A stretch of 64,000 nt of DNA from Planctomycetota bacterium. Lineage in GTDB: Bacteria > Planctomycetota > Phycisphaerae > Phycisphaerales > SM1A02. Shown in pieces: positions 1-64,000 of the stretch (the first letter of the stretch is position 1; each line of letters begins with the position of its first letter). A program made the translations under genes and the position numbers. The notes under the pieces are model-generated. The model searched no databases, had not been told where the DNA came from, and was given only the letters and a program-made list of their open reading frames with translations. The stretch is taken from NCBI GenBank assembly GCA_021414025.1, contig JAIOPG010000008.1, positions 1 to 64,000 of the forward strand, in the 5' to 3' direction.

Positions 1-96
1 GAGAACGGTCTGGAAAATCTCAAGGCACGTTATTCGGCGACGGAGACTCTTTTCAATCGCACATCGATTGCTGAGGGCGACAGAACCCTCACCCTA

Positions 97-122
97 CCCT
101 CTCCCGGCGTACCGGGAGAGGG
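97..122. repeat. Perfect inverted repeat (REP-like hairpin) downstream of icd
   Basis: Two 11-base arms, CCCTCTCCCGG and CCGGGAGAGGG, flank a 4-base CGTA loop. The context is low-complexity (accctcaccctaccctctccc). There is no U-run on either strand, so it is not a classical intrinsic terminator. It lies 28 bases past the icd stop, where a 3'-end stabilising or REP-type element would sit. Bases 1-149 hold no other gene that I can support. Confidence 0.55.
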
Positions 123-149
123 ACAGAGGGACCATCGCGGCCGCGTTCG

Positions 150-1439
150 TTAGCCGAGATTCTTAATAATCTCATCCGCAAACTCGCTGCACTTGATCTT
201 CTTGGCCCCTTCCATCTGCCGGGCGAAATCGTACGTCACGGTCTTGTTGGCGATGGATTTCTCCAGCCCCTTGATGATCGCGTCGGCCGCTTCCTGCCAG
301 CCCATGTGCTCGAGCATCATTACGCCGGAGAGAATGACGCTGCCGGGGTTGACCACGTCCTGGTCGGCATACTTAGGCGCCGTGCCGTGGGTCGCTTCGA
401 AGATGGCGTGGCCGGTGATGTAGTTGATGTTCGCGCCCGGGGCGATGCCGATCCCGCCGACCTGCGCGGCCAGCGCGTCGGAAAGGTAATCGCCGTTCAA
501 ATTGAGCGTCGCGATGACGTCAAAATCTTCCGGCCGAGTGAGCACCTGCTGCAGCGTGATGTCGGCGATGGCGTCCTTGATGACAATGCCCGCGCCCGGC
601 TTGCCTTCCGGGATTTTGCACCACGGGCCGCCGTCGATTTCAACCGCGCCGAACTGGCTCTTGGCCAGGTCGTAGCCCCAGTCGCGGAAGCCACCTTCGG
701 TGAACTTCATGATGTTGCCCTTGTGGACGAGCGTGACTGACTTGCGCTTGAACTTGATCGCGTATTCGATCGCCGATCGCACCAGTCGCTGCGTGCCGAT
801 CCTGCTCACCGGCTTAATGCCGAGGCCCACTTCGACCTTCGAAGCGTCGGCAAGTCCTGCGGACTTGGCGAACGCGCCGGTGGCATCGCTCGTGCCGAAG
901 CGGATTTTCTTAAAATCCTTCGGGAATTCCTTGGCGATGAAGTCGAGCAGCTTCTGCGACTCCGGCGAGCCGGCCGCGTATTCAATGCCGGCGTAAATGT
1001 CTTCGGTGTTCTCGCGGAAGATCGTCATCGCGACTTTTTCCGGGTGCTTCACCGGGCTCGGCACGCCGGTGAAATATTGCACCGGCCGCAGGCAGACGTA
1101 TAAATCCAGCATCTGCCGCAGCGCCACGTTGAGCGAGCGAATCCCGCCGCCGACCGGCGTGGTGAGCGGGCCTTTAATGCCGACAAGGTAATGTTTGAAC
1201 GCCTCGACCGTTTCATCCGGCAGCCAGTTCTTGGTCTGATCGAACGCCTTCTGCCCGGCCAGCACTTCCTTCCACTTGATCTGCTTCTTCCCGCCGTAGA
1301 CTTTTTTCACGGCCGCATCGAACACGCGGACACTGGCGCGCCAGATATCCCGGCCGGTGCCGTCGCCTTCGATGAAGGGGATCATGGGCTGGTCGGGAAC
1401 TTGAAGTCCGCCTGCGGTCATTTGAATCTTGCTTGCCAT
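150..1439 (-). CDS. icd: Isocitrate dehydrogenase (NADP-type)
   Basis: A 429-residue TCA-cycle enzyme that oxidatively decarboxylates isocitrate to 2-oxoglutarate. The N-terminal IEGDGTG motif, the substrate loop GGGIRSLN with the regulatory serine, and the HGTAPKYA segment typical of NADP-dependent bacterial Icd are all visible. The C-terminus ([14 protein letters not shown]) also matches the family. The start is fixed by the ATG at 1439 preceded by AAAGGAG; a much longer open frame upstream is only the antisense-like frame of the neighbouring lipoprotein gene. It is the last gene of the nusA operon direction, 55 bases after the preceding stop. That gap contains a small GCCC-GAC-GGGC hairpin followed by a T-run, so icd may be partly uncoupled from the operon. 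Confidence 0.96.
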
Positions 1440-1494
1440 GGGTTGCTCCTTTGAAAAAATGGTGCCCGTCGGGCTCCTCAAACTAACCGAAAAT

Positions 1495-2886
1495 TCAGGG
1501 ATCCGGCGGCGGCTCGAAGGGCGGCGGCGTGGAGGGATCCGGCGCGGGAGCGGGCACATCGATGGGCTCCGGATCGGAATTTGGCGTCGGATCCGGGGAA
1601 GGCATGGGCTCCGTTGGATGGGAGGGAGCCGGTGTGGGCATGGGCTCCGCGGCAGGCGCGGGGGCCGGCGTCGGCTCGGGAATGGGCGCGGGATTGGCAG
1701 CGGGCTCGGGAACCGGCGCCGGCGCAGGTTGCGGCGCGGGTTCGGGTGCGGGATTCGAAGCGGGTTCAGGTGACGGATTCGAAGCGGGTTCAGGTGACGG
1801 ATTCGGCGCCGGTTCCGTTGTCGGCTGCGTCGCAGGCTCCGGTGCGGGTTCAGGTGCGGGAGTCGGCGCGGGTTCGGTGGCCGGCTGCGATTGTGGTTCC
1901 GTTGCGGGCGGCGTCGCGGGCTCGGCGGCGGGAGCGGGATCCGTTGCAGGCTGCACAGTGGTATCGGGTGCGGGTTCCGAGGCGGGCTCGGGTGAGGGCT
2001 CCTTTGTCGTTGCGGGCTCCATCGCCGGATCGGGCGTTGGTTGAGGCGCCGGCTCCGTGGCCGGCGGCGTCTCGGGCTTGGCTTTCGGAGCAGGCTCGCC
2101 GCTCCAGGGCAACACGGGCTTCGACGCCTGCGACGGCATCGGCACCTCTTCGGGTTGCGGCGATGCTTCCTCGCTTGGCGCCGCAGCCGGCTCCGCGATT
2201 TTTTCTGGCGCGGGCTCCGCGCTCTTGGCGATCGCAGGCTGCACCGTGGGTGCCGGCGGCGCCGCGACCGCAGGCTCGGCGATGTTCGAACTCTTGGCCG
2301 CCGTCGTCGGCTCCACATTGCGCGGCGCGGAAATTTCCGCCGGTGCCCGCCCGTCGATCTCCGACGTCGAAACCACAGGCAGCGGCTTGGATCGATCGGG
2401 CAGCGTGCTCGACTCCCCTCCGCCCGAGTAGGCCAGGATCTTGGCCTTGGTTTCCAGCGGCATCCCGGAAAGTCGCCGCTCCACTTCGTTGAGGAAGTGT
2501 TCCGCCTGCAGCCAGAAATGCGCCGGCACGGTGATCGTGCTCGTGGAGAACTCAACCGCCGGCGGATCGCCGTCGGTGACCTGCGCGGAGAATCGCCACT
2601 CGGTCTCCTCGCGGCGCACACCCGAGCCGGGAACCATCACGTCGCGGCGCAGGTCGCGCAGAATCTCGATGCGGCTTTCGGCGTCGTCGCGCCAGACCTG
2701 GTTCTCCACCACCACCCAGTCGGCGTAGCGCGGGTCCTCGGCGGACTGCACCATGGCCTTCCAGACTTGGTCGCGCGAGTGCCCGGGAAATTCGCGGTCC
2801 TTGGTGCCGCAGGCGCCCAGCAAGAGCGGCAGCAGCAGGAGCGGCAACGCTCTCCACCGCGCGGCGCTGCGGACGAAGTCAATCAC
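1495..2886 (-). CDS. Pro/Ala/Glu-rich lipoprotein
   Basis: A 463-residue predicted lipoprotein. The N-terminal hydrophobic stretch ends in the lipobox LLGAC (lipidated Cys about residue 26). A folded region follows to about residue 165 ([13 protein letters not shown]..., W-rich). The last roughly 190 residues are an almost uninterrupted Pro-Ala-Glu-Pro repeat of the kind that spans peptidoglycan or periplasm. I chose the GTG at 2886 because it places the signal peptide at the N-terminus and overlaps the yebC stop by 8 bases (GTGATTGA), as in a coupled operon; the longer frame up to 2973 lies inside yebC. Function unknown. The repeat region has extreme compositional bias and is prone to replication slippage. 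Confidence 0.75.
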
Positions 2887-3601
2887 GCGACAGGTTGGTG
2901 TGGACGCGCTGCACGTCGTCGTGATCCTCGAGAGCCTCGACCAATTTTTCAACTGTTTGAAGTGTTGGGGCATCGACGGAAACCGTATTCAGTGGAACAT
3001 ATTCGATTTGCGCGCTTTCCACAGCGATCCCCGCGGCCTCGACCGCCTCGCGCACGGCGCCGAAGCTGGCCGGCTCGGTCGTCACCTGCCAGCCCTCCTC
3101 CTCGCCGGCGACATCGTCGGCGCCCGCGGCCAGGGCGATCTCCAGCAGCGCGTCCTCGCCGGCGGCCTCCTTCGAAATCAGCAGGATTCCCTGCTGGACA
3201 AAGCCGAACATCACGCTGTTGGGCACGCCGATCTTGCCGCCGTTCTTGTCGAAGAGGGTCTTGATCTCGGGAGCGGTGCGGTTGGCGTTGGCCACCAGCG
3301 CCTCGACCACGATGGCGACGCCACCGGGGCCGAATCCCTCGTACCGGGTGGGCTCGAAGCGCTCGCTGTCCGCCCCCCCCGCGCCCTTCTTGACGGCCCG
3401 CTCGATGGTGTCGCGCGGCATGTTGCCGGCCTTCGCATCCAGGATGGCCAGGCGAAGCGCCGAATTGAACTTGGGGTCGGCTCCGCCCGCCCGCGCCGCC
3501 ACCGTCACCGCCCGGCCGAGCTTGCTCCAGATCTTGCCGCGCTTGGCGTCCACGGCCGCCTTGCGATGCTTGATGTTTTTCCACGCGCTGTGGCCGGCCA
3601 T
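2879..3601 (-). CDS. yebC: YebC/TACO1 family translation/transcription regulator
   Basis: A 240-residue full-length YebC/PmpR-type protein. It opens with the diagnostic MAGHSAWKNIKHRK and contains GGxDPKFNxxLRxAI-like, NMPRDTIERA and YEGFGPGGVAIVVE motifs. Family members act on the ribosome at proline-rich stretches or as DNA-binding regulators. The ATG at 3601 overlaps the preceding TPR gene stop (TGATG). Co-transcription with infB, rbfA and nusA fits a role in translation. It is immediately followed by a gene encoding an extreme proline-rich protein, which is the class of sequence YebC proteins have been linked to; that link is inference. Confidence 0.95.
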   Translation of the reverse strand: MAGHSAWKNIKHRKAAVDAKRGKIWSKLGRAVTVAARAGGADPKFNSALRLAILDAKAGNMPRDTIERAVKKGAGGADSERFEPTRYEGFGPGGVAIVVEALVANANRTAPEIKTLFDKNGGKIGVPNSVMFGFVQQGILLISKEAAGEDALLEIALAAGADDVAGEEEGWQVTTEPASFGAVREAVEAAGIAVESAQIEYVPLNTVSVDAPTLQTVEKLVEALEDHDDVQRVHTNLSRD

Positions 3602-6600
3602 CACTTGGCTCCTTCGGGCGCCGGTGCGGGGGGCACCGCGGGACGTGCCGCTGGCGCAGGGGCGAGATCCATCGGGGCCAGCTCGGGCATGCGATCCTCG
3701 GCGACGGCCTTCAATTTCCCTTTCGCGCGCTCGATGGCGGCGCCATCGTTGCGGTCGTAGAACTTCTCCGCGTCCAGCGCGCGGATGCCCCGCTCCTTCT
3801 GCTGGAGCAGCTGGAATGCGTTGACCACATTGGCACGCGAGGATTTGCCGGACGCCTGCTCGGCGATCAATCGCCACAATTTTTGCGCCTCCTCGGTTCT
3901 GCCCGAGCGGAAGAGCGCATCGGCGAAGTGGTCCATGGATTCGGGCGAGGCCCGCTCCCGGGCGAGCTCGAGCGAGCGGCGCAGCAGCGACACGCCGCCC
4001 GGCTCGCCGGACTCATCCTCAAGGCGCCCCTGCCGGTAGGCGAGCCATCCCGCGGTATCCAACGTGCTCGCGTCGGTCGGCGAAGCGGCGAGCGCCCGCT
4101 TCACCAGATCCAGCGTCGTGGAATCGATCAGACCTCGCTCCATGCGCAGCCACGCCAGGTTGTTCATCGCAGCCACCAGATCCGGCGACAATTCGAGGGC
4201 GGCTCGAAAGCATTCCTCCGCCGCGGCGGGCTGGCTCGCCAGAAGGAAGGCGTTGCCCAGCTCGGCGAGATCCTCGGCCTCGGTGGTGGAGGCCGGATCC
4301 TTGAATCGGAATTCGTGCTTTGTCCGCTCCTCCATCAGCCGGGCGCGGGCCCGACCTGCGTCCGCGGCAGCGAGCAGGGTCGCCAGCTCGGCGCGAAAGA
4401 GTTGCGAGCGATTTTTCCCCTGGCTCACGCGAACCGCCTCGCGGAGCAGGCATTCGGCCCGGTCCAGTTGCCGCTCGTCGACCAGCAGCTGAGCGGCCTC
4501 GATCACGCCGGCAACCTCCCACGCGCGGGCGGATTTTGCGGCCAGGGCGCAGGCCTCGGCGGAGCTTCCCTCCAGCATGACGCAGGCGAGAAAGAGCGGC
4601 GATCCCGAGGGATCTTCGAGCAGCGGCCGGGCGAGGGCGGCGATAAGTGCCGGCCGGTCGGCGACGTCGGGCGGCAGCTGTCGCGCCAGCGTCACGGCGG
4701 CCTGCCGCTGCACTTTTGAAAGCCGGCCGCCGCGGACCAACCCGCGGATTTCCTCGGCCGCCGAATCAGGCTCGCCCGAGAGCGCAAATTCGATCCGCTC
4801 CAGCTGCGACCGTCCGGCGGCCTTGCGCATGAACTCCGGGGCTCGTGACATCGCCCCCCACGCCTGCGATTTCTGCCCCGCGGCGGCGTGGCTGCGCACG
4901 CAGGCGCGGACGAAGGCGTCCGAGTCGGGATCGGCTGCGGACGCCTCGGTCAACAGGTCGATTGCCTCCAGCAGGCGCCCCTGCCGCGCCTTGGTCGAAA
5001 GGGCAGCCTCGCCCAGCTCTGCCGCCGCCGGATGCAGCACCTGCAGCGCGTCGAGGAATTTTTCCGTCTCGGGAAGGCGACCGGCATCCGCCGCTGCCGC
5101 CGTCAGCGCCTGCCCCACCGCGAGGTCCAGCGGATCCTCCATGAAGAGCAATCGCAAGGGCTCCAGGGCGGCCTCAGACTGACCCCGGCGCTGCTGCATG
5201 AGCGCCCTTTCGCGCCGGCTTTCGCGCTGCACCTGGGGAAATTTCGAGGTGGAAACGGTTTCCATGGCGTCGTCGTCGGGCGCCAGGCCGCGCTCGGGGG
5301 CCGCGATCTCCAGATATTTCCGCGCCGCCAGGCGATCGCCTGGCGCGGCGGTCATGGCCCGCTCGAGCGAGCCGCGGGCCTCGAGGGCGGACTCCTTGCG
5401 CTTCTCAAAGGTCCGCTCGGGGGATGGATCCAGCGTCAGCGCCGCGTCGATCGCCGCCCGCGCAACCCAAGCGTCGGCGCAGTTCTTGTCCAGCTCGATC
5501 GCGTGCTCCGCGTGACGGATGGCCGGGTCGATCTCCCCGCACTCAAGGAAGGCGTGGGAGAGCGCCGCGGACTCGGCGCAGGACGCGACGTCGCACTTCG
5601 AGGCGATCCGCTCGATCTTCTCGAGGTCCTGCTCGGTCGCGAGTGCCCGAAGCGCCGCGACGCGCGACGCGCTTCCCAGCGCGCCGGGCTCCGCGATGAA
5701 GGGCTCGATCGTGCGCAGCGCCAGCAGCGAGTCGAATCCCGCGAGGTCGACGTAGGCGGTCAGCAGCGCGCGGGTTCCCTCGCTCGCCGGGGCCTCGCGC
5801 AGCGCGCCGCGCAACTGGCGGGCGGAGATGGGCAGCGTGCGCAGCGCAAGCGCCCAGCGCCGTGCCGATTCCGGGTCCGTCTCCGCCGACGCGACCGCCC
5901 TGTGCACCACGGCTGCGACACCCTGTCGTGAGGCCAGAAATCCCGCGGCTTCCTGCAGCGCGATGGAGTCCTCGAGCACCCGGGGGGCTGACTCGAAGAG
6001 CATTTCCGCGGCATCCTCGTCTCCGGAGGCGAGCAGGCAGCGCGCCGCGATCTCGTCGTGCTTCGACGCCGCCGAACGCAGAAACTCTTGCAGGGGCTGG
6101 GCCCATCCATTCTGTGCCAGCCATGCGACTGCTGAGGGCGCCCCCGCCCGTCCCGGCCGGTCCGCTGGCTCCAGCGCGTCAAGGACTGCCTGCCGCGCCG
6201 CCGCGGTGCGCCCGGAGCAGGCCAGCGCCCAGACCAGCGGAGGCAGGCTCGTCGCGTCCGCGGCATCGGACTGCGCCAGCGCCGCGGAGAAGGAATTGGC
6301 AGCGGCTTCCCATCGCCCGGCGCTGGCCTCGAACTCCCCCGCGAAGCGGAGGAATTCCCGGCTCTGGCGACGCAGCGGCCGCTCCGTCGCGCCGATCTCC
6401 GCGATGGAGGCCTGCTCCAACGCGGCGGCCTCATGGAAGCACTCCGACGCCGCCAGCGGATAGCCGAGTTCGCCCAGCGCCAGCCCCAGCCCGGCCGAGG
6501 CGGCGATCCGCAATTTTTGATGGCCCGCCTTCGACGGCTCCGCGGCGAGCAGCCGGCGCCCCAGCAGCAGGCGCTCGGCGGCCGGAAGGAATTTTTTCGC

Positions 6601-7113
6601 CGCCAGAAAGTCCAGGCCGCTGGCCGCGGCCGCCTCGGCATCGTTCGGGGAAAGCGAAAGCAACTGATTCCAGGCGCTCAGCGCCGTGTCGCGCCGACCC
6701 GCTCCCTCAAAGAGCCGGGCCATTTCCCGCCAGGCGAGCGTATTTTGCGGATCGCTGCGGACTTGAGCCAGCAGCTGCTGCATCGCCTGGTCCAGTTCGC
6801 GCTGGCGGACATGGGTCCGGATCTTCGCCAGCCACTGCGGCTCCGCTTCTTCCTCAGCCGCCGGAGCGCCTTCGCCGGGGCGCGCGGGCGCCAGGATGCT
6901 TTCAGCCGCGGCCAGGGGCATCGTCGCCGTCGCGGGATCCTTCGCCGACTTGACCGACATGAACGTGGGAGGCGCCAGCGCTTGCGCCGGGCCGGCCTTC
7001 TCCTGCACTGCCTGCTGCCGGATTGCCTGGTCCGGAGTCGATCCCGCCGTCGCGCAGCCGGCGCCCAGCGCCAGAAAAATCACGGCCGCGATCGATCGCA
7101 CCATGGGAGGCAT
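3601..7113 (-). CDS. Large TPR-repeat lipoprotein
   Basis: About 1170 residues with a signal peptide ending in a lipobox-like LGAGC (Cys about residue 20 from the 7113 start). Many degenerate tetratricopeptide repeats run along the length, recognisable as A/L/W patterns such as NTLAWREMARLFEGAGRRDTALSAW and the C-terminal block ASTLDTAGWLAYRQGR. The tail is Pro/Ala-rich. Two starts are possible, 7113 (overlapping the upstream stop as TGATG) and 7104; I prefer 7113 for the coupling. It probably scaffolds a periplasmic or outer-membrane assembly. It is unusual to find such a gene between rbfA and yebC. No specific function can be assigned. Confidence 0.8.
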   Translation of the reverse strand: MPPMVRSIAAVIFLALGAGCATAGSTPDQAIRQQAVQEKAGPAQALAPPTFMSVKSAKDPATATMPLAAAESILAPARPGEGAPAAEEEAEPQWLAKIRTHVRQRELDQAMQQLLAQVRSDPQNTLAWREMARLFEGAGRRDTALSAWNQLLSLSPNDAEAAAASGLDFLAAKKFLPAAERLLLGRRLLAAEPSKAGHQKLRIAASAGLGLALGELGYPLAASECFHEAAALEQASIAEIGATERPLRRQSREFLRFAGEFEASAGRWEAAANSFSAALAQSDAADATSLPPLVWALACSGRTAAARQAVLDALEPADRPGRAGAPSAVAWLAQNGWAQPLQEFLRSAASKHDEIAARCLLASGDEDAAEMLFESAPRVLEDSIALQEAAGFLASRQGVAAVVHRAVASAETDPESARRWALALRTLPISARQLRGALREAPASEGTRALLTAYVDLAGFDSLLALRTIEPFIAEPGALGSASRVAALRALATEQDLEKIERIASKCDVASCAESAALSHAFLECGEIDPAIRHAEHAIELDKNCADAWVARAAIDAALTLDPSPERTFEKRKESALEARGSLERAMTAAPGDRLAARKYLEIAAPERGLAPDDDAMETVSTSKFPQVQRESRRERALMQQRRGQSEAALEPLRLLFMEDPLDLAVGQALTAAAADAGRLPETEKFLDALQVLHPAAAELGEAALSTKARQGRLLEAIDLLTEASAADPDSDAFVRACVRSHAAAGQKSQAWGAMSRAPEFMRKAAGRSQLERIEFALSGEPDSAAEEIRGLVRGGRLSKVQRQAAVTLARQLPPDVADRPALIAALARPLLEDPSGSPLFLACVMLEGSSAEACALAAKSARAWEVAGVIEAAQLLVDERQLDRAECLLREAVRVSQGKNRSQLFRAELATLLAAADAGRARARLMEERTKHEFRFKDPASTTEAEDLAELGNAFLLASQPAAAEECFRAALELSPDLVAAMNNLAWLRMERGLIDSTTLDLVKRALAASPTDASTLDTAGWLAYRQGRLEDESGEPGGVSLLRRSLELARERASPESMDHFADALFRSGRTEEAQKLWRLIAEQASGKSSRANVVNAFQLLQQKERGIRALDAEKFYDRNDGAAIERAKGKLKAVAEDRMPELAPMDLAPAPAARPAVPPAPAPEGAK

Positions 7114-7793
7114 CACTTCCGCGAAATGCGCTTCGTCCCGGCCGCCGCCGGCCGCCGCGCCGCGCGGCCCACCCGGGCGGGCCGTCCCGAGACCAGATAG
7201 CGGTCGACCGCCTTGCGGATGGCGACGTGGGTCGACACCGCGTCCTCGGCCCGCACGTGGCGCAGCATGAGTTGCGAGATGTCCGCCGCCGATCCCGCCG
7301 CGGTCAAAATGTCCGACTCCACCAGCAGGCGGATGGAGGTGCGGTCCATCGGCACCGCGTGGATGTTCAGCCCGAGCAGGCAAACCCGCGCCGCCACAAA
7401 GGGCGAGATGCCGTCAAGGCTCTCGATGTAGCTCTTGGCGTCGCGCTTGGGGATGGCGGTGAGGTGCTCCAGGCTCACCTTGTGCTGCCGCTTGAAGATG
7501 TCGTTGAGGGAGCGGCGCATCAGCACGCAGCGATCGTGGGCCTCGGGGTAGCGCACGCCGATGGTCTCGACCATCTCCTTTACCAGCGAGACGCGCAGGT
7601 CGTTGAAGTCGACCATGTCGTGCTGGATGCGCGACAGGGCGTGGGCGGTCTGGTCGCGCGAGGCGTCCATCAGCAGGAAGCTCTCGATCAGCAGTTCGAT
7701 CAGGTCGGTCGAGGGGACCGGGTCCTTCTCCGCGTTGGTGCGGACAAACTGGGCGAACTTGGTGGTGTAGAGCTCTGGCTTCGCGGTCGTCAT
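7113..7793 (-). CDS. HhH-GPD-like protein (endonuclease III fold) without catalytic lysine
   Basis: A 226-residue protein that resembles the endonuclease III/HhH-GPD fold. Its helix-hairpin-helix LDGISPFVAARV (about residues 126-137) aligns with LPGVGRKTANVV, and D150 (VPMDRT) aligns with the family's essential aspartate in VDTH. The catalytic lysine of the GVGRKTA loop is replaced by Phe132, and the C-terminal [4Fe-4S] cysteines are absent. Glycosylase/lyase activity is therefore doubtful, and a nucleic-acid-binding role is more likely. The tail is basic (PARVGRAARRPAAAGTKRISRK). Its ATG overlaps the rbfA stop (ATGA) inside the nusA operon, suggesting a role near translation or ribosome assembly (inference). 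Confidence 0.7.
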   Translation of the reverse strand: MTTAKPELYTTKFAQFVRTNAEKDPVPSTDLIELLIESFLLMDASRDQTAHALSRIQHDMVDFNDLRVSLVKEMVETIGVRYPEAHDRCVLMRRSLNDIFKRQHKVSLEHLTAIPKRDAKSYIESLDGISPFVAARVCLLGLNIHAVPMDRTSIRLLVESDILTAAGSAADISQLMLRHVRAEDAVSTHVAIRKAVDRYLVSGRPARVGRAARRPAAAGTKRISRK

Positions 7794-8218
7794 GGTTCCT
7801 CTGCTCGGTCATGGGGTGCGGAATCGTTCACTTCGGTTTGTCCGTTGGACGGCTTGGCGGCCTGCATGGCGGCGTCCAGGGCCGCCTGCCGCTTCAGCGA
7901 ATCATCCAGCTCGAACTCCAGCCGCGGCATGCGGCGGATCTCGATCTTCTTGTACATGCCTTCCTTCAGGCGGCCGGCGGCATGCCGCAGCGCCGCGATC
8001 GCCAGCAGGCCGCGCTCCCCCGGCAGCACCGAGACCTTGAAGCGCACCGTCGAGCGGTCGGGGGCGACGGCGGCGTCGAGCACGCTGATCATGCAGCCCT
8101 CGACGCGCGGATCCGACAACCCATCCTCGGTGATGGCCGACTGCAGGGCGCGGCGGAGTGACGAGGCCAGCCGCCCCGCGCCGCGCTCATCCGAAGGCTC
8201 GTGGGCGTGGCGGTTCAT
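7790..8218 (-). CDS. rbfA: Ribosome-binding factor A
   Basis: A 142-residue KH-type 30S maturation factor. The core reads RLASSLRRALQ...DPRVEGCMISV...DRSTVRFKVSV...LKEGMYKKIEIRRMPRLEFELDDS, the usual RbfA pattern ending in RxxPxLxFxxDxS. The start ATG at 8218 overlaps the infB stop by 4 bases (ATGA). Its place directly after infB is the classical bacterial order nusA-infB-rbfA. The C-terminal extension (about 30 residues, acidic/polar) is not conserved. It acts in the cytoplasm on the 5' region of 16S rRNA. Confidence 0.93.
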   Translation of the reverse strand: MNRHAHEPSDERGAGRLASSLRRALQSAITEDGLSDPRVEGCMISVLDAAVAPDRSTVRFKVSVLPGERGLLAIAALRHAAGRLKEGMYKKIEIRRMPRLEFELDDSLKRQAALDAAMQAAKPSNGQTEVNDSAPHDRAEEP

Positions 8219-11007
8219 CGCGTGGCGGGCATGGAGCGGGTCACGTTGGAGGTGCGGTAGCACTCGAGCACGTCGCCGGTCTTGATGTCGTTGTACCCGA
8301 CGATCTTCATGCCGCATTCCATGCCGGCGCGGACTTCCTTGGCGTCATCCTTGAGCCGCTTGAGCTGCTCGAGCCGCCGGTCCTTCTCGACGACGATGCC
8401 GTCGCGGGTGACGCGGATCTGGGCATTGCGCTCCACCACGCCGTCGGTCACGTAGCAGCCGGCGATCATGCCGACCTTGGAGATCTTGAAGACCTCGCGG
8501 ACCTCGGCGTGGCCCAGCACTTCCAGCTTGATCTCCGGCGTCAGCAGTCCGCTGGCGGCCTTGGTGACGTCGTCGACCAATTCATAGATGACTTCATAGA
8601 GCCGGATCTCGACGTTCTTGCGCTCCGCCAGGGCGCGGGCCTTGCCGCTGCTGGTGACGTTGAAGCCGAGAATGATCGAGCCGGTCGCCTCGGCCAGCGA
8701 GACGTCGCTCTCGTTGATGCCGCCGACCGCCGCGTGGCGGACGTTGACCGCGACTTCATCGGTCTTGATCTTGGAGAGCACCGCGCGGAGGGTCTCCATG
8801 CTGCCCTGCACGTCGGCCTTGACCAGCAAGCCGAGCTCCTTGACCTGCTCCTTGCCCATGTGCTCGAAGATGTTGTCGAGGGTGATCTTGGGCGCCGCCA
8901 ACTCGCGCTCGCGCTCGATGCGCCGGCGGTCCTCGGCGGCCTCCTCGGCGTCCTTCAGGCTGGTCACGCAGAAGAACTTGTCCCCCGCGTCCGGCATCAT
9001 GTCGATGCCGCTGATCGCCACCGGCGTGCTCGGGCCCGCCTCGTCGACGCGCTGCCCCTTGTCGTTCACAAGATCACGCACGCGCCCGAAGGCGCGGCCG
9101 ATGACCACGAAGTCGCTGCGGCGCAGCGTTCCTTCCTGCACGATCAGCCGGGCGACGGCGCCGCGGCCCTCCTCGAGCTGGGCTTCGAGCACGGTGCCCT
9201 GGGCCAGGCCCTTGTAGTCCGCCTTCAGGCCGAGCAATTCCGCCTGGTAGTCGAGCACATCAAGCAACTCCTGGATGCCGGTGTTCTTGGCGGCGCTGGT
9301 CTTGATGACCTCGGTCTGCCCGCCCCACTCCACCGGATTGAGCCCGTGCTCGGCGAGCTGGCCGAAGATGCGCTGGATGTTCTTCTCGGTCGCCTCCGGC
9401 TTGTCGATCTTGTTGAGAGCCACGATGACCGGCACGCCCGCGCTCTTGGCGTGGTTGATGCTCTCGATGGTCTGCGGCATCACACCGTCGTCGGCGGCGA
9501 CCACCAGGACCACCAGGTCGGTGACCTTGGCGCCGCGGGCGCGCATGTTGGTGAAGGCCTCGTGGCCCGGCGTGTCGATGAAGGTGATGACGCGCTCCTG
9601 GTCGCCGGCCTTCACCGGCGTCTGGAAGGCGCTGGTGGCCTGGGTGATGCCGCCCGCCTCGCCGGCGGCGACGTTGGCGTTGCGGATGCGGTCGAGCAGG
9701 CTGGTCTTGCCGTGGTCGACGTGTCCCATGATGGTGACCACGGGGCTGCGCGGGCGCTCGTCGCTGCGGACGCGCTCCTTGAAGCCCGCCTCGATGATGT
9801 CGGCGGCGCTGCGGGCCTCCTCGATCACCAGTTCGATGTCGAACTCAAGCATGGTTTCCAGGGCCTGGTCGGAGGAGATGATGCTGTTGATCGTGGCCGT
9901 CGTGCCCTTCATGAAGAGGCGCTTGAGGATGTCCGACGCCTTCACACCCGTCACCGAGGAGAGCTCCTTGATGTTGATGGGCTCGGAGATCTTGACGACG
10001 CCGGTCACCGGACCCATCTGCCGCACGGGCTGGGCCGAGGTCTTCTTGTCGGTGGTGCGCACGCGGTTCTTCTTGAAGAACCCGACGGAGGACATCCGCT
10101 CCTCGCGCTCCTTCAGATCCTGCTTGCGCCAAGGATCGGCGGGCGCCGCTTCGCCGGCGCGGCCGCGCCCGTCGTTGGCGATGACGCGGCGCTTGTTGCG
10201 GCCGCCGGCGCTCTTGTCGGGTCCGCGCGAGGGCGCGCCCGGGGCCGTTCCGGCTCCCGCGCCTCCGGTGGCGCCGCCGCCGCCGAATCGCGAGCCGGGT
10301 CGATAGTCGCCGGAGCCCATGCTTGGCCTGGGCCGTGGGGCGGGAAGCGTGTCGGCCTTCTCGACGCGGATCACCCGCGGGCCGGAGAGGCGGGTCTTGT
10401 CGGGCTGCTGCAGCATCGGGCCGGCGGCGCGCACGTCGGTCGGACGCGTCGGCACATTGGCCTTGGCCGGAGGTCCGGGCCGCAGGAATGTTTTGGGCGG
10501 AGCCGCGACCGGCTTGGGAGCCTCGGCGGCGACGCGCGGCGCCTCCGCGGTCTTGGCAGCGCCGCCATCGGCGCCTTGGTCATTGTCGGCGCTGGGCGCG
10601 GCGACTTCCTTTTTCTTTGCGTGCAGCGTCGAGGGATCGACGACGGGCGCCTCGGGAACCTCGGCGACCTTGGGCTCCGCCTTGGGAGCCGCCTTGCGAA
10701 CCGGCGGCGCCGGCTTTTCCGCGGCCGGCCGGGCCGCCAGCTTCTTCGCGGTCACTTTCTTTTCGGGCTGATCACCGGCCTCAGTGGCCTTGGCCGTCTG
10801 GGCGGGAGCTTCCTGCACGGCCACCGACGCGCCGCCGCTGCCGCCAAACCATTCGCGGATGGTCTGGGCCAGTCCGATGGAGATGGTGGACTGGGGCTGC
10901 TTGACATCGGGAATGCCCTCGGATTCACAGCGTGAAACAATCTCCTTGGTGGGGACACCAAGTTCCTTCGCCAACTGCGAGACGCGGACTTTCGTGATCT
11001 TGGCCAA
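8215..11007 (-). CDS. infB: Translation initiation factor IF-2
   Basis: A 930-residue GTPase that places initiator tRNA on the ribosome. An IF2_N helix-turn domain (VRVSQLAKELGVPTKEI) lies at residues 6-50. A long Ala/Pro/Lys linker of about 330 residues follows. The G domain has VTIMGHVDHGKT (P-loop), DTPGHEAF and NKID. Domains II-IV complete the protein. The start codon is TTG at 11007, preceded by AAAGGAATTCCA; no ATG fits as well because IF2_N begins immediately after it. The gene lies 56 bases after nusA. The long antisense open frame here is a shadow. Confidence 0.97.
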   Translation of the reverse strand: MAKITKVRVSQLAKELGVPTKEIVSRCESEGIPDVKQPQSTISIGLAQTIREWFGGSGGASVAVQEAPAQTAKATEAGDQPEKKVTAKKLAARPAAEKPAPPVRKAAPKAEPKVAEVPEAPVVDPSTLHAKKKEVAAPSADNDQGADGGAAKTAEAPRVAAEAPKPVAAPPKTFLRPGPPAKANVPTRPTDVRAAGPMLQQPDKTRLSGPRVIRVEKADTLPAPRPRPSMGSGDYRPGSRFGGGGATGGAGAGTAPGAPSRGPDKSAGGRNKRRVIANDGRGRAGEAAPADPWRKQDLKEREERMSSVGFFKKNRVRTTDKKTSAQPVRQMGPVTGVVKISEPINIKELSSVTGVKASDILKRLFMKGTTATINSIISSDQALETMLEFDIELVIEEARSAADIIEAGFKERVRSDERPRSPVVTIMGHVDHGKTSLLDRIRNANVAAGEAGGITQATSAFQTPVKAGDQERVITFIDTPGHEAFTNMRARGAKVTDLVVLVVAADDGVMPQTIESINHAKSAGVPVIVALNKIDKPEATEKNIQRIFGQLAEHGLNPVEWGGQTEVIKTSAAKNTGIQELLDVLDYQAELLGLKADYKGLAQGTVLEAQLEEGRGAVARLIVQEGTLRRSDFVVIGRAFGRVRDLVNDKGQRVDEAGPSTPVAISGIDMMPDAGDKFFCVTSLKDAEEAAEDRRRIERERELAAPKITLDNIFEHMGKEQVKELGLLVKADVQGSMETLRAVLSKIKTDEVAVNVRHAAVGGINESDVSLAEATGSIILGFNVTSSGKARALAERKNVEIRLYEVIYELVDDVTKAASGLLTPEIKLEVLGHAEVREVFKISKVGMIAGCYVTDGVVERNAQIRVTRDGIVVEKDRRLEQLKRLKDDAKEVRAGMECGMKIVGYNDIKTGDVLECYRTSNVTRSMPATR

Positions 11008-11063
11008 TGGAATTCCTTTGTAGTTTCAGTTCAAAAATTTCAGGTTCACAACGCGCATGCAAT

Positions 11064-12377
11064 TCAACTCTTTCCGCCCAGAATGTCGTCGGCCGTGTCT
11101 TCCGCGGCCTGGTCGGTCTGGACCGCGGGAGCGGCTCCCAGCAGCACATCCGCCGCGGCGCCCTCTTCGGCGGCCAGCCGCTCGGCGGCACTCTTCTCCT
11201 GCTCCTGCTGCTCGGCAACGATCTTTGCCTTGTCGATGCAGGTGGTCACGATCAGGTCGGCCAGCTCCGGAGCGATGCCGAGGTTGGTCTCCAGGATCTC
11301 CGGGCCGACTTCCTCCACGTCGAAAACGCTGATCAGGCCCAGCGCGCCGAGCTTGTCGAGCATTTCGTCGGTGATGCCTTCGATCGGGCGCACCGTTTCC
11401 TCCAGAATGGCCAGGCCCTTCTGGAATTCGGGCGGGGTGAGAATGTCGACGTCCCAGCCGGTCAGGCGGGCCGCCAGCCGGACGTTCTGTCCGCGCCGTC
11501 CGATGGCCAGACTCAGTTGATCCTCGCGCACGATGATGGTGGCGCGGCCGAGCTCGAAGCAGAGCGTGACTTCCTCGACTTCGGCGGGCTTGAGGGCGTT
11601 GGAGATCAGCACTTGGCTGGATTCGTTCCAGCGCACGATGTCGATCTTCTCGCCGCCCAGCTCGTCGACGATGTTGCGGATGCGGCTGCCGCGCACGCCG
11701 ACGCAGGCGCCGACCGCATCGACCTTGCTGTCGATGCTGGAAACGGCCAGCTTGGTCCGGAAGCCCGCCTCGCGGGACATCGCCTTGATGTCGATCACGC
11801 GTTCGGCAACTTCGGGCACCTCGGCCTCGAAGAGTCGGCGGATGAAGTCGGGATGGGCGCGGCTGAGCACAATCTTGACCTGGTGCCCGGCGTCGCGGAC
11901 ATCCAGGATGAGGCAGCGCACCCGGTCGCCCGGCTGGAACTGCTCGCCCGGGATCTGCTCGCTGCGCGGCATGAAGCCCTCGGCGCGATCGATCTGCACC
12001 ACCAGCGAGCCGCCCTCGTACATCTGCGCGGTGCCGGTGACCAGCTCGCCCTGGCGTTTGGAGAACTCCTCGAGCAGGCTGTTGCGCTCCTCCTCGCGGA
12101 ATTTCTGGATCATGACCTGCTTGGCGGTCTGGGCGGGAATGCGGCCCAGCGAGGCCAGCGGGATCTCCTCCTGGGCGCCATCCTCCAGGTTCCTCCAGAT
12201 GCGCAGCGCGCCATTGAGGCGGTCGATCTCGCAGCCGAACTCCTCGAGATTCTCGCTGTTGAAGTGCTTGCGGGCGGCGCTGACCATGGCCTGCTCGAGG
12301 TCCATGAGAAGGATCTCGCGGTCGATATTGCGGTCGCGGGCGATGGAGTCGAGGATTCGGAGGGTTTCACTGTTCAT
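11064..12377 (-). CDS. nusA: Transcription termination/antitermination factor NusA
   Basis: A 437-residue RNA-polymerase-associated elongation factor. An N-terminal RNAP-binding domain (residues 1-130) begins MNSETLRILDSIARDRNIDRE. It is followed by S1 (KRQGELVTGTAQMYEGGSL), KH1/KH2 (GACVGVRGSRIRNIVDEL and LSLAIGRRGQNVRLAARLTGW), a helix-hairpin-helix-like C-terminal region, and a low-complexity acidic tail. The ATG at 12377 is the only start that gives the canonical N-terminus. It is the first gene of the operon, with a long structured leader upstream. rimP, which precedes nusA in many bacteria, is absent here. Confidence 0.96.
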   Translation of the reverse strand: MNSETLRILDSIARDRNIDREILLMDLEQAMVSAARKHFNSENLEEFGCEIDRLNGALRIWRNLEDGAQEEIPLASLGRIPAQTAKQVMIQKFREEERNSLLEEFSKRQGELVTGTAQMYEGGSLVVQIDRAEGFMPRSEQIPGEQFQPGDRVRCLILDVRDAGHQVKIVLSRAHPDFIRRLFEAEVPEVAERVIDIKAMSREAGFRTKLAVSSIDSKVDAVGACVGVRGSRIRNIVDELGGEKIDIVRWNESSQVLISNALKPAEVEEVTLCFELGRATIIVREDQLSLAIGRRGQNVRLAARLTGWDVDILTPPEFQKGLAILEETVRPIEGITDEMLDKLGALGLISVFDVEEVGPEILETNLGIAPELADLIVTTCIDKAKIVAEQQEQEKSAAERLAAEEGAAADVLLGAAPAVQTDQAAEDTADDILGGKS

Positions 12378-12733
12378 TGGGATGTCTCTTCTGTTTTTGA
12401 GTGACGAAAATTGAATTGTCCGCGGCCCGGCGCCGCCACAGGTTGTCGCCGCAAAACGAACGCGGGTCACGCTCGGTGCGGCACCGCGGCGTGACCCGTC
12501 CACTGACCGTCCGGAAGGGACAGTCAAGACTCCTGGAGGGCGTCTTCTACAAGACGGCCTCCATGCGCGAGCCTTCAGCCGCACTTGGCCCAAAGCCAAG
12601 ACGACGCCCGACTCCAGGATGGACGCTCAAGCGCGTCATCGCGGGAGGTGGGCCGACGAAACCATGGTGCGAAAACTTTTGGTCATGGGATTCGATCGTG
12701 AAACGGACGGACCGGCTCCAACAAGGAACCGAG
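12378..12733 (-). promoter_or_regulatory. Structured 5' leader of the nusA-infB operon (about 355 nt)
   Basis: Between the predicted transcription start near 12733 and the nusA ATG there is no convincing gene. Four inverted repeats are present: 12463-12498 (outer arms CGGGTCACGC/GCGTGACCCG, inner CGGTGC/GCACCG), 12503-12526 (TGACcGTCC/GGACaGTCA), 12534-12563 (13-base arms with one mismatch) and 12584-12600 (CTTGGC/GCCAAG). None is followed by a clear U-run. They may form an autoregulatory or RNase-sensitive leader. I do not recognise a known riboswitch class or a tRNA in it. Confidence 0.5.
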
Positions 12734-12739
12734 CGCGGA

Positions 12740-12768
12740 ATTGTACTGGAAATCGGCCGGATTCTCAA
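12740..12768 (-). promoter_or_regulatory. Sigma70-type promoter of the nusA operon
   Basis: On the minus strand, TTGAGA (12763-12768) and TACAAT (12740-12745) are separated by exactly 17 bases. This is one of the two best two-box promoters visible in the window. It drives the minus-strand operon nusA to icd, and the divergent dsbD-like gene starts 70 bases to the right. Confidence 0.65.
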
Positions 12769-12824
12769 GTGAAGGCATGAACCGGTCCGCGCCGTCGGCC
12801 GTCAAATTCGCCTTGCAAGGCTGC

Positions 12825-12830
12825 TAGGCT
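12825..12830 (+). promoter_or_regulatory. -10-like TAGGCT, 7 nt before the dsbD-like start
   Basis: TAGGCT ends 7 bases before the ATG at 12838, so transcription would begin at or next to the start codon. No Shine-Dalgarno sequence is present. No clear -35 box. Confidence 0.4.
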
Positions 12831-12837
12831 CGATCGA

Positions 12838-14787
12838 ATGAGATTCTTCCGCTTCCTATTGCCCGCTCTCCTGTGGATCGGCCTGACCCAGGCCGCTTCG
12901 GCCGCCGTGGCCCCGCCACAGGCGCCCGCGGCGCTGCCGAGTTTCTCGCCGCCCTTCAAGGGCGCGGCCAAACCCGCCTTCGGCGATTCCCGCGACGCGG
13001 TCAGCGCCGTCGGCGAGGTTCCCAAGGGTGCCGTCCGTCCGGGCTCGCTGGTGCCGGTCGCAATCCGGGTTCAAGTGAAGAGCGGCTGGCACATGTGGCC
13101 GGTGGAGTCGCAGGCACGAGCACTACCCGGGGCGTCGGTTTTCGAGTCGGCGATCTTTTCGACGCTGACGCTCCAGGCCAAAGCGCCGGACGCCGGCGTC
13201 TTGAAGTTGCAAGGCGTGCAGTGGCCGGCGCCGGTGGGAGCCACCTTCGATTTCGGCGAGGGCAAGCAGACGCTCGCCGTGTACGAGGGCGATTTCGTGA
13301 TCTTCGCCGCGGTGCAGGTCGCCGCCGACGCGGCCAACGGCACGCACAGCGCCACCGCCATCCTCGGATTCCAGGCCTGCACCTCCGTCTGCCTGGGGCC
13401 GGCCGATCTTGAGATTCCCTTCACACTCCAGGTGGATTCCGCCGCACCGGTCGCGGCGACGAGCGGAATCTTCGCGCCGTTCGATCCCAGGAAACTGGTC
13501 AGCGACGCTGCGGGGTTAGGCGACTCGAAAAGTGTCCTTTTTGATTTCTTCGGAGCTTCGTTCCATGTCGACCCCAGCGGCGCCGGCTTTCTCCTGCTGC
13601 TGCTGGTGGCTTTCCTGGGCGGCATGCTGCTGAACTTCACTCCCTGCGTTCTGCCGATCATTCCGCTGAAGATCATGTCGCTCAGTCAGTCGGCGGGCAA
13701 CCGGCGCAAGTGCTTCGCGCTGGGATTCGTCATGAGCCTGGGCGTGGTGGGATTCTGGCTCGCCCTGGGCGCTCTGGTGAGCGGCGTCAGCGGATTCAGC
13801 GCCGCCAACCAGCTCTTCCAGTATCCGGCCTTCACCATCGCGCTGGGACTCTTCATCGCCCTGATGGCCGTCGGCATGGCGGGATTCTTCAGCGTCGGGC
13901 TGCCGGCCTGGGTCTACGCCATCGAGCCCAAGCATGATTCCTATCCGGGCACATTCGTGTTTGGAATCATGACCGCCGTGCTGTCGACCCCCTGCACCGC
14001 GCCGCTCATGGGCGCCGCCGCGGGGTGGGCCGCCGCCAGCGGCAGTGCGTCGACGGTGCTGGTGGTCTTTGGAACGATCGGCGCCGGCATGGCGACGCCC
14101 TATCTGATCCTGAGCGCGTATCCATCGCTGGTGTCGCGCATGCCTCGCACCGGACCGGCGAGCGAGCTGGTCAAGCAGGTCATGGGCATCCTGCTCCTGG
14201 CGGCGGCGATCTTCTTCATCGGCGCCGGCGTCAACGGACTGCTGTCGACCCCGACGCATCTGCACTGGTGGCTCATCGGCAGCATTGGATCGCTGGCCGG
14301 CCTCTGGTTGCTGTGGCGGACTTTTCACATCACCAAAAAGAAGCGTTTCCGACTGGTTTTTTCGATGGTTGCCCTGGCCATGGTGGCGCTGAGCGCCGGG
14401 ATCAGCGCAGTGCTGGGAGGATCCAGCAAGACGAACTGGATCCCCTACTCGCCCGAGGCGGTCGCCGCGGCCAAGGCAAAGCACCAGACGATCGTCTTCG
14501 ATTTCACCGCCGAGTGGTGTCTGAACTGCAAGGCGCTGGAGAGCGCGGTGCTGGATTCATCGGAGGTCGTCACGGCGCTGGCCCAGGCGGGCGTGGCACC
14601 GATCAAGGTGGACATCACCAGCCGCAAAAGTGACGGATGGAACCTGCTCCACGATTACGACCGCGTGAGCATTCCCCTGCTCGTGGTGCAGTCCGCCGAC
14701 GGCCAGGTGGTGATGAAGAGCGATGCCTATTCGTCGGGCCAGGTCACCGAGGCGATCCAGTCCGCCCTCAAGGCTTCGACCAAGTAG
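12838..14787 (+). CDS. dsbD: DsbD-like thiol:disulfide interchange protein (membrane electron transporter)
   Basis: 649 residues carrying reducing equivalents from cytoplasmic thioredoxin to periplasmic partners. It has a signal peptide (1-22), an N-terminal DsbD-alpha-type Ig-like domain (about 50-200, WHMWPVESQ...) and a polytopic centre (about 245-510) with the redox cysteines in NFTPCVLPIIPLK and STPCTAPLMG. A C-terminal thioredoxin domain carries CLNC (Cys561/Cys564, in TAEWCLNCKALE). The ATG at 12838 gives the signal peptide directly. The stop overlaps the convergent polysaccharide gene by 20 bases. Likely roles are cytochrome c maturation or periplasmic thiol repair. Confidence 0.93.
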   Translation: MRFFRFLLPALLWIGLTQAASAAVAPPQAPAALPSFSPPFKGAAKPAFGDSRDAVSAVGEVPKGAVRPGSLVPVAIRVQVKSGWHMWPVESQARALPGASVFESAIFSTLTLQAKAPDAGVLKLQGVQWPAPVGATFDFGEGKQTLAVYEGDFVIFAAVQVAADAANGTHSATAILGFQACTSVCLGPADLEIPFTLQVDSAAPVAATSGIFAPFDPRKLVSDAAGLGDSKSVLFDFFGASFHVDPSGAGFLLLLLVAFLGGMLLNFTPCVLPIIPLKIMSLSQSAGNRRKCFALGFVMSLGVVGFWLALGALVSGVSGFSAANQLFQYPAFTIALGLFIALMAVGMAGFFSVGLPAWVYAIEPKHDSYPGTFVFGIMTAVLSTPCTAPLMGAAAGWAAASGSASTVLVVFGTIGAGMATPYLILSAYPSLVSRMPRTGPASELVKQVMGILLLAAAIFFIGAGVNGLLSTPTHLHWWLIGSIGSLAGLWLLWRTFHITKKKRFRLVFSMVALAMVALSAGISAVLGGSSKTNWIPYSPEAVAAAKAKHQTIVFDFTAEWCLNCKALESAVLDSSEVVTALAQAGVAPIKVDITSRKSDGWNLLHDYDRVSIPLLVVQSADGQVVMKSDAYSSGQVTEAIQSALKASTK

Positions 14788-16930
14788 CGCGCAGCTGCTC
14801 CGCTTCGAGCCGGTCGGCCGGGCGCAATTTCAGCAGCACGTCGAAATGCATCGAGTCGTCGGATTCGATGGCGCGCCGGGCGTACTCGCCCGCGACGGGC
14901 CGGGAGAGTTTCGCGGCCCAGCGGGCGGCACGGAGCCACGCCCCGGCGCAGCGCGGATCCATCTCCGTGACGGCAAGTGCGGCCTCCATCGCGGCGGTGG
15001 CATCGGCGTCGGTGTGCGTCTGCGCCGCGATGTGCTCGCGCAGCAGCGAGGCATTCTGCCGCTGAGTGAAAGTCCTTGAGCCCAGGCGGTCGCTGAGTTG
15101 CCGCGCTTCGTGGAGCATCTCCAGTGCCTGCGTCGGATTCTTCGCGAGCGTCGAGGCGCGGATCAACTGGTCGATGGCGGCTTGCATGGAGAGATCGGTC
15201 GGGGTGGCGGAGCCTTCGCAGAGGATCCTCGCGCTTTGGATCCGCGCGGCCGGGCCGGGCTCCCCCTTGGCTGCCTCCGCGGCGTCAAGCAGATGCTGCG
15301 CGGCGCGCTCGACGCGGGCTTCCTCCGCGTTGGCGCCTCGGGCCAGGTGGAGGCAACTCAGCGCGAAGAGCATCGCGGCGACCGCGGCGAACCAGCGCAC
15401 CCCCTCGGCGAACCACTGCCGTCGCTCGCTCGGGAAGCGCGGAACGCTGACCGACAGCAGCGCGCAGGCCCACACCATGGATCCGGGATTCCAGATGGTG
15501 GTTTCAATCTGCCCATCGATCCATACGGTCAGGGCGGCCGCCGCCAGGAGGGGCGCGGGCGTGCTTCCCCAGCGCAGGATGATCGGGAAAATCCACCACG
15601 CCGCGACGCCGGAGAGCGCCGCGCCGGCCAGCCGGGCCGCCAGCGCCGGAAGGTCCAGCGCGTGGGCCTCGCATCGCAGGGCCAGCACCGCGGCGGCGGC
15701 AATGGCGAGCGTCGCGAGCAATCGCGGAAATCGCGATTCGGAAATCACCGCGGCAAGGACGCGGTCGCCGCTGGCGCGCGAGGACATCACCGTCAGGGCG
15801 AAAACCGCGGCGATCATCGGAATTCCCGCCGCGCCAATCTGGGCCAGCCAGTCGAAGAAGACGGCGTGCGAACTCTGCACCGCGTCCACTGCGTCGGCCG
15901 GCCGGAAGGAAAGGAAGGCGTCCTGAAAACCATCGATGCCGCTGCCGGGGCAGGGCCGATCCAGGAAGATGCGCCAGGCGCCGACGATGTAGTGGCTGCG
16001 AAAGAGCAGGCTTCGCTCCTGCCCGAATGCGTCCGGTGAAAAAAAGGCACGCAGCGGCGCGGCGAACATGGCCAGCAATAGCAGGGCGATCGCTCCTGCC
16101 GCCAACGCGTTGCGAGACTTGGTGGAATGCCTGGCGGCCGCCAGAAATCCCAGGCCAATCACCATCGCCACAATGGCGCCCTTGGAGCCATTGGCCAGCG
16201 GAACCGCGGCGCAGAGCACCGTCGCCACGATCGCGAGGACGCGGTCGCGGCCCGACAAACGGATTCCCAACGCAGCGAAGAGAACGGTCGCGGCCGCGAA
16301 GAGTCCGGCGAAAATGTTGGCGAGGCCGAACCAGCCCGACATTTCGCGCTGCGAGAGTCGGCGCACATAGGCGGCGGCCTGCGGCCCGTCGGCGTCCCAG
16401 CCATGTTCCGCGAAATAGGCGAGGTCACGCCCGTTGGAGCGGAAGAAGTCCACCACCGCAGGTTGCTCGACGAACCATTGCCAGGCACCGCGGGTCCACC
16501 ACGCGGCGGCGACGCTGACCAGGCACGTCACCAGAACGGCCCAGCCCATTTTCGCGGAGTCCCGCGCGGAAGCGGCCAGCGAAACTCCCGCCGCGGCTGC
16601 GACAAATCCGGCCAGCCAGGTTGTTCCGCGCCACGGCGCTCCTGCGGCCGCGGTCGCATGCGTCCCCAGGATGGAGATCGAAGCCAGCCCCGCAACCACA
16701 AGCAATCCCAGCGCCCAGAGCGAGGCGCACTCGGCAAGAATGAACGCTGCACTCAGGGCGATGACCGCGTCGATCCAGAGGCTCGCGGAGGGGCCGAGCC
16801 CGGCGAAGGAGGCGGGATCGAAGACCGGATCCACGTCGAAGCGAAGCGTCGGCGCCCACGCCACCAGCGACCGCAGCGCGATCGCCGCCCCAAGGATCGC
16901 GGCGGAGACCGGGACCCCGGGTTTTCTCAT
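14768..16930 (-). CDS. O-antigen ligase/Wzy-like polytopic membrane protein
   Basis: 720 residues. About 12-14 hydrophobic segments occupy residues 1-510, followed by a soluble, helical C-terminal part of about 210 residues with TPR-like pairs. The periplasmic loop with CPGSGIDGFQDAF...VQSSHAVFFDWLAQIGAAG matches the O-antigen ligase/polymerase signature (GxGxxxF ... HNxxLxxxxxxG). It presumably joins or polymerises undecaprenyl-linked glycans made from the WecA-type step encoded just upstream. Its ATG (16930) overlaps the stop of that gene (ATGA), so the two are co-translated. Whether it is a ligase or a polymerase cannot be told from sequence. Confidence 0.75.
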   Translation of the reverse strand: MRKPGVPVSAAILGAAIALRSLVAWAPTLRFDVDPVFDPASFAGLGPSASLWIDAVIALSAAFILAECASLWALGLLVVAGLASISILGTHATAAAGAPWRGTTWLAGFVAAAAGVSLAASARDSAKMGWAVLVTCLVSVAAAWWTRGAWQWFVEQPAVVDFFRSNGRDLAYFAEHGWDADGPQAAAYVRRLSQREMSGWFGLANIFAGLFAAATVLFAALGIRLSGRDRVLAIVATVLCAAVPLANGSKGAIVAMVIGLGFLAAARHSTKSRNALAAGAIALLLLAMFAAPLRAFFSPDAFGQERSLLFRSHYIVGAWRIFLDRPCPGSGIDGFQDAFLSFRPADAVDAVQSSHAVFFDWLAQIGAAGIPMIAAVFALTVMSSRASGDRVLAAVISESRFPRLLATLAIAAAAVLALRCEAHALDLPALAARLAGAALSGVAAWWIFPIILRWGSTPAPLLAAAALTVWIDGQIETTIWNPGSMVWACALLSVSVPRFPSERRQWFAEGVRWFAAVAAMLFALSCLHLARGANAEEARVERAAQHLLDAAEAAKGEPGPAARIQSARILCEGSATPTDLSMQAAIDQLIRASTLAKNPTQALEMLHEARQLSDRLGSRTFTQRQNASLLREHIAAQTHTDADATAAMEAALAVTEMDPRCAGAWLRAARWAAKLSRPVAGEYARRAIESDDSMHFDVLLKLRPADRLEAEQLRATWSKP

Positions 16931-18057
16931 CGACGGAAGATTCCTTCCATCGCCGCCAGCACCAGCAGCGCCGCGATGGTTTGCAATACGACCAGCACCG
17001 CGGGCAGCGGCGTGAGATTGCCGATGATGATGCCGCCGATGCCGATGATCGCCGCCAGCGCCCAGATGATCAGCACCGCGCCCCGGCTGGAGAATCCGCG
17101 CTGCACCAGCCGGTGCGAGAGATGCCGCTGGTCCCCCACCCACGGACTCCGCCCCTCGCGGATCCGGATCATGCTGGTGGCACCCATGTCGTAGAGCGGC
17201 ACGGCCAGGATGATCAGCGGCGCCAGGATGCCCCACCAATGGGTTCCAAGTCCGTACTCCGGCTCCGCCGGATTCACGAAGGTGATGCGCATGGCCAGCA
17301 CCGCCAGCAGGAATCCCAGCGGCTGGCTTCCGCCATCACCGAGAAAAATCTTGGCGCCACCCTTGGGAGCGAAGTTGAAGATGAGAAACCCCGCCAGCGA
17401 TCCCGCCAGCAGCGCGAAGAGACCCGAGACGAACCATTGCTGCACGATCACGGTGGTCACAGCGAAGAGCAGCGCCGCGATCATGCCCACGCCGGAGGCC
17501 AGGCCATCCATGTTGTCCAGGAAGTTCATGGCATTGACCAGCGCGACGATCCAGAGGATGCCCACGAAGACACTCAGGGCATGGCCGGCCGGGCCGTAGT
17601 GGTCCAGAAGCGTGAGCGGGCGGACGTCGAAGCCCCAGACCAGCACCACCGCGGGGATGAATTGCAGCAGCAGTTTCGTCGACGCCCCCAGTGCCCGGCG
17701 GTCGTCCCACATGCCGGCCAGCAGCAGCCACACCGCTCCGCCCAGCATGGCGGTGGTCCCCGCGAGCTTGTCGTCGATGCGGCCGCGGAAAAGATGGAGC
17801 CCGAAGTGGTCGGCCGACTTCTCGATCAGGTTTTGATTGAGCAGGAAATAGGCCATGCCCAGCAGGGCCGGCCCCACGAACGCCGCGACCACGGCAATGC
17901 CGCCGATGTTGGGCACGGGCCGCAGCGTTTTTTCATGTCCGTCGCTGCCGGCGGAATCGAAGGCACGCAGCCTGGCGCCGACCCGGATCATCGCCGCGGT
18001 CAGGATCGCCGACAGCATCAATCCACCAAGAAAGAGAATGGGCGGAAGCAGCTCCAT
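16927..18057 (-). CDS. Undecaprenyl-phosphate sugar-1-phosphate transferase (WecA/TagO family)
   Basis: A 376-residue polytopic protein of the MraY/WecA family, which starts lipid-linked glycan synthesis on undecaprenyl phosphate. Family motifs are present: DDRRALG (Mg-binding DDxxG), NAMNFLDNMDGLASG (NxxNxxDGxDG-like) and FLGDGGSQPLGF. A cytoplasmic loop with HLSHRLVQRGFSSRGAV resembles the WecA-type HxHxR-like region rather than MraY. The ATG at 18057 lies 7 bases after a TAGAGT -10-like box. It forms a two-gene unit with the ligase-like gene. Confidence 0.88.
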   Translation of the reverse strand: MELLPPILFLGGLMLSAILTAAMIRVGARLRAFDSAGSDGHEKTLRPVPNIGGIAVVAAFVGPALLGMAYFLLNQNLIEKSADHFGLHLFRGRIDDKLAGTTAMLGGAVWLLLAGMWDDRRALGASTKLLLQFIPAVVLVWGFDVRPLTLLDHYGPAGHALSVFVGILWIVALVNAMNFLDNMDGLASGVGMIAALLFAVTTVIVQQWFVSGLFALLAGSLAGFLIFNFAPKGGAKIFLGDGGSQPLGFLLAVLAMRITFVNPAEPEYGLGTHWWGILAPLIILAVPLYDMGATSMIRIREGRSPWVGDQRHLSHRLVQRGFSSRGAVLIIWALAAIIGIGGIIIGNLTPLPAVLVVLQTIAALLVLAAMEGIFRR

Positions 18058-18064
18058 TGGGCGT

Positions 18065-18074
18065 ACTCTAGTCT
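18065..18074. promoter_or_regulatory. Overlapping divergent -10-like boxes between wecA-like and LOG genes
   Basis: The 27-base gap holds TAGAGT on the minus strand (18065-18070, 7 bases from the ATG at 18057) and TAGTCT on the plus strand (18069-18074, 10 bases from the ATG at 18085). The two boxes share two bases, so the promoters should exclude each other. Confidence 0.4.
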
Positions 18075-18084
18075 GGGACGACCC

Positions 18085-18672
18085 ATGCGAAGCATCACCG
18101 TCTATTGCTCCAGCAGCGTCAGCTTGGACGCCAAGTTCATGGACGCCGCCCGCCTCCTCGGCGAGGAGATGGCCCGCCGCAAGATTTCCCTGGTGTATGG
18201 CGGCGGCAGCATCGGCCTGATGGGCGAGATCGCCCGCACCATGCGCAGTGCCGGCGGCCGGATCATCGGGGTCATCACCAAGAGACTGCTCGACCTGGAG
18301 CAGGGCTACACGCAGTGCGACGAGCTCATCGTGGTGGAGACCATGGCCGAGCGGAAGAAATTGATGGCCCTGCGCGGCGAGGCGTTCATCGCGTTGCCCG
18401 GCGGGCTGGGCACCTTCGAGGAACTTTTCGAGGTGCTGGTGCAGCGCCAGGTCGGCGAGCATCGCAAGCCCATCGGACTGGTGAATCTCGCCGGCTACTA
18501 CAACCCGCTGGTGGGGCTCATCGACCATGGCATCGAGCACCGATTCATCAAGCCCGCGGTGCACCACCTGCTGCACGTGCACGAGGATCCCATCAGCGTG
18601 CTCGAAGGCGTTCTCAAAGTGGAGCCCTTCGAGATCGATCCGGACCGATTTCTTCCGATGGGGCGCGGATGA
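18085..18672 (+). CDS. LOG family protein (cytokinin riboside phosphate phosphoribohydrolase-like)
   Basis: A 195-residue Rossmann-fold protein with the LOG signature LPGGLGTFEELFE and an N-terminal VYCSSS...YGGGSIGLMG nucleotide-binding loop. Family enzymes hydrolyse nucleoside 5'-monophosphates (N-glycosidic bond). The substrate here is unknown, and it is often misannotated as lysine decarboxylase. The ATG at 18085 is chosen for its position 10 bases after TAGTCT and for the conserved MRSITVYCSSS opening. It overlaps the following lpxI start (ATGA). Confidence 0.9.
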   Translation: MRSITVYCSSSVSLDAKFMDAARLLGEEMARRKISLVYGGGSIGLMGEIARTMRSAGGRIIGVITKRLLDLEQGYTQCDELIVVETMAERKKLMALRGEAFIALPGGLGTFEELFEVLVQRQVGEHRKPIGLVNLAGYYNPLVGLIDHGIEHRFIKPAVHHLLHVHEDPISVLEGVLKVEPFEIDPDRFLPMGRG

Positions 18673-19517
18673 GTCCGGGACAATCCTCGGCGGAACCCCT
18701 GGGATTGATCGCCGGCAATGGCCATCTGCCCCTTTTGGTCGCGCGCGGAGCCCGTGCCGCTGGCCGGCGCGTGGTGGCCGTCGGTCTGCGCGACCAGTTC
18801 GACGCCGCGCTGCCCCCGCTCTGCGATCAATTCGCCACCGCTGGCTGGTTGCGGATCGGCCGCTGGATCCGCCTGCTTCGCAATGCCGGCGTGCGCGAGG
18901 CGGTGATGGTGGGCGGAGTCTCCAAGCGGCGGATGCATGATCCCTTCCGGGTGATCAAGCAGATTCCCGATTTCCGCGCGGCCCGGCTGTGGTACCGTCG
19001 CCTGCGCCACGACCGCAGAAACGCCGCGGTTCTCGCTGCCGTCGCCGATGAACTGGCCAGCTCCGGAGTCACGCTGATGGATTCAACGACCTACATCCAG
19101 GATCACCTCGCCACGGCGGGCGTCATGGGCTCGGTCGCGCCGAGCGAGGCGCAGCGCGCCGACATCGCCTTCGGCTGGCCGATCATCGCCCAGGTCTGCG
19201 AGCTCGACGTGGGACAGGCGATCGCGGTGCGCGACCGCGACACGATTGCGGTCGAGGCGGTCGAGGGGACCGACGCCATGATCGACCGCGCCAGCACCCT
19301 CTGTCGCTCGCGCGGATGGACGCTGCTGAAAACCTCCAGCCGCGCCCATGACCGCCGCGCCGATGTCCCCACCGTCGGCGTTGCCACCATCGAACGGCTG
19401 GCCCGCGCGGGTGGAACCTGCCTGGCCTTGGGCGCCGGACGCGTGATCCTGGTGGACAAGCCCGCGGTGATCGCCAGCGCCGACCGGCTCGGCGTGGCGC
19501 TGGTCGGCGTGCCCTGA
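18669..19517 (+). CDS. lpxI: UDP-2,3-diacylglucosamine diphosphatase LpxI
   Basis: 282 residues. It hydrolyses UDP-2,3-diacylglucosamine to lipid X in lipid A synthesis and is the alternative to LpxH. It opens LGLIAGNGHLPLLVARGARA, typical of LpxI. The central MVGGVSKRRMHDP and the C-terminal EAVEGTDAMIDRAS...PTVGVATIERLARAGGTCLALGAGRVILVDKPAVI also match. The start overlaps the LOG stop (ATGA). With kdsA at 44118 it indicates a lipopolysaccharide-bearing outer membrane. Confidence 0.93.
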   Translation: MSPGQSSAEPLGLIAGNGHLPLLVARGARAAGRRVVAVGLRDQFDAALPPLCDQFATAGWLRIGRWIRLLRNAGVREAVMVGGVSKRRMHDPFRVIKQIPDFRAARLWYRRLRHDRRNAAVLAAVADELASSGVTLMDSTTYIQDHLATAGVMGSVAPSEAQRADIAFGWPIIAQVCELDVGQAIAVRDRDTIAVEAVEGTDAMIDRASTLCRSRGWTLLKTSSRAHDRRADVPTVGVATIERLARAGGTCLALGAGRVILVDKPAVIASADRLGVALVGVP

Positions 19518-19530
19518 GAAGGGAGTCCGC

Positions 19531-20169
19531 ATGAGCGAAGAACCTGATGCCGCGCCGGGTGGCGACTCCCCGCCGCACCTTTCGCTCGCCTCCCGCGCCG
19601 GCTTGAAATTGCGGCACGCGCTGGAGGCTTTCCCGGTGGACGCCAAAGGGAAAATATGCGCGGATTTCGGCTGCAACATAGGGGGTTTCACCGATGTGCT
19701 CCTGCGGGCCGGCGCCGCCCGCGTGATCAGCGTCGACACCGGCTACGGTACGCTCGCCTGGCGCCTGCGCAACGATCCGCGGGTCGAAACCCGCGAGCGC
19801 ACCAACGCCCTGCATGCCGATCCGCCCGAAGGGGGCGTGGACCTGGTGGTGATGGACCTGGCGTGGACGCAGCAGCGTCTCTCGGTTCCGGCGGCGCTGC
19901 GCTGGCTGCGGCCCGGCGGGAAAATCGTGACGCTGGTCAAGCCCCATTACGAAGTGGAGCCCAACGAGAAGAGCTGGCTCGACCATGGTTTTCTTCCCCA
20001 CGACAAGGTGCCGATCATCGTCGGGCGGGTGCGCGACGCGATGCGGTCGCTGGGCGCCAGCGTCCTGGCCGACGCCGAGTCGCCGATCACGGGGGGCAAG
20101 AGCTCGCGCCGCGCCGGCTCGCCCGGCAACAAGGAGTGGCTCATGCTGCTCCAGGCGGCGCGAGTCTGA
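19531..20169 (+). CDS. TlyA/RrmJ-like SAM-dependent rRNA methyltransferase lacking an S4 domain
   Basis: 212 residues. SASRxGLKL-like opening (ASRAGLKLRHALEAF), motif I ADFGCNIGGFTDVLL, then VISVDTGYGTLAWRLRNDPRV and ERTNA, follow the TlyA 2'-O-methyltransferase family closely. Candidate catalytic residues are the Lys of RAGLKL, the Asp of VVMDLAW and the Lys of TLVKPHYEV. TlyA normally starts with an RNA-binding S4 domain; here about 25 unrelated residues precede the methyltransferase core. The start at 19531 has a GGGAG ribosome-binding site. It is the last gene of the LOG-lpxI unit and is followed by a terminator. Confidence 0.8.
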   Translation: MSEEPDAAPGGDSPPHLSLASRAGLKLRHALEAFPVDAKGKICADFGCNIGGFTDVLLRAGAARVISVDTGYGTLAWRLRNDPRVETRERTNALHADPPEGGVDLVVMDLAWTQQRLSVPAALRWLRPGGKIVTLVKPHYEVEPNEKSWLDHGFLPHDKVPIIVGRVRDAMRSLGASVLADAESPITGGKSSRRAGSPGNKEWLMLLQAARV

Positions 20170-20193
20170 CCGCCGGCCCGATGCGCCGCGCTC

Positions 20194-20216
20194 GCCGGAA
20201 AAATCCGGCTCTTTTT
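20194..20216 (+). terminator. Intrinsic terminator after the LOG-lpxI-methyltransferase operon
   Basis: Stem GCCGG (20194-20198) / CCGGC (20205-20209) with an AAAAAT loop, followed by TCTTTTT. It lies 25 bases past the methyltransferase stop and isolates gyrA. Confidence 0.75.
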
Positions 20217-20298
20217 CCGGCGGAAAACCTCGGCAATTTTTCGCGAATTTCGGCCCGGAAATCATGGGTCAAAACGCGCGTCGGGGAGCGATTTCGAC

Positions 20299-20304
20299 TA
20301 GAAT
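20299..20304 (+). promoter_or_regulatory. -10 box TAGAAT upstream of gyrA
   Basis: TAGAAT lies 61 bases before the gyrA ATG, in the AT-richest part of the gap. There is no good -35 at 16-18 bases. A leader of roughly 55 bases would result, without a clear Shine-Dalgarno sequence. Confidence 0.4.
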
Positions 20305-20365
20305 GAACGCTCGATTTTGATCCCAGAATTTCCCTCGAAAAAGACGTCCACGAGATCCCTGAACC

Positions 20366-22966
20366 ATGAGTGAAGTTGCCCCAACGACGCCGCCGCCGAA
20401 CGACCATGTGGTCGAGATGCCGATCGAGCAGGAGCTGCACACCAGCTACCTGACCTATGCCATGAGCACGATCATGGATCGCGCCCTGCCGGACGTTCGC
20501 GACGGCCTGAAGCCGAGCCAGCGGCGCATTTTGGTGGCGATGCACGACCTCAACCTCACGCCGGGTCGCAAGCACATCAAGTGCGCCAAGATCTGCGGCG
20601 ACACCAGCGGCAACTACCACCCCCACGGCGAGAGCGTGATCTATCCGACGCTGGTGAATCTGGGTCAGGCCTGGAAGACGCGCTACCTGCTCATCGACAA
20701 ACAGGGCAACTTCGGCTCCATCGAGGGCGACCCCCCCGCCGCCATGCGCTACACCGAGGCCCGCATGACCGCCCCGGCGACCGCCATGCTGGAGGATCTG
20801 GACAAGGAGACCGTCGACTTCAAGGCGAACTACGACGAGCGATTGCAGGAGCCGACGGTCCTGCCGGCGCGATTCCCCAATCTGCTGGTCAACGGCAGTT
20901 CGGGCATCGCCGTGGGCATGGCCAGCAGCATGCCGCCGCACAACCTGAGCGAGGCGTGCGACGCCATCGTGAAGATGATCGACCAGCCCAACATCTCCCT
21001 TGAGGACTTGATGCGCGTGCTGCCGGGCCCGGACTTCCCGACCGGCGGCCTGATGATCGGCCGGCGCGGCATCGTCGAGGCCTACGCCACCGGCCGCGGC
21101 AAGGTGACGCTGCGCGGGCGCGTGCATGTGGCCAAGGAGGGCGGTCGCGACGCGATCATCATCGACGAGATCCCCTACCAGGTGGTGCAGTCCAACTTGA
21201 TCGAGAAGATCGTCATCGCCAGCCGCGAGGGGCGCATTCCCGACATCGCCGATGTCCGCAACCACTCCGGCCGCGACGCGCAGACCCGCGTGGTGGTCGT
21301 GCTGCGCAAAGGCGCCGACCCGGCGATCGTGGAGAAGCAGCTCTACGAGTACACCCCGCTGCAGAGCACCTTCTCCATCATCAACATCGCGCTGGTCAAC
21401 CACCAGCCGCGCACGCTGGGCGTGCGGCAGATCATCCAGTGCCACATCGACCACCGGAAGGATGTCATTCGCCGGCGAACCGGCTTCCTTCTGCGGCAGG
21501 CCAAGCAGCAAGCCCACCGCCTGGAAGGTCTGATCTACGCGGTCTGCGACATCGACGAAGTCATCCGCATCATCCGCGAGAGCCGCGAGCGCGAGGAGGC
21601 CATCCTGAGCCTGATGGAGCGCGCCTTCCGCATCGCCCCCGACCACAAATACGCCCCGCTCATCCCCGCCCGCGTCGTCCAGGCCTCGCGCCAGGGCGAC
21701 GGCGCCACCCTCACCCGCGTGCAGGCGGAGGCCATCGGCGCCATGCGCCTCATCCAGCTGGTCGGCCTCGAGGTCGAGAAGCTCGCCGCTGAGTTCACCA
21801 AGGTTTTGGAGGACATCGACGGGCTCGAATCCATTCTTGCCGACGAGAAGCGCGTGCTCGACATCGTCCGCGAGGACGTGCTGGAGCTCAAGGAGAAGTT
21901 TGGCGACGAGCGCCGCACCGCCATCGAGCAGGGCGAGGCCGAGGACTTCGAGATGGCCGACCTGATCCCCGAGCACGAAGTGGTGGTCACCATCTCGCAC
22001 GCCGGCTGGGTCAAGCGATTGCCGGTCGACGCCTACCGCACGCAGGGCCGCGGCGGCGTGGGCGTGAAGGGAAGCGATGCGAAGGACGGCGACTTCATCG
22101 AGCAGATCTTCACAGGTTCAAGCCACGACGACCTGCTCTGCTTCACCAACACCGGCCGCGTCTTCCGCATGAAGACCTGGCAGATTCCCGAGATGTCGCG
22201 CACCTCCAAGGGTCGCGCCATCCAGAACCTGATCGAGCTGCGCGAGGGGGAAACCGTGCAGTCCTTCCTTTCCGTCGCCGGCTTCGAAACCCGCGAGGAC
22301 TTCCTCTTCTTCGTCACCCGAGAGGGCCGCGTCAAGCGCACCGCGCTGCAGGATTACCGCAACGTGAACAAGAGCGGCATCATCGCGCTCAAGCTCAACG
22401 AGGGCGACCAGCTGGTCAACGTGCTGCTGACCAGCGGCAAGGACGATGTCCTGCTGGCCACGGCGCAGGGGCTGGCGATCCGCTTCGACGAGAACGACGC
22501 CCGCGTCATGGGCCGCGCCGCCGCCGGCGTGAACGGCATGACCCTGAAGGACGAGGACTACGTCGTGGGGGCGGTCCGCTGCGACGCCAACACCGACCTG
22601 CTCACCGCGACCGCCAACGGCTACGGCAAGCGCACTCCGCTGACGGAATACCTGGTCCAGCAGGACGACGGCACCACGCGCTGCCAGAGCCGCGGCGGCA
22701 AGGGACGCTTCGACATCAAGACCGAGGGCCGCAACGGCCTGGTGGTCTCCGTCCGCTCCGTCACCGAGGCGGACCAGCTCATGCTGCTGTCGCGCGATGG
22801 CATGGTGGTTCGCATCGCCGCCACGGACATCAGCCAGATCGGCCGCAACACCATGGGCGTCCGGATCATGCGCCTCTCCGAGGGGGATTCCCTCATGGGC
22901 GTGGCCCTGGTCGCCGAAGTCGACGAGACGACCCCGCCCAACGCGCCGCCCCCCGCGGGCGCCTGA
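20366..22966 (+). CDS. gyrA: DNA gyrase subunit A
   Basis: 866 residues of the DNA breakage-reunion subunit. The catalytic Tyr129 sits in [10 protein letters not shown] (E. coli Tyr122). The quinolone region reads [10 protein letters not shown] (residues 85-94), so E. coli Ser83 is kept as Ser90 but Asp87 is Pro94. A GyrA-box-like QGRGGVG follows the tower region, and the C-terminal beta-pinwheel has six blades' worth of repeats (e.g. [19 protein letters not shown]). The GyrA box is weaker than the consensus QRRGGKG but supports GyrA over ParC. gyrB is not in the window. The ATG at 20366 is followed by the conserved [23 protein letters not shown]. Confidence 0.96.
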
Positions 22967-22994
22967 TCGGCTTCGAACCCGCGGCGAACCTCGA

Positions 22995-23000
22995 TACCAT
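22995..23000 (+). promoter_or_regulatory. -10-like TACCAT, 7 nt before the STAS gene
   Basis: TACCAT ends 7 bases before the ATG at 23008, in the 41-base gap after gyrA. It allows independent, leaderless transcription of the STAS-ExbD-TonB unit. Confidence 0.4.
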
Positions 23001-23007
23001 CTGAACC

Positions 23008-23352
23008 ATGTCAATCACGGAATGGTCTGAAGGCGTGCTGCTGGTCGATCTCTCGCCCGAGCCCTCCATCTCCGAGGATCTGCAGCAGCTGCAGCGGACG
23101 ATCGACGGCCCCGGCGTGGAGCCCAAGCACGTGGTGCTCAATTTCCAGGAGGTCAACGGCCTCACCTCGAGCAACATCGCGGCGCTGCTGCGCATCCGCA
23201 AGCGTGTGCTGCAGCTCAAGCGCCGGCTCTTCGTCTGCGCCGTCAGCGACAAGGTCTGGACCATCTTCATGACCGCGGGCCTGGACGACGTCTTCGAGAC
23301 CTCCAGCGAAGTCTCCACCGCGCTGGCCAGCGTGCAAATGGGCATCGAGTAG
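23008..23352 (+). CDS. STAS-domain anti-sigma factor antagonist-like protein
   Basis: A 114-residue single STAS domain of the SpoIIAA/RsbV type. The strand KHVVLNFQEVNGLTSSNIAALLRIRKRV carries the usual D/N-x-S/T-S region; LTSS holds the candidate phosphoserine. Family members switch an anti-sigma kinase off when dephosphorylated. No sigma factor or RsbW-like kinase is adjacent, but a SpoIIE-type phosphatase is encoded at 46921. It sits 3 bases before the GTG of an exbD gene, so it is co-transcribed with a PMF-type transport module, which is an unusual pairing. Confidence 0.85.
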   Translation: MSITEWSEGVLLVDLSPEPSISEDLQQLQRTIDGPGVEPKHVVLNFQEVNGLTSSNIAALLRIRKRVLQLKRRLFVCAVSDKVWTIFMTAGLDDVFETSSEVSTALASVQMGIE

Positions 23353-23355
23353 TCC

Positions 23356-23781
23356 GTGCGCCGCATCCGACGCGATCCCCCGGAAGCCCGCATCGAGCTC
23401 AATCCGCTGATCGACCTCATGACCTTTCTGCTGACGTTTTTCATCTACGCGGTGGTGATGATGGTGCGCGTCGACCTGGTGCCGATGGACCTGAAGCAGT
23501 TCGCCAGCGGCAAGCCCGCCAAGCCCGCCCCCGCCGCCACCATCAGCGTGCTGCGCAGCGGGCAGATCTTCTACAACAAGGAGATCATCGACATCAAGGA
23601 CGTCGCGGCCAAGGTCAGCGAGGCCAAGGCAGCCGAGCCGCGCACCGTGGTCTATCTGGCGATCGAGGATGGCCAGGGCGTCACCGACCGCGCCCCGATC
23701 CTGCAGGACCTGTGGGACCGGCTCAAGGACACGGGCGTGAACATCAACCTGGTCGGCCGCGCCCAGACCACCAAGCAGTGA
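23356..23781 (+). CDS. ExbD/TolR-family protein
   Basis: 141 residues with one N-terminal membrane span (about 18-40) preceded by IELNPLIDLMTFLLTFFIYAV. This is the ExbD/TolR pattern in which an Asp (here in LIDLM) at the membrane takes part in proton coupling. The periplasmic domain follows (TISVLRSGQIFYNKEIIDIKDVAAKV...). The start is GTG at 23356; no ATG is available upstream after the STAS stop. No ExbB/TolQ/MotA partner gene lies next to it. It overlaps the next gene by one base (TGATG). Confidence 0.85.
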   Translation: MRRIRRDPPEARIELNPLIDLMTFLLTFFIYAVVMMVRVDLVPMDLKQFASGKPAKPAPAATISVLRSGQIFYNKEIIDIKDVAAKVSEAKAAEPRTVVYLAIEDGQGVTDRAPILQDLWDRLKDTGVNINLVGRAQTTKQ

Positions 23782-25214
23782 TGAGCCCCGCCGCCGCGAG
23801 CCCCGTGTCGCGCGAGTCGATTTATGCCGAGGTCCGCCTCAACCGTCAGTTGCGCCGCCTGGAGAACGAGGGAGGCATGGGCTGGCCGCTCATCATCGGG
23901 ATCGCCGCCAGCATCGCGCTGCATGCCTCGCTGCTGATTCCGCAGGTGCGCGACCTGCTGCTGGCGGCCTCCAACGGCGCCTCCAGCGCCAGCAAGGCGC
24001 GGCAGGCCGCCTTCAGCGTGGAAAAGGAAATGGAGAAGCCGCCGGCCCTCACCGCGGAGGAGGAGGAGCAGTTGATCAAGCTCGGCATCGAGGATGGCAC
24101 CACCAAGTCCACGATGACGTGGATCGGATACAAGGACTATCAGGAGCACCTTGCGAAACTGAGCCAGGTGGATCAGGCCGCCTTCCGCGAGAGCGAGACG
24201 GGCGGCCAGCCGATGGAGGCGCAGCCGGAGCAGGCGCCCGCGGCGATGGCGCAATCGGCGCCGCCCGCTCCCCCCGCGGAAAATCCGCCGGGGCCGCTCT
24301 CCGCCGCACAACCCGCCGTTCCACCCACAGCAACCGCGCCGGCGCCGACCACTCCCGAAGCCCAGGCCCAGGAAGCGCAGCAGGCGGTCCAGCCTCCGCC
24401 GCTGCCGGCGTCGCTGGCGCTGCCCGAGACTCCCAAGGTTCCCAACGCAGGCGAGAAGGTTCCGCTCGCCGATGAGCGCAAGATCGAGGAGCAGGTGCTG
24501 CCGGTGGAGCGCGTGGGCGATGCCAAGGATGCGAAGGTTCCTCCCGAGCCGTTGAAAACCGATCCACCGCCCCCTCCCGATGCCAAGCCCACCGATTTGA
24601 AGCCCAACGATCTCAAGCCCAACGAGGCGAAGAACCCGGAGGCCAAGCCTGCCGAAGACAAGTCGGCCGAGGCGAAACCTGTTGCGAAACCCGATCCGGC
24701 CAAGCCGGTGGAGCAGCCGCCCACGCCGCAGCAACCCGCCGCCGCGACGAGCCCGCCGACGCAGGCCTCGCCCGATTCGGCGCAGCCCGCGAATCAGCAG
24801 GCGAATCCCTCTCCGCAGCAGCCCGCGTCGCAGCCGGGATCGAAGCCCGGGCCGCCCTCCAACGGCGAAGTCTCCGACCGCGAGTCGGAAGCCTCGAGCA
24901 CTGTCGACGTGCCCCCGGCCAAATGGCGAAACGGTCGTCCCCTCGCGGCGAAGGGACTGAATGTCCGCACGCAGCGGCCCATCTTCGACGAGCTCACCTC
25001 GGTCACCACCGCGCCGACGAATCCGATCATCGAAATCGAGTTCGACCGCGAGGGCGTGCCGAAGAAGTGCACCATTCTTCAGAGCTCCGGAACTCCGCTG
25101 GTCGACCAGCCCATTCTGGACTGCCTCTACCGGTGGCGCGCCTCCGGCAGCCAGCTGACCAAGCTGCCCGAGGGTCAGACCCTCAAGTTCCGCATTCGCA
25201 TGCTGCTGCGCTGA
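23781..25214 (+). CDS. TonB-like protein with long Pro/Ala/Lys linker
   Basis: 477 residues. A cytoplasmic N-terminus of about 35 residues precedes a single membrane anchor (GWPLIIGIAASIALHASLLI, residues about 35-55). A linker of roughly 300 residues, rich in Pro, Ala, Lys and Glu, follows. The C-terminal domain (NPIIEIEFDREGVPKKCTILQSSG...PILDCLYRWRASG...FRIRM) has the TonB/TolA C-terminal pattern. It presumably transmits energy from the ExbD-type motor encoded upstream to an outer-membrane partner. The start at 23781 overlaps the ExbD stop. It ends 3 bases from the convergent surE. Confidence 0.8.
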   Translation: MSPAAASPVSRESIYAEVRLNRQLRRLENEGGMGWPLIIGIAASIALHASLLIPQVRDLLLAASNGASSASKARQAAFSVEKEMEKPPALTAEEEEQLIKLGIEDGTTKSTMTWIGYKDYQEHLAKLSQVDQAAFRESETGGQPMEAQPEQAPAAMAQSAPPAPPAENPPGPLSAAQPAVPPTATAPAPTTPEAQAQEAQQAVQPPPLPASLALPETPKVPNAGEKVPLADERKIEEQVLPVERVGDAKDAKVPPEPLKTDPPPPPDAKPTDLKPNDLKPNEAKNPEAKPAEDKSAEAKPVAKPDPAKPVEQPPTPQQPAAATSPPTQASPDSAQPANQQANPSPQQPASQPGSKPGPPSNGEVSDRESEASSTVDVPPAKWRNGRPLAAKGLNVRTQRPIFDELTSVTTAPTNPIIEIEFDREGVPKKCTILQSSGTPLVDQPILDCLYRWRASGSQLTKLPEGQTLKFRIRMLLR

Positions 25215-25217
25215 GGC

Positions 25218-26015
25218 TCAGGCGCGGTCGACGCCGAGTTTGCGCAGCCGCTCCAGCAGCGGCCGGTCCGTCAAGTCGTAGAACAGCGGCGTGATGGTGA
25301 CGCAGCGCTCGGCCAGCGCCTCCACGTCGCTGCCCTCGGCGGTGTGGAAGAATTCCATGCCGTTGCCTGAGGACCAGTAATAGATCTGACCATCCGGCGC
25401 GACGCGCTTCTCATAGCCGTCGATGCCCGCTGAGGTGTTCATCGGCACCAGCTTGATCGGCGGCATCGGCGCATTGGCGGACTCGGTGTGCGGAACATTG
25501 ATGCTGATCACGCGGTGCGCGTCGGGCAGGCCGGACTTGAGGACGTGGTCGATCGCAAAGCGCGCGATGGCGGCGGCCCGCGGCAGGTGCGTCTTGGCGC
25601 GCTCCCCGATGTGCAGGCTCACGGCGATGGCGGGCACGCCCAGGAAGGCGGCCTCGACGGCGGCGGCGATCGTGCCCGAGTAGATCACGTTGATCCCCAC
25701 GTTGGCCCCGTAGTTCATGCCGCTGATCACCAGGTCGGGCAGGGATTTCGGCCCGTATTTCTCCTTCCACAAGGCGCGCAGGCCGAGCTTCACGCAGTCC
25801 GCTGGGGTGCCCACCACGGCGATCCCGTTGGCACCGTTGTTCAGCGCCCGCACGCGGGTCAGCAGCGGCGTGTGAAAGGTGACGCCATGGCTCTCGGCGC
25901 TCTGACCATTCGCCGGCGCCACCACCATGACCTCGCCCAGCGACTCCACGGCGGTGTGCAGCGCGGAGATGCCCGGCGCCTCCAGGCCGTCGTCGTTGGT
26001 CAGAAGAATCTTCAC
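25218..26015 (-). CDS. surE: 5'/3'-nucleotidase SurE
   Basis: A 265-residue metal-dependent nucleoside-monophosphate phosphatase. It has the N-terminal KILLTNDDGLEAPGI with the metal-binding Asp pair, followed by VVAPANGQSAESHGVT, PDLVISGMNYGANVG and YSGTIAAAVEAAFLG. The start codon is GTG at 26015, overlapping the upstream glycosyltransferase stop (GTGA). It is likely co-transcribed with that gene; the pairing has no obvious metabolic logic. Confidence 0.94.
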   Translation of the reverse strand: MKILLTNDDGLEAPGISALHTAVESLGEVMVVAPANGQSAESHGVTFHTPLLTRVRALNNGANGIAVVGTPADCVKLGLRALWKEKYGPKSLPDLVISGMNYGANVGINVIYSGTIAAAVEAAFLGVPAIAVSLHIGERAKTHLPRAAAIARFAIDHVLKSGLPDAHRVISINVPHTESANAPMPPIKLVPMNTSAGIDGYEKRVAPDGQIYYWSSGNGMEFFHTAEGSDVEALAERCVTITPLFYDLTDRPLLERLRKLGVDRA

Positions 26016-27235
26016 GGGGCCACCTCGTGCACGCGCGGCTCGAGCACGTATTCGCGTCCGCCCCACCGGACCGGCTTGCGCAGGTCCAGGTCCTCGGCGG
26101 CGCCGAAGAAGCATCGCGCGATCAGGAAGCCGCCCAGCGGATGGAAGAACACCGCCAGCATCGGTGCCGCGCAGAGCCTGTGGATGGCCGCGGCGACGAT
26201 CAGGAATGAAAGCGTCGAGAGCACACCGACGCCCAACGCGAAGGAGGCGAGCGGCTCGAGCGAACCGCCGCGCCAGCCGGCGCCGGCGGCGAGCGCGCCC
26301 AGGCTGGCCAGCGGCAGGAGCGTGGCCCCCACGCCGACGATCACGCCGCTGCGGCGCAATCGGGGCGGCTGGCGCTCGGAGCCCTCGATGTAGATCCGCT
26401 TCCAGCCCATCAGGAACTCGCTCAGTTTCTCGTACATCTCCACCATCAGCATGCCATCCGCCATGGCCAGGCCGCCCACGCCGCCGCTGTCGCGCATGCG
26501 CCGCGAGAAGGCGATGTCCTCCAGCAGGTCATCCTTGACGGCGGCGTGCCCGCCCATCTTGTCGTAGGCCCGGCGCTCGAAGAGCAGGAACTGCCCGTTG
26601 GCGAAGACCCGCGGACTCTTGGCCCGGTTCACCTGCGCGATCGGGTACATGCGCATGAGCTCCATGACCGCCACCGGCTGCACCACCGCCTCGAACCAGT
26701 GCCGGATGCGCGGCGTGCTCATGAGCGAAAGCAGCGTCAGGCCGCGCTGATTGAGCATGCCCAGCGAGGCGCGGACCAGCTGCGGCGAGAACTCGACGTC
26801 CGCGTCGGTGAAGAGCAGATGCGTTCCCCGGGCGTGCTCGGCGCCGATGCGCCCGGCGTTGCACTTGCCCGCCCAGTCCGCGGGGCAGGAATCGTTGTCG
26901 ATCAGGCGCAGCCGCGCATCGCGCGCCGCGATCGGCTCGAGGATGGCGCGGGTTCCGTCGGTGCAGCGGTCGAGCACCACGATCACCTCCAGGTTCCGGT
27001 AGTCACTGGCCAGGATGCTTTCGATGCAACCGGGCGCGTGCTTTTCCTCGTTGTGTGCGGGAATGATCACGCTGACCAGGGGCTCGCCGGCGGGAGGCGC
27101 GAAGGCCAGGCCCTGGCGGATCCGCGGAATCCGCGGCAAATCGCGCAGAATCCGCACGCCCACCGTGATCCACCAGCCCGCGCAGCAGCCCGCGGGCACG
27201 ATCAGCATCCACATCAGCAGCACTCGAACGTCCAT
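26012..27235 (-). CDS. Family 2 glycosyltransferase (CrtQ/HpnB-like)
   Basis: 407 residues. An N-terminal membrane span (1-22) precedes a GT-A domain with PLVSVIIPAHNEE, the metal-binding DAD (LLFTDADVEFSP) and a catalytic ED (DLLEDIAFSRRM). Three C-terminal membrane segments follow. This layout matches lipid-modifying GT2 enzymes such as CrtQ and the hopanoid-associated HpnB. A squalene-hopene cyclase gene lies about 11 kb away, so a hopanoid role is conceivable but unproven. The ATG at 27235 lies 6 bases after TAATCT. Confidence 0.78.
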   Translation of the reverse strand: MDVRVLLMWMLIVPAGCCAGWWITVGVRILRDLPRIPRIRQGLAFAPPAGEPLVSVIIPAHNEEKHAPGCIESILASDYRNLEVIVVLDRCTDGTRAILEPIAARDARLRLIDNDSCPADWAGKCNAGRIGAEHARGTHLLFTDADVEFSPQLVRASLGMLNQRGLTLLSLMSTPRIRHWFEAVVQPVAVMELMRMYPIAQVNRAKSPRVFANGQFLLFERRAYDKMGGHAAVKDDLLEDIAFSRRMRDSGGVGGLAMADGMLMVEMYEKLSEFLMGWKRIYIEGSERQPPRLRRSGVIVGVGATLLPLASLGALAAGAGWRGGSLEPLASFALGVGVLSTLSFLIVAAAIHRLCAAPMLAVFFHPLGGFLIARCFFGAAEDLDLRKPVRWGGREYVLEPRVHEVAP

Positions 27236-27241
27236 TGCGCC

Positions 27242-27247
27242 AGATTA
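27242..27247 (-). promoter_or_regulatory. -10-like TAATCT, 6 nt before the GT2 gene
   Basis: Minus-strand TAATCT ends 6 bases before the ATG at 27235. It is part of a 59-base divergent intergenic region. Confidence 0.4.
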
Positions 27248-27282
27248 GCCGAACCCGGCCAGGGGTGACGCGCCCCGCGGTC

Positions 27283-27288
27283 TACACT
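27283..27288 (+). promoter_or_regulatory. -10-like TACACT, 6 nt before the epimerase gene
   Basis: TACACT ends 6 bases before the ATG at 27295, predicting a leaderless transcript. No Shine-Dalgarno sequence. Confidence 0.45.
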
Positions 27289-27294
27289 CGCCCC

Positions 27295-27954
27295 ATGCAG
27301 CCGATCTCCTTCGACCGCAGGGCGGCGCGGGCCTACGACCGCATGTGCATGGAGCGGCTGGGGATTCCCGGCATCGTCCTCATGGAGAACGCGGCGCGCG
27401 GCTGCGCCGACATCGCGCTGCGAATGCTGGGGACGGCCGGCTCGCGATCGCGCGTGGCCGTGCTGTGCGGGCCGGGCCAGAATGGCGGCGATGGGTACGC
27501 CATCACGCGGCACCTGGCCAACGCACAATGCGCCGTCGACCTCTTCGTCCACGGCGAGCCCGCGGCGGATTCCGACGCCAACGTCAATGCGTGCATCGCA
27601 GCGGCCATGAACATTCCTCGGCAGCCGCTCACGCCGAAATCGCACCTTGGCGGCTACGCGCTGCTGGTGGACGCGCTGTGGGGCACCGGCCTGGACCGGC
27701 CGCTGGCGCCGGCCGACCAGGCGCTGATCGAAATCGTCAACAGCGCCGGGCGCCCGGTGCTGAGCGTCGACCTTCCCAGCGGCATGGACGCCGACACCGG
27801 CGAGCCGCTTCCGGTCTGCGTCGGCGCGACCATCACCGTCACGATGGTCGCACCCAAGAAAGGCTTCGCCAACCCCGGGGCATCGCGGCTCATCGGCCGC
27901 CTGGAGATCGTCTCGATCGGCGGGCCCGCGCCCGGCGCTGCGGTCGGCGGATAG
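27295..27954 (+). CDS. nnrE: NAD(P)H-hydrate epimerase (YjeF N-terminal domain)
   Basis: 219 residues. It epimerises damaged R-NADHX/NADPHX so that the partner dehydratase can repair it. It has VLMENAARGCADIA, VLCGPGQNGGDGYAITRHL and LVDALWGTGLDRPL...VLSVDLPSGMDADTG, all family hallmarks. Only the epimerase (YjeF_N) half is present; the NnrD dehydratase domain is not fused and is not adjacent. The start at 27295 is supported by the -10-like box 6 bases upstream. Confidence 0.92.
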   Translation: MQPISFDRRAARAYDRMCMERLGIPGIVLMENAARGCADIALRMLGTAGSRSRVAVLCGPGQNGGDGYAITRHLANAQCAVDLFVHGEPAADSDANVNACIAAAMNIPRQPLTPKSHLGGYALLVDALWGTGLDRPLAPADQALIEIVNSAGRPVLSVDLPSGMDADTGEPLPVCVGATITVTMVAPKKGFANPGASRLIGRLEIVSIGGPAPGAAVGG

Positions 27955-27992
27955 TCCCGCCTTTCCGCAGCCCGAGAGTGGAATAAAACCTC

Positions 27993-27998
27993 TACGAT
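27993..27998 (+). promoter_or_regulatory. -10-like TACGAT, 9 nt before the ABC permease gene
   Basis: TACGAT ends 9 bases before the GTG at 28008. The 53-base gap after the epimerase gene has no terminator. Confidence 0.4.
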
Positions 27999-28007
27999 CT
28001 CGCTCCC

Positions 28008-29646
28008 GTGTATCCCGCGCAACTCGCCAATCGATATCTCACAAGCCGGATCATTCCGCTGATCGCGGTGGCGGCGGTGGCGCTCTGCGTGGCCCTGGTG
28101 GTGATCGTGGTCAGCGTCATGAGCGGATTCCTGGACCTGCTCCGCGCCAGCGGCCGCACGCTGATCGGCGATGTGATCATCACCTGCCCGGTGCGCGGCA
28201 TCCCCTGGTACGGAGAGTTGATCGCGGACATCGAGGCGATGCCCGAGACCGCGGCCGCGACTCCGGTCATCGACACCTACGGGCTGGTGCGCATGCCCTA
28301 CCCGGAAGGCAGCGAGAAGGACATCGTCACCGCGAACGTGTGGGGCATCGAGCCGCACAGCTTCAATCGCGTGACGGACTACGCCCGCGCCCTCTACTGG
28401 AAGCCGCCAGCCAGCCCCGAGGCCGCCGCCGCCATGCAGCCCGACGATCCGCGCCTGCAATTGAAGAAAACCATCGAGCAGGATGGGCTCGACCTGGTGC
28501 AGCACGACACCGGCGATCCGGGGCTCGTGCTGGGCATGCACGTCTCGATGGCCAACGACCGGCGCCGCGACGGCAGCTACAAGCCGCGCTTCCAATGGTT
28601 CATGCCCAGGTACACCGTCACGCTGACGCTGGTGCCGATCAGCGCCAAGGGCACGATCGCCGAGCCGCGCGAGCGCGCCTTTCCCATCGTCAACGAGTTC
28701 CGCAGCGGCGTCTACCAGATCGACAAGAACCGCGTCATGATTCCGCTCGCCGAGGCGCAGAAGCTGCTGCGCATGGACGAGGGCACCCTCTACGACATGA
28801 ACGCGCCACCCCAGCCGGACGGCAGCCTGCCGATCCTGGGGGTCAGTCCCGCGAAAGTCTCCAAGGTCCTGGTCCGCGCCAAGCCGGGGGTGACGCCCGA
28901 CCAGCTCCGCGACGCGGTGGCCGCGGTCTATGACAAGTTCTCCCGCGACATTGCCGTCGATCCCTCCAAGACGGTGAAGGCGCCGATGACGGGGTATGTG
29001 AGCATCCTGACCTGGGAGCAGCAGCTGCGCGACCTCATCGGTCCCGTGGAAAAAGAGCGGGAGATGATGCGGATCCTCTTCTCGATCGTCTACCTGGTCT
29101 GCGCCGGCCTGGTGCTGAGCATCTTCTGGGCCATCGTGCAGGAGAAGACCCGCGATGTCGGCATCCTGCGCTCGGTGGGTGCGAGCCGCCCCGGCATCCT
29201 GTGGATCTTCTTGCAGTATGGCCTGGTCATCGGCGCCGTCGGGGGATTGGCGGGCATCGGCGTGGGATGGCTCGTCATCCGCAACATCAACTCGATCCAC
29301 GAGGCGATCGGGCAGGACGCGCCGCGCTGGAGCTGGATCGCCTGCTTCGCCATGGCGCTGGCGAGCTTCGTGCTGAGCGTGCGCGGCGCCTTGGCGGGAG
29401 TGCTGCTGCGCACGCTGCTCTGGACCGTGACCGGCTCCACGCTGGTGCTGGTCGGCGTGCTGCTGACGCTGCACCGCGGCACGCTCATCTGGGATCCCAG
29501 CGTCTACTACTTCGACCACATTCCCGACCAGGTGGATTGGTTCACCGCCATGATCACCTGGTGCGGCGCGGTCGTCTTCAGCGTGCTCGGCGCCAGCATT
29601 CCCGCCGCCAAGGCCGCCGACATCCATCCGGTGAGGGCCCTGCGCT

Positions 29647-29654
<8 letters not shown>
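28008..29654 (+). CDS. LolC/LolE-type ABC transporter permease
   Basis: 548 residues of the FtsX/LolCE fold: one N-terminal membrane span (about 15-42), a large periplasmic domain (about 45-350), then three C-terminal spans. MRILFSIVYLVCAGLVLSIFWAIVQEKTRDVGILRSVGAS is the signature coupling region, and the protein ends AAKAADIHPVRALRYE. The periplasmic domain is larger than in E. coli LolC/E. The start is GTG at 28008. With the ATPase encoded immediately downstream (8-base overlap) it forms a lipoprotein-release or MacB-like exporter. There is a single permease gene, so a homodimer (LolF-like) is expected. Confidence 0.88.
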
Positions 29655-30342
<688 letters not shown>

Positions 30343-30352
30343 AAGGTCGCGA

Positions 30353-31687
30353 TCAATCGCGGGCCATGTAGCGCTGCTTCACGGCCTGGGCCAATTGCTG
30401 CGCGTTCCAGCCGAAGCGCTTCTGCATGGCCTCCTCCCAGGGAATCCCCGCCTTCACGTCCTTCACCCACGCGCCGAACTTGCGGCCGTCGGTGTGAATC
30501 AGGAAGTCCACCGTCATGTAGCCGATCGCGTAGCCGATCGCGTTGGCGCCCGGCCAGGAGCCATCCTCGTAGTTCAGCCGGAGGATCGATTGCACATCGT
30601 TGTTGCCGGCGCGGATCCATTCGAGACCCTGCGGCGTGCGATCCCCCTTGGTCGTGGATTGCGGAAAGCTCTCCGCGGCGACGTACTCCGCGTAGCCCTC
30701 GTCGGCCCAGGCGGGCAGGCGCATCGGCGAGCCGTAGCGGTGCATGAATCCGTGCGAGGCCTCGTGCACCAGCGTCGACATGAATCGGTTCGCGTCCTCG
30801 CTGCGGTAGGCGCTGACGACCACCTTGGGGCCGACCATGTGGCAGAGGCCGATCGCGCCGGGCGGCGGCTCCATGTCGAAGGCGGCCTTCTCGATGGCGC
30901 GGTAGTGCCCGTCGGTCGCGGAGACGATGACGACCGCCTTGCCGTGAAAGATGTTCAACCCGGCGGGAAGCCCGAACATCTCCGCGACGGTCTGGTACAT
31001 GGCGTCCATGCGCCGGGCCAGTTCCCGGGTTTCACCCAGGGGCAGGTCGGCGTAGAGGACCCAGAAATCTCCCTCGACCATCGAGTAGCGCAGGTTCACC
31101 TGTTTCAGCCAGCGCTCCGCGTCAGCCTTCATCTCGGCCAGGGCTTCGGCTCGCTCCGCATCCGTCGCCACACTCCAGGGCTTGGCGTGCGTCGCGGCGT
31201 CCCCGGCCGCGGGCGCGCCGGCGCCGACCGTCTTGTCCTGAAAATCCTTTTCCTTGGCGATGCGGCGATCCTCGACGGCCTTGCGCCGGTTCTGTGCGAC
31301 CTCCAACCGCAGGGCCTCCGCGTCATCCGCCAAGGCGCGATCGCGCTTGATGGCGTCGCGCAGCGCGGACTCGGCGAGCTTGTCGCCCCCCTCCAGAGCG
31401 AAGAGCATCCGCGCCAGCCCGAGATAGGAGCCCCCCTGCCGCCAGTCCATCAGCTTCCGGCAGAGACGGTTGGCGTCATCGGGCCGGAAATCCTTCCACG
31501 CGGCGCGGCCGAAGGTGCCCTCGATCCCCTCGAAATCCCACTTGGAAATCGAGCCTTTCACGGACGCACCGCTGACCAATTTGACCTTCCACGGAAGTGG
31601 CGGTTCCACCACGCCTTGGGCGTGCAGCGTGGAGCAGAGCACCATTGCAATAACTGTTCCCAGCAAGAATTGTGAAAATCCGCGCAT
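30353..31687 (-). CDS. Secreted HExxH metallopeptidase-like protein (peptidase MA-like)
   Basis: 444 residues. A signal peptide (1-23, ending ...CSTLHAQG) is followed by a helical, charged region (about 70-170) and a gluzincin-type catalytic domain with VHEASHGFMHRYG (HExxH) and, 20 residues on, the downstream glutamate in ADEGYAEYVA. Substrate unknown. The mature protein is probably periplasmic or surface-exposed. The ATG at 31687 is supported by a TACTTT box 8 bases upstream. It converges with lolD (10-base gap). Confidence 0.78.
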   Translation of the reverse strand: MRGFSQFLLGTVIAMVLCSTLHAQGVVEPPLPWKVKLVSGASVKGSISKWDFEGIEGTFGRAAWKDFRPDDANRLCRKLMDWRQGGSYLGLARMLFALEGGDKLAESALRDAIKRDRALADDAEALRLEVAQNRRKAVEDRRIAKEKDFQDKTVGAGAPAAGDAATHAKPWSVATDAERAEALAEMKADAERWLKQVNLRYSMVEGDFWVLYADLPLGETRELARRMDAMYQTVAEMFGLPAGLNIFHGKAVVIVSATDGHYRAIEKAAFDMEPPPGAIGLCHMVGPKVVVSAYRSEDANRFMSTLVHEASHGFMHRYGSPMRLPAWADEGYAEYVAAESFPQSTTKGDRTPQGLEWIRAGNNDVQSILRLNYEDGSWPGANAIGYAIGYMTVDFLIHTDGRKFGAWVKDVKAGIPWEEAMQKRFGWNAQQLAQAVKQRYMARD

Positions 31688-31695
31688 CGGGCACC

Positions 31696-31701
31696 AAAGT
31701 A
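31696..31701 (-). promoter_or_regulatory. -10-like TACTTT, 8 nt before the peptidase gene
   Basis: Minus-strand TACTTT ends 8 bases before the ATG at 31687. It lies in the 80-base divergent gap shared with clpC. Confidence 0.35.
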
Positions 31702-31707
31702 CTCGGC

Positions 31708-31713
31708 TACCAT
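31708..31713 (+). promoter_or_regulatory. Candidate -10 (TACCAT) of clpC
   Basis: TACCAT lies 54 bases before the clpC ATG, with no good -35. It would give a leader of roughly 47 bases carrying a strong AGGAGG site. No CtsR or CIRCE operator repeat is visible. Confidence 0.3.
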
Positions 31714-31767
31714 CGTCGATGGAAGGTCAGTTCTTCTTTCACGGGACCAAATTTCAGGAGGATCGCG

Positions 31768-34299
<2,532 letters not shown>

Positions 34300-34323
34300 A
34301 CGCCGCATTTCAAGTGCATGTCC

Positions 34324-34359
34324 AGCCGCGCCTCTTCATCGGGGCGCGGCTTTGTTTTT
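34324..34359 (+). terminator. Intrinsic terminator of clpC
   Basis: Arms AGCCGCGCC (34324-34332) / GGCGCGGCT (34343-34351), a 10-base loop, then TTTGTTTTT. It is 25 bases after the clpC stop and 14 bases before the convergent lipoprotein gene end. Confidence 0.85.
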
Positions 34360-34373
34360 GAAATGGATTCCGC

Positions 34374-35024
34374 TCAGCGGATGCTGACCAGTTTCATGCC
34401 CGAGGGGGTCGACTCGAACTCCATCGCGGTGAATTTGTAGCTGCCTCGCAGGGTCGAATCCAATTCCGCGGAAAGGTGCGTGGCATCCCGGTTGCGGACG
34501 ATGGCGTGGCCGTTGCGCAGATTGATCTGCATGCAGTTCAGGGTGGCCATCACTTCCTTCCGGTTGACGGTGAAGAAGGTCTTGAAGTACTCGAGGCCGC
34601 CGCGGTCGGCGAGATCCCGCTTCGCCTCCTCGGAGAGCAACTGGTTCCAGAGCAGCTCGTACTCCTCGTTGCGCACGCACTCCGAAACGTGGGCCACCAC
34701 CTGCTCCGGAAACATGGCGCGGAGCACCACGTCGCCGTTGGCCTTGCGCTCGCGCAGCTCGATCTGCGGGGTTTCGGCCTCGGGCGCGCTGCCCGGGGTC
34801 TTCGCGGCCGCGTCCTTGCGCTCGGGTCGCTTGGAGGTGTAGATGACCCGGGTGCCGTCCGGCTTCACGAAGGTCTCGTCGGCGGCGCGGCCCGTGGCGT
34901 CCACTTCGAACTGCGGCCGGTAGCGATACTCGATCTTTTCCTGGGCACACCCGCAGATCACGGCGCCCGCCGCGAGCGCGACCGCGATCCCGCGGAACCG
35001 GCTCGGGCTCGATCTACGCCCCAT
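34374..35024 (-). CDS. Predicted small lipoprotein of unknown function
   Basis: 216 residues. A hydrophobic N-terminus with lipobox-like VICGC (Cys about residue 26) is followed by a charged Lys/Glu/Pro segment. A globular C-terminal half (about 100-216: VVAHVSECVRNEEYELLWNQLLSEEAKRD...) resembles lumazine/NTF2-like or DUF4878-type folds only loosely. Its start overlaps the nadB stop by 11 bases, so it is co-expressed with nadB. I do not recognise the family. Confidence 0.65.
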   Translation of the reverse strand: MGRRSSPSRFRGIAVALAAGAVICGCAQEKIEYRYRPQFEVDATGRAADETFVKPDGTRVIYTSKRPERKDAAAKTPGSAPEAETPQIELRERKANGDVVLRAMFPEQVVAHVSECVRNEEYELLWNQLLSEEAKRDLADRGGLEYFKTFFTVNRKEVMATLNCMQINLRNGHAIVRNRDATHLSAELDSTLRGSYKFTAMEFESTPSGMKLVSIR

Positions 35025-36684
35025 CGGCCTGCGACGACGCCAGCAAGCCGAGCGCGCTCCATTGAAATTCCTCGCTGCCTTTGGCCCAGACGAAGTGCCC
35101 CGCGAGCTCGGGATCGAGCGCGGGCCGGTCGAGACGGTTGTGCGTGCCGCGGCTCTCGTGGCGAGCCAGCGCCGCCAGCACCATGAGCCGCGCGGCGGTG
35201 AGCATGTTCTGCGTCTCCCAGCCCACGGGCTCCTCGAAGACCGAGTCGAAGGCGTAGCGCCCCCAGAAGGCGAACATCTCCAGCATGTCGCTCAGCTTGG
35301 CGGAGCTCCGCTCGATGCCCACGTTGCGCCACATGGCGCTGCGCAGGCTGCTGCGGACATCCGCCAGGTCCAACTCGCCGCGCTCGGGCCGCTCCACTTC
35401 GTGCATCAGGGGGACCGGCTGCGCGGGGGAAAGGTCATCCTGCTGCAGGGCCTGGGCAACGCGCCGGCCGAAGACGAGGCCCTCGAGCAGACTGTTGCTC
35501 GCCAGGCGGTTGGCGCCATGCACGCCGGTTGCGGCGCACTCGCCGCAGGCGTAGAGCCCGGGCACATTGGTGCGACCGTGGAGGTCGGTGCGCGCGCCGC
35601 CAATGCTGTAGTGGGCTGCGGGATGCACCGGGATGCAGTCGCGCCCCGCGTCCAGGCCGAACCCCGCCAGCATCCGGGCCAGGCCCGGGAAGCGCCGGGC
35701 AAATCCGGCGGAGCCCATGCATCGGGCGTCGAGCCAGACGTGCGACTCGCCCGACTTGGCCAGGTGCCGCACGATCGCGCGGCTCACCACGTCGCGCGGC
35801 GCGAGGTCGCCCAGCTCGTGCAGGCCGGGCATGATCGAGGCGCCGTCGCGGTCGACCAGCTTCGCCCCCTCGCCGCGCACCGCCTCGCTGATCAGGTGCC
35901 GCGGCGCGCCGGCGACGTAGAGCGTGGTGGGATGGAACTGCATGAACTCCAGGTCGGTCACGGCGGCGCCGGCACGCCACGCCATGGCCACGCCGTCGCC
36001 GGTGGCAACCTTGGGATTGGTGGTCTCGCGGAAAATCTGTCCCGAGCCGCCCGTGGCCAGCACAGTGGCGCGGGCCCAGATGATCTGCAGGCCGTGGCGC
36101 GGATGCCAGGTCAGCAGGCCCGCGGCGCGGCGCCGACCCTTGCGCTGGTCCACCAGGATGTCGATGGCGAAGCAGCGGTCGAAGACGCGCACGCGCCTTT
36201 GCAAGCGCACCCGCTCGACCAGGCAGCGGGCCAATTCGACCCCGGTCGCGTCGCCATCCGTGTGCATGATGCGATTGAAGTGGTGCCCGCCTTCCAGTCC
36301 CAGCTCCGGCTCGCCGCCGGGTCCGCGATCCACCCGCATCCCCCACTTCAAGAGTTGGCGGATTTCCCCGGGGCCTTCTTCGACCAGAGCTCGCACGGCC
36401 TCCGGCTCGCAGAGCCCGGCCCCCGCTTCAAGGGTGTCCTGGATGTGGCTGCGCAGGCTGTCCGCGGCCGCCATCACCGCCGCGATGCCCCCCTGCGCCC
36501 AGGAGGTGTTCGAGAGGTCGACCGACTCCTTCGCCAACAGGATCACATCCTGATGCTCGGAGGCCTCGATCGCGGCCCGCAGTCCGGCCACGCCCGTGCC
36601 CACCACCACGACGTCGGTGAAGATCTGCGGGAGCAGCGCCGAACGAAATGGAATCAGCAGCTCTCGTTCGTGGTAGGAGTTCAT
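35014..36684 (-). CDS. nadB: L-aspartate oxidase
   Basis: A 556-residue FAD enzyme that oxidises L-aspartate to iminoaspartate for de novo NAD synthesis. It has the Rossmann motif VVVVGTGVAGLRAAIEA, SWAQGGIAAVM, HTDGDATGVELARCL, the active-site region TTLYV...RHLISEAVRGEGAKLVD, HPAAHYSIGGARTDLHGRTNVPGLYACGECA and GVHGANRLASNSLLEGLVFG. The ATG at 36684 overlaps the preceding stop (ATGA). nadA and nadC are not in the window. The neighbours show no NAD theme, though an NADHX epimerase is encoded 8 kb away. Confidence 0.95.
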   Translation of the reverse strand: MNSYHERELLIPFRSALLPQIFTDVVVVGTGVAGLRAAIEASEHQDVILLAKESVDLSNTSWAQGGIAAVMAAADSLRSHIQDTLEAGAGLCEPEAVRALVEEGPGEIRQLLKWGMRVDRGPGGEPELGLEGGHHFNRIMHTDGDATGVELARCLVERVRLQRRVRVFDRCFAIDILVDQRKGRRRAAGLLTWHPRHGLQIIWARATVLATGGSGQIFRETTNPKVATGDGVAMAWRAGAAVTDLEFMQFHPTTLYVAGAPRHLISEAVRGEGAKLVDRDGASIMPGLHELGDLAPRDVVSRAIVRHLAKSGESHVWLDARCMGSAGFARRFPGLARMLAGFGLDAGRDCIPVHPAAHYSIGGARTDLHGRTNVPGLYACGECAATGVHGANRLASNSLLEGLVFGRRVAQALQQDDLSPAQPVPLMHEVERPERGELDLADVRSSLRSAMWRNVGIERSSAKLSDMLEMFAFWGRYAFDSVFEEPVGWETQNMLTAARLMVLAALARHESRGTHNRLDRPALDPELAGHFVWAKGSEEFQWSALGLLASSQADGA

Positions 36685-37943
36685 TTGGACTGCGTGGACG
36701 CCGGCGCCGAGGGCTCCGCGGCCGGAGGCGCCACGGTTTCGCCGGCGAGCAATCCGTTCTCCGAGATCCGGGCCAGCCAGAGCTGACTCGTGCGGCCGGT
36801 GCCGCGCTGGCTGGTCCACATCAGGAATTTTCCATCGCGAGTGATGGCGGGCAGCAGATCCGCGCCATCGGCGCAGGTGACCCGGTGCGGCTGCGCCGGC
36901 GGCGCCGAGCGATCCGTCGGCACGGGCAGGGCCAGCAGTTCGTAGTTGTCATGCCCGACGCGGCTCGACGCGTAGACCAGGGTGGATCCATCGGGGGTGA
37001 AGTACGGGGCCCAGTTCACGGCGCCATCGTTGGTGACGGCGAGGGGCTCGCCGATCCCGGTCACCGCGCCCGCGCCGTCAAAGGCCACGTCGGCGACGTA
37101 GATCTGCAGGAGATTGTCACCCTTGCGGTCGGCGCGCCAGACGATCTTCTTGCCGTCGGGACTGAAGAAGGCGCCGCCGTCGTAGCCGGGCAGCGAGACG
37201 ATTCGGGTGATTTTCTTGGTGGGCAGGTCCATCACGAAGATGTCACCCTCGCCGCTTTCCAGCGAGGTGTAGAGCAGCGTGCGGCCGTCGGGACTGGTGG
37301 AGCACTCGGCGGTGTAGGCCTTGCCGTCGCCGACCAGCGTCTTGAGACCCTCGGGATCGTTCTGCGACGCGCCCAGGTCCACCTCCACCACGCGCATCTC
37401 CGGCGGAAAACTCCAGCGGTAGTTGCGCGTGCCGCGCTGGTAGCCCGGCGTCTCCTGCTTGGCCGGCGGCGTGATCGTGCTGGCGAAGATCAGGTGGTTG
37501 GGGATGGTCGGATGGAACCAGCCGCAGGTGTTGGCGCTGCCGGGCGGACTGACTTGGCGGATGTTGCGCAGGCGGAACTCGCGCTCATGCGGGCCGAAGC
37601 TCTGACCCTGCCCCTCGTCGCGCAGGTTCGCCACGTACATGCTGTAGTACTCGCTCGCGGGGTTGCCCTCGGCATCGCGCTCGATCGCCTGAAAAACCAC
37701 CTGCGTCCCATCCACATTGAAGTAGGCCTCTCCCGCCTTCACGAATCGCTCCGGCAGCGTGAGCTGCACCTGGCCACCCAGCACGGCCTCCGATTTGCGC
37801 CAGTCGATCGTGTCCTTCTTCGCCGCGGCTTCGCCACCCTTCGCGGCGGGCGCTGCAGTCGGCGGCGCGCTCGTGCCTGCGGCGCTGCTGGGTGCGGGCG
37901 AAGATTGCGCCAGGGCGCACAGGAGAAGGATCAACGATGTCAT
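36681..37943 (-). CDS. TolB-like beta-propeller (PD40) periplasmic protein
   Basis: 420 residues. A short signal peptide (1-20) and a Pro/Ala linker precede WD40-like PD40 blades with repeated SPDGRTLLYTS, SPDGKKIVWRADRKGD and TPDGSTLVYASSRVGHDNYEL motifs. These are TolB-type propellers that often dock peptidoglycan-associated lipoproteins. The ATG at 37943 is 8 bases after TACACT, which decides between it and an out-of-frame upstream ATG. It is the first gene of the unit with nadB and the small lipoprotein. Confidence 0.78.
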   Translation of the reverse strand: MTSLILLLCALAQSSPAPSSAAGTSAPPTAAPAAKGGEAAAKKDTIDWRKSEAVLGGQVQLTLPERFVKAGEAYFNVDGTQVVFQAIERDAEGNPASEYYSMYVANLRDEGQGQSFGPHEREFRLRNIRQVSPPGSANTCGWFHPTIPNHLIFASTITPPAKQETPGYQRGTRNYRWSFPPEMRVVEVDLGASQNDPEGLKTLVGDGKAYTAECSTSPDGRTLLYTSLESGEGDIFVMDLPTKKITRIVSLPGYDGGAFFSPDGKKIVWRADRKGDNLLQIYVADVAFDGAGAVTGIGEPLAVTNDGAVNWAPYFTPDGSTLVYASSRVGHDNYELLALPVPTDRSAPPAQPHRVTCADGADLLPAITRDGKFLMWTSQRGTGRTSQLWLARISENGLLAGETVAPPAAEPSAPASTQSK

Positions 37944-37951
37944 AATCCATG

Positions 37952-37957
37952 AGTGTA
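37952..37957 (-). promoter_or_regulatory. -10-like TACACT, 8 nt before the TolB-like gene
   Basis: Minus-strand TACACT ends 8 bases before the ATG at 37943. It is likely the promoter of the TolB-like/nadB/lipoprotein unit. Confidence 0.4.
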
Positions 37958-38025
37958 CGCATCCCCGCCTCCCAATTGCATGCCTCGATCGACTTCATTT
38001 CGAGGCGTTTGGCAGGGGTTTCCCC

Positions 38026-38697
38026 ATGGATGAACCCACCCTTTCGCACGACGGTTTCCGCGTGGTTCATGCGGCGAGCGATTTCGTCGTCCTGGAGAAG
38101 GCGTCGGGATTGCTCTCAGTTCCGGGGATTGGCCCGGCCAATGCGGATTGCCTGGCCACGCGCGTCGCGGCTGTTTTCCCGGGCGCCCGCAACGTGCACC
38201 GCCTGGACCAGCACACCAGCGGGCTCATCGTGATGGCCCTGAATGCCCAGAGCCATCGAGCGCTGAGCATGGCCTTCGAGGCGCGGCGGGTGACGAAGGC
38301 CTACCACGCGATTGCCCTCGGGCACGCGCAGACCGACGAGGGCGAGATCGATCTTCCGCTTCGCAAGGAGGCGCTGGGCTCGGCTCGACAGATCGTCTGC
38401 CACGAACAGGGCAAGGCGAGCCGGACCCGCTGGCATGCCGAAGCACGGCTGGAGTTCGTTCCATCGTCGGTTGCTTCTTCGAAGGCCCCCTGCCGGTGCA
38501 CGCGCTTTCGCCTTGAGCCCATGACGGGCCGCAGCCATCAGCTTCGGGTTCATCTCGCCTCCATCGGCCACCCCATTCTCGCCGACGAGTTGTACGCGAC
38601 GGAAGTGGTGAAACGTGCCGCGACACGGCTCTGCCTTCACGCCACCGAGCTCGCATGGGGCGAATTCAAGTTCACGGCGCCGCATCCTTTTCACTGA
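38026..38697 (+). CDS. RluA-family RNA pseudouridine synthase
   Basis: 223 residues. The catalytic motif HRLDQHTSGLIV (Asp61) and RSHQLRVHLASIGHPILADELY place it in the RluA/RluD family, which isomerises uridines in rRNA or tRNA. There is no S4 domain, so it resembles RluA or TruC in size. The ATG at 38026 gives the compact core (HDGFRVVHAASDFVVLEKASGLLSVPG). An extended open frame upstream is antisense to the TolB-like gene and is not credible. It converges with shc (12-base gap). Confidence 0.9.
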   Translation: MDEPTLSHDGFRVVHAASDFVVLEKASGLLSVPGIGPANADCLATRVAAVFPGARNVHRLDQHTSGLIVMALNAQSHRALSMAFEARRVTKAYHAIALGHAQTDEGEIDLPLRKEALGSARQIVCHEQGKASRTRWHAEARLEFVPSSVASSKAPCRCTRFRLEPMTGRSHQLRVHLASIGHPILADELYATEVVKRAATRLCLHATELAWGEFKFTAPHPFH

Positions 38698-38708
38698 CTT
38701 GAAAAGCG

Positions 38709-40760
38709 TCAGGCGTCCGAAATCGAATCCGCGGCGGAGGTCGAAAATCCTGCGCCATGCGCCCGCAGATAGCGGCCCAGCGCCATCAGCGGGAAATAGA
38801 GCCGGTAGAGGTGGTAGCGCAGGTAGAAGACACGGGGGAATCCCGTGCCGGTGAATTCCGTCTCGCGCCAGGAGCCCGCTGGATCGCGATCAGGGTTTTT
38901 CTCAGGATTTGTCGCGTCCCTTTCGCTCAACTGCGTCTTCGCAAGCCACACCAGCGCCTTCACAAGATCCGGATCGTCATGGCCGAAGATCTCCTGCAGG
39001 ATCATGGCTCCCCACGCGGTCTGGCTGGCGGTGCTGACGCCTTGCCCCTTGAGCGTGGGGTCGATGTAGCTGTTGGCACTCTCGCCGAAGCTGCCGTCGG
39101 GCTTCTGCACGGACTTGATCCAGGCCCCCGCTCGCGCGATCCACTCCTCGTTCGGCGACACGCCGCAGCGGATCGGGCCGATCACGGCCTGCCATGTGCC
39201 ATAGATGTAGTTCACTCCCCAGCGGCCGAAGAAGCAACCCTCGGGCTCCTGACGGCTCTTGATGTACTTCACCGCGCGGCGCACCGCGGGATGGTCGACC
39301 GTGATGCCGTGCCAGCTCAGACATTCCAGCACGCGCCCCGTGATGTCGGGGCAGCTCGGATCCTGGATCGCGTTGTGGTCGGCGAAGGGAACGTACTCGT
39401 AGACCTTGCGGTCGCGGGTCCGGTCGAAGGCCGCCCACCCGCCATCGTCGTTCTGCATCGCCAGAGTCCACGCCACGCCGCGCGCTGCCGCCGATTGATT
39501 GGCCGGTCCGCCGATCCGCATCAGCGCCATGCTGACCATCGCCGTGTCGTCCACGTCCGGGTACCAGGCGTTGGCGTATTCGAAATACCAGCCGGCCGGC
39601 GCCGTCGAGGGGGCGGTGTTTGCCGCCCAATCCCCGAGAAATCGGCACTCCTTGCTGCGGAGCCAGTCGCCGGCACTCGCTGCGGAGGCATCCTCCACGG
39701 TGCATCCGCAGTCGGCCAGCGCGTAGAGCGCAATACCCGTGTCCCAGACCGGGCTGAAACAGGGCTGGATGCGGATGCGCTCGCCCTCCTCGATGAAGAA
39801 CTCGTCGAGCTCGCGCTCGGCGCGAACCACCATGGCGTCGCTGCGCCGAATCCCCAGGGCGTGGAAAACAATCTGGATGTAAACCATGGGCGGAAAGATC
39901 GCTCCGAGTCCGCGGGTCGGCGCCGGCTGATCCTGCCCGCAGCGAGTGGCGCTCCACCGAAACGCAGCGGCGATGGCACGGCGGCGCAACGAGGTTCCGA
40001 AGATGCGGTGAGCCACTTTCATCGCGCGGTCGGCGCCTAGAAAGAACGTCCGCCAGCCCCAGGGCACGTCCGAGCGCATCTTCAGCCGGTGTCGCGCCCT
40101 CCCGTCCACGAACAATTCGTCGATGCCCTGCTCGGGAGCCAGCGCCCGCGTCGGGCGAAGCGTCGCCACGATCGCCAGGGGCAGCAGCATGGTCCGGCTC
40201 CAGGCGCTCATCTTGCTCATGTGGAAGTAGAACCACTTCGGCAGCCAGACGATCTCCGGCGGGATCGCGGGCACCGCGCTCCAGGAGATCTGCCCCAGGC
40301 AGGCCAGGTAGAAGTTGGAGAAGCTGTTGCAGTGCTCGGCGCCGCCCATGGCCCGCACCACATCGCGGGCTTTGCGCATGTGGGGCGCCTCGGGGGAATC
40401 CCCGAACAATTTCAGGCAAAAATAGCCCTTCACCGTGGCGCTCAGATCGACGTCGGAGCCCGGGTACTGCCCCCATCCGCCATCCTCGCGCTGCTGGCTC
40501 CGAAGTTGCCGGACGATCTTCTGGAGCGTCTGCGCCGACCGGCCGTCGACCATCGGCGCGGCCTCCTGGCCCAGGATCCATTTCATCAGCAGGTATTCGC
40601 TCTGCAGGATGGAATCCCCCTCCAGCTCGGCGCACCAGTGGCCATCCGGCTTCTGCAGCGAGCGCAGCGCGGCCAGCGCCGCCTCGGCGCAGGTCCTGAG
40701 CGAGCGCATCGAACCGCTTTCGATCGTCGCGGGCTCGGCAGTCGCAGGGTGCGTGGACAT
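38709..40760 (-). CDS. shc: Squalene-hopene cyclase
   Basis: 683 residues. It cyclises squalene to hopene, the first step to hopanoids, as a monotopic membrane enzyme. The protonating motif is DVDD (residues 402-405, in PDVDDTAM). QW-type repeats include QREDGGWGQYPG, QNDDGGWAAFD, EGCFFGRWGVNYIYGTW and QKPDGSFGES. The ATG at 40760 is chosen over one 7 codons upstream because TATACT lies 11 bases before it. No hpn genes (hpnC, D, E, H, G) adjoin; squalene synthesis must be encoded elsewhere. Confidence 0.95.
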   Translation of the reverse strand: MSTHPATAEPATIESGSMRSLRTCAEAALAALRSLQKPDGHWCAELEGDSILQSEYLLMKWILGQEAAPMVDGRSAQTLQKIVRQLRSQQREDGGWGQYPGSDVDLSATVKGYFCLKLFGDSPEAPHMRKARDVVRAMGGAEHCNSFSNFYLACLGQISWSAVPAIPPEIVWLPKWFYFHMSKMSAWSRTMLLPLAIVATLRPTRALAPEQGIDELFVDGRARHRLKMRSDVPWGWRTFFLGADRAMKVAHRIFGTSLRRRAIAAAFRWSATRCGQDQPAPTRGLGAIFPPMVYIQIVFHALGIRRSDAMVVRAERELDEFFIEEGERIRIQPCFSPVWDTGIALYALADCGCTVEDASAASAGDWLRSKECRFLGDWAANTAPSTAPAGWYFEYANAWYPDVDDTAMVSMALMRIGGPANQSAAARGVAWTLAMQNDDGGWAAFDRTRDRKVYEYVPFADHNAIQDPSCPDITGRVLECLSWHGITVDHPAVRRAVKYIKSRQEPEGCFFGRWGVNYIYGTWQAVIGPIRCGVSPNEEWIARAGAWIKSVQKPDGSFGESANSYIDPTLKGQGVSTASQTAWGAMILQEIFGHDDPDLVKALVWLAKTQLSERDATNPEKNPDRDPAGSWRETEFTGTGFPRVFYLRYHLYRLYFPLMALGRYLRAHGAGFSTSAADSISDA

Positions 40761-40771
40761 GAGGATCGAAA

Positions 40772-40777
40772 AGTATA
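40772..40777 (-). promoter_or_regulatory. -10 box TATACT of shc
   Basis: Minus-strand TATACT ends 11 bases before the shc ATG, implying a very short or absent leader. The divergent neighbour has TATGCT (40822-40827) on the plus strand, 23 bases before its ATG. Confidence 0.45.
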
Positions 40778-40850
40778 CCACCCGCCTCCATGCGCTTCGC
40801 GGCGCGGACTTTCAAATGGCGTATGCTGGCGCTCAACGCAAGGAGATTCC

Positions 40851-42014
40851 ATGTCCAACATCGAAACCCGTCTGGAGCAGCTCGAACTTCAACTTCACCT
40901 CGTCCGGAAGCAGCGTCGCCTTGAGCGCCGCATCGGAGCCGCGGTCGCCGCGATCCTGGGCGCCGCCACGCTCGCCGGTTTCGCGCGGCCCATGACGCCC
41001 GAAGTCATTCAGGCGAGCCGCCTCGAAATCCTGGATGCCGAAGGCAAGATCTCCTGCCTGCTTTCCAGCTCGCCCTCCGGCGGCCAGTTGGATGTATGGG
41101 CCAAGGGCGGCGCCAATGTCGCGAGGCTTTCCTCCAGCGAATCCGGGGGCGATCTGGCCCTGTGGAACACTGCGGGGAAACCCGTGGCCGGTCTCTTCGC
41201 CAACAGCACCGGAGGACGCGTAGAAGTCACCCGCGGCGATGGGCAGATCGCCGCCTTCCTGGAGGCGACCAAGGATGGTTCGAATTTCACGCTGACCCGC
41301 AGCGGCTCCGAGGACTCCGCGCTGCAGTTGATGGTCGCCGCCGATCGCTCCGAAGGCCTGCTCAACCGTCCCAACGGAAAGCCGGCGCTGCGCTTCGGCG
41401 TGAATGAGAAGGGCGCGGCCTTCAGCGTGGTCGGCGACTCCAGCAAGGAGGTCGCCTACCTCGGCTCCGACACGAAGCAGGCCGGGCTGCTGCGCCTCGC
41501 CGGCGCCGATGGCGCCACCGCGATGGAAGGCGGAGTGGGCGATGGAGGCGGCGAACTCGCCATCCGCGAAAACAACGGCGCCGGCGGATGTGTGCTGGGC
41601 AATGTCGCCGGACATGGCGGCTTCGCCGAAATCCGCAATCACGACGGCAAGGCCGCGGTCTCGCTGGAAGTGCAGGAGAACCTCGGCGGACGCGCCACCG
41701 TGCGGACCGCCGTCGGGCAGATCGCCGCACTCATGGATCAGGGCAAGGATGAGAGCGGCACGGTGCAGATCTACGCCGGCGCCACCCGCGTCGCGGCCCT
41801 GGGCGGCGGCTCCACGGGCGGGCTGCTGAATCTCTTCAACATGAAGGGCAAGGCGGTGGTCGTGGCCGGCGCCGCATCGGACGCCGATGGCGGCCTGATC
41901 AGCCTGCGCAACGCCAGCGGTCAGCAGACCATTCGCGCCGCCGCCGAGCCGAGCGGTGAAGTGGCCAGCTATTCCAGCGACGGCACCCGCAAGCGCGTGC
42001 TCTCCGCTCCGTGA
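40851..42014 (+). CDS. Membrane-anchored repeat protein (predicted beta-helix/solenoid)
   Basis: 387 residues. It begins with a basic coiled coil (about 3-28), has one hydrophobic anchor (about 28-45), then Gly/Ala-rich repeats of roughly 25-35 residues. Each pairs a short strand with G-G-x-L/V, for example GGQLDVWAKGGANVARLSSS, GGDLALWNTAGKPVAGLFAN and GGLLNLFNMKGKAVVVAGA. The spacing suggests a right-handed beta-helix or similar solenoid facing the periplasm. AAGGAG precedes the ATG by 6 bases. I do not recognise the family. It could be structural or a surface adhesin-like filament. Confidence 0.65.
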   Translation: MSNIETRLEQLELQLHLVRKQRRLERRIGAAVAAILGAATLAGFARPMTPEVIQASRLEILDAEGKISCLLSSSPSGGQLDVWAKGGANVARLSSSESGGDLALWNTAGKPVAGLFANSTGGRVEVTRGDGQIAAFLEATKDGSNFTLTRSGSEDSALQLMVAADRSEGLLNRPNGKPALRFGVNEKGAAFSVVGDSSKEVAYLGSDTKQAGLLRLAGADGATAMEGGVGDGGGELAIRENNGAGGCVLGNVAGHGGFAEIRNHDGKAAVSLEVQENLGGRATVRTAVGQIAALMDQGKDESGTVQIYAGATRVAALGGGSTGGLLNLFNMKGKAVVVAGAASDADGGLISLRNASGQQTIRAAAEPSGEVASYSSDGTRKRVLSAP

Positions 42015-42102
42015 TCCAGCGCGTCCGAACGATGACCGCACAGGAATCGCGCGTCAATCTGCGCTAAATCGGCCGCGCATCAATTGCGCTTGAATTGAAA
42101 GC

Positions 42103-42507
42103 TCACGCCACCGGCGTGAAAGTCGCCCCGGATTGGACGTAGAAATTGACCATGTCGCCGGCGTTGAAATCAGCGGCGCTCTGTCCATCGAAGGGCTCGA
42201 CCCACACCGGTACAACCACGTCGCAGAGCAGGCGGTTCTTCCCGAGATCAATGCTCAGCACCCGGCCCTGGACGATGCGCGGATGGCCGTAAATCGGCTC
42301 GATGAAGGAGCCTCCCGCCGATGCCTTGTGCATGCGCAGGGCCTTGAGCTCGATCACGCCCTGGATCCGCTTGCCCGGGTGCACATTGGTTTTCCCGTTG
42401 CAGGTGAGGTGGAGTTGATACTCCGTCGATGGAATCGAAAGAATGATCTTGTCACCGTCATGCTGCTGAACGACGGCGCGGGCAATGTCGCTTGCGGTGC
42501 TTGGCAT
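42103..42507 (-). CDS. Small conserved-looking protein of unknown function
   Basis: 134 residues, no signal peptide, predicted beta-rich (IILSIPSTEYQLHLTCNG...RIQGVIELKALRMHKAS...RLLCDVVVPVWVEPFDG...FNAGDMVNFYVQSGATF). The alternating strands suggest a small barrel such as an OB or PilZ-like fold, but no diagnostic motif is visible. The ATG at 42507 has TAGACT 7 bases upstream, and that box includes the trpG stop codon. It may therefore be expressed on its own. Confidence 0.6.
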   Translation of the reverse strand: MPSTASDIARAVVQQHDGDKIILSIPSTEYQLHLTCNGKTNVHPGKRIQGVIELKALRMHKASAGGSFIEPIYGHPRIVQGRVLSIDLGKNRLLCDVVVPVWVEPFDGQSAADFNAGDMVNFYVQSGATFTPVA

Positions 42508-42514
42508 GGCCGCG

Positions 42515-42520
42515 AGTCTA
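42515..42520 (-). promoter_or_regulatory. -10-like TAGACT, 7 nt before the 134-residue protein gene
   Basis: Minus-strand TAGACT ends 7 bases before the ATG at 42507 and overlaps the trpG TAG stop at 42518-42520. Confidence 0.4.
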
Positions 42521-43114
42521 GCGGCCCGCACCGCGCATCGCCAAGAAGTTCGAGAGCAGCCTCGGCCCGTCCGGGGTGAGGAAACTTTCCGGATGGAACT
42601 GGACTCCCTCCAGCGGAGCCTCCCCGGCGCCAGCCTTGCGGCGGATACCCATGATCACGCCATCCTCCGTCTTGGCGCTTACCTCAAACTCGTCCGACAG
42701 GGTCGCGGGATCGATGACCAGCGAGTGGTAACGGGTGGCTGGAAAGGGATCAGGCAGGCCCTGAAAAACCCCGCGGCCATCGTGGTGGATCAGGCTGGTC
42801 TTGCCATGCATCGGCGCGTCGGCGCGGCGCACCGTCATGCCGTGGCAGGCGCCGATGGTCTGATGCCCAAGGCAGACGCCCAGGATCGGAATCCGGCCGC
42901 GGAAATGGCGCACGAGCTCGGCGCTGGCGCCCGCTTCCTTGGGCGTGCAGGGTCCCGGCGAGATCACCAGATGAGTCGGCTTCATGGCCTCCGCTTTCGC
43001 GGCGTCGATTTCGTCGTTGCGCACCACTTCGACCCGCAGCCCCGGGCTGGCCTCCTGCATGCGGTGCACCAGGTTCCAGGTGAACGAGTCGTAGTTGTCG
43101 ATCAAAAGAACCAC
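42518..43114 (-). CDS. trpG: Anthranilate/aminodeoxychorismate synthase glutamine amidotransferase subunit
   Basis: A 198-residue class I glutamine amidotransferase that supplies ammonia to chorismate-using enzymes for tryptophan and/or folate. It has LIDNYDSFTWNLVH, the nucleophile GVCLGHQ and the His-Glu of VQFHPESFLTP. TrpG and PabA cannot be separated by sequence alone, and in many bacteria one protein serves both. No trpE or pabB adjoins. The start is GTG at 43114, supported by TAGCAT 6 bases upstream. Confidence 0.92.
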   Translation of the reverse strand: MVLLIDNYDSFTWNLVHRMQEASPGLRVEVVRNDEIDAAKAEAMKPTHLVISPGPCTPKEAGASAELVRHFRGRIPILGVCLGHQTIGACHGMTVRRADAPMHGKTSLIHHDGRGVFQGLPDPFPATRYHSLVIDPATLSDEFEVSAKTEDGVIMGIRRKAGAGEAPLEGVQFHPESFLTPDGPRLLSNFLAMRGAGR

Positions 43115-43120
43115 GTCACG

Positions 43121-43126
43121 ATGCTA
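43121..43126 (-). promoter_or_regulatory. -10-like TAGCAT, 6 nt before trpG
   Basis: Minus-strand TAGCAT ends 6 bases before the GTG at 43114. No Shine-Dalgarno sequence. Confidence 0.4.
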
Positions 43127-43193
43127 GCGAGGCCCCGCACTGCGGTCACCACCGTCGCACGCCATCCTCGGCGCATCGCACTCGTTCACTTCG

Positions 43194-43991
43194 TCAGGCG
43201 GCTTCTTCGGCCGTGCCCGCCACGCCGTCGCGCGTCACCAGAAAGAGAGCGCTGGTGATCGGGTACGGGAGCCGCTGGTAATCGCGGCCGATGCGCTTGG
43301 AGATGCGCTGGACGAATTTGGGCGGATTGCAGGTCATGGCCACGAACATGTCGCGGGCCGGCGTGGCGACGAAGAAGTCGCCGCCCAGTTGCGGCGCCAG
43401 CTTGACGTGCAGCGTGTCCAACAGCAAGCGCGCCGCGTCGTAGCCATCCTGCAGGGCGACGATCGCCGCCTTGCCGCCATCCTCGGTCTCAACGACGCGC
43501 ACCTTCAGCTCCGGCGCGTAGCGGGCCAGATTCTCGCGGGCGAGCCGCTCCAGGTCGTCCACCTGAACCCCCCAGCGCACCATCTGCTCCACGGTCACGC
43601 TCACGGTGACGTGGGGCATGTCGATCACGAAGACGATCACGGTGTCGTTGACGAAGGGAATGTGGGCCACCTGCTCGCGGTCCAAATGCTTGAAGATGCT
43701 CTCAGGTTGGATGCGCGGCATGATGCGCTTGCGCACCAGGGAGAAGGGCATCGACATGCCGCCGACGGAATCCCCCTCCATCAACTTGTCGATGTAGCTC
43801 TCCACGATCTGATCAGCCCGCGCCGGGTCCTGCCGGGCGATGCGCCAGAGATTTTCCAGGCCGAGGTGGCGACCGTCGATGACCAGGTCCATCGGACCGG
43901 CGATCTCGAACTTGCGCTCCGGCCACTTGCGAAGGAACAACCGCTTCACAAAGCCTCCAAAGTCCTCTGGATTCTTGGGAAATGCTTCCAT
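43194..43991 (-). CDS. DUF1444-family protein
   Basis: A 265-residue soluble protein resembling the DUF1444/YtpQ family: FEIAGPMDLVIDGRHLGLENLWRI near the N-terminus, a central IMPRIQPESIF...IPFVNDTVIVFVIDMPHV, and a C-terminal PPKFVQRISKRIGRDYQRLPYPITSALFLV. The biochemical role of the family is unknown. The ATG at 43991 is preceded by GGAGG (AGGAGGCAGAGAC). It is divergent from kdsA across a 126-base gap. Confidence 0.72.
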   Translation of the reverse strand: MEAFPKNPEDFGGFVKRLFLRKWPERKFEIAGPMDLVIDGRHLGLENLWRIARQDPARADQIVESYIDKLMEGDSVGGMSMPFSLVRKRIMPRIQPESIFKHLDREQVAHIPFVNDTVIVFVIDMPHVTVSVTVEQMVRWGVQVDDLERLARENLARYAPELKVRVVETEDGGKAAIVALQDGYDAARLLLDTLHVKLAPQLGGDFFVATPARDMFVAMTCNPPKFVQRISKRIGRDYQRLPYPITSALFLVTRDGVAGTAEEAA

Positions 43992-44064
43992 GTCTCTGCC
44001 TCCTCGATTGGTCCACCTCATTCGGGTCCGACTCGGTCGGCCCTCACGATGCCTACGGTGCATT

Positions 44065-44080
44065 ACAGTTTTTGTACTGT
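44065..44080. promoter_or_regulatory. Small inverted repeat (ACAGT-N6-ACTGT) in the kdsA/DUF1444 divergent region
   Basis: ACAGT (44065-44069) and ACTGT (44076-44080) flank TTTTTG in an AT-rich stretch between divergent promoters. It may be an operator. The arms are short, so it could also be chance. Confidence 0.25.
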
Positions 44081-44103
44081 CGGGTGAATTATCGAAAAAT
44101 CCC

Positions 44104-44109
44104 TAAAAT
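44104..44109 (+). promoter_or_regulatory. -10 box TAAAAT of kdsA
   Basis: TAAAAT ends 8 bases before the ATG at 44118, so the kdsA mRNA would start close to its initiation codon. Two in-frame TTG/GTG codons lie between but are less likely starts. Confidence 0.45.
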
Positions 44110-44117
44110 TGGTGGTC

Positions 44118-44942
44118 ATGCCACACCGAATAAACGTGCTGGATTCGTTTTTCGCCCACCCCCACCGGCGCCTGCTGCTGATCGGGGGGCCATGCGTTCT
44201 GGAATCCGACGCGATCAACCGGCAGATCGGCGAGACCCTCCGCGACGCCTGCCGGGAGCTGGACATGGGATTCGTCTTCAAGGCGAGCTTCGACAAGGCC
44301 AACCGGTCGAGCGTGAAGAGTCCGCGCGGCCCGGGGATTGCATCGGGGCTTGAGCGGCTGTCAAAATTGCGCGATGCACTGGACGTGCCCGTGACCACCG
44401 ACATCCACGACGCGAGCCAGTGCGAGCTGGCCGCCAAGAGCGTCGACATGCTGCAGATCCCCGCCTTCCTCTGCCGCCAGACGGACCTGCTGCTGGCCGC
44501 CGCGGGAACCGGCAAGGCGGTGAACATCAAGAAGGGCCAGTTCATGAGCCCCGCCGAGATGGGCCATGTGCTGGCCAAGGTGCGGGCGGGCGGATGCCGC
44601 ATGGCCATGCTCACCGAACGCGGCACGACCTTCGGCTACAACCGGCTGGTGAACGACTTCATGGGCATCGGCGACCTGATGGATTTCGAGGTGCCCATTT
44701 GCTTCGACGCGACCCACAGCACGCAGCTTCCCGGCGGCGAGGGGGAGCGCACCGGAGGTCGACCGGAGCGGGCGCCGCTGCTGGCCAAGGCGGCCGTGGC
44801 CGCGGGCGTGTCCGCGATTTTCCTTGAGTGCCATCCCGAACCGGCCAAGGCCCTCAGCGACGCGAGCACCATGCTGCCGCTGTCGAGCGTGCCCGCGCTG
44901 CTCAAGACGCTCGACGCCATCCGGCGGGCTGCCAATGGATAG
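44118..44942 (+). CDS. kdsA: 3-deoxy-8-phosphooctulonate synthase (KDO-8-phosphate synthase)
   Basis: 274 residues. It condenses phosphoenolpyruvate with arabinose 5-phosphate for the KDO core of lipopolysaccharide. It has LLLIGGPCVLESDAIN, FKASFDKANRSS, TDIHDASQCELAAKSVDMLQIPAFLCRQTDLL, NIKKGQFMSP, TERGTTFGYNRLVNDF and FDATHSTQLPGG; the FDATHS and ECHPEP segments match KdsA rather than DAHP synthase. The ATG at 44118 is preferred over upstream TTG/GTG codons because of the -10 position and the family start. Confidence 0.95.
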   Translation: MPHRINVLDSFFAHPHRRLLLIGGPCVLESDAINRQIGETLRDACRELDMGFVFKASFDKANRSSVKSPRGPGIASGLERLSKLRDALDVPVTTDIHDASQCELAAKSVDMLQIPAFLCRQTDLLLAAAGTGKAVNIKKGQFMSPAEMGHVLAKVRAGGCRMAMLTERGTTFGYNRLVNDFMGIGDLMDFEVPICFDATHSTQLPGGEGERTGGRPERAPLLAKAAVAAGVSAIFLECHPEPAKALSDASTMLPLSSVPALLKTLDAIRRAANG

Positions 44943-44992
44943 TCCGCTGCGAAAAGTCTTCCACGCCTCGCTGAGTTTTGGCCCGCTCTGGT

Positions 44993-44998
44993 CTACAC
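44993..44998 (+). promoter_or_regulatory. -10-like TACACT, 10 nt before mcsA
   Basis: TACACT ends 10 bases before the ATG at 45009, in a 66-base gap after kdsA. Confidence 0.4.
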
Positions 44999-45008
44999 TG
45001 GGGACATC

Positions 45009-45527
45009 ATGAAGTGCGATCTCTGCGACAAGCCCGCGCTGGTGCACGAGGTGGTCATTCAAAATGGGAAACGGGTGGAGATGCACCTCTGCACAGAGCA
45101 CGCGGCCGCCAAGGGTTATGTGCTGCCCACGGTGCCGGTGATGCAGATGCTGCAGCAGTTCGCCTCGACGGGAAAGGCCATCAAGGCCCAGAAGTCCGCG
45201 GCGCGGCGCTGCGAGGCATGCGGGCTGACCTTCGCCGAGTTCCGCCAGACCGGCCGTTTCGGTTGCGCCGCCTGCTACGACGCCTTCATGCCCTCGGTGG
45301 CGGCGATCATCGAACGCGCCCAGTCCGGCGCCGTGAGCCATCGCGGGCGCACACCGAAGAGGATCGAGGGCCAGGCCGACCGCGCCGCCATACGCCGCCA
45401 GTTGGTCAAGGAGATCGAGGCCGCAGTCGCTGCTGAACAGTACGAACGCGCCGCCACGCTGCAGGGCCGGCTGCACCAGCTTGGCATGAAGACGAATCCC
45501 GCAGCGGATCCGCCCACCGAATCATGA
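45009..45527 (+). CDS. mcsA: McsA-like zinc-finger UVR protein, activator of McsB
   Basis: 172 residues. N-terminal CDLC and a downstream Cys (HLCTEHAA), then CEACG...FGCAACYDAF, make two zinc-binding cysteine clusters. A C-terminal UVR motif (IRRQLVKEIEAAVAAEQYERAATLQGRLHQL) completes the McsA layout. McsA binds and activates the protein-arginine kinase McsB. Its stop overlaps the mcsB start (ATGA). The firmicute order ctsR-mcsA-mcsB-clpC is broken: ctsR is absent and clpC is 13 kb away. Confidence 0.92.
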   Translation: MKCDLCDKPALVHEVVIQNGKRVEMHLCTEHAAAKGYVLPTVPVMQMLQQFASTGKAIKAQKSAARRCEACGLTFAEFRQTGRFGCAACYDAFMPSVAAIIERAQSGAVSHRGRTPKRIEGQADRAAIRRQLVKEIEAAVAAEQYERAATLQGRLHQLGMKTNPAADPPTES

Positions 45528-46573
45528 GCGACGCCGCAGTCAAAACTCTCTCCGACTCCGACGTCGTGGTGAGCGTGCGGATTCGCGTGGCGCGAAACCT
45601 TGCAGGCTTCCCCTTCACCGGCCGCGCCAGCGACGCGCAGCGCCAGGAGGTGCTGCAGATGGTGACGCATGCGCCGCTGGGCGGTGCTTTCCCCAACGGG
45701 CTGGCGTGGGTCAACATGAACCAGGCCTCGGCCCAGGAGCGCCAGCTTTTGGTGGAGCGCCATCTGGTCTCCAAGCACTTCGCCGAGAGCACGCTGCCGC
45801 GGGCGCTGGGCCTGGGCCACTCCGAAGAGCTCGGCGTCATGGTCAACGAGGAGGACCATCTGCGCATCCAGAGCATTCTGCCCGGCTCGCGCCTCAACGA
45901 CGCCTTCGAGCTGGCGCGCTCCTTCGACCAGGCGCTGGAGGAGACCGTTGATTTCGCCTTCCATCCGCGCTGGGGCTACCTGACGGCATGTCCGACCAAC
46001 GTCGGCTGCGGCATCCGCCTGGGCGCCATGCTGCACCTGCCGGCGCTGCGCTACTCCGGCGAGATCGAGCGCGTCAAGCGCGCCGCCAAGGACTTGCACC
46101 TGGCGGTGCGCGGCTACTACGGCGAGGGCACCGATGCGATCGGCAATTTCTACCAGGTGAGCAACCAGGTGACGCTGGGCGCCTCCGAGGAGGAGCTGCT
46201 GCAGCACTTCCGCGACGAGGTGATCCCCAAGCTGGTGGACTACGAGCGCACCGCGCGGCAGATGCTGCTGGAGAAGAACCGCCCGCTCATCGAGGACAAG
46301 GTCTACCGTGCCCGCGCCACGCTGAAGGTGGCGCGGCTGCTGGGGGCCGAGGAGGCCACGAAATTGCTTTCCACGCTGCGGTTCGGCATCTCCACCGGAC
46401 TTCTGCACAATCTCACCATCGAGCGCGTCGAGCAGCTTCTGCTGCAGGTGCAGCCGGCCCACCTGGCCCAGATCCATCCCTTCGCTGCGGAGGAGGAGAA
46501 TGGCCGGCTGAGCCGCGCCCTGCTGGTGCGGCGGGCCCTGGGCGATTACGTCGAGGGCAGCCCGGAGAGTTGA
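45524..46573 (+). CDS. mcsB: Protein arginine kinase McsB
   Basis: A 349-residue phosphagen-kinase-fold enzyme that phosphorylates arginines on target proteins, marking them for ClpC. It has the N-terminal VSVRIRVARNLAGFPF, the loop VMVNEEDHLRIQ (Glu109/Glu110) and the active-site cysteine in TACPTNVGCGIR (Cys156), then NFYQVSNQVTLGASEEELL. In the C-terminal domain, the allosteric phospho-arginine motif RDxxRA of Bacillus appears as GRLSRA, so that site may be weakened (alignment by eye). It overlaps the convergent pterin dehydratase gene by 28 bases. Confidence 0.94.
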   Translation: MSDAAVKTLSDSDVVVSVRIRVARNLAGFPFTGRASDAQRQEVLQMVTHAPLGGAFPNGLAWVNMNQASAQERQLLVERHLVSKHFAESTLPRALGLGHSEELGVMVNEEDHLRIQSILPGSRLNDAFELARSFDQALEETVDFAFHPRWGYLTACPTNVGCGIRLGAMLHLPALRYSGEIERVKRAAKDLHLAVRGYYGEGTDAIGNFYQVSNQVTLGASEEELLQHFRDEVIPKLVDYERTARQMLLEKNRPLIEDKVYRARATLKVARLLGAEEATKLLSTLRFGISTGLLHNLTIERVEQLLLQVQPAHLAQIHPFAAEEENGRLSRALLVRRALGDYVEGSPES

Positions 46574-46839
46574 TCGGCGCTGGCCGCAAAGGCGATGTCC
46601 TTCTCGGTGATGCCGCCCGCGTCATGGGTGGAGAGCGTAAGCGTGACCTTGTTCCAGCGCACCAGGATGTCGGGATGGTGCTGCACGCGCTCCGCGGCCT
46701 CCGCAACGCTGTTGAGGAAGTGCATGCTCCCCACGAAATTCTCGAATTGGAAGGTGCGCTGGATGGCGTCGCCGTTCTGGCTCCACTGCGGAAGCTTGGC
46801 CAGACGGGTGTCCACCTGGCGCTGGGAAAGTTTCTTCAT
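46546..46839 (-). CDS. Pterin-4a-carbinolamine dehydratase
   Basis: A 97-residue single-domain PCD/DCoH protein that dehydrates 4a-hydroxytetrahydrobiopterin. The core RTFQFENFVGSMHFLNSVAEAAERVQHHPDILVRWNKVTLTLSTHDAGGIT shows the conserved HHP...W...V...L.TH. No pterin-dependent hydroxylase adjoins. In bacteria this family may also have cofactor-repair roles. The ATG at 46839 is 9 bases after TAAAAT. Confidence 0.92.
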   Translation of the reverse strand: MKKLSQRQVDTRLAKLPQWSQNGDAIQRTFQFENFVGSMHFLNSVAEAAERVQHHPDILVRWNKVTLTLSTHDAGGITEKDIAFAASADQLSGLPST

Positions 46840-46848
46840 GCCGCCGGC

Positions 46849-46854
46849 ATTTTA
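46849..46854 (-). promoter_or_regulatory. -10 box TAAAAT of the pterin dehydratase gene
   Basis: Minus-strand TAAAAT ends 9 bases before the ATG at 46839. Confidence 0.45.
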
Positions 46855-46906
46855 CTCGTTCCCGGGAATGGGATGTGGCTGGAAACAAGCCCAAAAGTTT
46901 CGCCGC

Positions 46907-46912
46907 TAGACT
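46907..46912 (+). promoter_or_regulatory. -10-like TAGACT, 8 nt before the SpoIIE phosphatase gene
   Basis: TAGACT ends 8 bases before the ATG at 46921 and selects that start over ATGs at 46868 (out of frame) and 46873 (in frame). Confidence 0.45.
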
Positions 46913-46920
46913 CGCGTGAC

Positions 46921-48162
46921 ATGCTGGTCGACGACGACGCCCCCTCCGCCCGGCCCCCCCAGCGGATTCTTTTCGCCGCGTCGGAGTCGAGCCGGACACG
47001 GGCCGAAGCCCTTGCCGCGGAGTTCCCCGGGCTCCTCGGCTTTCGGGCAGAGATCGAGCGCGGAACGATCCCCGAGGCTGCGGGCCGATTGAGTCCACGG
47101 ACGCAGGCGGTGGTGCTTCTGATCCAGCGGCACGAGGAGATCACCGGCCTTCCGGCCCTCTTTGACGGCGTTGAAAAACTCGGCGTTCCCCTGCTGATTT
47201 TGACCGATGACCCGCTGGCGTCGACCTTCCGTCTCACCTCGTGGAACACGCTGCCGATGTCGAAGTCCCCCGAGGTGATCGCAGCCATGCTCCGCGGGCA
47301 GCTCTCCCGGCAGACGGAGATCGCCGCCCTGCGGCAGAACCAGCGCGGCGCCGAGGAGCAGGCCGAGGAGCTGCAGGGAGAAGTCTCCCGGATGCGCGAC
47401 GAACTGCATCTGGCCGGACAGGTGCAACGGGAATTCATGCCGCGCAACCTGGCCGCCTTCTCCGGCGGCGCAGTGGCGGCGCTGTGGAGACCGATGGCCT
47501 ATGTGGGCGGGGACATCTACGACGTGCGGCGGCTCGACGAGCACCACGTCGGGCTCTTCGTCGCCGATGCGGTCGGGCATGGCGTGCCGGCGGCGCTGTT
47601 GACCATGGTGATCGCCCGCGGGCTTCCCTCGAAGGAGATCATCGGGAAGACCTACCGGATCATTCCTCCGGGCGAGGCGCTGGCCTGCGTCAACCGGGAG
47701 CTGCTCGCCCGCGAGGGTCGCGTCTCGAAGTTCGCCACCGCGATCTACGCCATCATCGATCTGCGCACGCGCGCCATGCGCCTGGCCGTGGCGGGCCATC
47801 CCCCCGCCGTCCTGCTGCGCGGCGACCGCGCCATCGAGCTCGCGGGCACCACCGGCAAGGCGCTGGGCGTGTTCGACGGCGTGGAGTGGCCGGAGATCGA
47901 ATTGCAGCTCGAGCCCGGAGACCGCGTGCTGCTGCACTCGGATGGATTCGAAGCGGCCTTCCCGGATCCGCCTGAAAAACCCGTGCATTCCCAGGACGTC
48001 GCCCCCGCGTTCCTGGAGGAATTCCGCGCGTTGCTGGGAGTGCCTGAACCCGCCGCGCTGGTCGAGCGCATCGAGCGCCGGCTCGATCAACGGGCGATGA
48101 ACTCCGGCGCCGGCGGCTCCTTCGCCGACGACCTGACCCTGGTGGCCTTCAAGGTTTCGTAG
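46921..48162 (+). CDS. SpoIIE/RsbU-type PP2C phosphatase with receiver-like N-terminus
   Basis: 413 residues. Residues about 14-125 look like a response-regulator fold but lack the phospho-accepting aspartate (AVVLLIQRHEE where DxxLLD is expected). A coiled coil follows (about 128-165), then a SpoIIE phosphatase domain with YVGGDIYD, VADAVGHGVPAALL, AGHPPAVLL, LHSDGFEAA and the terminal DDLTLVAF metal ligands. Such enzymes dephosphorylate STAS anti-anti-sigma factors; the STAS protein at 23008 is a candidate substrate. It overlaps ribE by 14 bases at the 3' end. Confidence 0.88.
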   Translation: MLVDDDAPSARPPQRILFAASESSRTRAEALAAEFPGLLGFRAEIERGTIPEAAGRLSPRTQAVVLLIQRHEEITGLPALFDGVEKLGVPLLILTDDPLASTFRLTSWNTLPMSKSPEVIAAMLRGQLSRQTEIAALRQNQRGAEEQAEELQGEVSRMRDELHLAGQVQREFMPRNLAAFSGGAVAALWRPMAYVGGDIYDVRRLDEHHVGLFVADAVGHGVPAALLTMVIARGLPSKEIIGKTYRIIPPGEALACVNRELLAREGRVSKFATAIYAIIDLRTRAMRLAVAGHPPAVLLRGDRAIELAGTTGKALGVFDGVEWPEIELQLEPGDRVLLHSDGFEAAFPDPPEKPVHSQDVAPAFLEEFRALLGVPEPAALVERIERRLDQRAMNSGAGGSFADDLTLVAFKVS

Positions 48163-48778
48163 CCGCGCTCGGCACGCCGAGCTGCTGCATCTGACGCTTC
48201 ACTTCGTCGGCGACCATTCGCGCCATCGGGTCCGCCTCCAGATTCACCCTCGCGCCGCGCAGCTTTCGCGCCAAGGTGGTCTTGGCCAGCGTCTCCGGAA
48301 TCAGGGCAACCTCGAACCAGCCCTCGCCTTTGACCGCGATGGTCAGGCTCACGCCATCCACGGCGATGCTGCCGCGCTCGTGCAGCAGATGGTCAATGGA
48401 TTGCGGCGACTCGATGCGCGTGCGCCACTGGCCATTCGAGCGGTCGACTTCCACGACTTTGGCGCTGGCGTCGACATGCCCCTGCACGACATGGCCGCCC
48501 ATCAGGGAATCGGCGCGCAGCGCCCGCTCCACATTCACCGGGTCGCCAGCACGCAGATGGCCGATCGTGGTGAGCTGCAACGTCTGCGGCACGACGTCGA
48601 AGGCCAGCGCGCCGCGATCGATCCGCACCACGGTCAGGCAGCAGCCGTCCACGCAGATGCTCTCGCCAACCGTCGGATTCGGCGGCCAGGCGCCGCACTC
48701 GAGCGTCAGGGTTTTGCCGTGCGGCGCCGCCTCGATGGACTTGACCGGCACCACATGTTGAACGAGACCTGTGAACAC
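48149..48778 (-). CDS. ribE: Riboflavin synthase, alpha subunit
   Basis: A 209-residue homotrimeric enzyme forming riboflavin from two lumazines. It has the opening MFTGLVQHV and two lumazine-binding repeats: GESICVDGCCLTVV...FDVVPQTL and GSIAVDGVSLTIA...VALIPETLAKTTL, with GGHVVQGHVD in between. The start is GTG at 48778. It is 18 bases after the SpoIID gene, probably in one operon; no FMN riboswitch is visible. Confidence 0.95.
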   Translation of the reverse strand: MFTGLVQHVVPVKSIEAAPHGKTLTLECGAWPPNPTVGESICVDGCCLTVVRIDRGALAFDVVPQTLQLTTIGHLRAGDPVNVERALRADSLMGGHVVQGHVDASAKVVEVDRSNGQWRTRIESPQSIDHLLHERGSIAVDGVSLTIAVKGEGWFEVALIPETLAKTTLARKLRGARVNLEADPMARMVADEVKRQMQQLGVPSAATKP

Positions 48779-48796
48779 TTTGGAAGGCTCCGGGCT

Positions 48797-50299
48797 TCAG
48801 GGTTGGCGCACATTGGCCTGCGCCGCGGGAGCGTCGCTGGTTCCTTCCGACATCGTGACGATGGTCGAGCCCGGGTAGTAGCGGGCCAGGATAGCCTGCG
48901 GGGACTTGCCCGCCTTGGCCATGGTCTCGGCGCCATACTGGCACATGCCGGCGCCATGGCCATGACCACGGCCATCCAGCAGGAGCCGGCCACTCTCGAC
49001 GCGCGGCTCCAGCGCCGAAGATTTCAACGAGTCGCGCGAGCCATCGGCGCCGCTGTTGACCGCGATGCGGAAGTCCTCGGCATCCCACGCGAAACGCTTG
49101 CCGCTCTTGTCGACGACCAGGAAGGACATGGGCCGGTTGGCGGGATTGCGCTGGGCCACGGTGAAGCTCTTGATGCCGTTGATGGGACCCAGATCCTTGC
49201 GGCCCGCCTGCCGCGACCAGGCGTTCATGCGGTCCGCGGTCTCCGAGGCGGAGAAGGAAGCCTGCCACTTGGAGGTCGGCGATTTCTCGCAGCACTGGGT
49301 GCGCATGCCGCGCGCCGAAGCGCCGATTGTGAGCGGCGCGATCTTGGTCCAGGTGCCGTCGCGAATGGAATCGACCGCAGACGAAGGCTCGCCGCCGCAG
49401 CAGCTCGAGTAGTAGGCGGGCACGACGCGCCCGTCGAAGACCAGGTACTGCCCGCGCGTGGTGCGGACCGCGTCAAGGCTCTTGGCGTCGGTGGTGGCCC
49501 CCACCCACGCCTGACTCGCCTGCCCGGCCACCACGTCGAAGTGACGGCGATTTCGCCACCACTCCATCTCGCACGCGGCAAAGCTGCGGGCCGCGATCGC
49601 CTGCGCCTCGTAGGCGCCCTGATGCCAGCCCTTGTAGAGCTCCTTGGCCAGCACGCCGGGCAGGTACGTTTCCAGCGGCACCGTGAAGACCAGATCGGCC
49701 GCGCCGCTGTCGGCTTCGGTGCGACGCGCGATCGTCGCGTCACCCGGATAGGAGGCGCCGCCGTATTGGATCCCTCCCGGCGCATTCTGCGGCGCCTTGA
49801 CCTGGAGCGATCCGCCCTCCTTCAGTCGAAAGGTGGATGCCTGCGCGGTCCCGTTGGCCTCGACGATGCGCCAGCCACCATCCGCGGGAGAGGCTGCGAT
49901 CGGCGTTCGAAAAGTTCGTCCCTGCTCCGCGCTCTCGCCCTTGAGCCAGAGCCACCCCGAGGGATGAGAAAGCACCACGGGTTCGCTGCGCAGCGACGCC
50001 ACCCGGACGCGGATGTTCGGCTCGGCGGTCGGCGGCAGCGGACGCTCCTGCGGCGGCGGCAGCTTCGGCTTGCCCGGATCCTCGATGACGCGAAGATCCC
50101 CGGTCGAGGCCGTCGTCGCAGTGCCGTCGACATTTTTTTCAAGCGGGCTGCCGGGCAGCGCCGTGCGCGATCGCGACGGCGCGGGAGTTTCGCAGCCGCT
50201 GGGAAGCGTGACGTAGCCCCACGCGACGATGACCACCGCCGCGATCGCGGCGAGGAAGCGGACCGCATGCGCGGGAGGCTGCCATCCGGGGTTCACCAT
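48797..50299 (-). CDS. SpoIID/LytB-domain protein
   Basis: 500 residues. One N-terminal membrane anchor (about 14-32) and a Pro-rich linker precede a SpoIID domain (about 200-490). It has VPLETYLPGVLAKELYKGW, EAQAIAARSFA, VVPAYYSSCCGG and GRGHGHGAGMCQYGAETMAKAGKSPQAILARYYPG. In sporulators SpoIID is a lytic transglycosylase acting on denuded glycan strands; relatives occur in non-sporulating bacteria with cell-wall roles. The catalytic Glu candidate is in LAKELY. The gene lies 37 bases after the alphaCTD protein gene. Confidence 0.88.
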   Translation of the reverse strand: MVNPGWQPPAHAVRFLAAIAAVVIVAWGYVTLPSGCETPAPSRSRTALPGSPLEKNVDGTATTASTGDLRVIEDPGKPKLPPPQERPLPPTAEPNIRVRVASLRSEPVVLSHPSGWLWLKGESAEQGRTFRTPIAASPADGGWRIVEANGTAQASTFRLKEGGSLQVKAPQNAPGGIQYGGASYPGDATIARRTEADSGAADLVFTVPLETYLPGVLAKELYKGWHQGAYEAQAIAARSFAACEMEWWRNRRHFDVVAGQASQAWVGATTDAKSLDAVRTTRGQYLVFDGRVVPAYYSSCCGGEPSSAVDSIRDGTWTKIAPLTIGASARGMRTQCCEKSPTSKWQASFSASETADRMNAWSRQAGRKDLGPINGIKSFTVAQRNPANRPMSFLVVDKSGKRFAWDAEDFRIAVNSGADGSRDSLKSSALEPRVESGRLLLDGRGHGHGAGMCQYGAETMAKAGKSPQAILARYYPGSTIVTMSEGTSDAPAAQANVRQP

Positions 50300-50336
50300 C
50301 GAGAAGGCTCCTTGGCCGCCCCGCGGCGGCTCGACC

Positions 50337-51260
50337 TCACTCCAGCGTGCGCAACGACAGTCCGTGCTCGGCGAGCCGCTCGTGGATCTCCACCAGGCTG
50401 GTGGCGCCGAAGTTCTTCACGCCCATCAGCTCGGCCTCGGTGCGGGCGGCGAGATCGCCGACCGTCTGAATGCCCAGCAATTGCAGGGCCTTGCGGCTGC
50501 GGATGCCCAGGTTGAGCGCGCCGACCGAGAGGTTCAGCACGCCGTCGGCGACGGTGCCCTTCATCTTCTCCAGGACCTCGCCGCGGACCTTGTCGTAGTG
50601 GCCGCGATCGAGCTGCTGGCCCAGGCGCAGGCCGCGGGCGGTGAGCATCTGCTTGATCTCGACCAGGCTGGTCTCGCCGAAGTTCTTGTAGGAAAGCAGC
50701 TCCGCCTCGCCGATGCGCAGCAGGTCGCCCAGCGTGCGGATGTTCATCTTCTTCAGGCAGTTGCGGGCGCGGATGGAGAGCTCGAATTCGGCGACCGGCA
50801 GGTCGTACATCGCCTCCTCGCGCCCCTTGAGGCGGGCCAGCTCCTCGTCGTAGAGCATGTTCTTGCTGGCCTGCACGTCGCGCAGGAAGAGCCGCGCCCG
50901 CGGATGGTTCGGGTTGGCCTCGATGACCTTCTGGATCAGCTTGCTGGCGCGGGTGAACTGCGCCGCGTCCTCGAGGAGGACGGCGAGATTCAGGAAGGCA
51001 TTGATCGGCGGATTGGGCAGCCGCGTGCACTCCTCGTAGGTGCGCATCGCGTCGTCGTCGTACCCCAGGTGGTCCTGCATGCGGGCGACGTTGAAGAGTG
51101 TGGTGGCCGTCCGGTTGGACTGGGCGGCGCTCTTGTAGGCCTCGAGGGCCTCGAAGAACTTGCCCTCGGTTTCGAAGCTCTTCCCCTGCTTGAGGAAGGC
51201 GGCGGAGGCGGCGGGATCGGAATTGGCGGTGATGAGAGTGTCGAGACCGTTGTTTGGCAT
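50337..51260 (-). CDS. TPR protein with two RNA-polymerase alphaCTD-like domains
   Basis: 307 residues. The N-terminal half (about 15-130) holds TPR-like helical pairs. Two copies of the RNA polymerase alpha C-terminal fold follow. Copy 1 (157-215) reads ELSIRARNCLKKMNIRTLGDLL...KNFGETSLVEIKQML, and copy 2 (247-307) NLGIRSRKALQLLGIQTVGDLA...KNFGATSLVEIHERL. E. coli alpha Arg265 and Asn268, which contact UP-element DNA, match Arg164 and Asn167 in copy 1; in copy 2 Arg254 is kept but Asn becomes Lys257. The catalytic NTD of alpha is absent. It may bind DNA or RNA polymerase partners as a trans-acting factor. The start at 51260 has CTGGAG 4 bases upstream. Confidence 0.85.
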   Translation of the reverse strand: MPNNGLDTLITANSDPAASAAFLKQGKSFETEGKFFEALEAYKSAAQSNRTATTLFNVARMQDHLGYDDDAMRTYEECTRLPNPPINAFLNLAVLLEDAAQFTRASKLIQKVIEANPNHPRARLFLRDVQASKNMLYDEELARLKGREEAMYDLPVAEFELSIRARNCLKKMNIRTLGDLLRIGEAELLSYKNFGETSLVEIKQMLTARGLRLGQQLDRGHYDKVRGEVLEKMKGTVADGVLNLSVGALNLGIRSRKALQLLGIQTVGDLAARTEAELMGVKNFGATSLVEIHERLAEHGLSLRTLE

Positions 51261-51290
51261 GGGGCTCCAGAGGAAAATGGGTGGCCGGGC

Positions 51291-51320
51291 AGTCTAACCG
51301 TGAACCGGGTTTGATTCCAA
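51291..51320 (-). promoter_or_regulatory. Promoter of the alphaCTD-SpoIID-ribE operon
   Basis: Minus-strand TTGGAA (51315-51320) and TAGACT (51291-51296) are 18 bases apart, giving a leader of about 24 bases with a Shine-Dalgarno-like CTGGAG. It lies in the 85-base gap after nuoG. Confidence 0.6.
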
Positions 51321-51345
51321 GAGGCGGGATCGGGGCCGCGGGCGG

Positions 51346-53001
51346 CTAGATCTCGACCAGGACCATGTCGCCCGCCACCTTGGAAGGCGTCGGGGGAGCA
51401 TGCAATTCGGTGGCGAACTTCTCCAGGCCGCCGACGCGGGCCATTTCGCTGCGGACGGCGGTCGCGTTGTAGGGCCGGCTGGCGGCTCCGGCCCGCGCGG
51501 CTCGGAGATCCAGCGCGATCTGTCCCTCGCCCTTGGCGAAATCCAGGGTCACGATCGCCTTCTCGAATCCCTGCAAGCGCCCCTTGGCGTTCTCGAAGCT
51601 GCCGGCCTTCTCGGTCCAGGTGGCGCCGGGCAGCGTGACCTCGGCACTGGCGCCCAGCGGTCCGGGCAGCGTGTCGATCAGAATCACGTTCACGCCGGCG
51701 AGCGCGGATTGCAGCGCGGGGGTCGCCCACTCGCTGGGATAGTTCCCGGTGACCACGGCCGCGGCGATGCTCCTGGATGCCGCCACTCTCTCGAAGCCCG
51801 CGGCGTCGAGCACCGAACGCCCCTTGGCCAGCGCCTCCAGAACGCGGCGCACGCCGCGCGCGTTGGGGGCCTTCTCGGCGCACATCGTGAAGCCGCCGGG
51901 AAAAGTCTTGTCCTGCCCGAGGACGGGGATCGGCCCGACGGCGAGCTCCGCCTTGGAATCGATCGAGAGCATGAAGGAGGCCAGGAGGTAGGCGTCCTCG
52001 CAGGTGAGCATCGGACTGACCATGAGGCCGAGGCGTCCGCCGCTCTTGGCCGCGCCCTCCAGATGCTCCACAGTCTTTGCCAAGGCGTCGTCCCAGGCCT
52101 GGCCGGCGTCATCCGTGGCGTAAGCCTTGCGCCCCTTGATGGAGGGAATCCGCAAGCGATCCTCGCGGTGCACGAACTTCCAGCCGTAGCGCACCTCGTC
52201 GGTGATCCACCACTTGTTGACCTCTGGGTTGTCGCGCGGCTTCACCCGGTAGATGCGTCCGTTGTTGTGCTCGATGCTGATGTTGTCGCCGCTGGCGGTG
52301 ATGCCGTCGATTCCCGGGGTCTTGGTGAGGAACCAGACGCGCTGCTGGAAGAGGAAGTCCTTGTCGAGGAGGGCCCCGACCGGGCAGATGTCGACCACGT
52401 TGCCGCTGAGTTCGTTGTCCAGCGCCACGCCCGGGAAGACATCGATTTCCTCCACGCTGCCGCGGCCTTCCACCAGCAGCTCGGCCGTGCCGGTGACCTC
52501 GCGCGTGAAGCGGACGCAGCGCGTGCACATGATGCAGCGGTCGCTGTAGAGCAGCACGTGCGGTCCGACATCCTTCTTGGGCCGCTTGTTCTTGGATTCC
52601 TTGAAGCGGCTCTCGCCGCGGCCATACTGGTAGCTGTAGTCCTGCAGATGGCACTCGCCCGCCTGGTCGCACACGGCGCAGTCCACCGGGTGGTTGATCA
52701 GCAGGAACTCCATGACCGCCTTCTGGTTGCCGACCGCCTTGGGCGAGTCGGTGTAGACCACCTGCCCCTCCATCGCGGGGGTCTGGCAGGTCGGGAAAAG
52801 TTTGTTGCCCGCGCGGAGTGCGCCGGTCTTGGGATCGGGGCTCCACACTTCGGCGAGGCAGATGCGGCAGTTGGCCACGATCGAGAGCCCGGGGTGGTAG
52901 CAGTAGTGCGGAATCTCCTCCTGATGGCGGAGCGCCGCCTGCAGAATGGTCTCGCCCTTTTCGAAAGAGCACGTCTTGCCGTTGATGGTGAGCTGAGGCA
53001 T
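51346..53001 (-). CDS. nuoG: NADH-quinone oxidoreductase subunit G-like iron-sulfur protein
   Basis: 551 residues. The ferredoxin-like domain carries C34, C45, C48, C72 for a [2Fe-2S] cluster. A His-Cys3 motif (H104, C108, C111, C117 in HPVDCAVCDQAGEC) and C156, C159, C162, C206 serve two [4Fe-4S] clusters. The remaining roughly 340 residues are a shortened molybdopterin-oxidoreductase-like domain without cofactor motifs, shorter than E. coli NuoG (about 900 residues). No other nuo gene is nearby, so it is either a dispersed complex I subunit or part of another NAD-linked complex. The ATG at 53001 gives the MPQLTINGKTCSFEKGETIL start. Confidence 0.88.
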   Translation of the reverse strand: MPQLTINGKTCSFEKGETILQAALRHQEEIPHYCYHPGLSIVANCRICLAEVWSPDPKTGALRAGNKLFPTCQTPAMEGQVVYTDSPKAVGNQKAVMEFLLINHPVDCAVCDQAGECHLQDYSYQYGRGESRFKESKNKRPKKDVGPHVLLYSDRCIMCTRCVRFTREVTGTAELLVEGRGSVEEIDVFPGVALDNELSGNVVDICPVGALLDKDFLFQQRVWFLTKTPGIDGITASGDNISIEHNNGRIYRVKPRDNPEVNKWWITDEVRYGWKFVHREDRLRIPSIKGRKAYATDDAGQAWDDALAKTVEHLEGAAKSGGRLGLMVSPMLTCEDAYLLASFMLSIDSKAELAVGPIPVLGQDKTFPGGFTMCAEKAPNARGVRRVLEALAKGRSVLDAAGFERVAASRSIAAAVVTGNYPSEWATPALQSALAGVNVILIDTLPGPLGASAEVTLPGATWTEKAGSFENAKGRLQGFEKAIVTLDFAKGEGQIALDLRAARAGAASRPYNATAVRSEMARVGGLEKFATELHAPPTPSKVAGDMVLVEI

Positions 53002-53032
53002 GTGTGGAATGGCTCGGAATTCTGGAAGCGGG

Positions 53033-53038
53033 AGTCTA
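53033..53038 (-). promoter_or_regulatory. -10-like TAGACT upstream of nuoG
   Basis: Minus-strand TAGACT lies 31 bases before the nuoG ATG. It abuts the T-run of the preceding terminator. No -35 of good quality. Confidence 0.35.
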
Positions 53039-53042
53039 GTCA

Positions 53043-53083
53043 ACAAAAATAAACGCGTCCGCGGCTTTGGGCCACGGACGCGT
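53043..53083 (-). terminator. Intrinsic terminator, minus strand, before nuoG
   Basis: Perfect 9-base arms ACGCGTCCG (53053-53061) and CGGACGCGT (53075-53083). Read on the minus strand they are followed by TTATTTTTGTTG. It stops transcription coming from the ketosynthase/membrane-protein unit. Confidence 0.8.
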
Positions 53084-53378
53084 CAACGGGGGAGTGTCCG
53101 ATTGCCGGGGTTTGAATTCATTTCCATCAAAACCCTGCGATATTTATTTCAAACTTCCCTCGTCCGGCGCGCTCGGTACAGAGCGATCGCCCTCTCTTTT
53201 CCCTCACCTACATGCCGGATTCACTTGATGGTGCATCCTGCGGGGTATCCGCACCGGCGCCGCCCAGGGTTGCAGCGGCCCTTGGGAAATGCTGATCTTT
53301 CAGGGCTTTTTTGCCTGCGCACACGGAAGCGCGGCGAGGATTCCCCGTGAATTTACTGAGATGTTTTGGAACCGCCCG
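53084..53378. other. Gene-free gap with secondary structure; possible small RNA
   Basis: About 295 bases without a credible coding frame. It holds an imperfect hairpin (53108-53136, GGGGTTTGA/TCAAAACCC), a GAGCGATCGC-type palindrome near 53172, and GGTGC/GCACC arms near 53230-53255. A plus-strand terminator sits at 53278-53312 although no plus-strand gene precedes it, which hints at a small plus-strand RNA starting near the AT-rich 53139-53150. Confidence 0.35.
53278..53312 (+). terminator. Terminator-like hairpin on the plus strand
   Basis: GCCCT (53278-53282) pairs with AGGGC (53302-53306). An inner GAAA/TTTC extends the stem after a 3-base bulge, and six T's follow. No plus-strand gene lies just upstream. 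Confidence 0.45.
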
Positions 53379-54005
53379 TCAATTCCTGGTGGGAGAGGTC
53401 TCAAGTTGCAGGCGGATCTCGCCGGGCAGCACCTCGATGTCCCTCACCTTGACGCGCCGCCCGTCGGCCAGGCGGAACTCCGAGTCGCGCAGCGAATCAA
53501 AGAGATCGGTGGGCCGAAAGGTCGAGACCAGAAAGGCCGGAATCGGCAGCCGTCCGATGGCCGCCGAAGCGGTTTCCAGGTTCACCTTGCCCCCGGCGGA
53601 ATCGACGTGCATCTTCGGCGCGATGGCGACGCTGCCCACGCCCCAGGAATTCTCCGCGGCAATCTCCATGTGGTCATCGAGACAGCGCACCTGAACCTTG
53701 CCCACTTTTTTCGCCAGGTCGGGATGTTCAAACTCGAGCCATTTCGGCAGGCGCGAGGCCAGCCATTCGTTCATGTCGTTCTCCGAAATGCGGATCGCCC
53801 AGACCCGATCCTCTCCGCGCACCTTGGTGAACTGCGCCGCGAGGGCCTGCTCGAAAAACGCCGAGCGTTGCTCCATGGCGGCGTCGGGAACCAGCGCCGC
53901 CCGGAGCCAGCCGGGCGGAAGGGTCGAGAGCCAATAGAGGATCGCCCCGATCATCGCCATCGCCCCGGCGCAGATCATGACCGGCAGCCGTCGACGCTTC
54001 TTCAT
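53379..54005 (-). CDS. Membrane-anchored protein of unknown function
   Basis: 208 residues with one N-terminal membrane span (about 8-27, PVMICAGAMAMIGAILYWLS) and an extracytoplasmic domain. The domain contains RISENDMNEWLASRLPKWL, and alternating strands GKVQVRCLDDHMEIAAENSWGVGSVAIAPKMHVD, reminiscent of proteins that bind lipids. It follows the ketosynthase gene by 34 bases, so it is likely part of that unit and might handle its product. Family not recognised. Confidence 0.65.
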   Translation of the reverse strand: MKKRRRLPVMICAGAMAMIGAILYWLSTLPPGWLRAALVPDAAMEQRSAFFEQALAAQFTKVRGEDRVWAIRISENDMNEWLASRLPKWLEFEHPDLAKKVGKVQVRCLDDHMEIAAENSWGVGSVAIAPKMHVDSAGGKVNLETASAAIGRLPIPAFLVSTFRPTDLFDSLRDSEFRLADGRRVKVRDIEVLPGEIRLQLETSPTRN

Positions 54006-54039
54006 CGCATGGACCCGCGGAAGGAGCGAAGTCGCGTCA

Positions 54040-55365
54040 TCACGGCGCGCCGTATCGGGTGACCACGAGCGTGTCGTTCTGCCCGCCGAAGCCGAAGGAA
54101 TTGCTGATGCAGGTGTCGACGAGGCAGGGACGGGCGGTGTTGGGGACGTAGTCCAGGTCGAGGGCGGGATCCGCGTCGTGCAGATTGCGCGTCGGCGGCA
54201 GCATGCGCCGCTGAATCGCCAGGATGCAGGTCATGAACTCCACCGCCCCCGCCGCCGCGATGAGATGCCCCATCATGCTTTTGATGCTGCTCATGGGAAT
54301 CTTGCGGGCGAGCTCGCCGAAGACCACCTTGACCGCGCGGGTTTCGATCGAATCGTTCTCCTTCGTGCCCGTGCCGTGGGCGCTGATGTAATGAATCAGC
54401 GGCCGGCCATCCGCACCGATGGCGGCGGGGTTGATGCCCGCTTGCTTCAACGCCAGATTGATGGCGGCGGCGGCGCCTCGCCCCTCGGGCTGGATGTCGG
54501 TGATGCGAAACGCGTCGGCGCTGGAGCCGTAGCCGATCACCTCGGCCAGCGGTGTCGCTCCGCGGGCCAGGGCGTGTTCGAGCTTTTCAAGAATCACCAT
54601 GCCGCTGCCTTCGCCCATGACGAACCCGTCGCGGCTGAAGCAGAAGGGTCGGCTCGCCATGGTGGGATCGCCCTTGAATGTGCTCAGCGCCGTCAAGCGG
54701 TTGAAACCCATGACGCCCAGCGGATGGATCATGGTGTGCGTGCCGCCGGACATCATGATGTCCGCGTCGCCGTGGCGAATCATGCTGAAGGCTTCGCCGA
54801 TGGCCTGCGTGCTGGCGGCGCAGGCGGTGAGGCAGTTCGACGCCGGGCCGCGAATGCCGAACTCGCGGGCCAGATGGGCCAGCGGCATGTTGGCCTCCTG
54901 CTCGATCTCGCGCAGACGGTCGAGGCGCTGCAATCCCGCCTTCGCCCAGCGCACACCATCGACTTTCTGCTTGGCGGCGTCCCACGCGGCGAGCATCGTG
55001 CCGGCGTAGTTGTCAAAATCAAGCACGCCTTCTCCGGCTCCCAGGTAGAGCCCGATGCGACGGGGATCCTTCGGAGGCTCGCGGTCAAAACCCGCCTGGT
55101 GCCAGGCCTGGCGCGCCGCGCCAAGGGCGAATTGCGAATTCAATCCGGCGGTGGCGTGCACCTTGGGATCAAGGACGAATTTGCGATAGTCATAGTCCGG
55201 CTTCACTTCCGCGGCGAAGGTCGTGGGGAAAGTCTCCGCCTTGAAATGCGTGATCGGCGCCATGCCGCTCTCCGACTTCATCAGCCGGTTCCAGACCGTG
55301 TCGACCGAGTGGCCGAGGCTGGTCACCCATCCCATGCCGGTCACCACCACGCGCGTGCCGCTCAT
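54040..55365 (-). CDS. Beta-ketoacyl synthase (FabF-like, KS-alpha)
   Basis: 441 residues of the thiolase-fold condensing enzyme family. The full catalytic set is present: Cys182 in LTACAAST, His330 in AHGTGTKEND and Lys362/His367 in IKSMMGH. The length and motifs suit FabF or the KS-alpha subunit of type II polyketide-like systems. GGAGGATCTC precedes the ATG at 55365, which overlaps the stop of the upstream paralogue (ATGA). No ACP, ketoreductase or malonyl transferase gene adjoins. The tandem with a degenerate partner suggests a heterodimer rather than housekeeping FabF. Confidence 0.88.
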   Translation of the reverse strand: MSGTRVVVTGMGWVTSLGHSVDTVWNRLMKSESGMAPITHFKAETFPTTFAAEVKPDYDYRKFVLDPKVHATAGLNSQFALGAARQAWHQAGFDREPPKDPRRIGLYLGAGEGVLDFDNYAGTMLAAWDAAKQKVDGVRWAKAGLQRLDRLREIEQEANMPLAHLAREFGIRGPASNCLTACAASTQAIGEAFSMIRHGDADIMMSGGTHTMIHPLGVMGFNRLTALSTFKGDPTMASRPFCFSRDGFVMGEGSGMVILEKLEHALARGATPLAEVIGYGSSADAFRITDIQPEGRGAAAAINLALKQAGINPAAIGADGRPLIHYISAHGTGTKENDSIETRAVKVVFGELARKIPMSSIKSMMGHLIAAAGAVEFMTCILAIQRRMLPPTRNLHDADPALDLDYVPNTARPCLVDTCISNSFGFGGQNDTLVVTRYGAP

Positions 55366-56699
55366 GAGATCCTCCGTAGAACGACGGCGGCATTCTGTCC
55401 GCCCAAACTTGACGTGGTCACGACGATGGTCTTCAGTTTCGCATCGCGGGCGGCAATGGAGCCGGCGTCGACGCCCCCCTGCCTGCCGCCGTTAATCCGC
55501 GCCGGCAGCTTCTGCGACCGCAGGCACATCACCGCCACGCTGGCGGCGAGCGCGCCGAATCCCGCCCCGCAATTGCCCGTCGCCGGGGAGATGGTGACCA
55601 GGGGAATCTTCGCCAGGCTCGCGCCGAAGGCACGCGTCAAGCCGGCGGCCTCGCCCGCGTCGATGCCGGGCACGCCGCAACCAAAGGGAACGATGGCGTC
55701 GATCTCGCCCGGTTTCACGCCGGCCTCGTCCATCGCGGCCTCGATGGCCTGCGCAATGCCGGCGCCATCCGCCTCGGCGACGACTCCGATGGTGTCCTCG
55801 CACCAGCTCTGGCTCGCGCCGAAGCCGGCCATTTCCACCTCGATCTTGGCTCCGCGGGCGCGGGCGCTTTCAAGCTCCTCCAGCACCAGGATGCCGCCGC
55901 CCTCGCCGGCGATGCCGCCCGTGGCGTCGGCATCGAAGGGTCGGACGACCTTCGAGGGGTCGTCGTTGAGTGACGCCGTCGCCAGGCGCCCGGCGTAAAA
56001 CTGGCGCAGCACGCCCATCATGTTCACCTTGCTTTCCGCGCCGCCGGAAAGGCAGCAGATGGCGGAGTCGCGGCCGATCACGCGCATGCTCTCGCCGAGG
56101 GAGAGCAGCGAGCTCGCCTCGCCGCAGGTGATCGTGTTGGAGGGGCCCTGGCAATCATGAATGATGGAGACATGGCTCGCCAGCATGTTGGGCAGATATT
56201 TCAGCATCCACAGCGGCGTGATGTTCTGGATGCCGCTCTCGCCCCACTTCACGATGTCGATCTCGCCATCGGCGGTCTGGCTGGTGGCCAGGGCCATGGT
56301 CAATTCGTTTTCCTCGGCGGCGATCAAACCGGCACCGACATGGCAGCCCATCCGATCCGGCGGCAGCGTGACCTTGCCGTCGGCGGGCTCATGCGACTTG
56401 GTGATCAATCCCGCGTCCTTGACCGCTTCAAAGGCGGCCGCCACCGCGAGCTCGATGTCCCGCGCCATCACCTTGGTGGCCTTGCGGTGGCCCTTGGGCA
56501 CGTATTGCTTGATGTCCATCTGCTCTGCCGGCAGCTGCGCCACGAAGGGGCAGCAGAACCCGCTCATGTCGAAGGTGTCGCACAATCGCGCCCCGGAACG
56601 CCCTTCCATCAGGGCTTTCCAGAGTGATTCCATCCCCAGCCCGACCGCGGATGCGGTCCCGATTCCGGTGATGACGACTCGGCGATCCTTGCGGGACAT
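55362..56699 (-). CDS. Degenerate ketosynthase (KS-beta / chain-length-factor-like)
   Basis: 445 residues, thiolase fold, colinear with the downstream KS-alpha. It opens RRVVITGIGTASAVG and has the late GEGGGILVLEELESARARGA. The active-site cysteine position is occupied by Glu194 (GPSNTITCGEASS; a Cys lies two residues earlier). The HGTGT histidine is replaced by Phe339 (PFGCG), and the KSxxGH lysine and histidine by Ser371 and Asn376 (SPATGN). All three catalytic positions are thus changed, as in chain-length factors of type II polyketide systems. The ATG at 56699 is 9 bases after TACATT. Confidence 0.8.
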   Translation of the reverse strand: MSRKDRRVVITGIGTASAVGLGMESLWKALMEGRSGARLCDTFDMSGFCCPFVAQLPAEQMDIKQYVPKGHRKATKVMARDIELAVAAAFEAVKDAGLITKSHEPADGKVTLPPDRMGCHVGAGLIAAEENELTMALATSQTADGEIDIVKWGESGIQNITPLWMLKYLPNMLASHVSIIHDCQGPSNTITCGEASSLLSLGESMRVIGRDSAICCLSGGAESKVNMMGVLRQFYAGRLATASLNDDPSKVVRPFDADATGGIAGEGGGILVLEELESARARGAKIEVEMAGFGASQSWCEDTIGVVAEADGAGIAQAIEAAMDEAGVKPGEIDAIVPFGCGVPGIDAGEAAGLTRAFGASLAKIPLVTISPATGNCGAGFGALAASVAVMCLRSQKLPARINGGRQGGVDAGSIAARDAKLKTIVVTTSSLGGQNAAVVLRRIS

Positions 56700-56708
56700 G
56701 AAAGGGAG

Positions 56709-56714
56709 AATGTA
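56709..56714 (-). promoter_or_regulatory. -10-like TACATT, 9 nt before the KS-beta gene
   Basis: Minus-strand TACATT ends 9 bases before the ATG at 56699. It is likely the promoter of the KS-beta/KS-alpha/membrane-protein unit. Confidence 0.4.
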
Positions 56715-56766
56715 CCCAAGTTGGGCGGGCTCTGCGGCGATGAAGCGCTGGCGGGCGCCGCGTCGC

Positions 56767-58140
56767 TCAGCCGCCGAGGTGCTTCGCCACCAGCATGGCC
56801 ATCTCCAGCGACTGCTCGTAGTTGAGGCGCGGATCCACTCGGCTGCGGTAGGCGCCGGAGAGCTGTCCATCCTCAAGGCCGCGCGCACCGCCGGTGCACT
56901 CGGTCACGTTCTCGCCGGTGAGCTCGAAGTGCACGCCGCCCAGCCGGCTCGATTGCTTCTTGTGGATCTCGAAAGCCTGCTCGATCTCCGCGAGGATGTG
57001 GGCGAACTTGCGGGTCTTCACCTTGGTGCCCGCCTGCGGCCCGCCGGTCAGCGCCACGCTTTGCGTGTTGCCGTGCATGGGATCGCAGACCCAGAGCACG
57101 CGCGACTTGCTCTTGGCGACGGCATCGATCAGCGGCGGCAGGCTCTTGGCGATCTCGTGCGTGCCGAAGCGATGGATCAGCGTCAGGCGCCCCGGCTCGT
57201 TGGTCGGATTCAGCACGCGGATGATCTCCAGCAGCGTGGCTTCCTTGGTGCCCGGGCCCACCTTCACGGCGACGGGATTCTGGATGCCGCGGAAAAACTC
57301 GATGTGCGCGTTGCCCGGTTCCGCGGTGCGGTATCCGATCCAGGGCATGTGCGTCGAGAGGTCCCACCACCCCGCTCGATGCGGCACGGTGCGGGTCTGG
57401 GCCTGCTCGTAGGCCAGCACCAGTCCCTCATGGCTGGTGAAGAAATCCGTGCGGCGCATCTCGTGCACCGGGGCGCCGGCCAGCGTCTCCATGAAGCGCA
57501 GGCTCTGGCCGATCTCGCGGGTGATCTTCTGGTAGTCGTCACGCAGCGGGCTGTGTTGAACAAAATCCAGATCCCAATACTCCGGATGGTGCAGATCGGC
57601 GAAGCCGCCATCCACCAGCGAACGGATGAAGTTCAGCGTGAGGGCCGATCGGCTGTAGGCCTCGATCAGCCGCTGCGGATCGGGGGCGCGAGTCTTCTCG
57701 TGGAACTCCAGGCCATTGACCAGGTCGCCGCGGTAGGAATCCAGCTTGACGTCGCCGCGGGTCTCGAACTCATCGCTGCGCGGCTTGGCGTACTGCCCGG
57801 CGATGCGCCCGACGCGGATCACCGGCAGGCTGCCGCCGTGGGTCAGCACCAGGCTCATCTGCAGCAGAATCTTCAGCTTGGCGGCGATGACGGAGCTGCG
57901 GCACTCGTCGAACATCTCGGCGCAGTCGCCGCCTTGAAGCAGGAATCGACGGCCTTCAGCGGCATCCGCCAGCTGCGACTTCAGCGACTCGATCTCCCAG
58001 CTCGTGACCAGCGGCGGCAACTGGGAGAGCTCCGTCAGGGCGTGGTCCAGCACGGCCGGATCGGGATAGCGCGGCTGCTGCAGCACGGGGAAACGCTTCC
58101 AACTGTCGGGGGTCCATGAAGTGTTGTGGGAAGCGGACAT
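56767..58140 (-). CDS. 3-deoxy-7-phosphoheptulonate (DAHP) synthase, class II
   Basis: 457 residues. It is the first enzyme of the shikimate pathway, of the plant/actinobacterial class II type. It has RRFLLQGGDCAEMFDEC, SLPVIRVGRIAGQYAKPRS, LNFIRSLVDGGFADLHHPEYWDL, GPGTKEATLLEIIRVLNP, WVCDPMHGNT and HFELTGENVTECTGGARGL, and the C-terminal DPRLNYEQSLEMAMLVAKHL. The ATG at 58140 yields the usual tryptophan-rich SWTPDSWKRFPVLQQP start. It begins 29 bases after the tRNA-Leu 3' end with no promoter between, so the two are probably one transcript. Confidence 0.95.
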   Translation of the reverse strand: MSASHNTSWTPDSWKRFPVLQQPRYPDPAVLDHALTELSQLPPLVTSWEIESLKSQLADAAEGRRFLLQGGDCAEMFDECRSSVIAAKLKILLQMSLVLTHGGSLPVIRVGRIAGQYAKPRSDEFETRGDVKLDSYRGDLVNGLEFHEKTRAPDPQRLIEAYSRSALTLNFIRSLVDGGFADLHHPEYWDLDFVQHSPLRDDYQKITREIGQSLRFMETLAGAPVHEMRRTDFFTSHEGLVLAYEQAQTRTVPHRAGWWDLSTHMPWIGYRTAEPGNAHIEFFRGIQNPVAVKVGPGTKEATLLEIIRVLNPTNEPGRLTLIHRFGTHEIAKSLPPLIDAVAKSKSRVLWVCDPMHGNTQSVALTGGPQAGTKVKTRKFAHILAEIEQAFEIHKKQSSRLGGVHFELTGENVTECTGGARGLEDGQLSGAYRSRVDPRLNYEQSLEMAMLVAKHLGG

Positions 58141-58169
58141 GGTTTCTCTTTCGGCGCCGGTCAATCAAG

Positions 58170-58253
<84 letters not shown>

Positions 58254-58263
58254 GGCGATGGCG

Positions 58264-58269
58264 ATCCTA
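58264..58269 (-). promoter_or_regulatory. -10-like TAGGAT of the tRNA-Leu gene
   Basis: Minus-strand TAGGAT ends 10 bases before the mature 5' end of the tRNA. A TCGACA further upstream is too far (20-base spacer) to be a good -35. Confidence 0.35.
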
Positions 58270-58357
58270 GCACCGCTCGTTCGGGATCTTGTCGATAGCA
58301 TTGTGGCCACGTCTGGTTTCAAGCGAGTTCCAGCACCTCCATCGACCGAATCCCCCC

Positions 58358-58969
58358 ATGAGCCTCAGTCAAAACGCCTCACTTCATCTCGCCCCGCTGA
58401 TCAGCCGGATCCTGCTTTCGGTCATCGTCCTGCCCGCGGGTTACGTCTCGATTTTCCGCAGCTCCAACTTCACCGCCGATGAGGCCGCCCGCGTCGACTC
58501 CATGGGCAGCCCGGCAAAAATGATCGAGAACTCGGTCGAGAAGATCAAGCCCGCGGCGTGGCGCGTGGAGATTCCGGCTGCGGAAGAGAGCGCCCAGGGC
58601 GCTGACGGCGAGCATGCCATGCGCAACCTGAACCGACTGGCGCTGCGGCTGGACGACTCGAAAGTTCCGCAGCCTCTGATCGTCGCCTGGGTCTGCGTGA
58701 TTGCGGAACTCGTCGGCGGATTCATGCTGCTCCTGGGCCTGCTCACGCGCTGGTTCGCGCTGCTGCTCTTCGTCGGCGGCATCTTCCGGCTTGGATTGCT
58801 GACCTGGCCGCAGGTCCACGACGCGCTGCCCTGGGAGTGGACCGTCGGGCAGATGCATCTCTTCTCGGCGGCGCTGGCCGCGGTTCTGCTGGCGTTCTCG
58901 CTGGTCCTGACCGGCCCGGGAAAATTCTCGCTGGACCGCGCCTTCTTCGCCCGCAACGGCGCGGATTGA
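58358..58969 (+). CDS. DoxX-family membrane protein
   Basis: 203 residues with four predicted membrane spans: about 12-30, 107-126, 130-150 and 168-190. The spacing of PLIVAWVCVIAELVGGFMLLLGLLTRWFALLLFVGGIF follows the DoxX/DoxD pattern. An extracytoplasmic loop of about 70 residues separates spans 1 and 2. The role is uncertain; relatives associate with oxidative-stress or thiol systems. It precedes the VWA gene by 4 bases and so heads the PMF-module operon. The ATG at 58358 is the first that gives the hydrophobic N-terminus. Confidence 0.78.
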   Translation: MSLSQNASLHLAPLISRILLSVIVLPAGYVSIFRSSNFTADEAARVDSMGSPAKMIENSVEKIKPAAWRVEIPAAEESAQGADGEHAMRNLNRLALRLDDSKVPQPLIVAWVCVIAELVGGFMLLLGLLTRWFALLLFVGGIFRLGLLTWPQVHDALPWEWTVGQMHLFSAALAAVLLAFSLVLTGPGKFSLDRAFFARNGAD

Positions 58970-58973
58970 ACCC

Positions 58974-60035
58974 ATGTCCGAGCCCATGGCGAAATCGGGA
59001 GATCCCCACGCCGCGGCGATCGCCGACGACGTCCGCCGATTGGGCGGCCGCCACCGCGACGAGGGCGGCGCCCAGAAAGTTTTCGCCTGGAGCGCGGCAC
59101 TCGGGGCGCACGTGCTGCTGGCGCTGCTGGTGATCTCCGCCACGGTGACCGTGGTGCAGTACTCGCGCAAGGCCGTCGCGCCGCCGGTGCTGGTGCTGGA
59201 TTTCGAGCGGCCCGCCTACGCGCCGACGGCGAGCATCGCGACCGAGGCGGAGAGTGCGGCCGCTGCGGACTTCCGCCAGTCCGCCAACCTTCCCGCCGCG
59301 ACGGAGGCAAGCGACCAGTCGGTGTCGCAGTCGCAGGCGCTGCAGAGCGCCGTGGAACAGGCGCTGATCGCCGTGCGCCAGGTGCAGGCCCCGGTTTCGC
59401 TGGCGGCCCACGAGGTCGGTCAATTCAGCAACTCGCCCAAGGCGGTCACCATCAATTTCGCCGGACTCAAGGCCAGCAATGCGCGGCGCGTGGTCTACCT
59501 GGTCGACGCCAGCGGCAGCCTGGTGGGCACGTTCCCGCTGATCGTGGAGGAGCTCCGCAAAAGTCTGCAGCGACTCGATCCGAGACAGAGCTTCGGCGTG
59601 ATCTTCTTCCAGCGCGGCGAGGCGGTGACGGTTCCACCCGGCGGCACCCTGCAGCCGGCCACGCCGGAGCGCGTCAACGAGTCGATGAAGTGGATCGAGG
59701 CCAAGATGATTCCCTCGGGCCGCTCCAATCCCGTCGTGGCCTTCGAGGCCGCCATGGCCATGCATCCGGAGGTCATCTTCCTGCTTTCGTCCGACATCAC
59801 CGGCTCCGGCGAGTTCGAGATGTCGGAGGTCGCGCTGATGGCGGCGCTGGAGCGGCTGAATCCCGTCGATCCCGCGACCGGCCGTCGGCTGGCGCGGGTG
59901 CAGTGCATCCAGTTTCTTGATCCCGATCCGCTGGGTACCTTGCGGCGCATCGCCAAGGAGCATGGCGGCGAGGATGGATTCATCAGCATCACCCGCCAGG
60001 ATCTTGGCCTTGACCCCATGAGGAGCTCTCCATGA
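58974..60035 (+). CDS. Membrane-anchored von Willebrand factor A (VWA) protein
   Basis: 353 residues. A cytoplasmic tail of about 38 residues, one membrane span (about 38-62, TonB-like orientation) and a linker are followed by a VWA domain with the complete MIDAS start VVYLVDASGSLVG (Asp178, Ser180, Ser182) and a later FLLSSDITGSGEFE loop. It is presumably a metal-dependent protein-interaction module facing the periplasm. It overlaps the ExbB-like gene (ATGA). VWA proteins next to ExbB/ExbD genes are reminiscent of Bat/gliding- or Tol-like modules but do not match a named system. Confidence 0.82.
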   Translation: MSEPMAKSGDPHAAAIADDVRRLGGRHRDEGGAQKVFAWSAALGAHVLLALLVISATVTVVQYSRKAVAPPVLVLDFERPAYAPTASIATEAESAAAADFRQSANLPAATEASDQSVSQSQALQSAVEQALIAVRQVQAPVSLAAHEVGQFSNSPKAVTINFAGLKASNARRVVYLVDASGSLVGTFPLIVEELRKSLQRLDPRQSFGVIFFQRGEAVTVPPGGTLQPATPERVNESMKWIEAKMIPSGRSNPVVAFEAAMAMHPEVIFLLSSDITGSGEFEMSEVALMAALERLNPVDPATGRRLARVQCIQFLDPDPLGTLRRIAKEHGGEDGFISITRQDLGLDPMRSSP

Positions 60036-60814
60036 AGTTGAAACGCGTCGCGTCGTTGTCCGCCCTGCTCGCTCCGGCCCCGGCTGCGCTGGCCCAGGGT
60101 TTCGGAAGCATCTTCTTCGTCACCATGGAGAGCACCGCCGACGGCACGGGCCGCATCGACTGGCTCGGCAGCTCCATGATCTGGGCGCTGATCCTGCTCA
60201 GCGTGGTCAATGCCTACCTCATCTCGACGCTGTGGTTTCGCAACCAGCGCCGCCGGATTCTGCCCGAGCAGTTCGCCGACGAGATGGAGCGCATGCTGGA
60301 GGCCGGGCAGCACCAGCAGGCGGTCGAGCTGGCCGGCGCCGAGGTGAGCGACTACAGCGCCGTGCTCAGCGCCGCGCTGCGGCAGGCGCACTTGGGGCAC
60401 GCCGCGATGACCCGCGCCGCCGAGCAGGCCGGCGAGGAGGTGGCGGTGCGCCGCTTCCGCAAGCTGGAAGTGCTGCACGTGATGGGTCAGGTCAGCCCGA
60501 TGATTGGACTGCTGGGCACGGTCTACGGCGTGATCGTGGCCTTCCAGGCCATCGCCCACACCGGCGGCAACGCCGATCCGGTGACGCTGGCCTCAGGCAT
60601 CGGCACGGCGCTGGTCACCACCTTCTGGGGTCTGCTCATCGCGATCCCGGCACTGAGCGCCTACGCGACCATCCGCAACAAGGTCGACGCCTCCACGCTC
60701 GAGTCGGTGCGCCGCGTCGAGAAGGCGATCGGCCGCTTCGCGCCGGCGGAGTCCCGGGCAAATCCCGCCGCGGCCCACCGCGCGGCGCCGCCGCTGGCGA
60801 AGGTCGGCTCATGA
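60032..60814 (+). CDS. MotA/TolQ/ExbB proton-channel family protein
   Basis: 260 residues. Three membrane spans are seen at about 45-66, 150-172 and 190-215. The channel signature HVMGQVSPMIGLLGTVYGVIVAFQAIA and the second block LASGIGTALVTTFWGLLIAIPALSAYATIRNKVD are typical of TolQ/ExbB. A possible signal-like N-terminus precedes the first span. It provides the stator for the two ExbD-like partners encoded next, with ATGA overlaps at both ends. The C-terminal Ala/Pro tail is variable. Confidence 0.92.
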   Translation: MKLKRVASLSALLAPAPAALAQGFGSIFFVTMESTADGTGRIDWLGSSMIWALILLSVVNAYLISTLWFRNQRRRILPEQFADEMERMLEAGQHQQAVELAGAEVSDYSAVLSAALRQAHLGHAAMTRAAEQAGEEVAVRRFRKLEVLHVMGQVSPMIGLLGTVYGVIVAFQAIAHTGGNADPVTLASGIGTALVTTFWGLLIAIPALSAYATIRNKVDASTLESVRRVEKAIGRFAPAESRANPAAAHRAAPPLAKVGS

Positions 60815-61284
60815 AGAGCGTCTTCGCGCGCGGACCGGCGAAGCTCGAGGTGGCGATCATGCCCCTCATCGACGTCTGCATGCTGTTGATCGTCTTCTTC
60901 GCGCTGGTGTCGCAGATCGGCATCACCGACTTTGTGAAGATGAACCTGCCCAAGCCCACCCCCACCGCCGCGGTGCCGCCGCGCAACGAGCCGCGTCTGG
61001 TGATCAACGCGATCTCCGACGGCGAAGGGGCCGTGACCTCATGGCGCTTCTCGAGCTCGGATTACTCCGCCGACCCGGAGGGCGTCAAGCAGTTGAGCGA
61101 TGCGGTCGCGTCGGCGCTGCGCGGCACGCCCGCCAGCGAGGTGCACCTTCGCGCCGATTCGAATGTGAAGTACTCCTTCATCTCGCCGGTCCTGGACCAG
61201 GTGGGCCGGGCGGCGACCGCCGCGGTTCCGGGCCGGGCCGTGCGTTTGCGACTGGCCGTCCAGCCGGAGCGACGCGGTGGCTGA
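60811..61284 (+). CDS. ExbD/TolR-family protein (first of two)
   Basis: 157 residues with the N-terminal span and coupling aspartate in AIMPLIDVCMLLIVFFALVSQIG, then a periplasmic domain. It lies between ExbB and a second, divergent ExbD, a two-ExbD arrangement that suggests a hetero-oligomeric rotor. The ATG at 60811 overlaps the ExbB stop. Much longer open frames in this region belong to another reading frame of the ExbB gene. Confidence 0.88.
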   Translation: MKSVFARGPAKLEVAIMPLIDVCMLLIVFFALVSQIGITDFVKMNLPKPTPTAAVPPRNEPRLVINAISDGEGAVTSWRFSSSDYSADPEGVKQLSDAVASALRGTPASEVHLRADSNVKYSFISPVLDQVGRAATAAVPGRAVRLRLAVQPERRGG

Positions 61285-61837
61285 GGCGGCCTCGATCGCT
61301 GCGGCGTTGGAGCGGCTCGCTCGGGGCGAAGGCCCCGCGGAGTGCGTCGCACTTCCCCGCGACGACGGCTTCCGCGAGAAGCGCGCCCAGCGACGCTCGA
61401 AGCGCAGCATCACCCTCAACGTGATCTCGATGATCGACGTGACCTTTCTCATCCTGGTCTTCTTCGTCTGCACCACCAAGACGCTCGACCGCGAGGAGTT
61501 TCTGCGCACCGATCTCGCCCAGCGCGGCGCCGCCTTGGTCACGCCCACCGCGCTGGCCCTTGACGAGCCGCCGCTGCGCATCGAGCTGCTCCGCGAGGAG
61601 GGGCGCACCCGGATCCGGGTGATGGCGCCGATGTCGCAGCCCGATTCCTTCGAGCAGCTCTCCTCGCTCTTCGCCTCGAAGCTCTATTCCAAGGAAAATC
61701 CCTCCGGACTCTTTCCCTCCGACCATCCGATCGAATTGGCGCCGGCGAAGGATGTGCCTTGGGACGACGCGGTCGCGGCCTTCAACGGCTTGGTGCGCGC
61801 CGGCTACCAGCAGATCCACTTCGCGGGGGCGTCGTGA
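61277..61837 (+). CDS. ExbD/TolR-family protein (second, with N-terminal extension)
   Basis: 186 residues. A charged extension of about 45 residues precedes the span SITLNVISMIDVTFLILVFFVCTT with its conserved Asp (MIDV). The periplasmic domain follows (LRIELLREEGRTRIRVMA...). The start is GTG at 61277, overlapping the first exbD by 8 bases. It differs from its neighbour in length and sequence, so it is not a recent duplication. Confidence 0.88.
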   Translation: MAEAASIAAALERLARGEGPAECVALPRDDGFREKRAQRRSKRSITLNVISMIDVTFLILVFFVCTTKTLDREEFLRTDLAQRGAALVTPTALALDEPPLRIELLREEGRTRIRVMAPMSQPDSFEQLSSLFASKLYSKENPSGLFPSDHPIELAPAKDVPWDDAVAAFNGLVRAGYQQIHFAGAS

Positions 61838-64000
61838 CGCGCGCCGCGCTGGCGCTGGCGGCGCTGGCCCTGAGCTGCCTGTTTTTCGCGGCGAGCGCGG
61901 GCGCGGCGCCACGAGCCTCCGGCTTCCAGGCGGGCGCCTCGGCTCCGCAATCCGACGATCCGAAGAATGCCGCGCCGCCGCTGACGGCGAGTGATTCACC
62001 CGAGTCCGCCCTCGAGAGCATCGCCAACCTGAAGCAGCGCGTGAAGCTCGCTCCCACCGAGTCTTCGCAACGCGCGGCTTCCGACGAGTTGTTGCGAGTG
62101 AGCCGCGGACTTCTTTCCGCCAACAAGAATGATCCACGCTGGCCCATCTGGCTGGCGGACCATGCCGAGGCGTGCTTCACCATCGCGATGCCCGCCGGCG
62201 ACGATGTGGACCGGGTGATCTTCGGACTTGCCGGGCCGGAGGCGCGACGCCGCGTGCGCGACCTGTCGCGCGAAATGCTGCTGGCGGCGGAGGACGCCGA
62301 GGCGTCGGCGCAGCAGTCGATCGCCCGCCAGGGCCCCGATCGCCCCTCGGCGCAACTGGTCGCCCAGCTCGAGCAGGTCGAGCGCTCGCGGCGCATTCCC
62401 CTGCTGCGATCGCTGGCGGAGATCCTGAACACCGAGACCGCCGAGTACGACGCGCAGAAGCGCCGGGCCATGGCCGAGTCGGCGCTGGCACGACTCGACG
62501 CGCTGGTGACCGAGCTGGACGACCGCACCGCAAGCATCGTGAGCCGCTACGCCGGGCTGGCCGCGGCGCGCATGGGCGACGAGCAGCGCGCCAATCAGTA
62601 CCTCTCGCTCGCGCGGCAGAAGGCCGGCGATGACGAGGCCCTGCTCACACTGGCGGACCTCGCCTCGCTCCGCGCCGCGGGACTGTTGCGCGGACCGAGC
62701 CCCGCCGCCGATGCCGCCGTCATCCTCGAGGGCACGGGCTCGCTGTCGCGGCAGTTGGCGATCGCCGAACTTGAGTGTCGCTTGCGGAAGCAAGCGCTCG
62801 GCGAGCTTGGTGCCGAGCCGCAGTCGACGCAGCGCCCCTGGTCGGCGCCGCTGGGCGACGTCATCCGGCGCAGCGCTCCCAAGGACATCTCCGCGACGCG
62901 CGACGCGGTGCTGGGGCGCCTCGCGGCGATTGAGCGCGACGGCACGCCCCTGCCGGAGCGCGATCCCGTCTGCGTGATCGCTTCCGCCGACCAGGCGATC
63001 GACCGCGGCGAAGCCACGCTGGACCGGGCCAACGCGCTGGAATCGCTGAGCAACGATCCCGTCGTGCTGAATTCGCTGCAGGCCGCGGCGCTGCGAACGC
63101 TGGCACGCATGGATCTGGCCGCCGAGCATTGGAGCGACGCCGCGGATCGTTCCATTCGCCTGGCCAAGGAGCATGAGGATGACGCGGCGAGCCCGGCGGC
63201 GATCGCGCTGGCGATCCGCGTGAGCCGCGAGCTCGATCGCGGCGCCGACGGACAGGATCCGGTGGCGCGAAAGAGACTCGAGAAGGCTGTGCAGATCGGC
63301 GCCTCCAAATTTTCCGACCATCCGGAGTTCGGGCTCTGGCAGTTGGAGCGGAAGGTGCTGGCGACGGAGGCTCTTGCGGATCAGCGCGAATGCGAACTGG
63401 AGAATGCGTCCCCCACCGCGCCGCTTCCGACGAACTCAGCGGCGACGGCCGAGTTGCAGGAGCGACTGGCTGCGGCCGAGGCGTGGATCCAGGCCGAGCA
63501 GGGCCACTACCAGGCGGCGCTGGATTGCCTTGCCCGCGGCAGCGGAGCCGCGCTGGGTCCGACCGCGTCGGCGCGGAGACTCTCGGCGAAAATTTCTGCG
63601 ACCGCGGCGCTGGCGAAGGACCTCGCCAACGATCCGGAGCTGCTCGCGGCCAATCAGAAGAACCCCTCGCTGGTCGCGGGTCTCACCGCGCGGAAATTGC
63701 ACGCGCTGATGCCGGCAAACCGATGGCCCGCCTCCCTGCCCTCGCCAGACGCAAGTCTCTCGACTTCAGCGCGGTCGCTCATGCAGATGCTCTCGATGAG
63801 CAACTCCACCGACGCGGTCGCCTGGCTCGACCTCGCGGATCTGCTGCGCTTCGCCGGCGAGTTCGAGAAGGCGCAGAGCGCCTACGAGAAGTCGCTGGCT
63901 CTGAAGGCCAACTCACGCGAGGCGCTACTGGGCAAGGCCGAGTGCCTGGTCGCCAAGCGCGACGAAGCGTCGATGGGTGCGGCCATGTCCATCTACAAGC
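61834..64000 (+). CDS. Secreted TPR-repeat protein, partial (runs off the window)
   Basis: An open frame of at least 722 codons from GTG at 61834 (GTGA overlap with the second exbD) to the window edge with no stop. The signal peptide is about residues 1-25 (ALALAALALSCLFFAASAGA). The body is alpha-helical with TPR-like pairs, clearest near the edge in WLDLADLLRFAGEFEKAQSAYEKSLALKANSREALLGKAECL. It is probably the periplasmic scaffold of the ExbB/ExbD/VWA module. Its true C-terminus lies outside the window. An antisense frame at 61996-63321 is a shadow. Confidence 0.82.
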   Translation, partial: MTRAALALAALALSCLFFAASAGAAPRASGFQAGASAPQSDDPKNAAPPLTASDSPESALESIANLKQRVKLAPTESSQRAASDELLRVSRGLLSANKNDPRWPIWLADHAEACFTIAMPAGDDVDRVIFGLAGPEARRRVRDLSREMLLAAEDAEASAQQSIARQGPDRPSAQLVAQLEQVERSRRIPLLRSLAEILNTETAEYDAQKRRAMAESALARLDALVTELDDRTASIVSRYAGLAAARMGDEQRANQYLSLARQKAGDDEALLTLADLASLRAAGLLRGPSPAADAAVILEGTGSLSRQLAIAELECRLRKQALGELGAEPQSTQRPWSAPLGDVIRRSAPKDISATRDAVLGRLAAIERDGTPLPERDPVCVIASADQAIDRGEATLDRANALESLSNDPVVLNSLQAAALRTLARMDLAAEHWSDAADRSIRLAKEHEDDAASPAAIALAIRVSRELDRGADGQDPVARKRLEKAVQIGASKFSDHPEFGLWQLERKVLATEALADQRECELENASPTAPLPTNSAATAELQERLAAAEAWIQAEQGHYQAALDCLARGSGAALGPTASARRLSAKISATAALAKDLANDPELLAANQKNPSLVAGLTARKLHALMPANRWPASLPSPDASLSTSARSLMQMLSMSNSTDAVAWLDLADLLRFAGEFEKAQSAYEKSLALKANSREALLGKAECLVAKRDEASMGAAMSIYK

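Follow-up and report, generated by a model that had tools for sequence, protein, structure and literature searches.

In the act ketosynthase/chain-length factor (KS/CLF) pair, the chain-length factor carries Gln at the nucleophile position. CLFs of the ApeC type are described as about half size and as having a single thiolase domain (PMC8358021). Rhodopirellula baltica has two FabF paralogues with Asp and Glu in place of Cys (Rattray et al. 2009, PMC2649909), the anammox cluster kuste3603-3608 includes ACP, FabZ, and FabF genes as well as an odd FabF (PMC4790861), and a 2023 catalogue of KS-CLF pairs places Planctomycetes among 14 phyla (PMC10132072). Planctomycete KS-CLF pairs and Cys-less FabFs are thus already published. 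In the literature searched, we found no description of a FabZ-ACP-FabZ-KSbeta-KSalpha module, its ACP family, or its split arrangement, nor of a planctomycete relative keeping both cysteines; subscription papers lay mostly outside the search, so this negative is a weak one.

We analyzed the window, a 64,000-nucleotide stretch (C8:1-64000) of a 2.8-Mb genome that is 97.5% complete. The named relatives used for comparison are planctomycete metagenome-assembled genomes labeled mainly as Phycisphaerales or Planctomycetota, and we assume that the class is Phycisphaerae. On balance, and with moderate confidence, we favor the view that two adjacent genes of the window, KSbeta and KSalpha, encode a heterodimer resembling KS-CLF, part of a dedicated type II acyl synthase whose product is most likely the chain of an envelope lipid.

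The KSbeta-KSalpha gene pair

On the minus strand, the genes follow one another in the order tRNA, class II DAHP synthase, KSbeta, KSalpha, and membrane-anchored protein, and then come a NuoG-like protein and others (Table 1). An earlier reading of the sequence alone (the sequence-only reading) had described two overlapping thiolase-fold genes. Both genes lie at the coordinates given there, on the minus strand; the KSbeta stop and the KSalpha start share 4 nucleotides (ATGA), and PF00109 and PF02801 were matched well above cut-off in both proteins. The DAHP synthase gene was the immediate co-directional upstream neighbor in 30 of the 71 loci that have an upstream neighbor (window and named loci), and it is probably only a transcription neighbor of the pair.

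Table 1. Features at and around the ketosynthase pair in the window
Feature	Coordinates	Strand	Basis
Membrane-anchored protein, 208 aa	53379..54005	-	One N-terminal hydrophobic helix; no Pfam match
KSalpha, intact condensing enzyme, 441 aa	54040..55365	-	PF00109/PF02801; residue columns; tree clade
KSbeta, Cys-less FabF-like ketosynthase, 445 aa	55362..56699	-	ATG at 56699; PF00109/PF02801
Class II DAHP synthase, upstream of KSbeta	56767..58164	-	TIGR01358 above cut-off
tRNA gene, upstream of DAHP synthase	58170..58253	-	Rfam RF00005, 58.3 bits

KSbeta and KSalpha were both recognized in 72 of the 97 loci scanned, and strand and order were the same in 71 of these. Among the 73 named loci, the two genes overlapped by 4 nucleotides in 33 and were separated by a gap of 376-908 nucleotides in 18, and at one locus (L103) they form a natural fusion, a single 902-residue frame. 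The gene order, the overlap, and this fusion suggest that KSalpha and KSbeta probably form a heterodimer, in which KSalpha would carry out the Claisen condensation and KSbeta, itself non-catalytic, would shape the acyl pocket and dock the carrier protein in the manner of a chain-length factor. Against a heterodimer stands the finding that KSbeta is unlinked to KSalpha in some lineages. KSbeta occurred without KSalpha in the fetched stretches of three g23 genomes (L043, L045, L053), one of which (G042) had no ACP match either, and it was solo in all seven loci read from family f26 (L185-L191).

The genes that separate KSbeta from KSalpha in five relatives were ruled out as pathway members by their identities (23S rRNA-intervening-type, PDDEXK_3, and RlaP). 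The ~7-kb insert at L039 was also rejected as a gene cluster; of the five genes scanned in it, three resemble MnmE/TrmE, YidC, and MauE, and two had no match.

The alignment columns place the catalytic set of KSalpha at Cys182, His330, Lys362, and His367. At the equivalent columns, KSbeta has Glu194 for the nucleophile and Phe339, Ser371, and Asn376 for His, Lys, and His, exactly as the sequence-only reading had assigned them. The pattern holds far beyond chance: the C-H-K-H set was complete in 49/49 KSalpha rows, and the KSbeta nucleophile column was Glu in 56/57 rows and Gln in 1/57, with some genes of this residue alignment represented twice through overlapping loci. Among the 37 KSbeta rows of the tree described below, the same position is Glu in 26, Asp in 8, and Gln, Asn, or Ser in one each. 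The remaining catalytic columns of KSbeta are relaxed, with Phe in 30/57 and His in 6/57 at the His330 column, Lys in 14/57 at the Lys362 column, and Asn in 34/57 and His in 2/57 at the His367 column. These results, with the overlap, the conserved order, and the fusion, support the proposal of a chain-length-factor-like KSalpha/KSbeta pair with a Cys-less partner. Cys192 of KSbeta, which had been raised as a possible true nucleophile, was ruled out; of the 37 tree rows, 13 of the 17 from the order have Cys at its column, as do 4 of the 20 from elsewhere. KSalpha has Glu in 25/25 rows at the position equivalent to FabF Ile108, which we take to be the acyl-pocket gate, and this is an oddity that any mechanism must explain.

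KSbeta was detected in 57 of 61 genomes (relatives plus this genome; E <= 2.4e-68), and the four without it (G012, G023, G025, G029) are incomplete assemblies, 72-88% complete. The loss of the cysteine is ancient and not a local decay, and local pseudogenization of KSbeta was ruled out because the Cys-less state is conserved across the order. In comparisons with the five closest relatives, the dN/dS of KSbeta was 0.07-0.13 for the nearest four and 0.33 for the remaining one (one KSalpha pair yielded no dS), and the gene looks to be under purifying selection, with dS near saturation. A KSbeta-specific block around LKYLPNM was invariant in 30 rows and in the 47 rows of another set. That the two proteins are redundant FabF paralogues, one of them decaying, is in our judgment highly improbable: general FabF models are the best match for both and KSalpha passes PRK07314, but the dN/dS values, the invariant block, and the separate, well-supported clades of the two proteins all speak against it.

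Phylogeny and fold of the two ketosynthases

In a tree of 85 rows (LG+C20+F+G4), KSbeta formed one clade (37 rows, 99/100) and KSalpha another (25 rows, 100/97). Both lay apart from a FabF clade (100/97) comprising this genome, another planctomycete, and E. coli, in which the FabF of this genome groups with that of E. coli (98/84). The sequence-only reading had proposed a phylogeny against FabF and set clustering of both proteins with housekeeping FabF against its own claim; the three FabF rows instead made a clade of their own.

Both ketosynthases of the operon in family f19 keep the complete C-H-K-H set. One was placed beside KSbeta (91/85, below the 95 threshold) and the other beside KSalpha (100/97). 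The simple reading is that the duplication preceded the loss of the cysteine. A clade of KSbeta with one actinobacterial CLF, which sits on a long branch, was neither established nor rejected (AU p 0.408). The grouping of KSbeta with the Streptomyces highly reducing KS2 was rejected (AU p 0.003).

The structural model of KSbeta (mean pLDDT 92.2) shows a complete two-domain thiolase/FabF fold, which aligns over residues 5-445 with whole FabF folds at a Z of about 60. Its structural matches are FabFs, with the act and ishigamide ketosynthases close behind. Since the model is a complete FabF fold, a half-size CLF of the ApeC type is excluded, and the suggestion of an aryl-polyene-type CLF is not supported, as ApeC types have a single thiolase domain (PMC8358021).

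Carrier protein and dehydratase partners

Family searches of this genome located ACP genes on contigs C1 (beside FabF), C6, and C7, with one further weak match on C7; five sites encode FabA/FabZ-type domains. On C6, the genes FabZ1-ACP-FabZ2 lie together (G000:C6:237123-238691), followed by coaD-like, metallo-beta-lactamase-type, and panB genes; no FabG was found in this C6 operon. The claim that no ACP or reductase adjoins the pair is therefore true of the window but misleading beyond it: FabZ1-ACP-FabZ2 sits on C6, and the genes form one operon elsewhere. The genome search that had been suggested for matching genes thus turned up an ACP and two FabZ-type dehydratases on C6, with the ketoreductase absent from that operon.

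In other planctomycete clades, the operon reads FabZ1-(FabG)-ACP-FabZ2-KSbeta-KSalpha. FabZ1 and the ACP adjoin the pair in 12 of 13 KSbeta loci from other families inside and outside the class (L172-L184); at L178 only FabZ2 adjoins it. FabZ2 is weak at L180-L182 (17-20 bits), KSalpha is cut by the contig end at L172, and FabG lies within the operon at L183. A further 12 loci with an ACP above 100 bits (L251-L259 and L261-L263) came from families outside the class (f26, f54, f57, f61, and f63), which are probably Planctomycetia in the main, as we infer. FabZ1, ACP, FabZ2, and KSalpha occur together in 8 of these 12. Of the other four, L258 and L261 lack a visible KSalpha, L263 runs into a contig end, and L259 belongs to a different and larger cluster. 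A FabG-type gene stands between FabZ1 and the ACP in 4/4 loci scanned for it (L251, L253, L257, L262), and L254 and L256 leave no room for one. A hydrolase follows KSalpha at two loci (L184, L251), the first of which also has a GH3-type gene.

Within the search of relatives, the ACP was found in 55 of 61 genomes, this one included, and 6/61 had no ACP match. We read 30 ACP loci, 29 from the window's own family and one from the order. FabZ1 lay beside the ACP in 29/30 and FabZ2 in 29/30, both losses being at contig ends. FabZ1 has the His in 40/40 rows and the Glu in 38/40, and FabZ2 has them in 39/40 and 40/40, respectively, in residue sets that left out weak rows; judged by these alignments, the catalytic His and Glu of FabZ are retained in both proteins. 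Across 244 genomes of the phylum, taken as the same set in both screens, KSbeta was present in 83 (E <= 1e-50), the ACP in 84 (>100 bits), and both in 81. KSbeta occurred without the ACP in G042 and G237, and the ACP occurred without KSbeta at this cut in G208, G245, and G247, of which G208 and G247 have KSbeta-like matches of 1e-45 and 1e-47. ACP matches in G073, G118, and G141 (62-64 bits) and a second match in G205 (69 bits) were dropped as weak. A Fisher p for the co-occurrence takes no account of relatedness among the genomes, and we do not rely on it.

The ACP is unusual and ~130 residues long. Its profile aligns to ordinary ACPs until position 64 and resumes at ~110, indicating an insert of ~45 positions after helix II, and the motif ESIDxLDIxF is present in 19/19 rows. 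General ACP models (PRK00982.1-4) are matched, and two of the five ACPs reported narrowly pass one cut-off, of 66 bits (L177, 69.6 bits; L173, 66.5 bits).

The synthase of this order occupies two loci, here FabZ1-ACP-FabZ2 on contig C6 and KSbeta-KSalpha in the window. In this genome, the two halves would assemble in trans. The pair probably belongs to a dedicated synthase of fatty or polyene chains because other planctomycetes have these genes too, either in one piece or split.

A KS, a CLF, an ACP, a KR, and two DHs make up the gene set of a highly reducing type II PKS, and the main rival to an envelope lipid synthase is that the system makes a conjugated polyene of the aryl-polyene or ishigamide type, a possible but rather unlikely outcome. 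Two dehydratases without an enoyl reductase in the operon fit a polyene as well; with a ketoreductase and no enoyl reductase, the double bonds would stay in each cycle. Streptomyces plasmid clusters have the order ACP-KR-DH-KS-DH-KS, their ACPs score 76-82 bits on the planctomycete ACP profile, and their KS1 falls on the KSalpha side of the tree with weak support (86/70). An aromatic starter could be hinted at by the upstream DAHP synthase and by a chorismate-binding/aminotransferase gene adjoining one operon (L173). However, the near-universal presence of KSbeta in the order is unlike most secondary metabolites, a separate aryl-polyene-like cluster lies on C7 of the same genome, and the grouping of KSbeta with KS2 was rejected. 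Among the 20 neighbors of the pair and the C6 operon that were scanned, there is no starter ligase or glycosyltransferase, and the sole transporter gene, located 3.4 kb beyond FabZ2, encodes an ABC ATPase of the oligopeptide type.

Proposed product and comparison with known systems

Under the favored reading, the synthase would consist of the pair, a dedicated and unusual ACP, two dehydratases of the FabZ type, and, in some clades, a dedicated FabG, and would borrow its reductases from the housekeeping FAS. Its product would be an acyl chain, long or very long, destined for an envelope lipid. An lpxC-fabZ fusion and lpxA are present in this genome, and together with the near-universality in the order they count for a lipid product; scanning of the operon neighbors revealed no acyltransferase or lipid-A gene.

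A membrane-anchored protein had been noted to follow the pair, and it does lie directly downstream of KSalpha. A homologue holds this place in 30 of 75 loci, and the family has 35 members in the 97 loci scanned. In its model (pLDDT 90.6), a single N-terminal helix precedes an alpha/beta domain, for which the top six VIA-align rows are CETP, BPI, LBP, P47, YceB, and BPI (Z 5.0-6.5; others <=4.3); P47 and YceB are, we presume, TULIP-type. With Z below 8 and a best Foldseek E of 0.004, the domain weakly resembles TULIP-type (BPI/CETP) lipid-binding folds. A lipid-handling role is only a suggestion; the protein may handle the lipid outside the cytoplasm.

The planctomycete genes could also be a counterpart, convergent or distantly homologous, of the rhizobial acpXL-fabZXL-fabF2XL-fabF1XL locus, which supplies a C26-C34 very-long-chain fatty acid (VLCFA) for lipid A; this reading is a more specific version of the favored one, and we consider it doubtful. 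All 19 ACP rows matched NCBIfam PRK06508, presumably AcpXL, at 24-54 bits in the rows reported, below the cut-off of 83, and for the ACP profile the PDB "specialized acyl carrier protein" came only at rank 39. The operons scanned showed no acyltransferase resembling lpxXL. The insert after helix II favors the rhizobial comparison, as do the gene types and order (ACP, FabZ, KS, KS) described for Rhizobiaceae and the split of the Agrobacterium locus into two transcription units (PMC11901934, PMC5613085).

These data supply the likely partners, an ACP and two dehydratases, of an orphan-looking KS-CLF pair, and the system is therefore reconstitutable from five named genes. They suggest that KS-CLF-type pairs need not be a secondary-metabolite curiosity and can belong to the standard gene complement of at least one whole bacterial order. 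The synthase is also a candidate source of the long-chain hydroxy acids that have been reported from planctomycete lipid A. How a working enzyme evolves into a chain-length factor could be studied in the relatives in which both ketosynthases are intact. In a broader scenario, which we regard as unlikely, many planctomycetes would carry a lineage-specific type II acyl synthase whose CLF arose within the lineage from a working ketosynthase, with f19 still showing the ancestral state; the synthase would make the unusual long acyl chains of the planctomycete envelope, and a version of it would have been taken up by anammox bacteria for the synthesis of ladderane lipids.

Compared with the known systems, the planctomycete pair shares with act KS/CLF (PDB 1tqy) and its actinobacterial relatives the coupled intact and Cys-less ketosynthase genes, a cognate ACP, and the full-length fold. 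It differs in having Glu or Asp where the act CLF has Gln, in the lack of a cyclase or aromatase among the neighbors scanned, and in that KSbeta is unlinked in some members. The aryl-polyene ApeO-ApeC and ishigamide Iga11-Iga12 systems likewise combine a KS-CLF with a KR, DHs, and an ACP, but no aryl-activating gene was found among the scanned neighbors of the pair or the C6 operon, and the KSbeta model has both thiolase domains, whereas ApeC has one (PMC8358021). The rhizobial locus is alike by description in gene order and types, two ketosynthases, and a special ACP, whereas the planctomycete set has an extra FabZ and, in some clades, FabG, and no lpxXL was seen. As described, the anammox cluster is similar in its ACP, FabZ, FabF, and odd FabF, but Kuste3606 has Val at the nucleophile position (PMC2649909), and the planctomycete neighbors scanned include neither a radical-SAM nor a desaturase gene. 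R. baltica RB3714 (Asp) and RB4527 (Glu) are described as carrying at the nucleophile position the same acidic residues as KSbeta.

Arrangement and residues of the ketosynthase pair

Among the 73 named loci, 18 carry a gap of 376-908 nt between the genes for the Cys-less ketosynthase (KSbeta) and its intact partner (KSalpha). At five loci (L040, L041, L042, L051, and L052), the two are separated by unrelated genes, which belong to the families 23S_rRNA_IVP, PDDEXK_3, and RlaP. A natural fusion of the two was also encountered (see table).

Both operon ketosynthases retain Cys-His-Lys-His at loci L180-L182, which belong to genome family f19. This pair possibly represents the ancestral state, predating the loss of the cysteine in one partner. 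The L259 cluster (family f61) contains four ketosynthases together with several FabZ-type genes; two of the four lack the Cys, with Phe or Ala in its place, and the cluster's ACP belongs to the ~130-aa ACP family of the operon (104 bits).

Features in the window and at other loci
Feature	Location	Strand	Remark
Protein matching TPR repeats and the C-terminal domain of RNA polymerase alpha	window 50337-51260	-	two stretches, one protein
NuoG-like protein, 566 aa	window 51346-53046	-	score below NuoG cut-off
Natural KSbeta-KSalpha fusion	L103:8995-11700		single 902-aa frame; Planctomycetota MAG
Aryl-polyene/xanthomonadin-like cluster	G000:C7:171000-184000 (L006, L169)		same genome as KSbeta-KSalpha pair

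Other genes of the source genome

The molybdopterin domain match of the NuoG-like protein is only short.

In the aryl-polyene-like cluster on contig C7, the ketosynthase gene product (811 aa) includes a second ketosynthase-like stretch, and an AMP-ligase and a methyltransferase are fused in one gene. An acyltransferase, a class III aminotransferase, and a FabZ/ApeI-like dehydratase are also present, along with a chorismatase that is FkbO/Hyg5-like, scoring below the NCBIfam cut-off.
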